From: Plasmodium malariae
Lineage: Eukaryota > Apicomplexa > Aconoidasida > Haemosporida > Plasmodiidae
Reading direction: 5' to 3'
Assembly: GCF_900090045.1 (NCBI RefSeq)
Contig: NC_041781.1
Location: forward strand, 1,026,001-1,090,000
DNA: 64,000 nt
The position numbers and the translations under genes are program-made. The notes under the pieces were generated by a model. The model did no database searches, was not told the origin of the DNA, and saw only the letters and a program-made list of their open reading frames with translations. Every line of letters begins with the position of its first letter. Position 1 is the first letter of the stretch. Shown piece after piece: positions 1-64,000 of the stretch.

Positions 1-224
1 TTTTTTCGTTTGTTTGTTAGTTTTTTTTTTTTTTTTTTAAGCCCCCCCCCCCTACAAATGATATCCCTTTTTTTTGTGGTTTTTGTTTATATAGGGGATG
101 TAGTTCTATTTTTCTTGAAGATTTTTTTTGGGAGAATATTTCTTTTTAGAAATATTTAAAAAAAAATAAAAAGGAAAGAAAAAATGAATGTGGAAATCCT
201 TGTTTTGCATGGGAAGGAATTCTC

Positions 225-236
225 ACCCTGAACCCT
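225..236 (+). other. Putative telomerase RNA template, ACCCTGAACCCT
   Basis: These 12 bases are complementary to AGGGTTCAGGGT, so they cover a full heptamer plus the 5-base alignment region needed for repeat translocation. Plasmodium telomeres consist of GGGTTTA/GGGTTCA repeats, and copying this template would give the TTCA variant. The flanks (TTCTC upstream, CGAAGTAACC downstream) do not continue the repeat, so this is a single template-like element and not an interstitial telomere array. Confidence 0.72.
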
Positions 237-1112
237 CGAAGTAACCGATTGTGTGCTCATTAGTAACTGAATAATTGCGATAATGAAAAATTTAGGGAAA
301 AGAAAACGATAGCTTATGGTTTGATTCCTTATTTTTTTCGTAGTGATTATTCACGAACATGAGGTCGTATATTGGATTAGGGCGGAAGTTAGCAACCAAC
401 AGTGCGCAATCATTTGAAGCTCATAGGCTTTCTTTGTTAAATTAAGAAAACAGAAAGATCCATATACCTCAATCGGTGTACTTAATGATGCGCTATTATA
501 TCTCTCGTGTCGACCAGGAGATAGACCTACTTTTTTCTTTTATTCAAATATAATTTCAAAATTATGAAGGTCGACGCATATATTTTGAGGTTTATATTTG
601 GTAAAAGAAAAAGTACACACACTCGAATAAAATATATATATTACATATTGTTTTATGAGTATATATTTGGTGGTGCGCACACCGAATGTATTCCCATTAA
701 TAAGCGTTTTATATTATTTGTTCGAAGTAAGAAGGAAAATTTTACAAGACAATTATATATACATATATATTTATCTTGTAAAATTTTCCTTTACTAATGG
801 TCGGAATCTATCGGCATGTTTTTCTTTCAAAGGGTTTATTTTTTTAAATATATTCTTTGAAGGAAAAAATGTTTTGTTTTCATGTTGCAGTTAACTCTGC
901 GTGAATACAATTACAGGTTGTATCATTCCAGGCATGAACACGGTAGACTAGAAAGGTCCAGATGGCAACTCTACATATTTGAGGTGTTATCGATATTCGC
1001 TGTACCTTTATAAATAAATTCTAAAAATAAATATTTTTTCTTAGAATAGATTGCACATTATTTAGAAAAAGGGGAAGAAGGGTTAAATTATTTATTAAAA
1101 AAAAAGCAAACT

Positions 1113-1419
1113 AAAATTTTAATTATAATCCTCATGGAATAAATAAAATTTTAATTATTATCCTGATGGAATAAATAAAATTTTAATTATTATCCTCATT
1201 GGAATAAATAAAATTTTAATTATTATCCTGATGGAATAAATAAAATTTTAATTATTATCCTCATTGGAATAAATAAAATTTTAATTATAATCCTTATGGA
1301 ATAAATAAAATTTTAATTATTATCCTCATTGGAATAAATAAAATTTTAATTATTATCCTCATTGGAATAAATAAAATTCTAATTATTATCCTCATTGGAA
1401 TAAATAAAATTTTAATTTG
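1113..1419 (+). repeat. About 9.5-copy minisatellite of ~32 bp inside the telomerase RNA region
   Basis: The unit is built from AATAAATAAAATTTTAATTA followed by TTATCCTCATTGG, with GATGG, CTTATGG and CATGG variants and small length differences. It lies between two complex blocks of the putative telomerase RNA, so if the RNA is transcribed through, the array is part of it. Copy number in such arrays usually varies between strains. Confidence 0.85.
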
Positions 1420-1476
1420 CTTTTACTTTAATAAAAAAATAATGCAATTTGGATTTGCCACAAAGAGTAGTAGCAG

Positions 1477-1524
1477 AGAAATTATTCCATACTTATTATG
1501 AAATATAACTATGGAATTATTTCT
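1477..1524 (+). other. Stem-loop in telomerase RNA region (14 of 15 bp, 18-nt loop)
   Basis: Left arm 1477-1491 (AGAAATTATTCCATA) pairs with right arm 1510-1524 (TATGGAATTATTTCT), with one T-T mismatch. The stem is followed by a pyrimidine-rich strand and a poly(T) run. It is the longest near-perfect inverted repeat I found in the non-coding block. Confidence 0.6.
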
Positions 1525-1615
1525 GTCTCTCTCGTCCTCTGTTTTTTTTTTTTTTTTTTTTTTTTTTTTTGTTGTGCAAAAAATTAATTTTTTATAGGGG
1601 GGGAGGGGTTGTAGT

Positions 1616-1666
1616 GGTGGTATTCCTTCATATATAATCTATTCTTTATGTGAAGCGATAACCACC
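1616..1666 (+). other. Stem-loop with GGTGGT/ACCACC base in telomerase RNA region
   Basis: GGTGGT (1616-1621) pairs with ACCACC (1661-1666). After a short internal loop, CTTCATA (1626-1632) pairs with TATGTGAAG (about 1648-1655; one G-U pair). A GC-rich closing stem is rare in this window and suggests a folded RNA domain. Confidence 0.5.
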
Positions 1667-1816
1667 TCTTTTTATTGAACAACTTATGAACATAATAATA
1701 ATATGTACATGATGCTGTTAAGTAGTTTTATATTGAAATACATTTCTATTACAGTGTAAAGATTTATTTGTAAAGGAATATATTAAAATAAGGAACTGGG
1801 AGATAATAAACTTTAT

Positions 1817-1855
<39 letters not shown>

Positions 1856-2483
1856 TTCACTTTTAAGAAGGCAGAACGCGTCTTTTAAGCATATGAAATA
1901 TATGCTAATCCAGAAGAAGATTATATATTTTTTTTTCTTTTTTTGCAGATGTGTTTATATGTATGTAATACATAATATATACAGTCAGTGTGTAAATAAT
2001 TTTTATTGTTGTTTTAGCCTATATGTAGAGCATTCCCCATTGATGATAGTAGTGTAACCAATTATTCTCAGAACCTTTTTGTGTCAATATATGTACGGAT
2101 TTACCTTAAATTTTTAATATATTAACTTGTTTAGTTTATCCTTTTTTTTTTTTTTTTTTTTATTTTGGCCTTTTACATATTTTGTAACATTTCTCATTTT
2201 ATTATTAATATATTTTTTTTCAAAACTGTAAATTTTTCCTTTTTTTTTAATTTTTTAGTAAAACTACAAAATGACATTAATGATATATTTTTCTTTATTA
2301 TTCCTAAAAAAAAAAAAAATGAAAAAGCATTTCTGCTTTTTTTTTTTTTTTTTTTTTTCTTTTTATATATTGTTGTACACCCTTTAATCTGTGAGGGGGA
2401 ACAGTATGCTGTTTTTAATAAATTTAAAGAGGAAAATATCACATGGTCTTAAAAACTTGTAAATAGATAGCTTTTTTAAAAAA

Positions 2484-2680
2484 AAAGAAAAGACAGAAGT
2501 ACGAAAGAAAAGATATTCTATTCTGTCCTTTTTGTTATAGCGCTATACTATAAAATAAATTATGACTGAGGAAACTTGCTCCCTCTTAACTGTTTTTCGT
2601 TGATCTTAAGAAATGACTAGGTACCACTTGTTATGACGTAAATAGTGAACATACCTAATAACAACATGTTAGTCTTTCTT
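2484..2680 (+). ncRNA. Candidate structured RNA: 3' part of telomerase RNA or separate small RNA
   Basis: A second complex, non-coding block lies just downstream of the main telomerase RNA region. It contains a 12-bp perfect palindrome TATAGCGCTATA, facing ACAGAA/TTCTGT arms around 2493-2528, and AGGTA/TACCT arms around 2620-2655. No open frame of gene quality covers it. It could be the 3' domain of the telomerase RNA, an independent small RNA, or 5' flanking DNA of the helicase gene; the sequence alone does not decide. Confidence 0.3.
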
Positions 2681-3290
2681 TCTTTAAAATGATGTACCAC
2701 AAATCAGTCAAATCAGGTAAGTATATAAATGGGAAAGAAAACGAAAGGGAATTTTTGCCTTTATAAAGCATTCTTTTTGTGTTAATGAAAAATTATGCAT
2801 ATCTTATAGAAGTACATAAATTAAACAGCTATAATGCACATATACATACATACATAGTTCACACATGTCCGCATATATACCCAGGTGTATGGTATGTGCC
2901 CCCTTCAAGAGTCAACATTTGCGCTTTTCTGTTTTATTTTTTTTAAAAACGGGGAAAAAGTAAATGATGAGAAATTGGTATGTGAATGGTACCTAAAATG
3001 TACGTAAAATAAAAAATTGTTATTTCTTTTTGTCCCCTAAAATACGATCGATTAATTCCGGAATAGGTTTAAATGATGAAGTTCAATTAAATGATCCTTT
3101 TTATATATGTTTATAGCCCGTAAAATATGGAATATTTTTTATTTTTTTTTTTTAATTGTTTTTACTTCTTTATTCAGAGGTATAAAATTTCAAATATAAT
3201 CATTCTCATTAACATATGACCAGGAAGCTTCCTTGAACAATTTTTTCTTTACATCCTTTATTTATAAAGCAGTTGGGTTGAAACAAAATA

Positions 3291-3330
<40 letters not shown>

Positions 3331-3657
3331 TTCACATAATTTGACCTTATTTGATACAATTTTACTAATTTGATATAATATGTTGCAGGTTGAAATAATT
3401 TGAATTAATTTCATATAATTTGAATTAATTTAATATAATTCGAAATAATTTGAATTAATTTGAATTAATTTGAATTAATTTAATATAACTTGAATTAATT
3501 TAATATAATTCGAAATAATTTGATATAAGTCTATATAAATTGCCAAAAATTGCTACAATTTGACACAATTTGTAAATACCCCTCTTGACAGTACTCATTT
3601 TAAGAAACCCGTAATGCCCCATATAGTGACCTGCCAAAATAGCCAAATTTTACAAGC
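2681..3657. other. Spacer and upstream region of RecQ helicase gene
   Basis: No gene is visible. It holds AT-rich DNA, a (TA)n run near 3310-3332 and the degenerate repeat described separately. The last 100 bases should be transcribed leader of the helicase mRNA. Confidence 0.6.
3361..3545 (+). repeat. Degenerate ~10-20-bp repeat (AATTTGAATTAATTTAATAT-like)
   Basis: Short units of AATTTGAATT, AATTTAATAT and AATTCGAAAT alternate for about 185 bases upstream of the helicase start. They are imperfect, consistent with old slippage. Confidence 0.65.
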
Positions 3658-3684
3658 ATGAATATCGAAGAGGACAAAGAGTAA
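3658..3684 (+). promoter_or_regulatory. Upstream ORF of 8 codons, 5 nt before the RecQ start
   Basis: ATG at 3658 opens the peptide MNIEEDKE and stops at TAA 3682-3684. Only five bases (AAACC) separate it from the main ATG at 3690. A scanning ribosome would meet this ATG first, so the helicase would depend on leaky scanning or reinitiation. It matters only if the transcript begins upstream of 3658. Confidence 0.4.
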
Positions 3685-3689
3685 AAACC

Positions 3690-5642
3690 ATGGGGGAAAT
3701 AAACCTGATAAAAGAAGGCACATTTGATAATAAGGAGGATGAGATGTCAAATAGGTTATTAAATGAGTACAAAAACAAATACGCTAATATAGACATCCTT
3801 AAAGCAACAACCATTTTGAAAGAATATTTCTCCTTTAATGAGTTTAAAACAAAACAAATAGAATGTTTAAATGCAATTAAGAATTTTGAGCATGTTTTAA
3901 ATATAACACCTACAGGGGGAGGGAAATCATTAATATATCAAGTTATTCCTTTACTTATTGGAGGTATCAGTATAGTGATTAGTCCATTAATTTCATTAAT
4001 TCAAGATCAAATACTATCTTTAAAAAAACGAAATATTATGGCTGAAACTATTAACAGTTCATTGAAAAAAAAAGAAAACGAAAATATATTAACTTTGTTA
4101 AAAAGTTATAATGATTGTAATATAAAAGTGTTATTCATTACCCCCGAAACAGCAACAAGTGAATATTTTATTATGTTAATACAAGAGCTTTATATGAATC
4201 AAAAAATTTCACTTATTTCAATAGATGAAGTTCATTGTATTAGTACATGGGGATGTGAGTTTAGAAAAAGCTATAGGAATTTAAACAGAGTTTTGAAAAC
4301 TTGCCCTTTTGTTAGGATATATAGTTGTACAGCTACGGCTACTAAGTCTGTTGAAAATGATATTATACTTAATTTAAATTTGAATCAAGATAAGAATAAT
4401 AGTCTTCGAATTGTTAGAACCCCATTTAATAGACCTAATTTAAAATACGTCATAGTATATAGTGATTTATTAAAAATAGAAAAAAAGAAAAGTGTGTTAG
4501 ATATTATTAATGAAAAAAAAAATATGAACAAAATTGGTATTGTATACTGTTTTAAAAGAAGTACATGTGATGAAATATCCAAATATTTAAGAGAAAAAGG
4601 TTTACAAGCTTTGAGTTACCATGCTGGATTGACAAACAATGCTAGGAAAAGAATACAGGAAAAATGGGTTAAAGGTAATGCAAAAATTTTAGTTGCAACC
4701 ATAGCATTTGGTATGGGTATAGATAGAAAAGATGTATCATATATTATACATTTTAACCTACCCAAGTCTATAGAAAATTATTACCAAGAGTCAGGTAGGT
4801 CAGGTAGAAATGGAAATATTTCTTTTTGTTATTTGTATTATTCCAAAGAAGATGTAGAGAAGTTATCATATATCATAAAATGTAGCTACGCCAATTTGGA
4901 TATGCATGATATCGATGTAGAAAAAAAATTCGAAAAAGAAATGTACAAATTGGAATGCGTTCATAATATGTGCATTAACGAAAAATGCATCAGGTCCCAA
5001 ATTCTTAGCTACTTTGGGGAGACACGCCATAAAAATAGCGACAGAAACGGGGGTGATGGCGGTGGTGGTAACGGCTATAGGATCAGCGGCAATGGTAGTG
5101 GAAATAACTTCAGTAATGATATAGCTCGCAACTATTTAGGGAACGCACACAACGAACTGGGAAATACGCAGAAGGATGAAACCTACTGCTGTTCATACTG
5201 CTTCGACATAAGAGGATCAAAAGACAAAATTCAACAAGTGTTAAAGTTGTATGAGCGAAAAAATTTGAATGCGCAATTTGCACAGGAGGAGAAAAGTTAT
5301 AATAGCAAAAAAATTAATCCAAATGTGAACCCAAAGAAACATATACTAAGTGATGATTCATATTCAGACAAGGAACAGGAATTAAATGAATATAAATTAA
5401 CCAACAAAAAAATTAAAGGTTTTGTTCCCTTTCAAAGTGCATCATCCATAATCTCGAAGGAAGTAAGAGATAAGGGAATTATTGAAGTAATGAAAGAACT
5501 GGAAAGAAGAGAGGAACTAATGGAAAATAAACTTGAACAGGAATCAAAAGATAAAAGTAAAATGTATAACACACCGTTACATTGCGTTAATTTTAGAAGG
5601 AAGCCCACATTTTCATCTTTCAAAGTTCCCAGGAAAATATAA
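3690..5642 (+). CDS. RecQ-family ATP-dependent DNA helicase (BLM/RecQ1 type)
   Basis: A single-exon gene of 650 residues encoding a 3'-5' DNA helicase of superfamily 2, acting in the nucleus in recombination, fork restart and genome stability. Walker A TPTGGGKS is at 73-80, the DEVH box at 179-182, motif III SCTATATKS near 212-220, motif V VATIAFGMGID near 335-345, and motif VI QESGRSGRNG at 366-375. The RecQ-Ct zinc module follows: Cys428 and Cys433 with RSQILSYFGE, then a Gly/Asn-rich insertion (about 445-495) before the distal CxxC (Cys501, Cys504). No HRDC domain is visible; the tail is charged and low in complexity. The start is supported by a good context (ACCATGG) and a full N-terminal helicase lobe. 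By synteny I take it as the counterpart of the P. falciparum chromosome 9 RecQ called BLM; the other parasite RecQ (WRN) is elsewhere. Confidence 0.95.
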   Translation: MGEINLIKEGTFDNKEDEMSNRLLNEYKNKYANIDILKATTILKEYFSFNEFKTKQIECLNAIKNFEHVLNITPTGGGKSLIYQVIPLLIGGISIVISPLISLIQDQILSLKKRNIMAETINSSLKKKENENILTLLKSYNDCNIKVLFITPETATSEYFIMLIQELYMNQKISLISIDEVHCISTWGCEFRKSYRNLNRVLKTCPFVRIYSCTATATKSVENDIILNLNLNQDKNNSLRIVRTPFNRPNLKYVIVYSDLLKIEKKKSVLDIINEKKNMNKIGIVYCFKRSTCDEISKYLREKGLQALSYHAGLTNNARKRIQEKWVKGNAKILVATIAFGMGIDRKDVSYIIHFNLPKSIENYYQESGRSGRNGNISFCYLYYSKEDVEKLSYIIKCSYANLDMHDIDVEKKFEKEMYKLECVHNMCINEKCIRSQILSYFGETRHKNSDRNGGDGGGGNGYRISGNGSGNNFSNDIARNYLGNAHNELGNTQKDETYCCSYCFDIRGSKDKIQQVLKLYERKNLNAQFAQEEKSYNSKKINPNVNPKKHILSDDSYSDKEQELNEYKLTNKKIKGFVPFQSASSIISKEVRDKGIIEVMKELERREELMENKLEQESKDKSKMYNTPLHCVNFRRKPTFSSFKVPRKI

Positions 5643-6533
5643 TGTGGTCAGCAATTTTTTAAAAAAAAGAAAGAGAAAGAGAAAGAGCAAATGCAATTTT
5701 ATGCTGATCGTTTACGCGCAATTTTTATCTACGTGGTGGCTCTACATAAGAGTACCTTTTTTTTTGTAATTACAAATGTGTGCAGACAATTTCCCATGTT
5801 TCTATGTGTACATCCCCTTATATATTACACAAATATTACTGTTCCATTTGATCCCCGAATGCCACACTATTTTTATGGTATTAAAACCTTTTCACGTACT
5901 CTAAATATGCTAAACGGATGAACTACAAATGCACAAAAATTTTTTCTAATTTTGTACATGAAAACGCACACCTTTTCAGCAATTTTTTAGTAAGTATAAT
6001 TCACATTTCGCGTATATATGTACATATGTTCGCGGTTATACGTGACTAACGTTTACGTTTGTGCATTTCTGCTTTGTTTTTTTCCCCTTTTTGTCTAAAT
6101 AGGAGTAAAACACTAAGTATACTATTAATTCTGTGAGAATATGTATAGTTTAAAATTCATATTTTTTTTACTTCGCCTATCCGTGTGTAGCGTACAGTGT
6201 TGTAACGAAGTCAACAATCTTATTATTTTCAAAACGGAAGTGTACCAATTTAAGTGCAAAAAATGCGTTACATGTCTTTTAGAATATTTAACTTCGAAAA
6301 GAGTTCACATTAAATTTCCCCTATAATTATAAAAAATGATGAAGCTATTTAGTAAGAAAGAAAAAATTATGAACGTATTTGTGTTTTTTTATTCTATTTT
6401 ATTTTTTCATTTTTTTATTTTTCGTATATGTACAGAAAAATGTACCACACTGTGCTACCCAGTAAATGCTTTTAAAAATGCTACTCAATTTATTGCCTTA
6501 ATATTTTTAGTTGTTCAATTTGATTCTATTTTG

Positions 6534-6600
<67 letters not shown>

Positions 6601-7734
6601 CTATAATGATTGATATTTCTGCAAGTTCTCATAATAACCGTTGAAAAATGCGTGAAAATTTTTCTATTTTTTAAGAATTCAAAAGAAATTGCTTGTTAGG
6701 TACATTTTTGCAAATGCAAATAATGGACTATATTTTATATAGCTAAGCTGTTTGCAAACTTTTTGCGTATTTTTTTTTCTTTTTTTTTATTTATATAATT
6801 ACATGTTTCAAAGCAAAATGAATCGTATTTTTGTTAGAGGATTACTATTTGTTGAAGCTCCTCATTTTTTCATTTAACATGTTCTTCTTCAATCATTTAA
6901 AATGAGACACTTTGAACTTTTTTTTTCTCTTTTTGTGTAGTATAATTTAACAAGCCAAAAGAAAAAGAAAAAGAGAAAAAAAAAAAAAAAACTGTTCATG
7001 AGAAAAATTAATGCAAAAAAAATGTGAAATCCATTACGCACACATACTCATAATATTTTAACAATGTCCAACATTGAAAAGTTCGAAGTTGAGGAAAAAA
7101 TTTAATTGTTAACGCTTTAACTGGAACACTGTAAAAGTGTCCTGCGCATTAAGTAATTCGTACGGTTTCATATGTTGTGCGGTGTGTGCCGTTCAAATAG
7201 GTGATGTGTGAACATACCGACGGGTTTACTTGCTTCGAAATACATTTCGCATTTATTCTGACTTGTTCAGAATATTGAAATAAAAAAAGAAAAAAAAAAA
7301 ATATTCCTGTTCATAATATTTAATTACATGCGCAAAATCTGATAGCGGTAACAAGTTTCAGCTGTTAAAAAAGAAAAAAAAAAAATTCCAATTTTTAAAA
7401 TTCCCCGTCTCCCACACATCAGTAATTGAATTGGAAGAGATTAGAAAAATCTAGAAAAAGTCTGAAGAAAACTGAATTAAACTGAAAAAATCTCAAGAGA
7501 TCTAAAAAAAATATGAAGTCTTTTCAGTTCCAATAAAGAATAGTCATTTCTTACGAATCACGTACAAATATAAATACAATAACTTTCAAAATGTACAAAA
7601 AAAAAAAAAAAAAAAATTTAAGTGTCAAATTTGTCCATACTTCTCAAAATAGACTTTGCGTAAAAAGGAAAAAAAAATTTCATTTATAATGTGTTAATTT
7701 TGTGGTGCATGGATCAATTTATGCCTAATATGAT

Positions 7735-7983
7735 ATAAATGATATAACTGATATAAATGATATGAATAATATAAATCATATAAATCGTATGAATGATATG
7801 AATAATATAAATCATATAAATCGTATGAATGATATGAATAATATAAATCATATAAATCATATAAATGATATGAATAATATAAATCATATGAATAATATAA
7901 ATCATATGAATAATATAAATCATATGAATAATATAAATCATATGAATAATATAAATCATATAAATCATATGAATGATATATAT
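7735..7983 (+). repeat. Minisatellite of ~18 bp (ATAAATCATATGAATAAT-type)
   Basis: Units alternate ATAAATCAT, ATGAATAAT, ATAAATCGT and ATGAATGAT. Because the unit is a multiple of three, both strands stay open for 80-100 codons, giving repetitive Asn/His/Ile peptides. I regard these as artefacts of the repeat, not genes. Confidence 0.85.
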
Positions 7984-7984
7984 A

Positions 7985-8015
<31 letters not shown>

Positions 8016-8381
8016 CAATAGGTGGGTACTTGAAACCAATCTCCTTAATTATCTTTATTTTTAATTATAAAAAAAAAAAAAAAAAATGAACTAAAAAGAA
8101 ATATCTAAATGATTTTTTATGATATATTATAAATTAGTAGTTGTCAAAGTATGGTTGCATTATCATATTCACTATTGCTGCAATATTTTTTTTTTTTTTT
8201 TAAATTTACATATATATGTGGAGCACTATTGGTGTTTCAAATGCTTTTTAATTATAGCTGTTACAAACAGATCTGATTCATAGAGAGGAATTATTCTATG
8301 GTTACCGTTGTTTTAACAGGTTTTTTATTTTTTAATAATTTTTGTTCGCCTTTTTAATCCTTTTGACGAACTTTCTACTCA

Positions 8382-8500
8382 TTTTTTTCTCATTTTTTGT
8401 TCATTTTTTTATTCATTTTTTGCTCATTTTTTGTTCATTTTTTTATTCATTTTTTGTTCATTTTTTTATTCATTTTTTGGTTATTTTTTTACACAATTTT
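8382..8500 (+). repeat. T-rich repeat (CATTTTTTGTTCATTTTTTTATT)
   Basis: About five imperfect copies of a 23-24-base T-rich unit in the upstream region of the 8892 gene. Confidence 0.65.
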
Positions 8501-8754
8501 TACACATTTTTAACTGTTTTTTTTTTTTTTTTTTTTTTTTCGTTCGTTCTGCTTTTTGAAATGCATATATAATCTGTTGTATAATTTTTTTTCGCAAACA
8601 CTTGTCGTTTTATCATTTTACACCACACACGGAAAATTTTGAGTATTCATTAAAAGGTATGTTTTTACCGAATAGTAAAAGGGAATTTATTTCCTTAAAA
8701 TGTGGTCAAACCGCTTTTAAATTAAATGTAAAACAAAGAGAAATAAAGTAAAAT

Positions 8755-8835
8755 TTAGCACAATATTGGATAATATAGCATAATTTGGCATAATTTAGCA
8801 TAATATAGCATAATATAGCATAATATAAAAATATA
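8755..8835 (+). repeat. Short tandem repeat (ATAGCATAAT, ~10-11 bp)
   Basis: About seven copies of TAGCATAATA/TTGGCATAAT just upstream of the 8892 start codon, probably in the transcribed leader. Confidence 0.65.
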
Positions 8836-8891
8836 AAGCACACCTTAGCACATTTTAGCAAAATAAACATAATTAACATTTCCGCTCCAAT

Positions 8892-10949
8892 ATGAGCGAC
8901 GAAAAGACGCCTGAAAGTACAAGGTTGCACGCTTTCAAGTTAGGTAATTTAAAAAAACAGGCGAAAGTAAAATGGGGTAAAAAAAAAAAGGATAATGAAA
9001 AAAAAAATTCAGCTACAAGTGACAGTTCAAGTGATACAAATAATAAGAAGAGTACATCTTTTTTTAGTTTTAGAAAATTTAAGCTTTTCAGTAGATCCAA
9101 AAAGAAGAATTCTTCAAAAATGGAAAGAAATAGTATAAAGGAAGAAGAAGAAGTTCTTGAAGAAGTTAAAGAAAAATTCAGATTTTTAAAAGGAAAGAAA
9201 AAAAACAATTTGGGTCTTTCTTTACCATCACATACATCTTCAAAAGAGGAAAATTTAACTTCAAAAAAGATACCAAACAATGATTTGAAGGAAAAGGGTC
9301 AATATGGGAAAATGGATACTATACACAACGCTTCAAATGGTAAATTGGTGGATTCAAATGACAAAGCAGATGATTCGTATGGTAAATCAGTTGACTTAAA
9401 AAAAACAGAAGATGAAGGCGTGAGCAATCTTTACAAAAGTGGTACAAAATTAAAAAATGAAATTAATGATACGAATAATGACAATATGAATAATAACAAT
9501 GTCCAGTTGCACAGTAAAAATAGCATTACTTCGTTAAGTAAGATTACTGAAAAAGAAGAAAACAATAATACATATATTGAGTCTACAAAAGTAAAAAATT
9601 TAAATGAGAAAAAACAGTCAAAAGTAGAAAATATTGTAAAGGCACCCGTATCACACAAGTCCAGCAAACATATGAATGATATTATTTTAAATAACAAAGA
9701 AGGCCATAATAATGAATATAAAAAACAAAACTCAACTGAAACAAAAAAAGACGGTAATGAAAATGATGATAGTAGTATATTGGTTGCTTTTGATAATAAT
9801 GGAAAAAGCAAATTTTCGAAAATTTTTGAAAAATTTAATATGTTAAGTAAATTAAGTACAGCTATAAAACCTGAGAAAAAAAATGAAAAAACAAGTGAGC
9901 AAATGAAATCAATTAACTCGATTAAGAGTAATATCAAAATGAGTAGAAAAAATAGTAATTCCGATGTAGAGCATAATTCAAGTAGCCCAAGTGATAAATA
10001 TAGGGAATGCAATTCAAATATGGTAATTGTCACAAGTGATGATATAAAAATGAGGAAAAACAATCTTATTGAAAGGGCAAATTTAATTGCAAAAAGACAA
10101 AAAGGTACACCAAATGAGTTGGTAAATTTATATAATAACTCAGAAAATATACACCGTCAGGATACCAAAGAAACTATGGATGCGCAAGTAACATTCAATG
10201 TTGACCCCCCTCTGCTGTTCTGTGAAAATGCCTTCGCCATATGGTATATATCTACACTTTTGTAAATGATTAATTCATATATATAAAAGAAAAGAAAAGG
10301 GAAGAAGTGAGAAGAAAAAAAAGAAAAAAAAAAAAAAAAAAAAAAGAAAAAAAAAAGAAAAACTTTTTCCGTTGTTGCATTTCTCGTTTCCAAGTATTCC
10401 AATTTAATGTTAAGAGGTGTGCAATGTGAGTGTTGTACGTTTTTGTCATAATTTGGTGAACGCTGAACATATTAAGGATTAAACATCTCATCATCTCTCC
10501 TGATTTGTTATTTAACAGTTTCGTTTATATGAAGTTTCTTGTGTTTCATTATTTTTACAAACACTGTGTAGATGTTTTTTTCATGTATCTTACAGTGACA
10601 CATATGAACTGTATGATATGCACGATTTGCATATTTTTTTTTAAAGTATATCGTTTTTAACAATACTTACTATTTATCAATTTTCATACTTTCATTGTTC
10701 ATACCATTTCATACACAGCACTACAATAATGGCTATGTATTAAATGTTTTCTATTCTTTTTAAAATGCAGTCTCCTTTCAAATATTGAAGATTTAATCGA
10801 TATGATTCATTCCGTATGTAAAAATAGCAAGGAAGAAACAATTGCCAAACTAAAATTGTGCAAAGAGAATAGTCAGAAGGTATCAGCCTCTTAAAAATAT
10901 GGGGAAATTAAGAAAAATATTTCTTTTCGTGCGTATTGAGCTATAAACA

Positions 10950-10988
<39 letters not shown>

Positions 10989-11540
10989 TCACACACACAT
11001 AGGCACATGTGAATGCATTTACGCATGGAAATTCCATTGAATCAATTTTGTTATGTTTTGTTTTATTTTCTTTTATTTTGTTATGTTTTGTTTTATTTTG
11101 TTATGTTTTGTTTTATTTTGTTCTGTTATGTTTTTGAAACTTCACAGAGCTCCAATGTGCTACGATTAACCCTGGACGCTTTAAATGGAAATGAGGATTC
11201 CGTTGTTTCCAGATTAAATAAAAATACGTAAGAATAAAGCCATTATTTTTTTCCTGTTAATAAATTTATTAAAATATACATGCAGGAGAAATAATTTTAA
11301 ATAAAGTTCTTCTTTTATGAACTATATGGACAGTTGAACATACATATTTATTATTGTGTGTTACGAGCAAAATTTTATAAATTATTGGCTTACGGCTCCA
11401 TTGTTTCGTTGCTTTACTGCCCTACAGATTTATTTGTTTATTTATTATTATTATTTTTTTTTTTTTGTAGGTCATTACAAAAAGAATACTTAATGGAAGC
11501 GAACGAAATTGTAAAGGCAGTCAACGAAAATGTACAGTAA
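8892..11540 (+). CDS. Conserved-type protein of unknown function; possible GAT-like C-terminus
   Basis: Four exons: 8892-10243, 10771-10879, 11148-11227, 11471-11540. Splice phases (2, 0, 2) all close and the total of 1611 bases gives 536 residues. The first exon encodes a basic, Ser/Lys/Asn-rich, mostly disordered region (residues 1-450) with no recognised domain. The small exons add about 85 helical residues, with Cys-Lys-rich and LRLTLDALNGNEDSVVSRL segments. The spacing of a helix ending in Cys, then an LRLT helix, an acidic NED turn and an L..N...L helix resembles the GAT domain of GGA/TOM1 trafficking adaptors. That is a pattern resemblance only; no VHS domain is seen. Intron 1 is 527 bases; intron 2 carries a TTTTGTTATG repeat. 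Confidence 0.85.
11041..11125 (+). repeat. Intronic repeat (TTTTGTTATGTTTTGTTTTA)
   Basis: About four copies of a 20-base unit in intron 2 of the 8892 gene, close to its splice acceptor, where it adds to the pyrimidine-rich tract. Confidence 0.6.
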
Positions 11541-12469
11541 TCAAAAATGTGCAGTAATCAAAAATTAGAAGTTAAAAATTAGCAGTTAAAAATTAACGAC
11601 CGTTAAAAATCAATAACACATAAAATTTAACAATCTCATGATAATTACGTTGTCAAAAACGAAGGAGAATACAACACAAATTATGATATAGTGAAGTATA
11701 TAGTAAAATATTTGAAAAGAATGGGAATTAAACCGAAAAAACAAAATCGAACAGAGTAAGATATAGCAGAACGACGAAAATAAATCTGTTGTGATACTCG
11801 TGATATTTCACTTATTTTTAAAGCACATAGTAACTTAAAAAATAAAATAATAAACTAATAAAATAAAAATAACATACAAAATAATAAAATAAAAATAAAA
11901 TACAAAATACAAAATAGTAAAATGAAATAAAAATAACATACAAAATAATAAAATAAAATGCAAAATAACAAAATAAAGTAAAATAAGAAAGAATAAAATA
12001 AAACTAAATGACAATTCAAATTTACTAGCAACAAATTAACAACAACGAATGAGGCCGCATAAAACGTAGCTCAAGTAAAATACATATGGTACTCAATACA
12101 TACATACATACATACATACATACATACATACATACATACATACATACATACAAACATACATACATACATACATACTTACGTGTTAATCCCGAATTATAAA
12201 CAAAGACTTTTTTTATCGTAAAACTTTAATTAATAACATAAAAACGTTTAAAAAACAAATCATTATTTCGCAAGGGGTTTATCCATGAGCGATAAGAAAA
12301 AAGGAAAAACTATACCATATAATACAAACACATAAGGAGAGAGGCTATTTTTTTTTTTTTTTTACCTTATTTTATTATTTTATGATTTATTTATTTTTAT
12401 TTATTTGTTTTTATTTATTTAATTTTTTTATTTTATTTTTGTTTTTTCTAGTTGCATATTTGTAAATAG
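11541..12469. other. Convergent spacer with AAAATA-rich and CATA repeats
   Basis: The region lies between the 3' ends of the 8892 gene (+) and the dihydrouridine synthase gene (-). It holds A-rich AAAATAAAAT repeats (11840-12010) and a tetranucleotide array. Transcription from both sides should end here. No gene seen. Confidence 0.6.
12097..12178 (+). repeat. (CATA)n microsatellite, about 20 copies
   Basis: Uninterrupted tetranucleotide array apart from one CAAA and a terminal CTTA variant. Confidence 0.85.
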
Positions 12470-14176
12470 TTAAAAATTTTTTACGTATTCCCGCTGCATT
12501 TTATAATCATTCAAGGGTAAGTCTAAACAACCAGGAGCAACACTATCAACATCTATGATAGCTTTTTCTAAAATTTCAGAACACTGCATAGTTGATGCGT
12601 AATTTCTAATATATACATCTAATTTGTTTCTAAATATTCTATGACCTGGCATCCCTTTAAGTATTCCTAAAATAGGTTTCAATAATTCAAACGCACTTGG
12701 TAAATTATAAAAAATGGAATTCTGTTCTAAATACACTTTATATGCTTCTAATACTGATCTCCTACTATATGCACTACTTGGAGCCTTTTCATTATAAACC
12801 AACGTATCTGCTTGTGATAGAATAGTGATGTTTTCCATACATGCTCTACCTATCATAACGCCATATAACGGATTTATATGATAATTTTCAACTAACTCGT
12901 AATTATCATTATTATTATCATAACAATTATTATTATTAGTAGAAGTAGTACTATCAGTAGTAGTGGTAGTGGTCGTGGTAGTGGGCGTGGTAGTTGTTGT
13001 GGAAAATGTACTTGTAGTAGTATCATTATTATTATTTTTATTGTTACCATTATTAGCACCATTTAATTTGTTACTCTGTGGGATGTAGCCATTTAATAAA
13101 GCTACTGCTTCTTGTATAGACTTTACACCTCCATTTAATGTAAATTTTATATTAGGATAAAATTTACACAAATCATATACTTTCTTATATTCTAATGGGG
13201 GTACACTTCTATTTTGTTTTGGGTCTAAACCTTTTAACCATGCTTTTCTTGCATGGACAATAAAATGATTGCATCCTGCTGATGATACGGTTTCAATAAA
13301 TGATTTTAAAAAAGAAAAAGAATCATATTCATCAACACCTGTTCTTATTTTAACTGATACAGGAATTTGTACTTTTTTTTTTATTTCATATACAATATTT
13401 CTAACATGTTCAGGTTTTTTCATTAAATATGCACCAAAAGCTCCTCTATTAGCTACTTTTGTACTTGGACATCCAACATTTAAATTTATTTCATCATATC
13501 CTGCTTGTTCTACTAAAATAGCTGCTTCAGATAACGATATTGCATCACATCCTCCTAATTGACAAACTATTGGATGCTCATTTTTGTTAAAACCTAAATA
13601 TTCGTCTAATTTATTTAAGTTATACAATAACGTATTGTCAACTATCATTTCTGTCCATAGTTGTGCTTTTTTCGTTATAATTCTTACCAATGCTCGAAAA
13701 TGTCTATTCGTTACATTAATCATAGGAGCTACTTGTATAAAAGGTATTGCCTCACTTCTACCTTTTCGATAGGCATCATTTAAACATGTACTTATGTTTT
13801 CAAATTTAAATACATTCTCACATGGGCGTAACACTTCATCGACATTATTTTCTATTAACATGGTCATATTGCTTTCTTTGCTTTCTCTCCTTTCTTTGTT
13901 TCCTCTTTTTTCTTTTTTTCTTTTTTTCCCATTTATTCTTATTGTATTCTTGTAATTCACACTATTGTTATTAAAACCATATAATAAATCCCTTTTACCC
14001 TTTGTATAAAACCATAATTTTTTTTTTTTGTTTTTATGAAATTTTTCTTTATCTATGAAAAAATAATATACTCTTACGAGAGTATATCTTCTTTCGTTCA
14101 ATTTTGTTTTACCATGATTTTTGAAATAGATAAAGTATATGCTTATGATCAAACTTCTTAGAAGTTTTATTTGCAT
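12470..14176 (-). CDS. tRNA-dihydrouridine synthase, DusA-type
   Basis: A single exon of 568 residues. It is an FMN enzyme that reduces uridine to dihydrouridine in tRNA D-loops. FMN-binding VAPMINVTNRHFR lies at about 149-161, the catalytic loop NVGCPS at about 233-238 (Cys236), Lys276 in VSVKIRTG, HAR at 308-310, LNGG at 347-350 and the phosphate-binding GVMIGRA near 439-445. The NVGCPS, HARKAWLKGL and GLDPKQNR segments are typical of the DusA branch. An Asn/Thr homopolymer insertion (about 372-428) interrupts the barrel between LNGG and GRA. The first ~105 residues are extra to the family and begin with a hydrophobic stretch followed by Lys/Asn/Arg-rich sequence, which fits a bipartite apicoplast leader (inference). 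A shorter start at Met104 or Met106 would remove it. Confidence 0.93.
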   Translation of the reverse strand: MQIKLLRSLIISIYFIYFKNHGKTKLNERRYTLVRVYYFFIDKEKFHKNKKKKLWFYTKGKRDLLYGFNNNSVNYKNTIRINGKKRKKEKRGNKERRESKESNMTMLIENNVDEVLRPCENVFKFENISTCLNDAYRKGRSEAIPFIQVAPMINVTNRHFRALVRIITKKAQLWTEMIVDNTLLYNLNKLDEYLGFNKNEHPIVCQLGGCDAISLSEAAILVEQAGYDEINLNVGCPSTKVANRGAFGAYLMKKPEHVRNIVYEIKKKVQIPVSVKIRTGVDEYDSFSFLKSFIETVSSAGCNHFIVHARKAWLKGLDPKQNRSVPPLEYKKVYDLCKFYPNIKFTLNGGVKSIQEAVALLNGYIPQSNKLNGANNGNNKNNNNDTTTSTFSTTTTTPTTTTTTTTTDSTTSTNNNNCYDNNNDNYELVENYHINPLYGVMIGRACMENITILSQADTLVYNEKAPSSAYSRRSVLEAYKVYLEQNSIFYNLPSAFELLKPILGILKGMPGHRIFRNKLDVYIRNYASTMQCSEILEKAIIDVDSVAPGCLDLPLNDYKMQREYVKNF

Positions 14177-16397
14177 TTAACTTGTTCAAAAAGGATTGAA
14201 AACGAACAGGGAAACTGGGAGGGAAAAAAAATAATTAACATAATTTATAAATATGTTTTATTTTATTATTTATTTTTGTTTTTTTTGACCTTTGTTATAC
14301 TAAATTGAATATAATGGAAAGTTTACAAAAACTATAAACATGTAAAATAATCTTTCAAAAAAAAATAAAAAAGAATTTACTTGAAAATTTTTTGTTAACT
14401 TTCAATAGTTCGATGGATAAATCTGAATAATATATCCGCAAGTTTTTCATTATTGTATGGTATTAATTTTATATTGAAGGAATTACATATTTTCCTTTAG
14501 GCCTCAAACGGGAGTACAATTTTTTTTTTTTTTTTTTTTTTTTTTAAGCAGATGAAAAAGAAGTATTTTATTTTGTGTAACTGTTTGTGTTCAAAAAATA
14601 TGATGAGCCTTTATTTTGGTACTTCCTATTAGGTTATGTTACGTTCTTTTTAAAACCTTTAAATAGATATGTATGTATATATATATGTATACATATATGT
14701 GTTATTCATAACCATTTTAGCGCCAATGTGCGAACTAAATTTTTGTATTTTTTATTTTGTAGTATAATTTGCGCGCACGTATATAATACATACATGCGTA
14801 TATAGACAATTTTACGATGTCAAATTTTTAACCATATTCTATTACTTTGTTTGTCCTTAAAACAAGATTACAGAGAAACACGTATATGTAGAGTTAACAT
14901 GTTTACATTTTCTTATATGCACTTTATCTATTTTTTTATACATTTTTCCTTATGCTATATACACATATTATTTATTACTTTTTCTTATAGCCTTTATAGC
15001 TCGTAAGTTATTGTTCACCATATCAAAGGGCCAGTTATAAAAAAAAAAGAACTTCATTCGAAATATAATTATAGTGGTGTATATGTATATATAAATAAAA
15101 AGAAAACATATATTTTTCTCACTTATTAAATTATATAACTTTTAAAAAATATATTTTTTTCTTATTTTACATGCTCATATTTATCTCCTTTTTTTTTTTT
15201 TTTATTATATTGTATAGGAAAATAATGTTTTGTTTTATATTTCACCAAACAATTGACTTATATTAATATTTTTTAAGCTCATTTCTTTACTTTTTTTTGT
15301 TTTTCTTTTTATGGCATAAACTTATACGGATTAAGTTAATAATAAAATACAGATGACCAGCAGTGATCTGCATAATGTGTTTTTTATGCGTTGTTTTTTT
15401 TGTACGCGTATTTTATAAAAATACAGAACTTTCAAGTTGTTAATGAGTTGTATACCCACATATATATATATGATCTTGCGCATACATACGTAAAATATAC
15501 AAAAGGATATGCTTATAATATAAGGTTTTTATAATATTATGCCACTTGTGCGGTAGTAAACAAATTAGATACTTTAATTTTTTAACGTAATTATTATATA
15601 ATACATATAAAAAAAAAAAATACTTGTATATATTTCTTTTTCTTTTTTTTTTAAATAATATATGTCCAATGTACTCCTTAAAATAAGCACTTTAAACTGA
15701 AAGGAAAATAATTATAAAGCTTGTTTTTTTTGAAGTAAAAAAAATACAGATACATCAATATATTTATATATATGTAATATATATGTAAGTATATATTTAT
15801 TTTAAAATCTCACAGTTAAGAAAATAAAAATACAATTTTTGAAATTTTTACATGGGATAGTTTTATAGTGGTCACTAAGAACAAAAACAAAAGAAAAAAA
15901 AAAAGGCACTGACTAAACCATTTTTTTTTTTTTTTTTCTGAGAGCAACATGTTTTTTTTTTTTTTCATGATTTTATTTGTATAATAAAATAACAGTGTTA
16001 TGTTAAATGTTTGAGGTCATTTTATTTTATTTTATAAATTATATTTTATTCATTCTTGCCAAGATTCAAGTTTATACAAAATATATAAATATATTTATTA
16101 CATATCAGTCTGAGGAATTAATATAATAATTTATACTAAGAAATTATAATTTTTTTTCATTTTTTTGTTATGGATGTTTATGTAATATGTTTGAAATTAA
16201 TAAAGAAAAAGCCCAAGGCTTCCATAATATTATATATATATATATATATATACATTATGCATATTTTATAAAATCTTAACTCATAAAATAATTTTTGCTT
16301 AAAAATTCGTTTTTGTTATAACTTTTTTCGTTTTTTATATTTTTTTTTTTTGTAACATATTTAAGTAATTTATTATTGGATTTATATTTTTTTTCTT

Positions 16398-16600
16398 TGC
16401 CTTTTTGCCTTTTTGCCTTTTTGCATTTTTGCTTTATTGCCTTTTTGCCTTTTTGCATTTTTGCATTTTTGCTTTATTGCCTTTTTGCCTTTTTGCCTTT
16501 TTGCATTTTTGCTTTATTGCCTTTTTGCCTTTTTGCATTTTTGCATTTTTGCTTTATTGCCTTTTTGCCTTTTTGCATTTTTGCTTTGCTTTATTGCTTT
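16398..16600 (+). repeat. Minisatellite of 8-bp words (CTTTTTGC, ATTTTTGC, TTTATTGC)
   Basis: A higher-order array: 8-base words with a common TTTTTGC core are arranged in blocks of about 40-65 bases. All three + strand frames stay open and give Phe/Cys/Leu/Ala peptides, which I take as repeat artefacts. Confidence 0.85.
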
Positions 16601-18270
16601 TTTTTTCATTCCTTCCATACGTTGAGATATATTGAACTTAAATTTTTTCTATCTACATTTTTTTATATATAAGTAAAAGCGAAACTTTTCTCTTGTATCT
16701 TATATCATATATATATATATATATATCTATATATATAATATATACATTTTAATATACTATGTTCCTATTATTGTACACATGTTGTGATCACCTTTTTTTT
16801 TTTCTGTACACATTGGAGACTTATATTAAAAATTAAAAAAAAAAAGAGAAAAACACTCCATTAGATAAAAAATTAAAGAAAAATATATGATGGGTTAGTT
16901 ATTCTTAAAATATATTGATATAATTTTTTTTTTTTTTTTTTTAAATAGGTTCTTTTTTATGATTACCATGTACACTGTATAAATATATGTATATATATAT
17001 TTTTTTTTTTTTTTAAATCTCAAAATTTTAAGTGTGCATGACCGCATCACCTTGTTTATTTACACATTAAACCAATATTTCACCTTAATTTATACCTAAA
17101 TAAGCAAATTAAGAATGAAAAGTATATATATATTTATATATATATATATATACGTATATTCGTACGTGTACCTAAATGTGTATATGTGCAAATGTATATC
17201 TACGCGCACATACAAAAATAGTCACGCTGAAACACATAGTTTAAATGCATTTAAAATATTTTGCTAACGGATCTCCGAGTTAAACAGTCTTACCATAATT
17301 AATATGTAAACATAAAAGATACAAAAGGAAGAAATGTTTCATACTGCAATAAACGCATAAGAGAACACGTGATATTTATATATATATATATATGTACATA
17401 TATCTGAATTATTTGCCTAACACTGTAGCAGTAATGTCCTATTTGTATTACTTTTTCTTGAAATTTTTTGTACATTGAAATTTCTATCACCTGCACAAGT
17501 AATAATTTTTTAGTTATTCGACATGACATGGCAATATTTTTTTTTAACCAAATTTATTTCAAGCAACTCAGATATAGAACATATTCATTTTTGACTTGTT
17601 ACTTGAATTTTTAAAGAGTGATCTTAATAAATTTTGCAAAATTTCCCAGTATAGTGTTAAGATCTGCACAAATAAGAAAAAAAAAAAAAAAAAAGGAAAA
17701 AAGGAAACAGAAATAAGGTTTCTAAAAAAAAAAAAAAAAAAATAATATAATATAATATAAAATAATTAAATAATAAAACAGTAAAATAGTACAATAGTAA
17801 AATAGTAAAATAGTAAAATAATAAAATTAATAATTAAATAAATATTATCTCAATCCTAATAAGGTTAATTCAAAATTTATCAATTTCACTACCATACAAC
17901 GCATGGCAAAAAAAAATATAAAAAATCAACGCAGCGGTGAAGCTGGAAAGTTAAAGAGCATACAAAAAAAAAAAAAAAAGCATGAACATTCATATACATA
18001 GTTATATACACCACCATATTCATAAACATACATATTTATATACGCACGCACATTCGTACACATAAATATTTACATACATACAAGCCTATATATAAATATA
18101 TATATATACACACCCGTTCGCATATATTTACGTGTAAAACCGTACATGTGCGCATGGAATGACAAAACTACGGTTTTGGTGCACGTACTCTATAAAGATA
18201 GCGAAATTATTTAAAAAAAAGAAGAAATAAGTAAATAAAAATAATAATAAAAATAAAATAAAAATAAATT

Positions 18271-18421
18271 AGAAGTAAAATAGAAGCAAGATAGAAGCAA
18301 GATAGAAGCAAGATAGAAGCAAGATAGAAGCAAGATAGAAGCAAGATAGAAGCAAAATAAAAGCAAAATAAAAGCAAAATAAAAGCAAAATAAAAGCAAA
18401 ATAAAAGCAAAATAATTGCAA
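18271..18421 (+). repeat. 11-bp repeat abutting the gamma-GCS start codon
   Basis: About 13 copies of AGCAAGATAGA, grading into AGCAAAATAAA, run up to the base before ATG 18423. The array must be in the 5' leader. The sense strand is A-rich and almost free of U, so it should be unstructured. Confidence 0.8.
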
Positions 18422-18422
18422 A

Positions 18423-21400
18423 ATGGGATTCCTCAAAATTGGAACGCCATTAAGCTGGGAAGAAGTGCAACATGTAAAATCTCTTATACGATTGTATGGT
18501 ATACTGCAGTTTGTTCATACATACAAGTGTAATAAGGATCGAGAAGATGAAAATATAATGTTTGGGGATGAAATAGAATATATCATTATAAGGAATGATG
18601 AAACATTGAAAGAATCATCAGCTCTTTTATGTGCTACAGATTTAATTGATGAAATGATGAATTTAGAAAGTGTTACTGATTGTCAATATGGATCTCATTG
18701 GACACCTGAATACTCATCCTTTACGATTGAAGGGACACCATCCGTACCTTTTAAATTTGATATTAATTCTTCATCATTTGTTGAGGACTGTATGAGAATA
18801 AGGAGAAGTAAATTAAATAACGTTCTAAGTGCAATCAGCGGAGTTCGAGCAGTTACATTACCATGTTTCCCTAACAGCCTTTTGAATAATAGTCTTCTTA
18901 TGGCTAAAAGAATAAACCAGGAAAATAGTAAAAAGAAAAATGAAAGGATTAATAAAAATGATTTGGTAGAACCACCTGCTATAGAAAACATTCATTTAAA
19001 AAAAATAGAAAAAAAAAATAGTGAAAATGAAAAATGCGCAAACATGCATAGTGAATATAAAATTACTTTTAATGATTCTAATCAAATTGATATGGATGAA
19101 AATAAATCAACACATTTTGTAAATTCAGATATAACTTGTCAAAAAAATGATGATATATTAATGCAAGATATATATGCGGATGAAGGAGAATGTATACATG
19201 TAGAGGAACTTAAGAAAGAAGAAAAAAGAGATGAAAAAGAAGGAAGAAACGAAGAAATGAAAGAACATGAACAGACTATGTTCATAAATTCGTTAAAAGA
19301 AGATTCTATATTTGAATGTGAATTATTCAAACCAGAAAATATAAACAATTATAGTAATAGTTGTTTAATTACAGATATGGTGATAAGTCCACATGCTAGA
19401 TATATCACGTTAACACAAAATATAAGAAAAAGAAGAGGAACGAAAATTATTTCTTTTAATCCGATTTATATGGATATTTATACAGAACAAATGGATAACT
19501 GGAAATTAGCTTTAGACAAAAGTGACAACAGACTTTTTAAAAAAATAAAAAAAAAGTATGTTCTAGAGGATCACTTGATTTGGAATAAATCCATGTCCAA
19601 CAGGAAAAAGAGGGAGGGAAATGTTCATGCAAGTGGTGAAACCACGCTTGACCACTTAAGTGCATCCATAAACGAAGAAACTACCTCAAAAAAAGAATTA
19701 AAAATAGATGAAAAAAAATATAATGGTAGTATTGTATATGGCGGAATGGATACGAAGCAAAAGGATATAGATAGCTATTTAAATTATAAAGAAAAAGATG
19801 AAAAGGAAAATTTAATGGATATTGCTATGAAAAATAGCTTGTTTAGCAATATAGACGATGAAGAAGATTATATATATGTATATGATAGAAAATTTATTGA
19901 AGAATATTCAGAAATATGCAAAAATCCAATAAAAAATTATGTATATTTAGATGCCATGTTTTTTGGAATGAGCATGTGTTGCCAACAATTAACTATGTCC
20001 TTTCCAACAATTGATGATGCAAAATATGTATATGATCAGCTAGCTGTAATAGCACCCTTATTTTTAGCCATTACTGCATGTACTCCATATTTAGGCGGGT
20101 ATCTCACTGAGACAGATACAAGATGGAGAGTAATTTCAAATAGTGTGGATTGTAGAACAGAAGAAGAGTTAGCTTATATATCCAAACCTAGATATTCAGG
20201 AATATCTTTATATATATCAGATGAATTACCTTTAAAAAGGAATTATTATTTTTATAATGATATAGATGTAGTTCTAGATAAAAATGTATACGACAAATTA
20301 AGAAAAGAAAATGTGGATGATTATTTATCAAGACATATTTCTTCCTTATTTGTAAGGGATCCAATGGTTGTATTTCAGGGATCTTACAGTGAGAAGGACA
20401 TTATATCCATTGAAAAGAGATTGGATTATCATATGTCTATGCCCCCCAACCCCCAAGAAAACAAAAAAAAATTTGATAAAATTAAAAAAGGGAAGAAAAG
20501 AACAACTTATACAAGAATGCAAAAGGAAAAAGAGGATGTGGTGGTAGATAAAAATAAGAATAAAAAAAGTAATATGAACAGTATATATCTAAGTGATAGT
20601 TTCAACTTTTTAGAAGATTATGAAGAAAAAGTACTTTCATCCCATCAACATTTTGAAAATTTTCAAAGTACCAACTGGAATAGTGTCCGATTTAAACCCC
20701 CACCTATACTTGATAATCATTTTAATGGACCAAGCTCTATTGGATGGAGAGTAGAATTTAGAACACCAGATATTCAAATAACAGATTTTGAAAATGCTTC
20801 TGTTGTTACTTTAATTATGGTTTTGTCTAAATTTATTTTAAAAAAAAGACTTAATTTATATATTCCTATGTCTTTGTTAGAAGAAAATTTGTTCAGATCA
20901 GCACACAGAGATGCTATAATAAAAGAAAAATTTTATTTTCGCACAAATTTAAATTATGATACAACAGATAATGAAATAGAGGAAAAAACTATATACGATA
21001 TATTTTTCAATGAAAAAAATGGAATATTCTTTTTATGTTCCAAATATGTTGAAGAACAATATAATGAAGGCGCATTAACACAGACAGCAAAAAATAAAAT
21101 AGATGAATATATTGAATTTATAAAATTAAGAAGTTGTGGGAAAATATGTACAGGTGCAGCTTATTTAAGAAATTTTATTATGAACCATCCTTCTTATGAA
21201 AAAAATTCATATATTAATAGTAAAATAAATTATGATATATGTAAATTAATAGCAGATATAGGAAAAGGTTTAATAATTCCACAAGAATTATTAGGTGTTT
21301 TTGTTGATCCATATAAAGAAAGAATAAAAAGTGACTTAAGACAAATTAATGAAAGTCAGTATCTTAAATCATTAGCCTACAAATTTATATCAGGAGAGGA

Positions 21401-21542
21401 TTATACACAGTACCTTCTTCTTAGTGAGGTTATTAAGGATGACCAAGACTATTACACTTGTACTAAAAGAACAAATTATGAAGAATCTACGGATAATCAT
21501 ACACTTGAGTTTGGAAAGAAACTGTACCTATTAAGCGCATAG
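18423..21542 (+). CDS. gammaGCS: Gamma-glutamylcysteine synthetase (glutamate-cysteine ligase)
   Basis: Single exon, 1039 residues. It joins glutamate to cysteine with ATP, the rate-limiting step of glutathione synthesis in the cytosol. The N-terminus (GTPLSWEE, about 8-15) and the acidic metal/glutamate site GDEIEYII (about 48-55) match eukaryotic heavy-subunit GCL. PEYSSFTIEGTPSVPF follows near 95-110, MFFGMSMCCQQ near 515-525, ETDTRWRVISNSVD near 562-575, and WRVEFRTPDIQ near 773-783. Charged insertions (about 160-315, 395-470 and 680-725) make it far longer than mammalian GCLC (637 residues), as is usual in Plasmodium. The start is fixed by the conserved N-terminus directly at the ATG. 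Confidence 0.96.
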   Translation: MGFLKIGTPLSWEEVQHVKSLIRLYGILQFVHTYKCNKDREDENIMFGDEIEYIIIRNDETLKESSALLCATDLIDEMMNLESVTDCQYGSHWTPEYSSFTIEGTPSVPFKFDINSSSFVEDCMRIRRSKLNNVLSAISGVRAVTLPCFPNSLLNNSLLMAKRINQENSKKKNERINKNDLVEPPAIENIHLKKIEKKNSENEKCANMHSEYKITFNDSNQIDMDENKSTHFVNSDITCQKNDDILMQDIYADEGECIHVEELKKEEKRDEKEGRNEEMKEHEQTMFINSLKEDSIFECELFKPENINNYSNSCLITDMVISPHARYITLTQNIRKRRGTKIISFNPIYMDIYTEQMDNWKLALDKSDNRLFKKIKKKYVLEDHLIWNKSMSNRKKREGNVHASGETTLDHLSASINEETTSKKELKIDEKKYNGSIVYGGMDTKQKDIDSYLNYKEKDEKENLMDIAMKNSLFSNIDDEEDYIYVYDRKFIEEYSEICKNPIKNYVYLDAMFFGMSMCCQQLTMSFPTIDDAKYVYDQLAVIAPLFLAITACTPYLGGYLTETDTRWRVISNSVDCRTEEELAYISKPRYSGISLYISDELPLKRNYYFYNDIDVVLDKNVYDKLRKENVDDYLSRHISSLFVRDPMVVFQGSYSEKDIISIEKRLDYHMSMPPNPQENKKKFDKIKKGKKRTTYTRMQKEKEDVVVDKNKNKKSNMNSIYLSDSFNFLEDYEEKVLSSHQHFENFQSTNWNSVRFKPPPILDNHFNGPSSIGWRVEFRTPDIQITDFENASVVTLIMVLSKFILKKRLNLYIPMSLLEENLFRSAHRDAIIKEKFYFRTNLNYDTTDNEIEEKTIYDIFFNEKNGIFFLCSKYVEEQYNEGALTQTAKNKIDEYIEFIKLRSCGKICTGAAYLRNFIMNHPSYEKNSYINSKINYDICKLIADIGKGLIIPQELLGVFVDPYKERIKSDLRQINESQYLKSLAYKFISGEDYTQYLLLSEVIKDDQDYYTCTKRTNYEESTDNHTLEFGKKLYLLSA

Positions 21543-21940
21543 CGCAGTTAGATGTTTAAGGCTATTAGGAGCATTACCCGTAAATAAAGGTCTATCATTT
21601 CTCTTTATTTTTCAGTCCAGCGTATATGTAGTTTTTGTGGCTTAATGGAGCCAAAATATATAATTATGTGTGCGCGTATATATGTATATTAATATGTGTA
21701 TGCAGAGTAATAAGTGTTTGTAGTAATATTTGTATGATATTGCTATATCCACGCGTACTTATGCGTACATGCTCAACGGATGCAAATGGAGAGACGGATA
21801 TGAAAGTGCTCCAAATATACCCCCAAACACATGCCAAGTGTGTTCAAGATGTGCGTCAAATGTATGCCATATGTACACCAAATTAACGCCAAATAATTTA
21901 CTTTTTAATTCTTTCCTAATAAAAAGACGTGAAAATGAAT

Positions 21941-21974
<34 letters not shown>

Positions 21975-22416
21975 TTTTTAAAATTATAAAATTAGTTATT
22001 TTTTCAATAAAAAATGAAAAGACATAAATAGTTCTTTCTTAAATCATAATTAAATATTTATATGCATAAAATACGCATAAATATAAATATATAAATATAT
22101 ATATATTTATATATATATATATATGTGGTGCATATGTATATGTGTGTGTAAAAAGGGGAAAAATGAGAACAGTTTGAAAAGAAAAAAAAAAAATTGTTTT
22201 TTTTTTTTTTTTTTTTTTGTATAAAGCTGGATTAAAATAAGAAGAGTCAAAATGGACTACATAGAATTGAACTCATCTGGTATATCCATTTTTACTTTTT
22301 GTTTTATACTTTCTTTAATGCCTTATTTTTTTATTTTTCCTTCTTCCTTCCTCCTGCTTTTGTTTTCTTTTTTTTCATTTTTCCTTGTTGGTGTGTGTGA
22401 CACCCAGACACATTTC
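21543..22416. other. Convergent spacer between gamma-GCS and NAP genes
   Basis: Holds the 3' flanks of both genes, poly(T) runs (21942-21971 and 22196-22218), and (TA)n near 22080-22125. No gene seen. Confidence 0.6.
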
Positions 22417-24186
22417 TCAATCATCGTTGTCTTCATCTCCTTCAACATCATCATCCTTATCATCGTCATCTTCATCATCTTCTTCATCCTCATCATCTTC
22501 ATCCTCCTCCTCATCATCATCATCAAATTCTTCGTCAAAATCTACATCGAAATCATCAAAATCTTCAAGTCCTAAATAATATGACAAAGGGTTATGCCAT
22601 ATTTCTCTTCTGATCAATTCACCAACATCTGGTTTATCTTGTAATTCTTCAGTTGTAAACCATTCAAATAAAGACCATTTGGGCATTTCATTATCTAAAT
22701 CTGATCGATTATTTGATACAGCTGCAATTGGATTTTTTCCTTCTTTCCATTTTATTCTTGTACATTCTACCACCTTTTCTTGATTGTTATCAAATGTTAC
22801 ATGCTTAACTAAAGTTAATGGTTCCATATATTCTTTTGCTTTTTCACTAAATGTAAACGTTATTTTGTATGAACCATTGTTATCCATATTATCTTTTAAG
22901 TCTAACTTAACTAAATGATTTAATATATCAATATCTTCAGGTACTATGTCACTTAATGCTGGATGTTTCCTTAACGTATTAGCCCAAAATCCAGGTACCT
23001 TTTGAATTATTTCATCTCTCTTTTCAAACATTGGCTTTTTTTTTTCATCGTACTGTTTCTGTATGTTCATTTGCTCATGCGCACATTTTATGTCTAGCTG
23101 TTCAATATCTTTTTGAACTGCAGGAACAGGGGAAAAATGGAAAGTACGCATGTTAAAAAAGAATATAAACACACATGGGAATGAAAATGTACATATATGC
23201 TGTTCTACCTACGTGATACAGCCAACTACTACATGTACTTATTCATTCATTCGTTCAATTATTCGTTCAATTATTCGTTCAGTTATGCAATTATTTTTTT
23301 GTGGGAAACTGAGCATACTGCACCGTTACACCAGCTTCTCTTCATAAATTATGTGCAATGTACATGTACACGCGAAATGACAATGCAATGAAGTAATACA
23401 AAAATATGTAAGTATATATACACACATATATACACACATATATACAAACATACATACACACATACAAACATACAAACATACATACACACATACAAACATA
23501 CATACACACACAATTTTGTATTTCTAGTTATGCATTTCCATTTATATTTTTTCATATCACTAATAACTATTTAATAAAAAAAAATTTTTTTCTTACTGTC
23601 TTCAAAATCTTTCATAAAAGGTACTAATGGATCATCATTGTCAATTTTGCTGTACAATAGGAGTGGAAAAGAAGACAACGTTATAAGTTTGGGAAGTTTG
23701 TATTAGTACATATACACATATGCACATATACGCATACACTCATATGCATGTATACGCTCACATGTATATATACACATATAATGTGCATTAAGCCAAGTGT
23801 ATATATGCATATGTATGGGAAAATATATATGCAACAAACAGAACAGTGCCCCTTTCGGAATTCGTGATATATATAATATAATGAAAAAATTATTTTTTTC
23901 TCTCTAATGATTTTTCTTTTCTTCGTGTATTCGTTATAATATTAAATATATATATGTTGACATATTTTTTGGAAAAAAAAAATATTTAATCAATTCATTT
24001 TTCTTTTTATATTTAAAACATCATATGTATAAGCTTCAAGAAGTAGCATATAAACGTTTTTTACATCCTTATCATGGATTAATTCTTTATATACACACGC
24101 ATATATGCACAAATAAACGTACAAATTATTACGTGCACGAATATGTATACATACACGCACGTAAATACTCTCATATGCATATAAAG

Positions 24187-24247
<61 letters not shown>

Positions 24248-24500
24248 TAGATAGATATATAGATATATAGATATAGATACATAAACATATATATCCATAT
24301 ATAAGTATGCGATTAATTATAACATTTATATGGATAAATAACAAATATATACATCTATAAGCATATATGTATATGAATATATGTACATGTATAAGTATAT
24401 ATGTATATATTTATATATATGTATGTACATATGTATGTGCTTACGTATGCTTGGGCTCTGTTGTGTTTTCAACGGAATTTTCTGAGCGATCTCTCTTCAT
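22417..24500 (-). CDS. NAPS: SET/NAP-family nucleosome assembly protein (NapS-like)
   Basis: Three exons on the minus strand: 24445-24500, 23597-23649 and 22417-23117. Phases 2 and 1 close exactly; 810 bases give 269 residues. From memory this equals the length of P. falciparum NapS. The protein binds histones H3/H4 or H2A/H2B and helps deposit them on DNA. Exon 1 is [18 protein letters not shown] plus part of a Thr codon. An N-terminal dimerisation helix follows (about residues 22-65), then the NAP earmuff fold with [13 protein letters not shown] and EWFTTEEL, then a Glu/Asp-only tail (about 205-269) typical of SET-type chaperones. The tail DNA is a GAT/GAA triplet run. Without the two small upstream exons the protein would lack its start; the open frame's own first Met lies in intron 2. 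Confidence 0.9.
24190..24275 (+). repeat. (TA)n / TAGA microsatellite in NAP intron 1
   Basis: Long TA dinucleotide array followed by TAGATAGA units, located inside the 795-base first intron of the NAP gene. Confidence 0.85.
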
Positions 24501-24553
24501 TTTTAGTTACTATATTCTTATGCTTTCATGTATATATAAATATATATATATAA

Positions 24554-24599
<46 letters not shown>

Positions 24600-27500
24600 T
24601 TATAAATAGTAAAATATGTTATTAAATTAAGGGAAAAGCTTTTAAATTTTATAATCACAAGGAGGGCTTTAAATTATATTGTTTAATAAAGAGAAATAGA
24701 ATCCTATTTTATTTTTTTTTATTTTTTATTTTTTTCGATTTTTTTCTTTATTGAACTTTGTTTTATGTTCGATAAATAAAGGAGTCGATTCCACTGCTTT
24801 AAAAAAAAAAAGGGAATTAAAAAATAAAAATTAATTTTAAAATTATAAAAATTATTTGCAGTACATGTATATGTACGTACGTTTGTACGTATGTATGTAT
24901 GTATGTAGGTATGTACGTATGTATATATAGATATATGCGTATATAGATATATGCATATGTATTTTTATAGGTATATACCTATGTATTTATATAGATATAT
25001 ACATATGTATTTATATAGGTATACAACTATGTATAAATGTATATAGGTATATACGTATTTATGTATGTTTGTAGGTATATGAGTACATATGAACATATCC
25101 ATGTGCATATAATATGCATAAGTAAATATGGTGAATGATCAGGTTCGCCATAATATTAAAAGAGCCATGTGAAAATACTGACATCTTATGTATAGCTTCC
25201 ACAAAACAAAAAAGTAGGTAGTAGCAATGATAGCAATAAAAAAAAAAAAAAATAAATAATAATAATATTAAATGGTATATTTTTACGCAATTATAATATA
25301 AAAAATACTCAGTTGTAATACAGATTTATAAAACTTTTTAACTTGGAATTATACAACTAATATTTTTATTTTCGTTTATTCATTCGAGTAATTATATACA
25401 TTCCTTTTTTAAAAACTTTGCATATATATTTAAATTACATGTATTTATATTACATATAAGTACATATGGTACATGTAATATGAACAAATCATATATATAA
25501 AATATATACAAGCAATATATTTATATATGTACGTGTACTTATAATATATTGTTTTATATTTCATTGCGTGCGACGGCGCTCATTTTTTATAGCTTCTTTC
25601 CTTTGAATTGAGAAATAAAAAATGACTATATTTTTAAACATAATCTACATATTACATATATGTACATATACGTTCATATACATGTGTAAGCACATACATA
25701 AATATATACATATTTATAAGTACAGAAGTTCCATTATTGTGTACATATACATATATATATATATCATAATATCATTTTCATGTTTGTACTTACATATATT
25801 TTATTTATATTGTACATAATTTCTTTAAATTCTCATGATACATAATAATAAGATAATAACAGGAAATATTAACTTTTTTCAGTATTTAATCTGAGGACCT
25901 ATTTATTTCCTACAAGTTTTTGCATAACAATTTTAGAAGGACTAGAGATGAAACGCAAATATTTATTGCTGCCTTAAATTTTGTAGTTCTATATAATTTC
26001 AAACTTAAACTCATACTCTTCTGGGCTTCCTTATTATTATTACTATTATTTTTACATATTCATATGTATATGTATATGTATATACATATAGTGGTATGTG
26101 TAATGATGGGTGTTCATGCGATAAGATAGTATTGTGTAATATTTCATACGAAATATAAAATAACATAAATATAGGAGCACAAACGTATTAGCTGTTTAAT
26201 AATAAAATGTAAAAATCATCCATATAATATTTTCATGCCATTTAATTCTAGTTATAATAGGTATGTACTTTCCACTTGAATATAATAATTTATGTAATAA
26301 ATGTATATGAGTAGCAAGGAAAGGAGTATATATAACGTTATCATATATTAAATATGGAGTTAATTATAATATTCTACTTAAATGTATGTGGAAAATATTA
26401 TGTTTTCAAATAATTATATATCTACACTCTTATGAAAAAAATATTTGCAAAAGAGTAACATGGTTAATTTTTTTTTTAATTTTTTTTTTTTTATTTTTAC
26501 CTTTTTGTTTTACCATATGGCAGTTCTTATGTACGTATTGTACATATATACATATAAACATATATGTTTATAATTAAGCTTATACGTATGCTTATATATG
26601 TATATATACATTTATGCATATGTTTACTCCATCAACTTGCTTAAATTATTTGTAAGAAAGCAATTTATTTTTTTCTTCTCTCCTTTTAACACTCTATTAT
26701 ATTTATACACGTACATAAAATTAGAAAATTTTTAGGTATTACACAAATTGCTATATGATAATCTTCGTTAACGCCAATAAATATTTTTGCAAATCTTATA
26801 TCAATTCTATGCTGTCCACATATGTACATATGAGAGCACACATTTGATACCTAATGTTATCTCTTTTTTTAATATTTGTTATATTCGTTATCACAATAAA
26901 ATAATAAAATGCATTTTGTAGAAAATAGGAAAATTATATCATTCCTATGTGTATTATTTTAATATTATAAAAAAAAAAAAAAAAAATTTCTTTCCTTTTT
27001 ATTTTACTATTTTTTTTTTTTTTTTAATATTATTATTTTACTCACTTATTCAACCTTTTTTTGAAAAGAAATTCCTTATAGCTAACTTTTCATAGGGGAA
27101 AACGAAAAAAAAAAAAAAAATATATTCCTATAATATTTTTCCATCCAATGGCGTCTTATTATATATAAAAGGAAAAAGCTTTAAATGAAGAAAAAATAAT
27201 AATAAAAAAAAAAATCAATGCGGATGTATTCGCCTTTTCTTTTTCTTAATGAAACTAAAGCGTGCTATTATATATATATATATAATACGTTATTTTTAAT
27301 TTTCTCACATAATGGAAATTATATTTTATCTTTAAGTACTAATTATTACAAATATACAGCTGAATAAATGTACAGAGAAGCTCTTGTAATTCTGCTTATA
27401 TAGCACATTTTTGTTACCTGTATTACTCATACATATACATATTTATATCATACCAATATATTATGTGATACATAATTATAAACACAATAAAGCCATTCCT

Positions 27501-28453
27501 TGCTGTCGTAAATGCTTAAATATGTCCATTTAACATTTTCAAAATTTACCCCCAAATTACTAACAGCACACACCATAACTTCTATTAACTCTAAAAGTTT
27601 ATTCCATTTTATGCAGAACGGAATATTAATAAAATTATATTTGCTTGTTTGTTCCTCCCGCGGTAGTTAAAATAAGGGAAATTTAAATTTTGACCCTCAA
27701 CCATACTAAAATAAGCTTAATAATTTTTTAAAACTAACTCAATGTACTAACTCTGTTTTAAGGTAACGCTTATTATGGACATGTGTTACTTATTCAGGGG
27801 ATATGTTAAAAAAATATAAACCCATACATATACGGTATATGTGTATGCATACGCTACATACATGAGTATATATATATATATATTATACATACAGGAATAT
27901 ATATACACCTGTCCTACTGTATATACTTCCAGCCACATAAACTTGGCTTCAGTTTTGCGGTAAAAACCAGCTACACGGTATACGTAACAATTACTCAAGT
28001 AACAGCCATCCTATTCATGTACTAACTTAAAAACAAATGTTAAAATACTGTGTAATTACTATAAATTATAAAAATTGTAAATGGTACTAAAAAAAAAAGG
28101 AAGAAAATATTAAATTTATATTTAAATACATTTTTGAATAATTTTCGTATATTATTATTATACTTTAGTATATTAACGTAAAATACAAAAAAAAATTTCT
28201 TTTTTTTTTTTTTTTTAAACCTGCAAAGGGAACATTAACATAAATTAATTTTTACACTTAAATATAATAATATTATCTTAACGAAATTAATATTCATATT
28301 AAAGGATTATATATTATATATTATATATATTATATATTCCTTGTCAGTCCTTCATCTTTTGCCGTTATGTATATGTGTATGTAGGTAATATTTCGTGAGA
28401 CTGCATTGAATGCTTTTTTTTTTGTTTTTATCCATATATATATTTTCTTAAAG

Positions 28454-28484
<31 letters not shown>

Positions 28485-30129
28485 TTCATGCATACACCAT
28501 GTCAAGAATTAAAATTAATAATTCATCAAAATTATTTTGAAAAATGCTTCAGTTTTATTGTTATTATATTTTATATATTTGTTTTATTTATTTATTTTAT
28601 ATATTAGTTTTAAATTTATAATGATTAATTGGTATTTTAATTAATGTATATTTTAATTTTGATTAAAGTACAATTCATACGTTAATTTGTTATAAGTTAA
28701 ATTCAGTATATATTTTCGTACAACGAAAGCGGGGAAACAAGCAAATTTGCCAGGAGGAAAGAAAAATAAAAAAATATGTACACAGTATATATATATATAT
28801 ATATAAATGTTATATATAAATATATATAAATATTATATATATATTATATATACATCGTTTTGTGTATATATACATACACGTATATATAATTATACTATTC
28901 ACTTAACAAATACTGTTATAACATACACGAGCAATCGTTTTTTACGTTATACTTGATGATTGAAAAGAATTGTTTTGATATACGTAAACTTTTAAATAAT
29001 GACCGCTAAATTATAATAATATAAATTTTAGCCAATGAATTTGACTAAAATAAAGTTCAGCTTTTATTACTAAAATATAATATACCAGAAAAAAAAATAT
29101 ATTAAATAAAATAATTTAAAATATAGGAAAATTCATTTTCTCTTAGAAATGCTAAACGAAATTATATTTCAAGTAGTTATATCTTCAGTTGGAGTTACTA
29201 TAGTCAATAGCGATAAAATAAAATTTCTTCAAAAATTCAGTTAGAACAACACTTGCATGGGCTTACGCGCTTACAACTAAGCATCCATACACACGCACAC
29301 ACATATATATATATATATATATTTGAATGTACATGTATATATATATTCATCCTACATTCGCATATCTGCTTTGTATATTTTGGTGCTCTGCTTTTTTTTT
29401 TTTTAATAAATATTGCCTGTACAGCGCATGTAAAATAAATGCGTTATATTTCACTTAGTGAGAACGAATATTTTAATTATTTAAACAAAATTTGAATTTC
29501 TTGTATATGTTAATGCATATTTTGTAAACTGTAAGTTATGTATGTGTATATATGTCTACATATGCGTACGCATAATTACCTATTTACGCTTATATGAATA
29601 AATGTAGCTCATCTTCAGGCAAACTGTGGGTTATAAAAATCATTGTTGTAATTTTATCCTGATCATAGCAATGAAATATTTTTTTTTTTTTTTTATGTTT
29701 TATGCATACCTGAGGATAAAGAGAGATTGCTTTTATGCTTAATTTTTAAATTTATTAATAAGATTAAATATATATACATTTATATTTATATGTACATATG
29801 TTCAACCCTTTGCGCTTTTATAGACCTGAAAACGCTATTATAAATTTTTATATCATTTTTTCGCATAAATGAATGTTCTCCTTTATTAACATAACAGCGA
29901 AGTTCCTGTTATAATGCATTTGTGCATACATATATATATATATTTATATTTATATATTTATCTATTTATTTATCTATTTATTTATCTATTTATTTATCTA
30001 TTTATTTATCTACCTATTTATTTATTTATTTATCTACCTATTTATTTATTTATTTACTTACTTTTTCGTACTTCTACATAGTAACACATATATGTACTTA
30101 TTCCCGATAATGAATAAAAAAAAATTTAA
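24501..30129. other. 5.6-kb divergent spacer between NAP (-) and DnaJ (+)
   Basis: The longest gene-free stretch here. Mostly AT-rich with (TA)n, GTAT/GTAC-rich repeats (24860-25090) and a TATTTATC repeat (29945-30060). Two patches of higher complexity deserve note. One, at 27448-28010, has exon-like open frames on the minus strand with matching splice signals (see findings). The other, at 29149-29239, could be a leader exon of the DnaJ gene. I cannot confirm a gene in either. Confidence 0.5.
29945..30060 (+). repeat. Short tandem repeat (TATTTATC, with TACC variants)
   Basis: About 14 copies of an 8-base word, shortly upstream of the DnaJ coding start. Confidence 0.8.
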
Positions 30130-31183
30130 ATGTTTTTCCTGTTTTTCTTTGTAGGGTATGCCATCTACGTATTAATATTGTCCTTTTTATTATATAAAGG
30201 AATTCCATGGAATAGGGAAAATTATTACACTTATTTAAATATCGCTCCAAATGCTACAAAACAAGAAATACAGACAGCTTATAGGCAGGCAGCTAAAATT
30301 TACCATCCCGTAAGATTAAAACATACCGCAGAAAATGAACAGATGGAAGGGGAAAAAAAAAAAAAAAAATTACAAAAAATATTTTATTAACCCCTAATAA
30401 TGTTGTGTGTGTATGTACTTGTGATCTACTGAGCGAATTATGTAAATTAATCTCAACATCATTTAACTGAATTTCTTAGGATAAAAATCCAGACGAATCT
30501 GCGAATACATCGTTTATAAAATTAAAACAAGCGTACGATATTTTGACGGACGATGTGCGAAGAAGCAATTACAATCGATTTGGGGATTATAAGAATGGTA
30601 GTATTAATATTTTTTCGCATTTTATTGTTATTCGATGTTTATACTAAAATATTTTGTTTTTGTTCTTGCTTTTGTTCTTGTTTTTGTTCTTATTTTTGTT
30701 CTTATTTTTGTTCTTATTTTTGTTCTTATTTTTGTTCTTATTTTTGTTCTTATTTTTGTTCTTATTTTTGTTCTTATTTTTGTTCTTATTTTTGTTCTTA
30801 TTTTTGTTCTTATTTTTGTTCTTATTTTTGTTCTTGTTTTTGTTCTTGTTTTTGTTCTTGCTTTTGTTCTTGTTTTTGTTCTTGTTTTTTTTTTTCTCCT
30901 TTTTATTTTATTTTATCATTAATATGTATGTATGCCAGTGTGTAAGTGTAATCTAGTATGATGTCGAACATTTGTATTTTTTATTTTTTTTATTTTTCCC
31001 CATTGTAAAGGAGAAGTAGACGACAATACAGCTACCATATTAATATGCCTTTCACTAGTTCAGCACACAATGTTTTTCATAATAGGATATTTTTTATCAT
31101 ATCCAAGAAAATTAGAATTTGCGAGGCAGGTACATTAATACTTGTTCCAGGAATAAAAAGATTGAAAAATCTTTTTTTGTTAC

Positions 31184-31228
<45 letters not shown>

Positions 31229-32113
31229 CCTTTTGTATTCCTTTTCATTTCTATTTTTTTATTTTTTTTTTTTAATTTGTTTACTTTTTTTTTTTTTTTT
31301 AACGCTTATTTTATGAAATATTAGACAAATTTATGAAACTTGTTACGTATGAAGAATATTGCATATGTTAATATTTTTTTCTGACTTTGAAATATATTAA
31401 TGGCACATGTATGCAAATTGTTTTTATATATAAATATATAATTTTTTTTTTTTTTTTTTTTAAAGATATTTTTAGTATACAATATAGCTAGTTTTTGTTT
31501 CGAGTTACAATTTCGATTTATAGAAGATGACACAACGTTCGATTGGTTGCCATCAATAGGATATCTTTTGCCATATGAAAAAATAAAATTACTTAGGATG
31601 CTATTTCCAGTGGTTTTTTTCATTAGTATATGTTCATCGGCATATACATATACAGATAGGAATGCTACGTTAATTTATTTAATGCGCTCCATTTTATCAA
31701 CAAACCGAATACTTGTTGAAAGATCAAATGATGTTGTTGATTCAACAAATTATTTAAAAACAAAAGGAGAAGGGTTGGTTAGAAAATTACAACAAATGAG
31801 AAAAAATGATATCTCTTCACAATTTAATTTAAAAGGTAATGTAAAGGATAACAAAGATGAAAAGAGTTGTTTAGAAAATGAAAAAAAAGATTCAAAAGAG
31901 AAAGAATCTGAAGAGAAATTACTTGAAAATGTACAGGAATTTTCATTAACCTTAGATTCACAGCAAATGAGTTTATTGGAAAAATGTTTTGAATTATTGA
32001 AAAATAGAAATTTGAATGAAAAAAAAAGTAAAAAAAAATCCTGGTTTGAGTTTTTTTCCATGCAAATGATATTTGGAATTATATTCGTATATATATGGCT
32101 TACATCGAAATAA
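30130..32113 (+). CDS. Membrane-anchored DnaJ (J-domain) protein, probably ER
   Basis: Exons 30130-30309, 30480-30597, 31011-31129 and 31466-32113; phases close and 1065 bases give 354 residues. It is a co-chaperone that would stimulate an Hsp70 through its J-domain. An N-terminal hydrophobic anchor (about 1-24) is followed by the J-domain, about 30-95. The HPD triad is split by intron 1: HP ends exon 1 and DKNPDE opens exon 2. Further membrane segments appear at about 105-130, 180-195 and close to the C-terminus (about 332-350), with a charged region between. No Gly/Phe or zinc domain, so type III/C. The 5' end is uncertain: ATG 30130 works, but the sequence before GGGTATGCC (30152) is also a perfect T-rich splice acceptor. 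A leader exon at 29149-29239 (starting MLNEIIFQ) would fit phase 1. Confidence 0.82.
30655..30893 (+). repeat. 12-bp minisatellite (TTATTTTTGTTC) in DnaJ intron 2
   Basis: About 19 copies with TTGT/TTGC variants at both edges. It fills most of the 413-base intron. All three sense frames stay open, so naive gene finders may call it coding; the flanking splice sites and phases show it is intron. Confidence 0.9.
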
Positions 32114-32643
32114 AAAAAAATATATAAAGGAAAGCGGGAAGATGATAAAATAACGAACTAAATATGTAGTAACAAAATGATCAACTAAAAAAAGTAATAT
32201 AGTAAGTAACCATAACGACATTGCAGTATAACAATATATAATAATAAAAGGAAAAAATAATAAAGCAATGTAGTAATATAATAATATAGTAACAAAAAAA
32301 ATGTATTTTTCTCAAATTCTTCGTACACTTCAAACTGTAAAACACTGAAGGAGGAGAGGACAGGGCTTATACATCCCGAATTAAGTAATTGTAAGCATTT
32401 CATATGGAAGGATGTACCATTGTAAAACATAAATGTTCGTGTTTATTTATATATGTATATGTATATATCCAGGTGCACATTATGGAACATAAGGCGAAAT
32501 ATTGTTAAATATCCCCCAACTTTATAGTTAAACTTCAAAAACCATTTTTTCGTTTGAATATGTACATAACTGTAACTAATATTTCTTTTTTGTTCTTGAT
32601 TTTGGAAAATGCTGAAAATTGCAAAAATATTGTAAAAAATAAG

Positions 32644-32674
<31 letters not shown>

Positions 32675-33797
32675 TGCTTTTTCTTTATTTGTAAACCCCA
32701 TTTTGTATTTTTACATGTACAAAAATATACCCACCTTGTCAATTTGGTGATAATATAATAATCAACATGCTATTTATTTTTAGTAATATATGTATATGTG
32801 TGTATGTATGTGTATATGTTTATATGTATATATATACATGTGTATTTTTACATTATGTCGGAACATTTAAAGACTCCCTATTTTTAAGTTAAACTATTAT
32901 AATGAATAGCATAAGATTTTTTTATTTTTTTTTAAATTAAAAGACAATATATAAAAGGAGAAATATATGGTTAATTTTTAAGGTAAATTTTTAAAGGGCA
33001 CTTATTTTACATATGAAAAAAGGAGGTATAATAATGAGACTGTAAACGTATTTGTGTAAAAAGCAAAATGTGCTACATTCATATTTTCTATGTGTATCTT
33101 TATTTATCTATCTATATAAAAACAGGTTAATAGGAATCGAAGGAGGAGCAATAACTATACTTTTGCTCTTACGTAAGCAAGGGTAAATCATATTACGCTC
33201 CACAAGGGTATACCCAAATGTGCTTAAAATTTCTCAAAAATCTTGAGAAACAGAGAAAAAAAAAAAAAAAAAAAAAAAAAATGATATGATATGATTTAAA
33301 ATGATATGATATGATTTAAAATGATATGATATGATATAAAAGGATTTATTATGAAATTAATAAAGTTTACGTAAGTGAACAAAATTGATCATTAGTGAAT
33401 ACTTAATATAAATTAAAAAAAAAAAATTGTACGAGAAAGTTATAATATAAGGAGTAAGAGAACTTTGTTATTTTGAGTATTAATTTTATATCACACACAA
33501 CACTTTATTTTTTGTCTTCAAGGAAAATAAATATTATGTACATATGTATGTATATAATTCCACCTGTACATAGGACTCTATACTGCGAAAAGCAAATAAC
33601 AATAAATAAATGTCAAGCACAGACCATAAGTGCAAAGAAAAAATTATAGGTAGAGATATAAGCTCAAGCATAGGCATGAGAGCTAGATTAATTGTAAGAA
33701 TATTTTCAGTCAGCCCACACTTGTACACAGTTTTGCGCTTGAAATGAAAAGTCTTTCCATTTGATATGCTTCATTTTTAAAAGGAATGGGTGTATCT
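32114..33797. other. Convergent spacer between DnaJ and PPPDE genes
   Basis: No gene recognised. Contains poly(A) runs, (TA)n, and a ATGATATGAT repeat at 33279-33343. A 64-codon hydrophobic open frame on the minus strand (33534-33728) has no ATG at its head and is doubtful. Confidence 0.55.
33279..33343 (+). repeat. Tandem repeat (ATGATATGATTTAAA)
   Basis: Three to four copies of a ~20-base unit next to a 28-base poly(A) run. Confidence 0.7.
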
Positions 33798-34901
33798 TCA
33801 TATCATTGAAAAGTTTCCACGTATTCTAAAGAAATACATATTGTCGAATAGACTGTTATGATGGAAAATGTTGTGCATGCCATCATTTAAATCATCCATT
33901 GAGTTATTTACGAAATTTTCAGTGTAATATATATTTTGATTTACACAAGGATAACTTGCATATGTTCTATATGGAACAACATATAAAGGGGTAGTAACAT
34001 AATTTTGATGATAATTTTCATTAAAATTGTTAATATCATTAATATCATTAATATCATCAATATCACTAAAATCATTAGTATCATTAATATCATTAATATA
34101 CAATACAGCTCTTTTATTTTTATTTTTTTTGAGAATTGATTTTGATAAATTTAAAGCATAAATATATAAAGTTTTATCGTTCCTTGAGATTTCCATAGAA
34201 TTAATATAACCACACAAAGCTACATTTTTGAAATTACCAAATATTTTACCTAATCTTGAATAAAACATAAACGTATGAAATAATCTTTTCCCACTTAATA
34301 ATTCAAATAAATCATCACAAAAATGATTGCAGTTTTTGTATATAAAATTATAAGTGTTTGGTCTATAAATTTTTCCAATAGCATTTAATATTTCTGAAAA
34401 CTGAGAGTAACTTAACTTTATACATTTTAGTTCATAACTTTTACAATATTGTCCAACAGTTGAATTCTTTGGTTTGCATGTTATTATTCCGTCCATGGAA
34501 AAGGTGTATTCACGGCCGAACAACTCAATTCCTTCGAAAACGCGTAAGTGTGCATGCATGTTTGTACGTGAACATACGTGGACATACGGTTATATACGTG
34601 TACATATGTATACATGTTTACATGGCCATATATACATACTAACTTATATATATATATACATATATGTATATACACATATTTATCTTTACACCGACACAGC
34701 GCCTTTTAGCTTTTTTCTAAAAAGCACATTTCATATTTCGACAAAATTGTTCAACGTATTAATTTTAAGTGAAACTTTTCCTTTTTTATTTTTTTATTTT
34801 TTCAAATTTATATTCAATAAATAAAAGGAATTCACCCCATTATTCAGTGAATATAAATTATATACTTTAAAGAATTTAACATTTACCTGTATGACGAACA
34901 T
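33798..34901 (-). CDS. PPPDE/DeSI-family peptidase (deSUMOylating/deubiquitinating type); 5' exon(s) uncertain
   Basis: The main exon is 33798-34531 on the minus strand, opened by an acceptor (TTTTCGAAG) in phase 1. It encodes GIELFGREYTFS, then YNFIYKNCNHFCDDL with the catalytic Cys of PPPDE cysteine peptidases. An Asn/Asp/Ile repeat tail follows. The catalytic His normally stands just before GIE in an FHSG motif, so it must come from an upstream exon. A likely first exon begins at 34901: MFVIQVNVKFFKVYNLYSLN matches the first strand of DeSI proteins (human DESI2 has LNVYDMYWMN there). I could not find a junction that links the two in phase and supplies the His. At least one small middle exon is missing, or the gene has been damaged. 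Substrates are unknown. Confidence 0.7.
34551..34558. promoter_or_regulatory. TGCATGCA palindrome (ApiAP2-type site)
   Basis: An 8-base palindrome matching the core known for one ApiAP2 transcription factor class in Plasmodium. Here it lies within the PPPDE gene (intron) and may be chance. Confidence 0.2.
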
Positions 34902-35371
34902 TTTTCAAAAAAAAAGGAACGTCAAGGGTGTAGGTATGCAACCACACATTCATTTATTTCTGTTTATCCTTCTACATATATGTATATATACGTATACATA
35001 TACTAGGCTATGTGGGTTGTACCGATATGAAACATATAGTGTGATTTATTATTTTGATAAATGAAATTAAACCTAAAAAGTGTGTAATAAAAAGGGGGGG
35101 AGGGAAATAAGTCAGGGTTATAGAACTGTTCTTACGCACACGTTATATGCACCCCATTTGAAATAAATAACAATCTATTTGCAGCAATTTCAAAAAATAT
35201 GAAAATATGAAAAAATAAAAAAATTAAATAAACTTATTTTATGTTAACCCTTCCTCGATTGATTATCGCCTTAATTATCAGTTACCTTAGTCACACGTTG
35301 TACTAATTTTTTTTTGGGTAAAATTCATATTTAGAAGAAAAAAAAAAAAAAAAAAAAAAAAAATACTATTG

Positions 35372-35480
35372 CAGTACTGACGTATTGTAGTATTGCAGTA
35401 TTGTCATATTGTAGTATTTCAGTATTGACGTGTTGTAATATTGAAGTACTGAAGTATTGCAGTATTGTACTATTATGTAT
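35372..35480 (+). repeat. Degenerate repeat (TTGCAGTATTGTAGTA)
   Basis: About eight imperfect copies of a 9-10-base word (AGTATTGCAGTATTGTA) after a poly(A) run. Confidence 0.7.
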
Positions 35481-36184
35481 TGCAGAATGAATAATTAATA
35501 ATATACAATATAAATATATGGTGGAAGTACTTCCACAATCAAATCTTCGCCTTCATTAAGAGAGGGGAAGAAAAATTATGTACCCAAATATATATTTATA
35601 AAAATGTATGTTAGTTTAGTAATAAAATTTCCCTTTATATAATTTTTTCTCTTCGCATGGCATGTTTATAATTGAAAAAAAAAAATATATTTTTATGTCT
35701 TTATTTATTTTTTTTTTTTTTTTGATTTCTATTTTAACTTTAGTACATTATCTAAGAATTTATAATAAATCTTGTATAAAATTATTTTACACACATACAA
35801 GTGTAAAATAGGGAAATTTTTTTGGTCAATTTTCCACCATTTTTTATTTTGGGAATTTCTTTTTTTAAATATACATGGGTTTAAACAATTTCTTATGAAA
35901 AAAAAAAAAAAAGTTCAATTTAGAAAACGTTGTAAAAATGACAGAGATTAATATATAACTTATTGTGTTTCATAATGGAGAATTAACATTAACTAAACTT
36001 AAAGTATAGGAAATGGAAATTTTAATAGGAAACTTATACCTCCTTTGGTGAAATTGCGAAAATGTTATTTGGTACACTTGTGTATATATATGAACATATG
36101 CGTATTTGTATAATTCATAAGTAAGCATGCACCATTATTATACTAAGTTAAAAAGGGTATTTACTGCAAGAACAAAAAAAAAAT

Positions 36185-36535
36185 TGAAATAAAATTAGGT
36201 TGAAATAAAATTAGGTTGAAATAAAATTAGGTTGAAATAAAACTAGGTTGAAATAAAATTAGGTTGAAATAAAATTAGGTTGAAATAAAATTAGGTTGAA
36301 ATAAAATTAGGTTGAAATAAAATAGGTTGAAATAAAATTAGGTTGAAATAAAATTAGGTTGAAATAAAATTAGGTTGAAATAAAATTAGGTTGAAATAAA
36401 TTTACGTTGAAATAAATTTACGTTGAAATAAAATTAGGCTGATAAAAAATTAAGTTGAAATAAAATTAGGCTACTAAAAAATTAAGTTGAAATAAAATTA
36501 GGTTGATAAAAAATTAAGTTAAAAAAAATTAAGTT
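36185..36535 (+). repeat. 16-bp minisatellite (GAAATAAAATTAGGTT), ~22 copies
   Basis: A largely homogeneous array from 36185 to about 36400, then decaying copies (TTACGTT, TTAGGCT, AAAAATTAAGTT) to 36535. Graded divergence at one edge suggests expansion from the other end. Confidence 0.9.
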
Positions 36536-36799
36536 GAAACAGGATGATCCCCAAATTTATCCCACGTATAAAATTTCTTAAAAATATAACTTTTATATAT
36601 AGAAAATATGTATTAAGAGAACACCCAAAAAAAAAAATTTCAAAACATTTTCCGTAGAAAGTTATATATCAATAAAAATTCTTTTCATTTATCCTTTAAT
36701 GAAAATCATATAATAAAAGGAAAATAATAAAAACGAAATTCATATTTTCTTAATTTTATAAAAATTAACACTTGAACCAACTTGTGTCGCATTTTTTTT

Positions 36800-36832
<33 letters not shown>

Positions 36833-38419
36833 CATGTTTGTTTTTTTGAACTTTATTAAATAAGGGTAACTATTTTTATTACTCGATTTTACATATTTTC
36901 ACAAAAATATATTCTATTTGTTAAGAAAAAAAAAAAAAAATTCCAATAAATTAAAAAGTGTAACAAGTTCAAAAAATATACTGGAATAGCATACACATAA
37001 TAGTTTGTTTTTTTATTTTTTATTGTAAACATAAAAGGGAGATGTTTTTGTTACGAACAACTAAATTTTTTTTTTTTTGTTTTTCAAGAATTATGGAAGA
37101 AAAAATAAGACTCTCTGGTTTAAGAGATTTATACATTTTCTTTTTTTTAATAACACATGTTATATAACCATATCAAATGTAAGCCTCAGTATTTTTTGTT
37201 CCTATGCAACACAAATATATGGGCATTTTTGTAAAACAATAAAAGAAGTGTTCTCTTTTCCCTTAATACTTTTTTTTCTTTCGGTTAGTTTTCATTTAAT
37301 TTTTCGACTGTTATAGTAATAATAAATGCAGAAAATATTAAGTCTTTATTTTTCAAATAGACAAAAAAGACTATACATTAAAATTTCCAAAATGCCATAA
37401 GTGTTATAAAATGTTCTTTACTTCTTCGGCTTTTTACATGTAAAAAAGGAAAAATGTTTATAATATTTATATTACTTAATATATACATATATGTACTTAT
37501 GTGTATATATATATATATACGTATGTACATATGTATTGCTTGTTCAGGTAAATAACTATTAAACATATATAGAGAACTTTTTTAAAGTTGATCATTTCTT
37601 AACAACACATCAAAATGATTTTAAAAATATGTGTATTATAGCTTTTATGTATATACTGTTACATAAAATGTATGTACGAATATATCTGATTTGTGAAAAT
37701 TAGAGAGTTATTTAGCATGAGCTGTTCATATTTTTTACCAAAAAAAAACAAAAATATATGAACAGACATTTATTTTTGCGTATGATTGTATCAAAATGGC
37801 TAGTAAAAAAAAAAAAAAGGACAGGAAAACAAAATAAAGTATCTTTTTTTTTTTTAAATACACTTAAAAAATGTCATATTATGCAACTTGTTAATAAATT
37901 ATGTACATAACATATTAATTGGTTAGCAAGCGTGTATTTTCTGAATAAGCACATAAGAGAAAAAAAAAAAAAAAAAGTAAAATGAAAGTAAAAGTAAAAG
38001 TAAAAACAAATTGAAGTAAAATAAATTAAATAAAATAAAGTAAAACAAAATTAATAAATAAAAATGAAGCAAAATAAAATAACACATTTTAATATAACAT
38101 AACAAATAATTATGTAATGAATTATATTTTAAAAACAAAAAAAGGAGATAAATAGAGTTAAAAACAAAAATAACAACCCTCCTAATTGACATTAAAAATT
38201 TGAAACTTCAAATAAATCTTTTAAGTCTTTTTTCCTAAAAACAATCTTGTAGGCAAATATTATTTCCCTAGGGTTATCTTATGCCTAGTTATATCAGAAA
38301 TTTTTTGTTTTTTTGTTTTTCCGCCCTTCCGCCTTCTCCTCTTTTCATTTTTTTCGTAAAATATTCATTTTTTTCCTTTACATTAAACTTCTTAACACAT
38401 TTTATTTCCTACTTGCAAA

Positions 38420-39524
38420 ATGTCCTGTGCAAATTTCAACTCTCCCTACCAAGCGGAAAAAAGGAGAACATCAGAAAATACGGATAACAAAAATGTCGAA
38501 TCTGTAAGCACCGCTGTTAATTATGCTGATATGGGTAAATAAATTTTCCAAAAAAATGTAATAGCTACATTTGTGGAATATTACTACTGTACAAATTTTG
38601 GTGAAATTAAGTAAAAATGCATTTCTATTTATTTTTTTTTTTTATTTTATTATTTTATTACTTTATTTTATTTTTTTTTTTTTTTGTTATTATAGATCTT
38701 ATACTTTTTCCCGAAGGATCATTAAAGAATATAAACAACACCGTAGTAAACGAGAAACATTTAGTTGGAAAATCAGTTGCTTTGTTTTTTTCAAACGGAA
38801 GTGACCCCAAATGTAGAGCTTTTTTACCGTTCTTACAACAGGTTCTTAATTTTTCTTTTTTGTTCCATTATTCTTAATTTATACACAAGTGCAATTTTTT
38901 TCTTTTTAAATAAAATTATCTTTCAAACTATATACACGAAAATGTACTATGTCCAAGTGTTTCTCGCGTGTATGTATATAAGTATATATATGCACATGCG
39001 AACTTGCGCATGCTCGTTCCTGCATAGAAAACCTCTTTCGTGTATTGCCTTGAAGACTTATTTATAAAATTTTTCTCTTTTTACCCCTTTTTATTCACTT
39101 ACATTAATTTATACACAATGAAACAATTTTTTGTACTTTTCCTCAAAAACCTATTCAGTATTATAAAACCATAAACGAAGCAGGGTCTCGTCAAAAAATA
39201 GAAGTCATCTTTGTTAGCACTGACCCCGATAGAACATCATTCGAAGACCACAAAAAGCATATGCCCTGGTTATATATTGATATTGCTGACCCATTAACAG
39301 ATATATTGAAAAAACATTTTAGAATTATGAATTTTCATGAAGTTCCTTTTTATGGATCAGGGCCAAGAAGTGATGTACCTTGCTTAGTTGTTATTGGAAG
39401 TGATGGAAGAGAAGCTCAACTTTTACATATTTGCAGTGGAAGGGATGAAGGTGAAAAAGGTATATTAAGATGGGACTACAGAAATAATGTCTATTCGCTG
39501 AATAAAAATGAGTCATCATTTTAG
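38420..39524 (+). CDS. Thioredoxin-like (tryparedoxin/nucleoredoxin-type fold) lacking the nucleophilic Cys
   Basis: Exons 38420-38534, 38696-38841 and 39159-39524; phases 1 and 0 close and 627 bases give 208 residues. The fold follows tryparedoxins: [14 protein letters not shown], then the helix [33 protein letters not shown] and the cis-Pro region SDVPCLVVI. Where tryparedoxins have WCPPC, this protein reads S74-D75-P76-K77-C78, so the first Cys is Asp and only the second remains. It therefore cannot act as an ordinary dithiol oxidoreductase; it may be a monothiol or non-catalytic protein. No signal peptide, so probably cytosolic. The open frames around exons 2 and 3 run into introns, so their own first Met residues are misleading. 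Confidence 0.88.
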
Positions 39525-41368
39525 TAAGTAGTTTACCATCATGGCTAATAATATGAAAGCGAAGAAAAAAAGAAAAAAAAAGAAAAAAATTTATTTTCAA
39601 ACACACTCCGATGTCTTCATATCATATATGTTCATAAGCAGATATATATCTTACCTATTTGATATTTCATATGTGTAAGTTCAGAAAATCTTTAATCGAA
39701 CAGACGAGCATAAAAAGACGTTTTTGTTCATATACTATTTTTAACGGCACATAGACCTGTACACTTACCTACTTACATACATACATACATGCATAAATAC
39801 TTATATGCATACGTGAATAACCGCTTATGCGCATATCCATGTTATGTAATATTTTTTTCATCCCAGCTGCTATTTTTTTTTTTTATTAATTTTTTCCTTA
39901 TTTGTACAAGGCATATCCTGTGCTTGGCCCATTCTTAATTTTTATAATTTTGAATTCTTTTTGAATATAATTTTTTACGTTTTTTTGTATTATTTTTTTT
40001 GTATTATTTTTTTTGTATTATTTTGTTAGTATTATTTTGTTAGTATTATTTTGTTAGTATTATTTTGTTAATAATATTTTGTTAATAATATTTTGTTAAT
40101 AATATTTTGTTAATAATATTTTGTTAATAATATTTTGTTAATAATATTTTTTGTATTGTTTTTATTTATTTATTTATTTATTTTTTGTTTTTTTGCAATT
40201 TACTGATTTGTGAAAACTATTAAATTAAACTTCAAGACAAAAATTGCTATTTTGGATTGAATTCTAGCAAAAACAAAAAAAAAAAAAAAAAAAACGAAAT
40301 GGGAGTAAAAATATATTAGAAATACGAGTAAAAATAGGAATGGAATAGAAATATAAATAAAATTAGGAATCAACGTAGTAATACACGTAATTCTTGTAGT
40401 AATGCGCGTACTAATACATTAGTAGTGCCCGTAGTAATAGGCTTAGAAATGGAAGCAAGAAGGGGGAATTATAAATCGGTGCACCAAAATGTACACTTTG
40501 ATTAACAGCTAAGAAAGAGTAAAAATAAGGTAGGTGTGCAACATCCCCATAATTCTAGTGTGGAGTATGTTTTTATACCATGTACCGTAATAAAATATAT
40601 ATATATATATGTATATTTGTATACCTGAGTTTGAAAATTATACTAAATGACGTAGCAATTAATAACTTTTAAGAATAAAAAGAATAAATTTCGTAATTTT
40701 TAAATATTATGACCTTTGATAAAAATGTGATACGATATTTTTTGTAGTGCATATGGGGAAGTATAAAAATATAATCAAATTAGAAAGTGATAGAATTCAT
40801 ATATGTGTATATATATATGTTCCTTTGTTCATGTTGCCCCTTTTTTTTTTTTTTTTTTTTTTTCTCTTAATGAAATTTTATTTCTTGTTACAACTTAGAG
40901 AGGCTTATATAGGAAATGTGCTAATTACTATTTGAGCTTGTTTGTGCATATTCTGCTTTATTTCTTTGTTTCTTTAATTCTTTAATTCTTAACTTGTTTC
41001 CTTTTATTTTATTTTTTTTTTTTTTGTCACTAAATTCACAGCAATTAATAAAATTGGAACATCTGATTTAGTTAAACGAATCCTCATTCTGGACAAACCT
41101 TTACATAACGCATAGCGCATAAAACATAACTCAGTTGATACACTGTTTATTTAATATGTTTTTCACCTAGTGCCATGCCCGCTTGATGTTCAACTTGCTT
41201 GATGTGCTATTTAGTGTTCTACTCACTTAATGAGTAATTTGCCACATGCGCTATAAAAACGTGTATATGCAAAAAATTGGTAATCATGTAAATTGAAAAA
41301 TTTGGGGCTAATATTAATAATTTCACGTTAGTATATACATAAATTAGGAATTTATTTTGTGAAACTTC

Positions 41369-41400
<32 letters not shown>

Positions 41401-41405
41401 TTAAG
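39525..41405. other. Spacer between thioredoxin-like and PDI genes
   Basis: Contains a TTTTGTTAGTATTA / TTTTGTTAATAATA repeat (39990-40150), GTAGTAAT-like repeats (40370-40440) and a 29-base poly(A) run just before the PDI start. No gene seen. Confidence 0.6.
39990..40150 (+). repeat. 15-bp minisatellite (TTTTGTTAATAATAT)
   Basis: Three subfamilies follow one another: TTTTTTTTGTATTA, TTTTGTTAGTATTA and TTTTGTTAATAATA, with three to six copies each. This is a clear record of stepwise local duplication. Confidence 0.85.
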
Positions 41406-43366
41406 ATGATACTGACAATGATGATGACAACGATAACGACGATAATGAAGTCCACTTCCTTTTTTCGTGTATATTTTTTCTCCCTTTTGTGTTTATTTTT
41501 TATTTCCATTTTTACGCATGAACATGTGGAATGTGCCATATGGGAGGGGATAAGTGATGAGGAGGTGAAGCATGTGAAGCACTTGACGCATGATGTAGAG
41601 TTACAAATATACAGTCAACATACATCCAATTGTATAGCATTATTCTGTAATAATAAAGAATTAAAATGTAAAAATGTGTACAAAGAATTTGTTAAAGCTT
41701 CTAATGAGTTGGTAGGAGAAGATATAATTTTTGTATATGTGGACACATTAACATTAGAAAAAACAGCTGATAATTTTGATATAAAATCAATTCCAAAAAT
41801 ATTAACATTTAGAGATTTTGATCCAGAAAAAGGATATACATTTAGTAAACCATATACAAAAGAAAATATAATTGAATGGTTTAAATTATTACCGGTACCA
41901 TCAATAGAAATTATGGATGAAAATAATGTAGACAAATATGTAGACATGCAAAAGAAAAAAGGATATGCTAGTATTATAGCATATTGTATAAAGGGTTCTG
42001 ATAATTTACATAAATTTGTGCATTTTGGAGAAACACATAAATTGCAAAATTTATCTGTTGGTTTAGTTTATGTAAAAAAGGAAGAAGAAACAAAAATAGA
42101 TATTTCAAATGGACCAGGTGTTACTGTTCCAAATGACCAAATTAAATATAAAGATACTTATAAACCTGATAATAATATATGGAGCTCAGAAGAAATTTTA
42201 AATTTTGCTAGTGAATACATGAAACAGTTTCCCATTATAATTAATTATAGTAGGAAAATAATTAAACCCATGCAAAATGATTTATATTTATATATATATA
42301 TATACCCTGGTGAATATTCAGATGCTTTATATTCCCAGTTGTATAGCGTTATAAAAGCGAACCCTCAGGTAATACTACCTCGACATCCGCCTCCCACTAC
42401 ATGGTGAGGGTTCCCTCTCGCTGCGTACGACCGCGCACATGTATGCATATACGTATATATGTGTGTAGGTGTACACACAAGTATTTATGCATATGTGTAT
42501 ATATACGTAATTATGTATTTATTTACGTATCTATGTGGGTGCTCTTCCCCCCCGTGTGCATTTTTTCCTTCGTAGGTTAAGTTTGTCTTTCCGAAGAGCG
42601 AAGAAATTACCGACATTTTGGGGATAGAGACCCACGCAAACTTGTTGTGCATTATGGATTACAGTAACGCGTCAATGGATATACTTTACAGTTCCCTAAG
42701 ACCAAAAAAATATATTAAAGAGATAGATGGAAATATTAAAGTAGATGACGTATCAACATTTTTGGATGATTTTTTTACCAATAAAATAACACAATTTAAA
42801 AAATCGCAGAAAGCTATAAAAAGGAGGGAAAAACAAGAGTTCCAAATATTATGTGGTAATAATTTTGAATCTTTTGTTTTTGCTCCTGAAAAAATAGTTT
42901 TAGTTTTTTATCATGTCGAGGGATGTAAAGAATGCACACCACTTTTCTCCTTTTGGAATAGTGTAGCAAATTATTTTCATTTGGAATACAAATACGAAGA
43001 TATTTTAGTAGCTACAATGGATGCAAAATTAAATGATATGGTCGATGAAACAATAGACTTTTACCCAAGCGTAGCTATATACCCAAAAGGTTATACAAAA
43101 ATTTGACTGAGGAAAAGAAACTCTCCTTCATGTTCGACTGTTCATTTTTGGGTGTTTAATTAACGCTATAATGTGTTTAAAGAATTTATCCAACGAACAT
43201 TTGTGTCGAACCACGTCGTGCTACACTGTACTGTACATTTGTCCTTTTCTTTTTCATAGGCGAAAATAAATTGAGGAGAAGGAAGTTCCTTTTATTTCCT
43301 ATCAAGCTTGACACGTTAATAGACATAGTGGATGAGCTCTTAGAGGACGTAACAGAAGACCTATAA
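41406..43366 (+). CDS. Protein disulfide isomerase-like protein (PDI-9 type)
   Basis: Exons 41406-42368, 42576-43089 and 43260-43366; phases 0 and 1 close and 1584 bases give 527 residues. It should act in the ER on disulfide formation or protein folding. A hydrophobic signal segment lies at about 17-37. Met14 (41445) is a more natural start, giving MKSTSFF before the signal; the upstream ATG-rich run may be leader. The N-terminal thioredoxin-like domain has no CxxC (only C76 and C81 nearby). The last thioredoxin domain carries C438-K-E-C441 in the place of CGHC, with FYPSVAIYPKG after it. The C-terminus is EDVTEDL; no plain KDEL/SDEL signal. By synteny it corresponds to the chromosome 9 PDI of P. 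falciparum. Confidence 0.88.
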
Positions 43367-43439
43367 AATTGTTATGCCATTATATTGTACGAGTACGTTT
43401 GTGCATTTTTTGTTTATCCGCGTTCTCTGTTCGTTTTAT

Positions 43440-43600
43440 TTTTCATTCACTCTGTGTACTTTATTCGTTTTATTTTTTTTTTTTCATTCGTGTACTTTAT
43501 TCGTTTTATTTTTTTTTTCATTCGTGTACTTTATTCGTTTTATTTTTTTTTTCATTCGTGTTCTCTATTTGTTTTATTTTTTTTTTTTTTTTCCTACGCA
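43440..43600 (+). repeat. ~44-bp T-rich repeat in 3' flank of PDI gene
   Basis: Four imperfect copies of a unit combining CATTCGTGTACTTTATTCG with TTTTATTTTTTTTT. Confidence 0.75.
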
Positions 43601-44038
43601 TACTTTTATTTAGTTTTTATTCACTCCGTATAAATGTATTCATTTCATATCTTTTTCATTCCCTCAAGTTATATATTTGTCTTTCTTTTTATTTTTTGCT
43701 TTTTCTTTTTTCCTCATCTTTTTTTCGCTCATTTTACTTAATTTTTTTTTTTTTTTTTTTTTTTTGTGTAATGAGCACCACTTTTCGAAAATTTTAAGAG
43801 ACAAATGTATCTCATTTAAAAGGACAGTTTTAAAAAAAATAAAATATGAGTTGGTTAACATTCAAATGAACGCGGATAAATTTATGTGCGCGTGTGCATG
43901 CGCATACGTACACACGTATATGTGTACCTATATATGTACGTGTATATGTACTTATACATTTATATGCTTGTATACATGTTCCCCTATGTGTACCCATTTT
44001 TACACCTTCTTGTTGACCCTTTTTCAGTTCACTCAAAA

Positions 44039-44046
44039 TGCATGCA
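44039..44046. promoter_or_regulatory. TGCATGCA palindrome upstream of MFS gene
   Basis: ApiAP2-type core palindrome about 850 bases before the MFS start codon. A single occurrence; chance is possible. Confidence 0.2.
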
Positions 44047-44392
44047 CTTGGTAAAAATACAACATGAAAGATAATTGATCTTTTTTTTTTTTTTTTTGGG
44101 TAGTTGTACTTACATGTACAACATCAGATTGGATGTTGTTACGACTTTTCTGTAATTGCGTCTTTTTTGCTGAAATTCCATGCGTGTCTTATGCTTTTTT
44201 TTTTTTTTTTTTTTATTTTATTACTATACGTGTGTATAATAATTTTTTTTTTTTTAATTCATGTATAATTGTTTATAAATATACAGTTTACGCACTTTTA
44301 CAACTTTGTTTCCTTTGCTTTTGTTATATTTTTTTAACTCTCTTCTTGTTGCATATATGAGATGTCAGTAGTTTACAAAAAAAGGAAGCGGG

Positions 44393-44394
<2 letters not shown>

Positions 44395-44476
<82 letters not shown>
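44395..44476. repeat. (TA)n microsatellite, about 40 copies
   Basis: Almost pure dinucleotide repeat of about 80 bases upstream of the MFS gene. Confidence 0.92.
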
Positions 44477-44478
<2 letters not shown>

Positions 44479-44899
44479 TATAGATATATACATACACATA
44501 TACATATACATATATATACATCCACGCACAAATAACACACGCATGTATACAATATTTGATGATTAATTTCATTTTTCGCTTCACTTAATTTCGCCTCCTT
44601 AAATTGACGAGACAACACAAAGGAGAAAAAAGCAATAACAAATTGGCTGGAAAAAAAAAAGAGAAAAAAGGGGGAAGAAGTTGAAGTTAAAAGAAATAGA
44701 GAGACGTAGAAGAAAGTTGAAAGACATAGAAAGACAACAGAAAAAACAAAATTATTTTTACAATTTTTGTAAAAAGTTACGAGCTTCCTATTTGCGTTGT
44801 ACTGTAGTTTTACGGCTCGTAAATTTACAAATATAGCAAAGGACAGTTATATATATAGCTACTATAGGAACACATTGTACGTACCCCCATTTCGACAAA

Positions 44900-46303
44900 A
44901 TGATGTACCTAACTAAAGTTATTTTCAACGCGTGTCTGGCTATCCTTAACTGTAGCCTGTGTCTGTCTTCAACAAGCTTGGCAAGAAAAATGTTGATCGA
45001 TGATATGAAGATATGCCCGCATGGGTACAGAGGATGTCCAAAAGAGAAATGGTACTTTGCAACATTTTATTTTATGATATATATTAGTGGGTTTTTGGGA
45101 TGTTTTATATCTTTATATTTTAAGAACGCAAACAGAAGGAAATTAATGTTAGCTATACACTATTTATTTATTATTGGAAGTACATTAACATTTTATACGT
45201 CACCTCATGTTATTATAACATTATTTTCTCAAGCCTTTTTTGGATTAGCTATCGGATGCTCAGTTGTTACTGTATGTTTTTATGTACTTGAATATTCTCC
45301 AAAAGAAGATCAAAATTATTATGGATATATTATTCAAGTATTTTTTTCCATTGGATTATTAATTAGTTATATATTTGGAGCTTGTTATGAAAATATACGA
45401 TTTTCAAATCCAAAGACTAATCGTATAGTACTTTTATTATTATATAAGACACATATGTGTTTACCTATCATATTCAGTATAATAGCATTAATATTATTTC
45501 ATTTTGTATTTACTATGGATACACCATTACATCTATATGAATCGAAAAAATATGATAAATTTGAAACCTTAAAAACAACAATTAACTCAAAAAATTTTGA
45601 TGAAAAGAAAGAATACCACACTAATAAAAAAACAGAAGAAGTAAGTTTACTAGGTAATGATATTGCCATATATGATTTTTTTAAAAATAAAGATTTAAGA
45701 AAATTATCTTTAACATCATGTCTTCTATGCCATTTATACTCATTTAGTGGCTCCTTTTTATTTTTTAACAAGATGTTCTTATTTTATAAAATTTTCTCCT
45801 CTACAATGGCAAACACATTTATTTCTACTGGATTTATATGCCTATATGCTATATGCTCTATTATTGTAGTCACTGTACTATCACATCGTTTTCAAAAGAA
45901 GGATTTATTAATAACTGGACTTCTACTACAAACTATAGCATCTGTTTGTATAGTTGGTTCATACTTTTTAAAATTTACGAACGTTTTCAATCAACTTGTA
46001 ATAACAGCAGCTATAACAATATATTTTACTGGTTTATCCTTAGGCTTTGGACATATTTTATGGACTCATATTTATGAATTATTTCCCAAGGAGAGTAAAA
46101 GTGTAGCCGCTTTCTGTTCATATAGCTCTCTTTTTATTGCTGCTCTGATTATGTCCATATTGTTAGAATTCCTTAGCATGAAATATTATTGCTACTTATT
46201 TATTACATTTATCGTATCGCTACTTTTGTCTATTTTGTTTTTTAACTCATTTTATGAAGAAGATTCCATGGTCATCAAGAGGCACGATTCAGTGCAGGCC
46301 TGA
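44900..46303 (+). CDS. Major facilitator superfamily transporter (putative sugar transporter)
   Basis: Single exon, 467 residues. About twelve hydrophobic segments in two sets of six, separated by a charged cytosolic loop (about 215-265). The loop between segments 2 and 3 has NRRKLML (78-84), the remnant of the sugar-porter G-R-R/K signature. PKESKSVAAF near 395-405 recalls the motif after segment 10. Residues for hexose binding that are clear in the main parasite hexose transporter are not evident, so the substrate is open. By synteny it matches the P. falciparum chromosome 9 gene annotated as a sugar transporter. The start is the first ATG, and the second codon is also Met. Confidence 0.9.
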   Translation: MMYLTKVIFNACLAILNCSLCLSSTSLARKMLIDDMKICPHGYRGCPKEKWYFATFYFMIYISGFLGCFISLYFKNANRRKLMLAIHYLFIIGSTLTFYTSPHVIITLFSQAFFGLAIGCSVVTVCFYVLEYSPKEDQNYYGYIIQVFFSIGLLISYIFGACYENIRFSNPKTNRIVLLLLYKTHMCLPIIFSIIALILFHFVFTMDTPLHLYESKKYDKFETLKTTINSKNFDEKKEYHTNKKTEEVSLLGNDIAIYDFFKNKDLRKLSLTSCLLCHLYSFSGSFLFFNKMFLFYKIFSSTMANTFISTGFICLYAICSIIVVTVLSHRFQKKDLLITGLLLQTIASVCIVGSYFLKFTNVFNQLVITAAITIYFTGLSLGFGHILWTHIYELFPKESKSVAAFCSYSSLFIAALIMSILLEFLSMKYYCYLFITFIVSLLLSILFFNSFYEEDSMVIKRHDSVQA

Positions 46304-47700
46304 AGCAAGCTCTCCGTGTTGCGAATAGGTGGGTCCACATTAGTGTATACATGTGTATATACATGTGTATATATATGTGTGCATGTACATGTGCATGTAC
46401 ATGTACATGCACATATGAATATATACTCACCTGCCTGCTCCTGCGATGGCAAATACTAATCGAAAAAACAAATGACGACGCCTTGAATTCCTAAGCCACA
46501 ACATCAAACAGATTTTTCCACCTCACGAACTGAGAAAGGATTTTATCAAACAAAATACAGCGAAATTTCAGTATTACCATTAAAAAATATATGGGTACCA
46601 AAAAGGGGAAATGAAATGAAAGCACAAATCTGAAAATAGACGAAGTATACAAACAAAAATACTCACGCACACCATGCATGAGTGCACACATCATTACGTG
46701 CGTTAATACATATCTAAGTGCATATATAAATGCGTATATATGTTTACATTCTTAAACACAGTATGAGAACACGTCTCTGAGTTGTATGTTTTTACGAGTT
46801 CCCTCCTTTACTTTTCCTTTTTCTCCCACATTTCATTCACCCTTTGTATCACTTGACTTTTTTTAAGTCTATTAATACCATTTTATGTTTCATTTCTGCT
46901 GTAATAACTTTCATAAAAAACAAACATTTTTTTTTAGTTTTTTGTTTTTAGTCAATTTTTAATTATCCATATTTTTACTCGCCAAGAGCTCAGTTCATAC
47001 TTTTTCCCTTTTACACAGTGTGCTGTGATTATCATTAATATTATTTTCACTTCATTTTACTCAGTTTTGCTAAATTTTACTCTATTTTATTTTATGTTTT
47101 TATCCTTTTTATGTATGCTCTTACGATTTAATCTTTTTCAATTCCACTTCTTTGCTTTTGTTAATTTTAAATTTTATCTAGCCAAAAAAAAAAAAAAAAA
47201 TAAATAAATAAAATTGAAGTTAAAAAAAAAAAAAAAGTGATAACATTCGGCATTAATGAGGCAGAATATGTTTTGGGCATAAATAAATATACATATAATA
47301 CTATTGCATGAATATATATATATACATATGTACATAAATGCATAAGTACATGATGCCAACATGTTTTAACACGAGTTGGGTGTTACCTTTCCGAGTAAGA
47401 TACATTTGTAGATCCCTCAGTTGAGATGATAACAAGTTATATATTAAGGTTCCGAAAATATTCCAAATTATAGTTTCTTTGAATGTATGATATTTGAATT
47501 GTTTTTATTAATTTTGTCGGTTTAATATTCTCTAATTTAAATTATTTATATCTTGCCTCCTTTTTTTTTTCTTTATCTTTTTTTTATAAAATCCTTGACA
47601 ATACTTTCTTCTGTTAATGCTCTCAGAAATGGCAAAATTTTCTCTAGTAAAAAGATATGCGTAGAATGAGATTGTTTATTTTCTTTGGCCGAAATATACG
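46304..47700. other. Spacer between MFS and OST48 genes
   Basis: AT-rich, with TGTATATACATGTG-like short repeats (46345-46420). The stretch 47370-47470 is more complex than the rest but has no feature I can name. The 3' flank of MFS and the promoter of OST48 lie here. Confidence 0.55.
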
Positions 47701-49221
47701 ATGAGAAAAAAAAAAATTATAAGCGCTTACTTCTTTTTAATACTTTTCTCATTTGCCAGTATAATAATAAAAACATATGTATGTGGAAAAATAAAATTAG
47801 AAATTGTTGACTCTGACAAAAAATCCATTGAAGGGAAAATAAAAAATAATGTGAAACAGTTTAGCCAGAAAAAATTATTGGTAATAACGAATATAACTAA
47901 TTTAGAAGTAACACACAAGAGCTTTTTAAGTTTGTTAAGTGGGAAAGAAGGAAACTACGTGAAAAAGGTCGTTCACATTGATAAGGGTAGCACGAGTGAT
48001 AGGAATGGTAAAGCACTGGATGGTGGGGATGGCAAAGCAGTGGGTTGTGTGAATGGAAAAACAAAGAACGGAGAAAGCGAGTTATTCGGAAAAATAGACC
48101 ACTCCTTGTATGACGGATTAGTAATCATATTGGATACCCTGGATGACGATATCATTACAAAATTAAATATTGATTATGTAAAATCATTTATAGAAAAGAA
48201 GAAGCATATATTTTTAAGCCTAAATCGAGTGAATGGAAAAATTGCAAGTGATTTCCTAAATGAACTGAACCTAAATGTGCATGGAAATAACTCGTACGTT
48301 TATGATAATTTTAATAGTATATTATTAAAAAGAGGATATTTTGATGGGAAAGAAAAAGTGGGAAAAGCTTTTTATTCAACTGAAATAATAGAAAATACGC
48401 CCATAATAGTAAGCATATTAAAAAAGAGAAAACAATGTATATTATTCAAAGGAACAGCACATTCTGTTTTGTTAAAAAACAAATATTATCTAAACGTTTT
48501 AACATGCCCCAAAACATGTGTCTTATATGATAAGAATGATAATATTATGAAAAAACGAAAACAAGGAACAGATTTGTTATTAGTATCATCCATTCAATTA
48601 GAAAATAATTTTCGTTTAATTTTTTCTTCCTCCTCTGATATATTTTCAGACTTATTTTTTAGTTTAAATAAAGATAACTATAAATTTGCTGATAATATAA
48701 TTCAGTGGAATTTAAAAATGACTGGTATTTTAAGATATAATAATTTTAAATTATATAAAAAAGGAGATAAAGAAAAAAAGGATTTTTTTGTAGATGATTC
48801 TGTTCTTATATCTATTGATTTATATGAATTAAATAACAGTTATTGGATACCTTATAAAGAAAATGACATACAATTTGAATTGATTAAAATGGAAATTATA
48901 ACAAGAAAATTTTTTTATACAAATAAATATATCAACAGTCCAACGTACTACAAATATATAAATTTACCAAAAGAACATGGGGTTTATAAATTACATATTT
49001 ATTATTTGAGAAAGGGATATAATATTTTAAACTTGGAATATTTTATACCTGTTAGATCGTTTTTACATTATGATAAAAGTAAAAAAGTAAAACTAAAAAA
49101 TTATCCTTTCTATTTTTACATTTATTTATCGCTCTTTTGCTTTTTTATTATCACGTTGATAATTTTGTTTGACGATTCGAGGTGTACCAGTGAGGAGGCA
49201 AAAAAAGAAAAAATGGCCTAA
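47701..49221 (+). CDS. Oligosaccharyltransferase 48-kDa subunit (OST48/WBP1)
   Basis: Single exon, 506 residues; a subunit of the ER complex that transfers dolichol-linked glycans to Asn of nascent proteins. A signal peptide is at 1-28. The Rossmann-like region has LLVITNITNLEVTHKSF near 60-76 and YDGLVIILDTLDD near 137-149. The C-terminal part shows GILRYNNFKLY, HGVYKLHIYYLRKGYN and FIPVRSFLHYDKS, the usual family landmarks. A single membrane anchor lies at about 474-494, followed by a short charged tail. Length fits the family (430-460 residues) plus a Gly/Lys insertion at about 92-130. Plasmodium makes very short N-glycans, so the role is conserved though the glycan differs. Confidence 0.88.
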   Translation: MRKKKIISAYFFLILFSFASIIIKTYVCGKIKLEIVDSDKKSIEGKIKNNVKQFSQKKLLVITNITNLEVTHKSFLSLLSGKEGNYVKKVVHIDKGSTSDRNGKALDGGDGKAVGCVNGKTKNGESELFGKIDHSLYDGLVIILDTLDDDIITKLNIDYVKSFIEKKKHIFLSLNRVNGKIASDFLNELNLNVHGNNSYVYDNFNSILLKRGYFDGKEKVGKAFYSTEIIENTPIIVSILKKRKQCILFKGTAHSVLLKNKYYLNVLTCPKTCVLYDKNDNIMKKRKQGTDLLLVSSIQLENNFRLIFSSSSDIFSDLFFSLNKDNYKFADNIIQWNLKMTGILRYNNFKLYKKGDKEKKDFFVDDSVLISIDLYELNNSYWIPYKENDIQFELIKMEIITRKFFYTNKYINSPTYYKYINLPKEHGVYKLHIYYLRKGYNILNLEYFIPVRSFLHYDKSKKVKLKNYPFYFYIYLSLFCFFIITLIILFDDSRCTSEEAKKEKMA

Positions 49222-49666
49222 ATATTTGTCATACAAATGGGTATAAGTAGAATGTTTCACGAGTCCGTATGGCACGTAGAAGAATATATGTGTACGTGGG
49301 TACGTGCGTATGTACATATTTACATGTGTACTTGTTTATACATACACCTTTGTCGTTGCACTCCCACATACAGTTTCATAGCTCGCACTGACATATTACA
49401 GCTGTTTTTCACTTTTGTTCTATACTTTATTTTTAAATATTCCACATATGAATATGCATTACATATATATATATATATATACTATGTACACAGATGTGCA
49501 CACTGATGATTATTTTTTCTCCCACCCATTTTAACATAGGCGTTCCAATTTATTTCTTTATTAAAAGGCTGCCACTGGTTAGCAAATTTTTTTTTTTTTT
49601 CAATTATATTCTTTCAATTTTTTACTTTTCTATATTTTGTATTTTATCTATTTTATCCATTTTATC

Positions 49667-49712
<46 letters not shown>

Positions 49713-50211
49713 CTTTTTGGTTTTTTCTATTTTTATTTTTTTTGTGGTAACAATTTTTTTTAATGTTCATATTTGATTTCATTGTAAAATAGTGCGTTTG
49801 CAGAATCATAATATGTTTAACATTTATGCGCGGAAAAATTGTTCAATTAAAGATGGGTAAAAAATGCACATATAACACACGCAAGAATTCATGTACATAT
49901 ACATTTATGTATGCATATATGTACATATGTATGAATGTACGTATGTATGTACGTGTGTAGGTAAGTACGCATGAATGTACGTGTGTATGTAAGTACGCAT
50001 GAATGTACGTATGTATACACATTATGTATAACTTGTACAAAATTAACTTAATTTGTCCTTTTGAGTTTACTCCATTCCATAATTAATGCATAAATAATTT
50101 AGAGTGCATTTCGTTTTGAACCGATTTAATAAAATTTTCGTACAATTTTAAAACATCTTATCACATCGAATTTGACAGTTCAAAAGAATCGTAATTCTCC
50201 TTGCTAAACTG

Positions 50212-50364
50212 GCGGTTTGTATATATTTTTATTATTTGCGGTTTGTATATTTTTTTAATATTTGCGGTTTGTATATTTTTTTAATATTTGCGGTTTGTAT
50301 ATTTTTTTAATATTTGCGGTTTGTATATTTTTTTATTATTTGCGGTTTGTATATTTTTTTATCC
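50212..50364 (+). repeat. 25-bp minisatellite (GCGGTTTGTATATTTTTTTA), ~6 copies
   Basis: Six near-identical units of TTTGCGGTTTGTATATTTTT plus TTAATA. GCGG is conspicuous in this AT-rich DNA and recurs every 24-25 bases. Confidence 0.9.
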
Positions 50365-50395
50365 GACATCAGGAACGCAAGACAAAATTGAAGTT

Positions 50396-50524
50396 TCATT
50401 TTGAAGTTACAATTTGAAGTTATAATTTGAAGTTTTAATTTGAAGATTTAATTTGAAGATTTAATTTGAAGTTTTAATTTGAAGATTTAATTTGAAGATT
50501 TAATTTGAAGATTTAATTTGAAGT
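50396..50524 (+). repeat. 12-bp repeat (AATTTGAAGATT)
   Basis: About ten copies of TTTGAAGTTATAA or TTTGAAGATTTAA, starting 32 bases after the 25-bp array. Confidence 0.88.
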
Positions 50525-50631
50525 CTGTTTTACGTTTTAATTTCACACATTAATTTTACGTTTCAGTTTTATGTTTTTATTTTTTTATTTTATTTTATAT
50601 TTTTGGTATTTTAAATGAACACTGTGCAGTA

Positions 50632-51363
50632 ATGAAATACTTAAACAATTTAAAGGAACTGGAAAATAAGATAAAAGCAATATGTGATAATTATTCTGTT
50701 GTTAGCCCACCAAAAATATTAATAGTAACTAAGAATGTAGGAATAGAGGAAATAAACAACATTCACACCTATGATAAAAAATACCATTTCGGGGAAAACT
50801 CTATTGATGTTTTAGCAGAAAAATCTGAACAGTTACCAGGTACAATAAAATGGCATTTCATAGGTAATTTACAATCAAAAAAATGTAAATATGTTTTAAA
50901 TATAAAAAATTTGTATATGATTGAATCATTAGATAAACAAAAAAAAGCAATGTTATTAAATAATTATTTAAAAATTATGAATGAAAATGAACAGAATAAT
51001 AGTGATAATTTAAAAAAAATTCGTGTACTGATACAAATTAAAACTGCTGATGATCCAAATAAGACAGGAATGTTACATAATAATTATGAGGATATTGAAA
51101 ATACCATTGTATACATTATTACCAACTGCAATTTCTTAATATTTAAAGGGTTAATGACTATATCTTCCTTAGAAATAAATACACGAGAAAATTCATTTAT
51201 TATTTTAAATAATATAAGAAAGAGACTTTTAAATAATCAAATTGTAAGTAATTATTTTCAGAATAAAAAATTTCATATGAGTATGGGAATGTCTGGTGAT
51301 TTTGAGCTAGCCATTAAGCATCATGCAACTCATCTAAGGGTTGGACGAGCAATTTTCAGCTAA
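50632..51363 (+). CDS. Pyridoxal phosphate homeostasis protein (YggS/PROSC family)
   Basis: Single exon, 243 residues, the family's normal size. It binds PLP and helps control the level of free vitamin B6 cofactor; it has no known catalytic activity. The PLP lysine is K34 in LIVTKN (K36 in E. coli YggS). HFGENS (72-77) and WHFIGNLQSKK (about 94-104) follow. MGMSGDFELAI (about 218-228) and LRVGRAIF at the end bind the phosphate. It lacks an N-terminal extension, so it is probably cytosolic. Confidence 0.94.
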   Translation: MKYLNNLKELENKIKAICDNYSVVSPPKILIVTKNVGIEEINNIHTYDKKYHFGENSIDVLAEKSEQLPGTIKWHFIGNLQSKKCKYVLNIKNLYMIESLDKQKKAMLLNNYLKIMNENEQNNSDNLKKIRVLIQIKTADDPNKTGMLHNNYEDIENTIVYIITNCNFLIFKGLMTISSLEINTRENSFIILNNIRKRLLNNQIVSNYFQNKKFHMSMGMSGDFELAIKHHATHLRVGRAIFS

Positions 51364-51744
51364 TTTGCTATTATTTTTGACTTAATTTGCGATTATTTTG
51401 TGCTTAATTTGTAGTTAACCTTCACTCAATTTGCATTTATTATTCTCTGAATTTGTGGTTATTTCGCATTTAACTTTGAGTAATTTTTCAGTTAATTTTT
51501 TTTTTTTTTTTCTGACTTGTTCATGTATTTTAGGTATCAATTACCGCTATTCGTATCTACAATGTGTGTGTGCGTGGACATGTGTATAGGTTTAATATGA
51601 GGAGAGGTTGAATATATGGATAGGTTGAATATGTGGATAGGTTGAATATGTGGATTGGTTGAATATGTGGATTGGTTGAATATGTGGATAGGTTGAATAT
51701 GTGGATAGGTGAATATGTACGTATGTGCATATATGTAATGCGTG

Positions 51745-51788
<44 letters not shown>

Positions 51789-52690
51789 TATGTACATACA
51801 TGCGCTTATATTACACATGTGTGCACATTCGGATATCATCTGTATTTGGCTTGAATTGGGAAATGTATATAATTTTTAAATATTTTTTATTCGTTATTAC
51901 AACTTTACAATAGTGCTATTCTTTTCCCTTCATTTCATTTTCAATTTCAATTATCTTCTTTTTCTTTTTTGTTATTAATTTTTTAAATATTTACGAATTA
52001 ATAAAATTGTTTCCTTTGTTTTTTTTTTTTATGTTCACTAAACATAAAATTTATAAATTAAAAAAAAGGAAAACGAAATAATAAATGCTTACTTAAATAG
52101 TAAAATTTAAGTGGCATAAAACGAAATAATAAATGCATATTTAAATGGTAAAATTTAAGAGGCTTACGTTATTAACAAAAAAAAAAAAAAAAAAAAAATA
52201 TAATAATAAATAAAAATATTTGCCTTCTTCCGTTTTTTTCATAGTATTATAAAAAATTTGGAAAATATACATAAAACGAAAATGAAGAAAAAAGAAAAGA
52301 AAAAATAAAAATGAAATATTTAAAAATAGGTATTCACATATAATAATCATTTTATAAGGATAGCCGAACAAAAAATATAATAGGTAACTCGCATTATATA
52401 TACGAATAAAAAATTCAAATAAATACATATAATGTAAACATGTGTGTATGTATATACATATATATATATACACATATGTATATATTTTGTTTGCTATATT
52501 AACTACACGTGCCAACTACGTCGTGTTAGTTATCCATCTAAAGAAGAATCATCCAAATGATTTGCTAATGAAGTCCATCATCTTGTCAAATAAATCAAAT
52601 AATAGCTACATACATAGGTAGAGAAAGAAATATAATATATGGTCCCTTCCTGTGCTTTCTATTTTTTGGCCCCTATTTTTGCAACTTATA
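51364..52690. other. Convergent spacer between PLPBP and TLDc genes
   Basis: TAATTTGC-like repeats directly after the PLPBP stop (51364-51500), the 17-bp array at 51605-51712, a (TA)n run (51747-51785) and A-rich DNA. No gene recognised. Confidence 0.6.
51605..51712 (+). repeat. 17-bp minisatellite (GGTTGAATATGTGGATA), 6-7 copies
   Basis: Units differ only by TGGAT[A/T]GG and one ATATGG variant. G-rich relative to surroundings. Confidence 0.9.
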
Positions 52691-55600
52691 CTAAGTGTCA
52701 TCAAATATCCATAGCTGTAAAAATTGAATTTCAAATTCATCGTCATGCGTTAATAAATCGTTATCATATGTATTACTTTTGTTGGTCTGACCTTTGCATA
52801 AGTCATCATTAATAACTAAAGCATAGTTATCTCCACCCCCAATTGTTATTGATCTCTCATCTGAGTACACAAAATAACTATTTCTACTTGTCCATGAATA
52901 CACTTGAATTGAAATGCCCTCACCACTTTTTTTATTACTTCCACAGTTACTATTACCACCGCAGTTACTATTACCACCACAGTTACTATTACCACCGCAG
53001 TTACTATTACCACCGCAGTTACTATTACCACCGCAGTTACTATTACCACCGCAGTTACTATTACCACCGCAGTTACTATTACCACCGCATTTATTATTAT
53101 CTCCACAATTATTATTTATAGAATAGTCATTTTTACAGTTTTTGTTACTACTGCTACTGTCGTTCTGCTCGTTTAGCTCCAATTTATCCACATCCGGAGT
53201 GGAAATATCGCAAAATTCATCATTTTTTTGATGCATGAATGAGTTAAATTTCTCCTCATTTATGGTTTTTGCTTTAAAACTGCTAATTTCTTTAGATGAA
53301 CTTACACCATCATAATTATAATCGTGTATATACGTTTTGGATGTATTTATATATACAGTAGCTCTAGGTTCATCACTTGCTTCATTACAATAACCTTTTG
53401 TTAATTCCTGTGTATTATCTTCAAAATCGCATGACAGTTTTTCATGTGTATTTGTACAATACGAATTATTATTGAACACTTTAATATCATTAGTTTCTAT
53501 GGACGTATTTTCCCTTTTTGTACACTCCATATTTTCGTCCGATGTATATAAATTATCTGAGCTTCTATTATATGTACTACTACAATCAACTTCTTTTACT
53601 TTTTTTATTTTTCCATCTTTTAATTTATTACATGAATTTTTGAAAGTAAATAAAAAATTTTCTCCTGACCCGTAATAACAATTATCACAATGTAATTTGT
53701 CTAAAAAACATCCAAACAAAACATTATCCATATCACATATTAGCAATATTACACATCCTTTATTCAGAACACTTCTATATAATGTTTTTAAGGATACTCC
53801 ATGTATGCTTGAGCAAAAAGCCAATTTCCATATTTTAATGCTCAAGGTAGGTGGTAAATAATAATTGATTTGTTTGGTCATTTCTTTACTTAATAACTTT
53901 ACAGAACCGCTAATATACTCCAATTTTGGTGTTAAGTCTAAATATTTTAAATCTTTCATATCATTCATTGAATTCGTTCTTTGCAATTTTTTTTTGGATT
54001 CCTTAGCAATTAACGATTGTTCAATAATACTTCTTAACAATTCGTTCGATGTGAATGGTACTGATGTGATTGTCTTTTTTATTTTATTCTCTGACTTTCT
54101 TACTTCATCTATCTCTTTTATTATTTTTGTAGTTGTTTCATATGCCTTATTATTATTAAAAAATCTAAATAGTATAAAACTTTTCTCTTCATATTTCTTA
54201 TGTACTCGTTTCATTAACTCACCATTCTCTAAATGGTCATCCAATTTATTGCTAAAATGATCATTTATATTAGTATAATTATGCAATGCATTGTTTATGC
54301 TCTTATTATGAAGCTCAAAGGAAATATTTTTTAATCTATTGGAATACGAGGGTTGTGATGCGTTCAGAATATTGCTACTTTCTTCTCTCTTCATCGTGTC
54401 TGTATTTTTTTTACCACTTCTATTATATATATCACTTTCATCATTTTTATTATTTTCAATAGAGTGGCCATTTTTTCCGGATGCTCTCTTCATATCGTTT
54501 TCCTCAGGATATGGTTTTTTACTAAAATTTTTATTAAAGCTAACGTCGTTACCACTAGCTTCGTTTATAATAGATTCGTTAATATTAACTGTGATTGGCT
54601 GCTTATATGGGTCGTTTTTTAAATATATTCCACTTGCGCTAGATGTATTTTCTTCATCATCTTTATTTATATCTTCTTCCATTGCAGTAATCGTCTCTCC
54701 TTTTGATTTAATCTCTTTGGTTATATTCGATAATCTTCTTTTTGTTTTTCCAAATACGATTGAATTATCTTCATCCCTAAAGGAGTAATTAGAATTAGCT
54801 AAATTTAAATTATTTTTATATGTTATACTTGGATGAGAAGAAATGACCTTACTATAATCAGTTTCATTAATTTTTTGATAAATTTTTAAATCGCTATCTT
54901 GTAAATGGTCAACAATATTATTCTTCGGTGATGTGATATCAAAATTATGGAAATTATTTTTTTTCCTTTTCATTAGTTCATTCTTTTCATCCCTTTCATC
55001 CCTTTCACCCCTTTCACCCTTTTCATGCTCCATCTTTTCGTTGTCATTATTTTCACTTTGCTTTGATATATCTGTAGAAAAATTCGTTTCTTCAATTTGA
55101 TTATTTTTATAATCTTTCAATGATATATTTTGAACTAACGGATTGGCTAAATTAAATACGTAAGATAAACTTTTGCTTATATATTTATAGTATGATATAC
55201 TTTTTTGTTTATTTATTTCATCCATATTATTATTTCCTTCATTACTATTAATGTTATATAACTTGTTAGTACTATTTCGTTTACTTAAAGAATCATTGCA
55301 CATTCTACTATAAATACTTTTTAATAAAACTTGAATAAAACCACATGTGTCTTCATTATTACATAAGTAAGTATCTTTTGTTGGCACAACAATATGAGCA
55401 CATTCATAAATATCATATAAATCAATAAATATTTGATATGTTCCAAATCCATCCTTAATTACATTTTTATCTCTCAAATCAGGCTCAAATAATAAAGATT
55501 CTTTTGTTAAAATTAGGTGACCACTTATGGAAAAATTAGTTAAACAATATTCACACTGTTCTCGAAATAAAATACAATTTTTTCTCTCTTTATCCTTATC

Positions 55601-56233
55601 CTCCAGTTTCGTGTATTTATTTATGTTCGTTGAAACTATTGCATTGCGTATTATTCCTTTTTCGAACTAGCCAAAATATGGGGAAGAGGGAGGGGAAAAA
55701 AAAAAATATATATATATATGTGTGTTTAAATGTATATATATTCGTGTGTATATGTATTTATATACGTACGTGTGTAAATACATACATGTATGTGTGCATA
55801 TATGAACAGGCAAGGACAAATTTAAAACGAGATCACATATATACACACAGATACGTTGCACACAGACTGAAAAATAACTCATTTGTAATATGCTGGCAGT
55901 AAATTGGACGAATGGACAACTTTAAATACTCAAAATTGTTACATATGCGTAATAATGGAAAGAAAAAAAATATAAAATTATAATAATAATAATAATAATA
56001 ATAATGTAAACTAAAATAAAATAAAATAAAAAATTATGTACAAGTCATAAAAAGTATATGGTCTATATAATCAAAAGTTCATTAATAAATATTTTTTTTT
56101 TTTATTTTTTAATTGTGTATAATATCCATTTTCCTACTTCAAATTTATTGGAATATTGCAATTTTTCTGTTATGCCTTCATTCTGGAAAACGTTTAACAC
56201 TTTTATTTTATTTTTTGTTTGATTTTCATCCAT
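52691..56233 (-). CDS. TLDc-domain protein with possible GRAM-like N-terminus (OXR1/NCOA7-like)
   Basis: Two exons on the minus strand: 56138-56233 (starting MDENQTKNKIKV) and 52691-55666, phase 0, 3072 bases, 1023 residues. The frame is open well upstream of the TTG at 55477, and a polypyrimidine tract plus TTGGCTAG acceptor ends it at 55666. Residues about 65-130 (ISGHLILTKESLLFEPDL) look like a GRAM fold. TLDc begins near 611 (LEYISGSVKLL), includes IWKLAFCSSIHGVSLKTLY and YYGSGENFLFTF, is broken by an insertion of about 250 residues, and resumes near 949 (QVYSWTSRNSYFVYS, IGGGDNYALVI, LQLWIFDDT). The insertion holds eight copies of GGNSNC. GRAM plus TLDc recalls OXR1/NCOA7, linked to oxidative-stress resistance and V-ATPase regulation. 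The first exon is an inference. Confidence 0.82.
52938..53096 (-). repeat. Coding 18-bp repeat (GGNSNC)8 in the TLDc gene
   Basis: The unit encodes Gly-Gly-Asn-Ser-Asn-Cys. Copies are almost identical at DNA level, so the array expanded recently. It sits within the insertion that splits the TLDc domain. Confidence 0.92.
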
Positions 56234-57617
56234 TGTTTCTTGTTTAATTTATTACATTTTTCATTGACATTCTTTTTATTAAATTTTGTAAAAACACAAA
56301 TTGAAATTTAAAGTAAAAAAAATAATATTATTATTTCTGCGTTTTCACAAGAAAACAATTATACATAAAAGTTAAAAACTATTTCAATAGTAACTTTAAA
56401 AAGGAAAAAAAAAATAAATTAAAATAAAATAAACTAAAATTAACTAAAATTAACTAAAGTGAACTGAAATGAACTGAAATGAACTGGAATTAACAGGAAT
56501 TAACTGGAATTAACTGGAATAAATCAATTTAAAATGCATAAAATTTATTAAATAAAATTACAAAAAATAAATGAAAGTAAAATAAATGTAAATGTAATGA
56601 AAAATATTTGGACGTAAATCGTAAAAAGGAAAAAAACTCTTAAATTAATTTGTAATTATATGTACATATTTTTAAAGGTGTCTTATTTTATTTGAAATTT
56701 TATATGCTCTATAAAATATTAAAAAAAAATTATAAATATTTTCTTGTTTAAATTGCTTTAAATTGATTTAAATAGTTTAAAAAAAAAAAAAAAAAAAATA
56801 ATAATAATAATAATAATAGTTATTATAATAATGATAACAATAATAATGATAATAATAATAATGATGGTAATAATAATGAAGATAATAATAATGATAATTA
56901 TAATAATGATAATTATAATAATGATAATGATAATTATAGTTATAATAATGATAATGATAATAATAATCGTAAAAAAAAAATAAAAAAAACAGACAGACAA
57001 ACAAATAAGCAAACACCCAAACAAATAAGCAAAAACCCAAACAAATAAGCAAAAACCCAAACAAATAAACAAATAAACAAACAAAAATCAGTAGAAAGGG
57101 TTAATATTGCATATTTGTTTAAACTATTTAACCTGTTTTAGTTCATATTCGTATATTTTGTATACATACATTTAAAATATATATACATATAAACGTACTT
57201 ATAATTTCTCAAGTTTTTGTGTAATTAAAAACAAAAAATACAACCTTTTAAATGAAATTTTACTCTTTACACTTAAATTATATTATCATACTGATTTAAA
57301 ATCATTTAAAAGGATAAAAAAAAAAAAAAATTAAAAATTAAGAAAACTTAAAAATTAACCATTTATTAGGAAATACAATTACTAAAAATAAAATGGAAAA
57401 AAAAAAAAAAAAAATTCAAAAGGATATTTTTTACTACTGTTGCATTTTAATGAAATAAAAAAAAAAAAAAAAAAAACTGCATAAAAAAAAGGTGTTGTAG
57501 TGTTTTTACTTTTTAAGGATTAAACAGTTAAACTGCAATGTTAACAAATCGCATTGATTTTTTAAAAAAGAGTATCCATAATATAGTATAATATACTTTA
57601 AAGGAAAAATGCCATGG

Positions 57618-57667
<50 letters not shown>

Positions 57668-58241
57668 CATTTATAAATTTACATATATACATGTACATAT
57701 ATAAATATACATATATACTGTACGTATATATATATATAAGTATGTATACATCAATTTTGCATAATTGTTGTATGGGTTATACGACAGAACCGAATTTTGT
57801 GTGTGACGAAAAAAAAAAAATTCGTTAAGGAATTTAATATAAATGAAAATTTTTGAAAATTACAAATGTTTGTTTTTTATAAAAAGAAATAGTTCTAAAA
57901 ATGTAGTTTTTAAAGGAAAATATTGTAACAGAATTTTTTTTTTTTGATGTTGTAATTCTTTTATTTCTCTTCATCATATTACAAAAAGAACTGGGAAAAA
58001 AAAAAAAAATAAAATAGAACAAAATTAATTTTTACACTTTAAAAATTTATATTATTTTTTAAGAATAACAAAAAAATGTGGCAAAAATGTTAAAAAAATA
58101 GTGGCAAAAAAGTACCCTACTCTGGTATTCATTGAACTGTATAAATTGCATAAACTTCTTGAATTTTTATTTATTTGCATTAGGTCCGTGTAACGCACAA
58201 AAAAGCTTCCTATATTTTGGTAATTTGTTTACACAACAATT
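56234..58241. other. Spacer upstream of TLDc gene and downstream of the giant gene
   Basis: Contains AACTGGAATTAACTGGAAT-like repeats (56440-56520), (AAT)n/GATAAT tracts (56800-56970), an AAACAAATAAGCAAAAACCC repeat (56995-57080), poly(A) runs and (TA)n (57622-57664). No gene seen. Confidence 0.6.
56800..57080 (+). repeat. AAT/GAT trinucleotide tract and AAACAAATAAGCAAAAACCC repeat
   Basis: A trinucleotide-rich block (AATAATGATAAT) is followed by four copies of a 19-20-base unit containing AAACAAATAAGCAAA. Confidence 0.8.
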
Positions 58242-61200
58242 TTATGTATCTTGAGCACTAAAAATGTTTTTAATATTATTCTCAATTAAATTTTGAATAT
58301 TTATCATATTTTCATTGACTGAACATGAATGGTCAATTGATGTGTCAAAAATATTATCTATCATTTCATTGAATGATTTTTTTTTTTTTTTTGAGATGCT
58401 ATTCATGCCTTCTTGATTTTTTAAACCATTTGAGTTTATTTCTTTTGTATTTTTTATATCATTACTAGTATTCTTTTTTTCTTTAATAATTGCATCCTTG
58501 AGCATTGCCACTTGTTGAAACTTTTCATTTTTATTTTTTGTAATATCTTTATATTGATGTAATGACAAAAAATTGTCATTATCGATTTCTTTTAAATATG
58601 TTTTTTTTTCCAATGTACTTTTATTGCTTTTACTCTCGTCCTTCAAAGGATCGCATGTGTTCATCTGCTGCATGCCATTGTTACATACTGAAGAAGAATT
58701 AAATCCTGTTGTACTCCTTACATTTGCGTAGTATTTTGAGTGTCCTTTTAAATTCTTTCCTGTTACACCATTCATTTTCAAATCTGTAATTTCTGTTTTT
58801 AAATATGGTTTGTCGGAATAATCCAGATTATCCTTTTTATTATCGCTATCATAATTTTCAGCTTTATTATTATCATCGTCATAATTATCATCGTCATAAT
58901 TATTATCGTCATAATTATTATCGTCATAATTATTATCGTCATAATTATTATCGTCATAATTATTAGCGTTATTATTTTCACTTTTACTACTGTCATTAGT
59001 ATCACTGTTATCAGCGCATTTATTTTTTTTATTTTTTTTTCTCACACACTTTTCTATTGCCTTGACGCTATTCTCGTATTGGCCTTCTTTCTTCACATCT
59101 TCATCTACACACATTTCTGCATTATCTTCACCCTTATTTTTCATTTTATTGTTTTTATTGAGTTCTTTTGTTTCAATAATTTTACGTCTTTCTGGATATG
59201 TAATCACTTGTGTGTTATCAACGAGAATGGACATTTCTTTTAATTTTTTCTGACTATTATTATCTGTTTTCTTTTTTAAAAAAATTTTCCCTTCATTTTG
59301 AAATTGGTCATTTTTGCATGCACTGTTCATACTCTTCTGCACGTAATTGTTGACATTTTCGTTCGCGCTTTTGTTGACATTTTCGTTCACGTTTTTGTTA
59401 ATATTTTCGTTCGCGCCTTTGTTGACATTTTTGTTCACGTTTCTGTTCACGTTTACAATCACATTTTTTTTATGAAGGAAGTTCCTTAGTGAACTATCCT
59501 CACTCGCACGTGACGACATTTCATTGAGACTCTTTTTAGTGCTGACCTGTTCATAATTTATTATATGGTTTTTTTCTTCACAATTTTTTTTATTCATTTT
59601 TTCCTCGTATGTGTTATTTCCTTTTATTTTTTGCAAGGACGACAGTATTTCTTCCATTTGTTCCATGACGGTTTTTTTAAGTTTTTCATTTTTTAAATAA
59701 TCGATGTTACAGTTTTTATTATTACCGTTGATATTATTACCGTTGATATTATTACCGTTGATATTATTACCGTTGATATTATTACCGTTGATATTATTAC
59801 CGTTGATATTATTACCGTTGATATTATTACCGTTGATATCATTACCGTTGATATTATTATCGTTGTTATTATTACCTTTGTTATTATTACCTTTGTTATT
59901 ATTACAGTTTTTATTATTACCTTTGTTAATGTTGTTTTTGTAATTGTTGCTATTATTACTGTTGCTGCTATTTAAATTTCCCTCAGTTAACACATCTTTT
60001 GTTTGTTTGTGTACGTCTACCTCATCTTCGTTGTTCGTGTAGTTAACTGTATTGTCGTTTGTTCTATCATTCGTACTATCATCCGTCTCCCGTGACTCGT
60101 TCGTAAGAATGTTATTCATAATGTTGTTATGGAATACATTATTTTGTGTTTTCTTCTGAGTGTAATTTTTAGTATGACTGTTCATAAAATTTTCGAGAAC
60201 ACCGATTAATTTACCCCATAATTTACCATTTTCCTTTGACTCATTTCCGTTTTCCAAATTTTCAAAAGTTGCTTTAATAGAATCTTCCAAAAACAATTCT
60301 AGTGATGAATCACTGTCTCTATAAATCTCCCAGTTTTTTCTGAGTTCATTTTTTAAAAGAATTAAAAAATTTGTTGATATATCTTCACATATGCTGCTAT
60401 TTTTTCCATTTTCGCTAGTCAGTTGGTCGTCCGTAGGACCCTTTTTTTTACGTCCTCCTTTTTTCACATCTGCATCTAGTACTACTTCTTCCTTCGCTTC
60501 GACATAAAATACCTCCTTTTCCTTATCTAAAATTTTATTTCGTTCCACCTTCATTTTTTCCAAATAAGATGACTCCTCCAAGGCTTCACAAATATAGACA
60601 GGACTGCCATATGCATGACCATCATACTCGTGATTATCATGTGCTTCTGTACCATATAATTTGTTATCACTCCTCGTAACAGCATCATGTGCAATGGTTT
60701 TATTACTACTGCACTCGCTTTTTAATAATTCATGTTTACTATGCAAATCATTAATTTTTTCGATACTTTTATTAATAATGTTATCTTTAGCACATAACTG
60801 ACCTTTTAATTTAGCTATTTCTTCCTTTAGATCGGTGTTATTTTTGGACAGTTCATCATTAGTACATTGGAGAGCATGATGCTTTTGCTTTAACTCGTTA
60901 TAATCTATTTCTCTTCCCTTAATTGAATTTTCAATTTTTTTTAAAATATATTTTTTTTTTTTTTTTTCTTTTTCTAAATTTAATTTATAATTATTAGCTA
61001 TTTTATGTAATTCCTCTTCTTTTTCTTTTAATTTATCACATTGTACAGTTAGAAACATAATTTTCTTGTTACATTCTTCATTCTTATTGACAATATAATC
61101 TTTTATTTTTTCCATATCTGTTATTTTATTAACTAACTGCTGTAAATCATAATGATGTTGATGTGATTCTTCGTCTAATTCCTTTTTGAGGAAAACATTT

Positions 61201-64000
61201 TCTTTCTGCATCTTATCTATATAATTCTGAAAAGACTGTTTATTTATTCTTAACATTTCATTAGTTTTTATAACAGTGTTTTCTAACATGAATTTTAAAT
61301 AATCATTTTTTTTATCTACTTCTTCCTTTTCCCTTTTGATGTCATTATATTCCTTAAGAATAATTTTCATACTTTTAGAAATTCGCTTCACATACTTTTT
61401 ATGTCTTTTTTTTTTCAGATTGAACTTATTTTCCATTTTTTCTTTTATATTTACCAAAATATTTTGCTCAATTTCATCATCTTTTTTTTTTTTGTCTTTT
61501 TCACATTTCGGTACATTAAGTGAAATGTTTTTTTCTTTCCCCACCATTTGGTTTAAAACACACGCGATACTATCCCCAATTTTGAAAACAGAACCATCTG
61601 CTGTTTTAGCGGCAGACCCATCCACCATCCAATCGGAAAAACCTTCCCAATTGTTCTGCTCGTCTTTTTTCACATTGAGGATAGTTTCCTTTTTTTCTAC
61701 GTTCTTTTTTCCCCTTAATATATCATTTTTCATATAGTTAATTTCTTGCTGCAGCTTTTTTAAGAGCACCATTTTGTCATTTTTCAATTTTTGTTTGTGT
61801 ATGTTTTCTAAACAAATTGCATTTTCTTCGATAATTTCACTCTTCTCTATACTTGGAATGTTATCAATTTTTTTTGTTTCATTTTTTTTTTTTTTTTTTT
61901 TTTTCATTATTGTATTTATGCTATTGGAGCAATGCTGGTTGTCCCCTTTGTTAACAGTGGTTAACAAGTCCAAGCTAGGACTACTATTCACGCTTCTTTT
62001 ATTACCTGCTTTATGTTTATTATTACTAGTACTACTATTACAGACACATTCTACTTCGCTTCCTTTTTGTTTGACTCCTTTAGCAATTTTATTGACAAAT
62101 GTATGATCGACCAATGCTTTACTACGTTTTTTCATAATAGAACTTGGTTCACCACTTTTCTTATGTAGCTCATATTTATCATTTATTTCTCTTTTGTTAC
62201 AACATGAACTGTTCATATTTTCTTTTTTCAAATGACCCGCAATTTTACATTCGCTAGAATGTTTCAAATGCTGGGATTTTTGTTCATTCATAATTTTATT
62301 TCTTTTTTTTTTTACCAATTTATTGCAAATATGATTTGTTTTATTTTCCTGACTATCGTACATATTGTTCTCTGTGACTCTGCAGCATTTCGTTTTATCA
62401 TTTGTGTTACTACGATTCACATTAAGATGAGACAACTTTATGATTTCTCCTTTTTTTTCAAAAGAAGTATTTAAAACATTTGGCAAATTTATGCATACAT
62501 TTTTTTCCTTTTTGTTTAACTTTTTCAATTTCAACACACTACCTAATGTGCATTTTGTTTTATTATTTATATTTTTTTCAGCATATTCAGAATTAAGATC
62601 ATTCTTACACAAATTATTAGCTTTTCCATGATGTAATGAAAAGACTAATTCTTTTTTTTTTTTTTTTTTCATTTCGTCAAATGATGAGAAATTGACTTTA
62701 TATGTTTCTTCTTCCGTTTTATACTCTCCGTCATTATAACGACTATTATAATAACTATCATTACAACTAACATAAAAACTATTCTTACAACCTTTGTGTG
62801 GTGTATCAAAAATATTATTAACAGGACAGGTATTTAAAAAATTTCCTGTACAATGATCACAATTTTTTGCAATTTTACCTGAGTCAGAAAAATATTCCAC
62901 ATTTTGCGATTTTACTATGTTATGAGATGATGAAACATTTTTATCATCACTTAGACAATTACATATGTTAGATGAGAATGCATTTTCTTTCATATATGTT
63001 GAAGTGCATATTTCTTGTTTCTCTTTTTTCTTGTTGTTATTACTTTGTGCATAACTTTTATTTAAACTATTCACCCCTAAACAAGGCATAAAGAATTGTT
63101 TATTGGGTAATATCTTTGTTATCTTTTTATTTGTTTCTTTCTTATCATTTTTTACGCATATACTTGTATTACTCAATTCGCTATTTTCATTTTTGCTGTT
63201 TCGTAATATTTTATCTTTATTACTAACTAAAATTTTTTTCTTTCCTTCTTTGCACTTTCTCATTTTTGTTAAATTACTTTCACTTAAATTCCTTTTCATA
63301 CTACAACTTTTTATACTATGGTTACTATTGCTCGAATATTTTCGGTCATTAGTAAAAATATGTTCATCCTTATCACATCCACTAAAATTAGCACATTCAT
63401 CACAGCTATCATCATCATTATAACTCACAATGGATAACAAGTCATTCCTGATTTTACTCCTTAACTCGTTAGTATGTGTTATATTACTATTATTGCTCTT
63501 TTCTATCACACAAGTTTTTTCATCGAGCTGTAAGACTGCATTATGGAAGGGGGGAATACTACCACAGATGGTAGGATCACCATCACTACTTCCACTGGTA
63601 CCGCTAACATCACTAAAAGATTTTTCTTTGCCGAAAAATAGCTTACATTTCTTTACCCCCCCATGATTATACCCTCTTTTTCTACTTGCAGAATTGAAGG
63701 AAGAAACATTTTTTTTAAAATTGTCCATTTTTTCCTTTCTTAGTAGTACTTCATGTCCATATGGTAAATCCATGTTCTTATTACATGTTGCTATAGCTTT
63801 AAATATACCACTTGTTCTATTATTTGTTCTATTATTTGTTCTATTATTCGTTCTATTATTTGTTCTATTATTCGTTCTATTATTTGTTCTATTATTTGTT
63901 CTATTTTTCATTTTTTTATTTATCCTATGCTTTAGTTTAAGGTTCTTTCTTTCTTTTATTCTTCCATCTCCCTTACGCAAACACGAAATAATTTTGAACT
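58242..64000 (-). CDS. Giant Asn/Lys-rich coiled-coil protein, unknown function (5' end outside window)
   Basis: The minus-strand frame is open to the window edge, so the start lies beyond 64000; 1918 residues are visible. The apparent start at 63980 is a TTG inside the frame, not a real start. Landmarks: (NNRT)8 at 63797-63905; a Ser/Asn/Lys-rich region to about 61500; a heptad-rich coiled coil of some 240 residues at about 60700-61440; a GNNI repeat at 59704-59865; NVNKxxNEN repeats at 59330-59465; NYDD repeats at 58864-58968; and an ordered-looking C-terminus with NIFDTSIDHSCSV. I recognise no enzymatic domain. A structural or scaffold role is possible but not shown. Confidence 0.85.
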   Translation of the reverse strand, partial: FKIISCLRKGDGRIKERKNLKLKHRINKKMKNRTNNRTNNRTNNRTNNRTNNRTNNRTNNRTSGIFKAIATCNKNMDLPYGHEVLLRKEKMDNFKKNVSSFNSASRKRGYNHGGVKKCKLFFGKEKSFSDVSGTSGSSDGDPTICGSIPPFHNAVLQLDEKTCVIEKSNNSNITHTNELRSKIRNDLLSIVSYNDDDSCDECANFSGCDKDEHIFTNDRKYSSNSNHSIKSCSMKRNLSESNLTKMRKCKEGKKKILVSNKDKILRNSKNENSELSNTSICVKNDKKETNKKITKILPNKQFFMPCLGVNSLNKSYAQSNNNKKKEKQEICTSTYMKENAFSSNICNCLSDDKNVSSSHNIVKSQNVEYFSDSGKIAKNCDHCTGNFLNTCPVNNIFDTPHKGCKNSFYVSCNDSYYNSRYNDGEYKTEEETYKVNFSSFDEMKKKKKKELVFSLHHGKANNLCKNDLNSEYAEKNINNKTKCTLGSVLKLKKLNKKEKNVCINLPNVLNTSFEKKGEIIKLSHLNVNRSNTNDKTKCCRVTENNMYDSQENKTNHICNKLVKKKRNKIMNEQKSQHLKHSSECKIAGHLKKENMNSSCCNKREINDKYELHKKSGEPSSIMKKRSKALVDHTFVNKIAKGVKQKGSEVECVCNSSTSNNKHKAGNKRSVNSSPSLDLLTTVNKGDNQHCSNSINTIMKKKKKKKNETKKIDNIPSIEKSEIIEENAICLENIHKQKLKNDKMVLLKKLQQEINYMKNDILRGKKNVEKKETILNVKKDEQNNWEGFSDWMVDGSAAKTADGSVFKIGDSIACVLNQMVGKEKNISLNVPKCEKDKKKKDDEIEQNILVNIKEKMENKFNLKKKRHKKYVKRISKSMKIILKEYNDIKREKEEVDKKNDYLKFMLENTVIKTNEMLRINKQSFQNYIDKMQKENVFLKKELDEESHQHHYDLQQLVNKITDMEKIKDYIVNKNEECNKKIMFLTVQCDKLKEKEEELHKIANNYKLNLEKEKKKKKYILKKIENSIKGREIDYNELKQKHHALQCTNDELSKNNTDLKEEIAKLKGQLCAKDNIINKSIEKINDLHSKHELLKSECSSNKTIAHDAVTRSDNKLYGTEAHDNHEYDGHAYGSPVYICEALEESSYLEKMKVERNKILDKEKEVFYVEAKEEVVLDADVKKGGRKKKGPTDDQLTSENGKNSSICEDISTNFLILLKNELRKNWEIYRDSDSSLELFLEDSIKATFENLENGNESKENGKLWGKLIGVLENFMNSHTKNYTQKKTQNNVFHNNIMNNILTNESRETDDSTNDRTNDNTVNYTNNEDEVDVHKQTKDVLTEGNLNSSNSNNSNNYKNNINKGNNKNCNNNKGNNNKGNNNNDNNINGNDINGNNINGNNINGNNINGNNINGNNINGNNINGNNINGNNKNCNIDYLKNEKLKKTVMEQMEEILSSLQKIKGNNTYEEKMNKKNCEEKNHIINYEQVSTKKSLNEMSSRASEDSSLRNFLHKKNVIVNVNRNVNKNVNKGANENINKNVNENVNKSANENVNNYVQKSMNSACKNDQFQNEGKIFLKKKTDNNSQKKLKEMSILVDNTQVITYPERRKIIETKELNKNNKMKNKGEDNAEMCVDEDVKKEGQYENSVKAIEKCVRKKNKKNKCADNSDTNDSSKSENNNANNYDDNNYDDNNYDDNNYDDNNYDDDNYDDDNNKAENYDSDNKKDNLDYSDKPYLKTEITDLKMNGVTGKNLKGHSKYYANVRSTTGFNSSSVCNNGMQQMNTCDPLKDESKSNKSTLEKKTYLKEIDNDNFLSLHQYKDITKNKNEKFQQVAMLKDAIIKEKKNTSNDIKNTKEINSNGLKNQEGMNSISKKKKKSFNEMIDNIFDTSIDHSCSVNENMINIQNLIENNIKNIFSAQDT
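58864..58968 (-). repeat. Coding 12-bp repeat (NYDD)n
   Basis: Seven to eight copies of Asn-Tyr-Asp-Asp with DN variants in the giant protein. Confidence 0.88.
59704..59865 (-). repeat. Coding 15-bp repeat (GNNIN)n
   Basis: About ten copies encoding Asn-Gly-Asn-Asn-Ile with a degenerate GNNK edge; nearly identical at DNA level. Confidence 0.9.
63797..63905 (-). repeat. Coding 12-bp repeat (NNRT)8
   Basis: Eight to nine copies encoding Asn-Asn-Arg-Thr near the visible N-terminal end, with only TT/TC codon variants between copies. Confidence 0.9.

Follow-up and report, generated by a model that had tools for sequence, protein, structure and literature searches.

A highly probable telomerase RNA gene of about 2 kb beside a RecQ helicase gene in Plasmodium malariae

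The window, that is, the whole stretch of 64,000 nucleotides analysed here, spans 1026001-1090000 of contig 7 of the Plasmodium malariae genome, and the genome searched comprised 33,612,066 bases in 62 contigs. The features on which this report relies are the following.

150-2100, + strand: proposed telomerase RNA gene, approximate body with both ends estimated (non-coding; fold z)
192-223, + strand: candidate template-boundary hairpin, nine pairs and one mismatch (minimum-energy fold)
225-236, + strand: template ACCCTGAACCCT (exact match; complementary to genomic GGGTTCA repeats)
499-577, + strand: candidate pseudoknot, stems 499-505/517-523 and 507-515/569-577 (stem energies)
532-612, + strand: long hairpin (inverted self-match 79%; present in the fold of 60-1000)
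732-791, + strand: long hairpin (inverted self-match 90%; present in the fold of 60-1000)
1112-1417, + strand: 33-nt tandem array of 9.4 copies, a repeat within the presumed RNA
3690-5642, + strand: RecQ (Bloom-type) helicase gene, a syntenic marker outside the RNA (PDB and domain matches)
12470-14176: dihydrouridine synthase (domain search)
18423-21542: glutamate-cysteine ligase (domain search)

The copy of ACCCTGAACCCT at 225-236 is flanked by TTCTC before and CGAAG after and is complementary to 12 nt, or 1.7 copies, of the heptamer GGGTTCA; the match that the initial annotation had proposed is confirmed as exact. In the telomere tracts of this genome GGGTTCA is interspersed with GGGTTTA. 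The template is more than one repeat long and complementary to the genome's own telomere repeat. The same annotation had described the surroundings as 2 kb of complex, non-coding sequence. The second adjective holds, since the longest ATG-started frame in 150-2150 is 79 aa, but the first holds only in part, given the 33-nt array and runs of 29 T at 1542 and 34 T at 1820. The word telomerase does not appear in the main text of the P. malariae genome paper (PMC5326575).

The next gene found downstream is the RecQ gene, whose closest PDB match is the Bloom helicase (E 3.8e-81) and which carries the domains DEAD, Helicase_C and RecQ_Zn_bind; scanning viral contigs for RecQ gave no relative. In P. 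falciparum, PF3D7_0918600 is presumably the RecQ gene, adjoining PF3D7_0918500, and PF3D7_0918900 is the gene that we take to encode glutamate-cysteine ligase. On the other side, an upstream frame, taken as the final exon of the gene before, stops 2,121 nt short of the template. Pfam returned no family for the contig 7 upstream frames at about 1,017,584-1,019,540 and 1,021,349-1,023,479, so the upstream neighbour is no help with synteny.

How much weight a 12-nt match can bear depends on where it lies. Under a first-order Markov model the exact 12-mer is expected 0.00004-0.0001 times in the 3,689-nt spacer at 1-3689 and 0.4-1.1 times in the whole genome of 33.6 Mb, and for telomere-type 12-mers in any register the expectation in the spacer is 0.005-0.011. 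The pattern BACCCTRAACCCTY, with a non-telomeric base on each side, has one match genome-wide, at the template; read backwards as a control it also has one match genome-wide. A 16-nt pattern around the template has matches in 8 viral contigs. The 12-mer is striking by its location and is weak proof when taken alone; place and structure carry the case.

Structure is considered here as folding beyond shuffled sequence. Among long segments, 60-1000 has a z of -8.4 and 1420-2100 a z of -4.8, and 2200-3140 has a z of -1.0. With 200-nt fold windows, z is below -2 from about 400 to 1050 and then, with interruptions, from 1101 to 2050; the signal fades at about 2.05-2.1 kb and is gone at 1901-2200. 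Fold windows at 51-350, which cover the template, are near their shuffles (z -0.4 to -0.5), and folding at 901-1250 is not unusual. Further folded peaks stand beside the gene at 2251-2500 and at 3301-3650, the latter over a 10-nt repeat. Beyond position 4000, z falls below -3 in 8.5% of 200 fold windows on the plus strand and in 6.5% of 200 on the minus strand, and other spacers of the window also hold strongly folded stretches. Values below -5 on at least one strand (200-nt fold windows) are seen at 22001-22200, 24401-24900, 40001-40200, 46301-46500, 51701-51900 and 52301-52500. The minus strand of 60-1000 folds as well as the plus strand (z -8.6 versus -8.4), and therefore the strand is assigned by the template only. 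When 60-1000 is folded alone, the template bases are paired with probabilities of 0.18-0.86. In composition, the G+C content of 200-999 is 0.324; among 282 overlapping stretches of 800 nt taken outside marked ORFs, with a median of 0.231, one has a higher value and one the same. Rfam 15 returned no family at gathering score for the whole window, and over 1-3700 down to E 10 it gave 17 matches, all below gathering, the best with an E of 0.45.

Within the folded region we looked for the parts expected of such an RNA. The hairpin at 192-223 stops a single base short of the template on its 5' side and is a possible template boundary element, a weak assignment given that 7% of letter shuffles and 3.2% of 40-nt stretches in 1-3600 match it. 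The candidate pseudoknot at 499-577 is likewise weak: its summed stem energy is reached by none of 500 shuffles, but it ranks fifth of 93 native segments, and judged by its weaker stem it is equalled by 9% of shuffles; its first loop would be 1 nt. The best pseudoknot candidate within 237-560 is at chance level (48% of 100 shuffles). The 33-nt array is framed by inverted arms at 1088-1126 and 1400-1438 and supplies part of the folding signal at 1101-1500.

Competing templates were then sought across the genome with seven patterns, each ending in a mismatch, with the aim of covering every heptamer match of at least 11 nt in any register. Six patterns were listed whole, and one 11-nt pattern is represented by 100 of its 122 places among the matches listed. 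Terminal telomere tracts and one place at the end of contig 23 were excluded by eye. This left 93 internal loci, coding and non-coding mixed and the template locus included, which were scored by folding the next 800 nt downstream and comparing the result with 10 dinucleotide shuffles per locus; one of them (L124) is cut by a contig end and mis-centred, so that 92 of the 93 are sound. The template locus ranks first of the 93 scored, at -64.4 kcal/mol beyond its shuffles (z -12.6), and the runners-up reach -39.0, -37.7 and -37.4 kcal/mol (z -4.9, -6.8 and -9.7). Seven loci have a longer repeat match of 13-26 nt (L041, L043-L046, L071 and L116), with fold excesses of -14.2 to +10.9. The stretch 150-2150 is single copy: the four further genome matches trace to hairpins within it and to two stretches of low complexity on contig 10.

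These results bear directly on the possibility that the real telomerase RNA is encoded at another place, for instance as a short RNA with a template below 11 nt, and that the 12-mer here arose by chance within a spacer or UTR. The genome-wide expectation of 0.4-1.1 chance copies leaves room for such a reading, as does the reach of the screen, which extends to templates of at least 11 nt and, for the one 11-nt pattern, to the places listed. However, chance copies in this particular spacer are expected at most 0.0001 times, and in downstream folding the other 92 scored sites all fall far short of the template locus. According to PMC4183507, moreover, the P. falciparum telomerase RNA is numbered as a gene of chromosome 9 and agrees in length. 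We regard this possibility as very unlikely.

A different objection accepts the place and disputes the size: Pol III could make an RNA of about 190 nt that ends at the seven T of 332-338, with the downstream fold unrelated to it. Ciliates are relatives of apicomplexans. Their telomerase RNAs are about 150-200 nt long (section 3.2, PMC5855555), and a short RNA at this locus would resemble them. However, the strong folding lies downstream of that run and fold windows at 51-350 are near shuffles, T runs are common in the AT-rich DNA here, and the P. falciparum telomerase RNA is 2148 nt (PMC4183507), all of which makes a short transcript extremely unlikely. That the 12-mer is an interstitial telomere remnant is also extremely unlikely: contig 13 does hold 18 nt at 2930265 within degenerate repeats, and contigs 19, 38 and 41 carry 22-26 nt internally, but no degenerate repeat surrounds the 12 nt, the site lies at position 1,026,225 of the 2,080,591 bases of contig 7, and the fold excesses of the four remnants run from -9.6 to +10.9, compared with -64.4 at the template locus. 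The contig 13 site (L026, about 2,930,230-2,930,280) is itself a degenerate interstitial telomere repeat; its exact A-type match is 18 nt long, and the end of the contig is about 93 kb away.

We are therefore highly confident that about 150-2100 on the plus strand is the telomerase RNA gene of P. malariae, the predicted orthologue of PF3D7_0918500, because the template, the RecQ neighbour, the absence of an ORF, the folded extent of about 2 kb, the presence of a TERT RNA-binding domain and the first-rank folding agree. The TERT domain (PF12009) is found on contig 14, in an open frame of 2367 aa. The proposal of a giant telomerase RNA made in the initial annotation is thus supported by the template, the neighbour, the non-coding sequence, the fold and the first rank among 93 loci.

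The proposed gene can be compared with telomerase RNAs described in other organisms. Chakrabarti et al. reportedly described the P. falciparum telomerase RNA in 2007. In PMC4183507 this RNA is PF3D7_0918500, and a review gives it a size of about 2.2 kb and calls it the largest reported (section 3.2, PMC5855555). The P. malariae locus is alike in being non-coding, about 2 kb long and equipped with a GGGTTYA template. Both genes would also adjoin RecQ, if we are right about the number of that gene in P. falciparum. The species are different, and the two RNAs are likened here by description rather than by sequence alignment; the 33-nt array at 1112-1417 may be specific to P. malariae. With ciliate telomerase RNAs the locus shares a template for a G-rich repeat followed by a possible pseudoknot, but it differs in length, about 2 kb against about 150-200 nt, and in its long internal T runs, which oppose Pol III.

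For the proposed RNA we infer transcription, TERT binding, a template register, a boundary helix and wobble pairing, which would fit together as follows. An RNA of about 2 kb would be transcribed by Pol II, because Pol III would be expected to terminate at the runs of 7 T (332), 29 T (1542) and 34 T (1820). It would assemble with TERT and present ACCCUGAACCCU in the active site, with the template divided between 232-236, which would align the chromosome end, and 225-231, which would be copied. The chromosome end AGGGT would pair with nucleotides 232-236, and copying from nucleotide 231 down to 225 would add TTYAGGG and a T, after which the end would shift back and the cycle repeat. The hairpin just 5' of the template may halt copying. 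The variable letter Y would be set by G230, which would give C by normal pairing and T in about half of the repeats, probably through an rG-dT wobble.

This last step arises from the contrast between the template, which has a single G at its variable position and so encodes C, and the telomeres, which carry both letters. Genome-wide, telomere-type 12-mers of the G type number 310, counting the template locus, and those of the A type 325, with interstitial copies possible in both counts. In 17 telomere tracts (L012, L022-L025, L132-L142 and L144) GGGTTTA occurs 385 times and GGGTTCA 362 times. The two are not randomly arranged: of 572 pairs of neighbouring canonical repeats, 347 (60.7%) carry different letters, against 50.6% after permutation, a value that none of 5000 permutations reaches, with assembly error in repeats possible in these counts. 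At lag 2, 209 of 438 pairs differ (47.7%), which matches the prediction of a first-order chain. Switching exceeds half of the pairs in 12 of the 17 tracts, equals half in two and is below half in three; a first look at five tracts had given 100 of 164 differing pairs (p 0.008). Six tract pairs share runs of 14-18 repeats, and therefore the repeat pairs are not all independent; when repeated 42-nt contexts are removed, 227 of 393 pairs differ (Fisher p 0.002). Among units that read GG rather than GGG, 52 of 58 have T as their variable letter, versus 362 of 698 GGG units, a difference that may reflect biology or assembly error.

For T at the variable position, rG-dT wobble is the simplest explanation, because no strongly folded A-type rival was found among the sites scored. 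A second, short template could also supply the T-type repeats, but this explanation is less simple than wobble. As candidates for a second telomerase RNA with an A-type template, the scored sites were rejected since none approaches the template locus, and so was the 18-nt A-type site on contig 13, which lies inside a degenerate repeat and has a z of 0.1. We therefore suggest, tentatively and with less than even confidence, that a single telomerase RNA with one G is read as C or T about evenly, and that the choice has a memory of one repeat in which switching is favoured, as in a first-order chain. In Paramecium, telomerase RNA apparently yields two repeat types from one template. The P. malariae locus would be alike in having a single template and two repeat types, and here the variable letter would be T or C opposite a template G, in a ratio of about 1:1.

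In summary, this analysis assigns the telomerase RNA of P. malariae, a species that is hard to study, to a locus that very probably corresponds to a gene known from other malaria parasites. Among telomerase RNAs, it extends the largest known class by a member that does not match an Rfam 15 model. What most deserves following up is how a template with one letter gives telomeres with two, a question that is directly testable, as is why neighbouring repeats tend to alternate.
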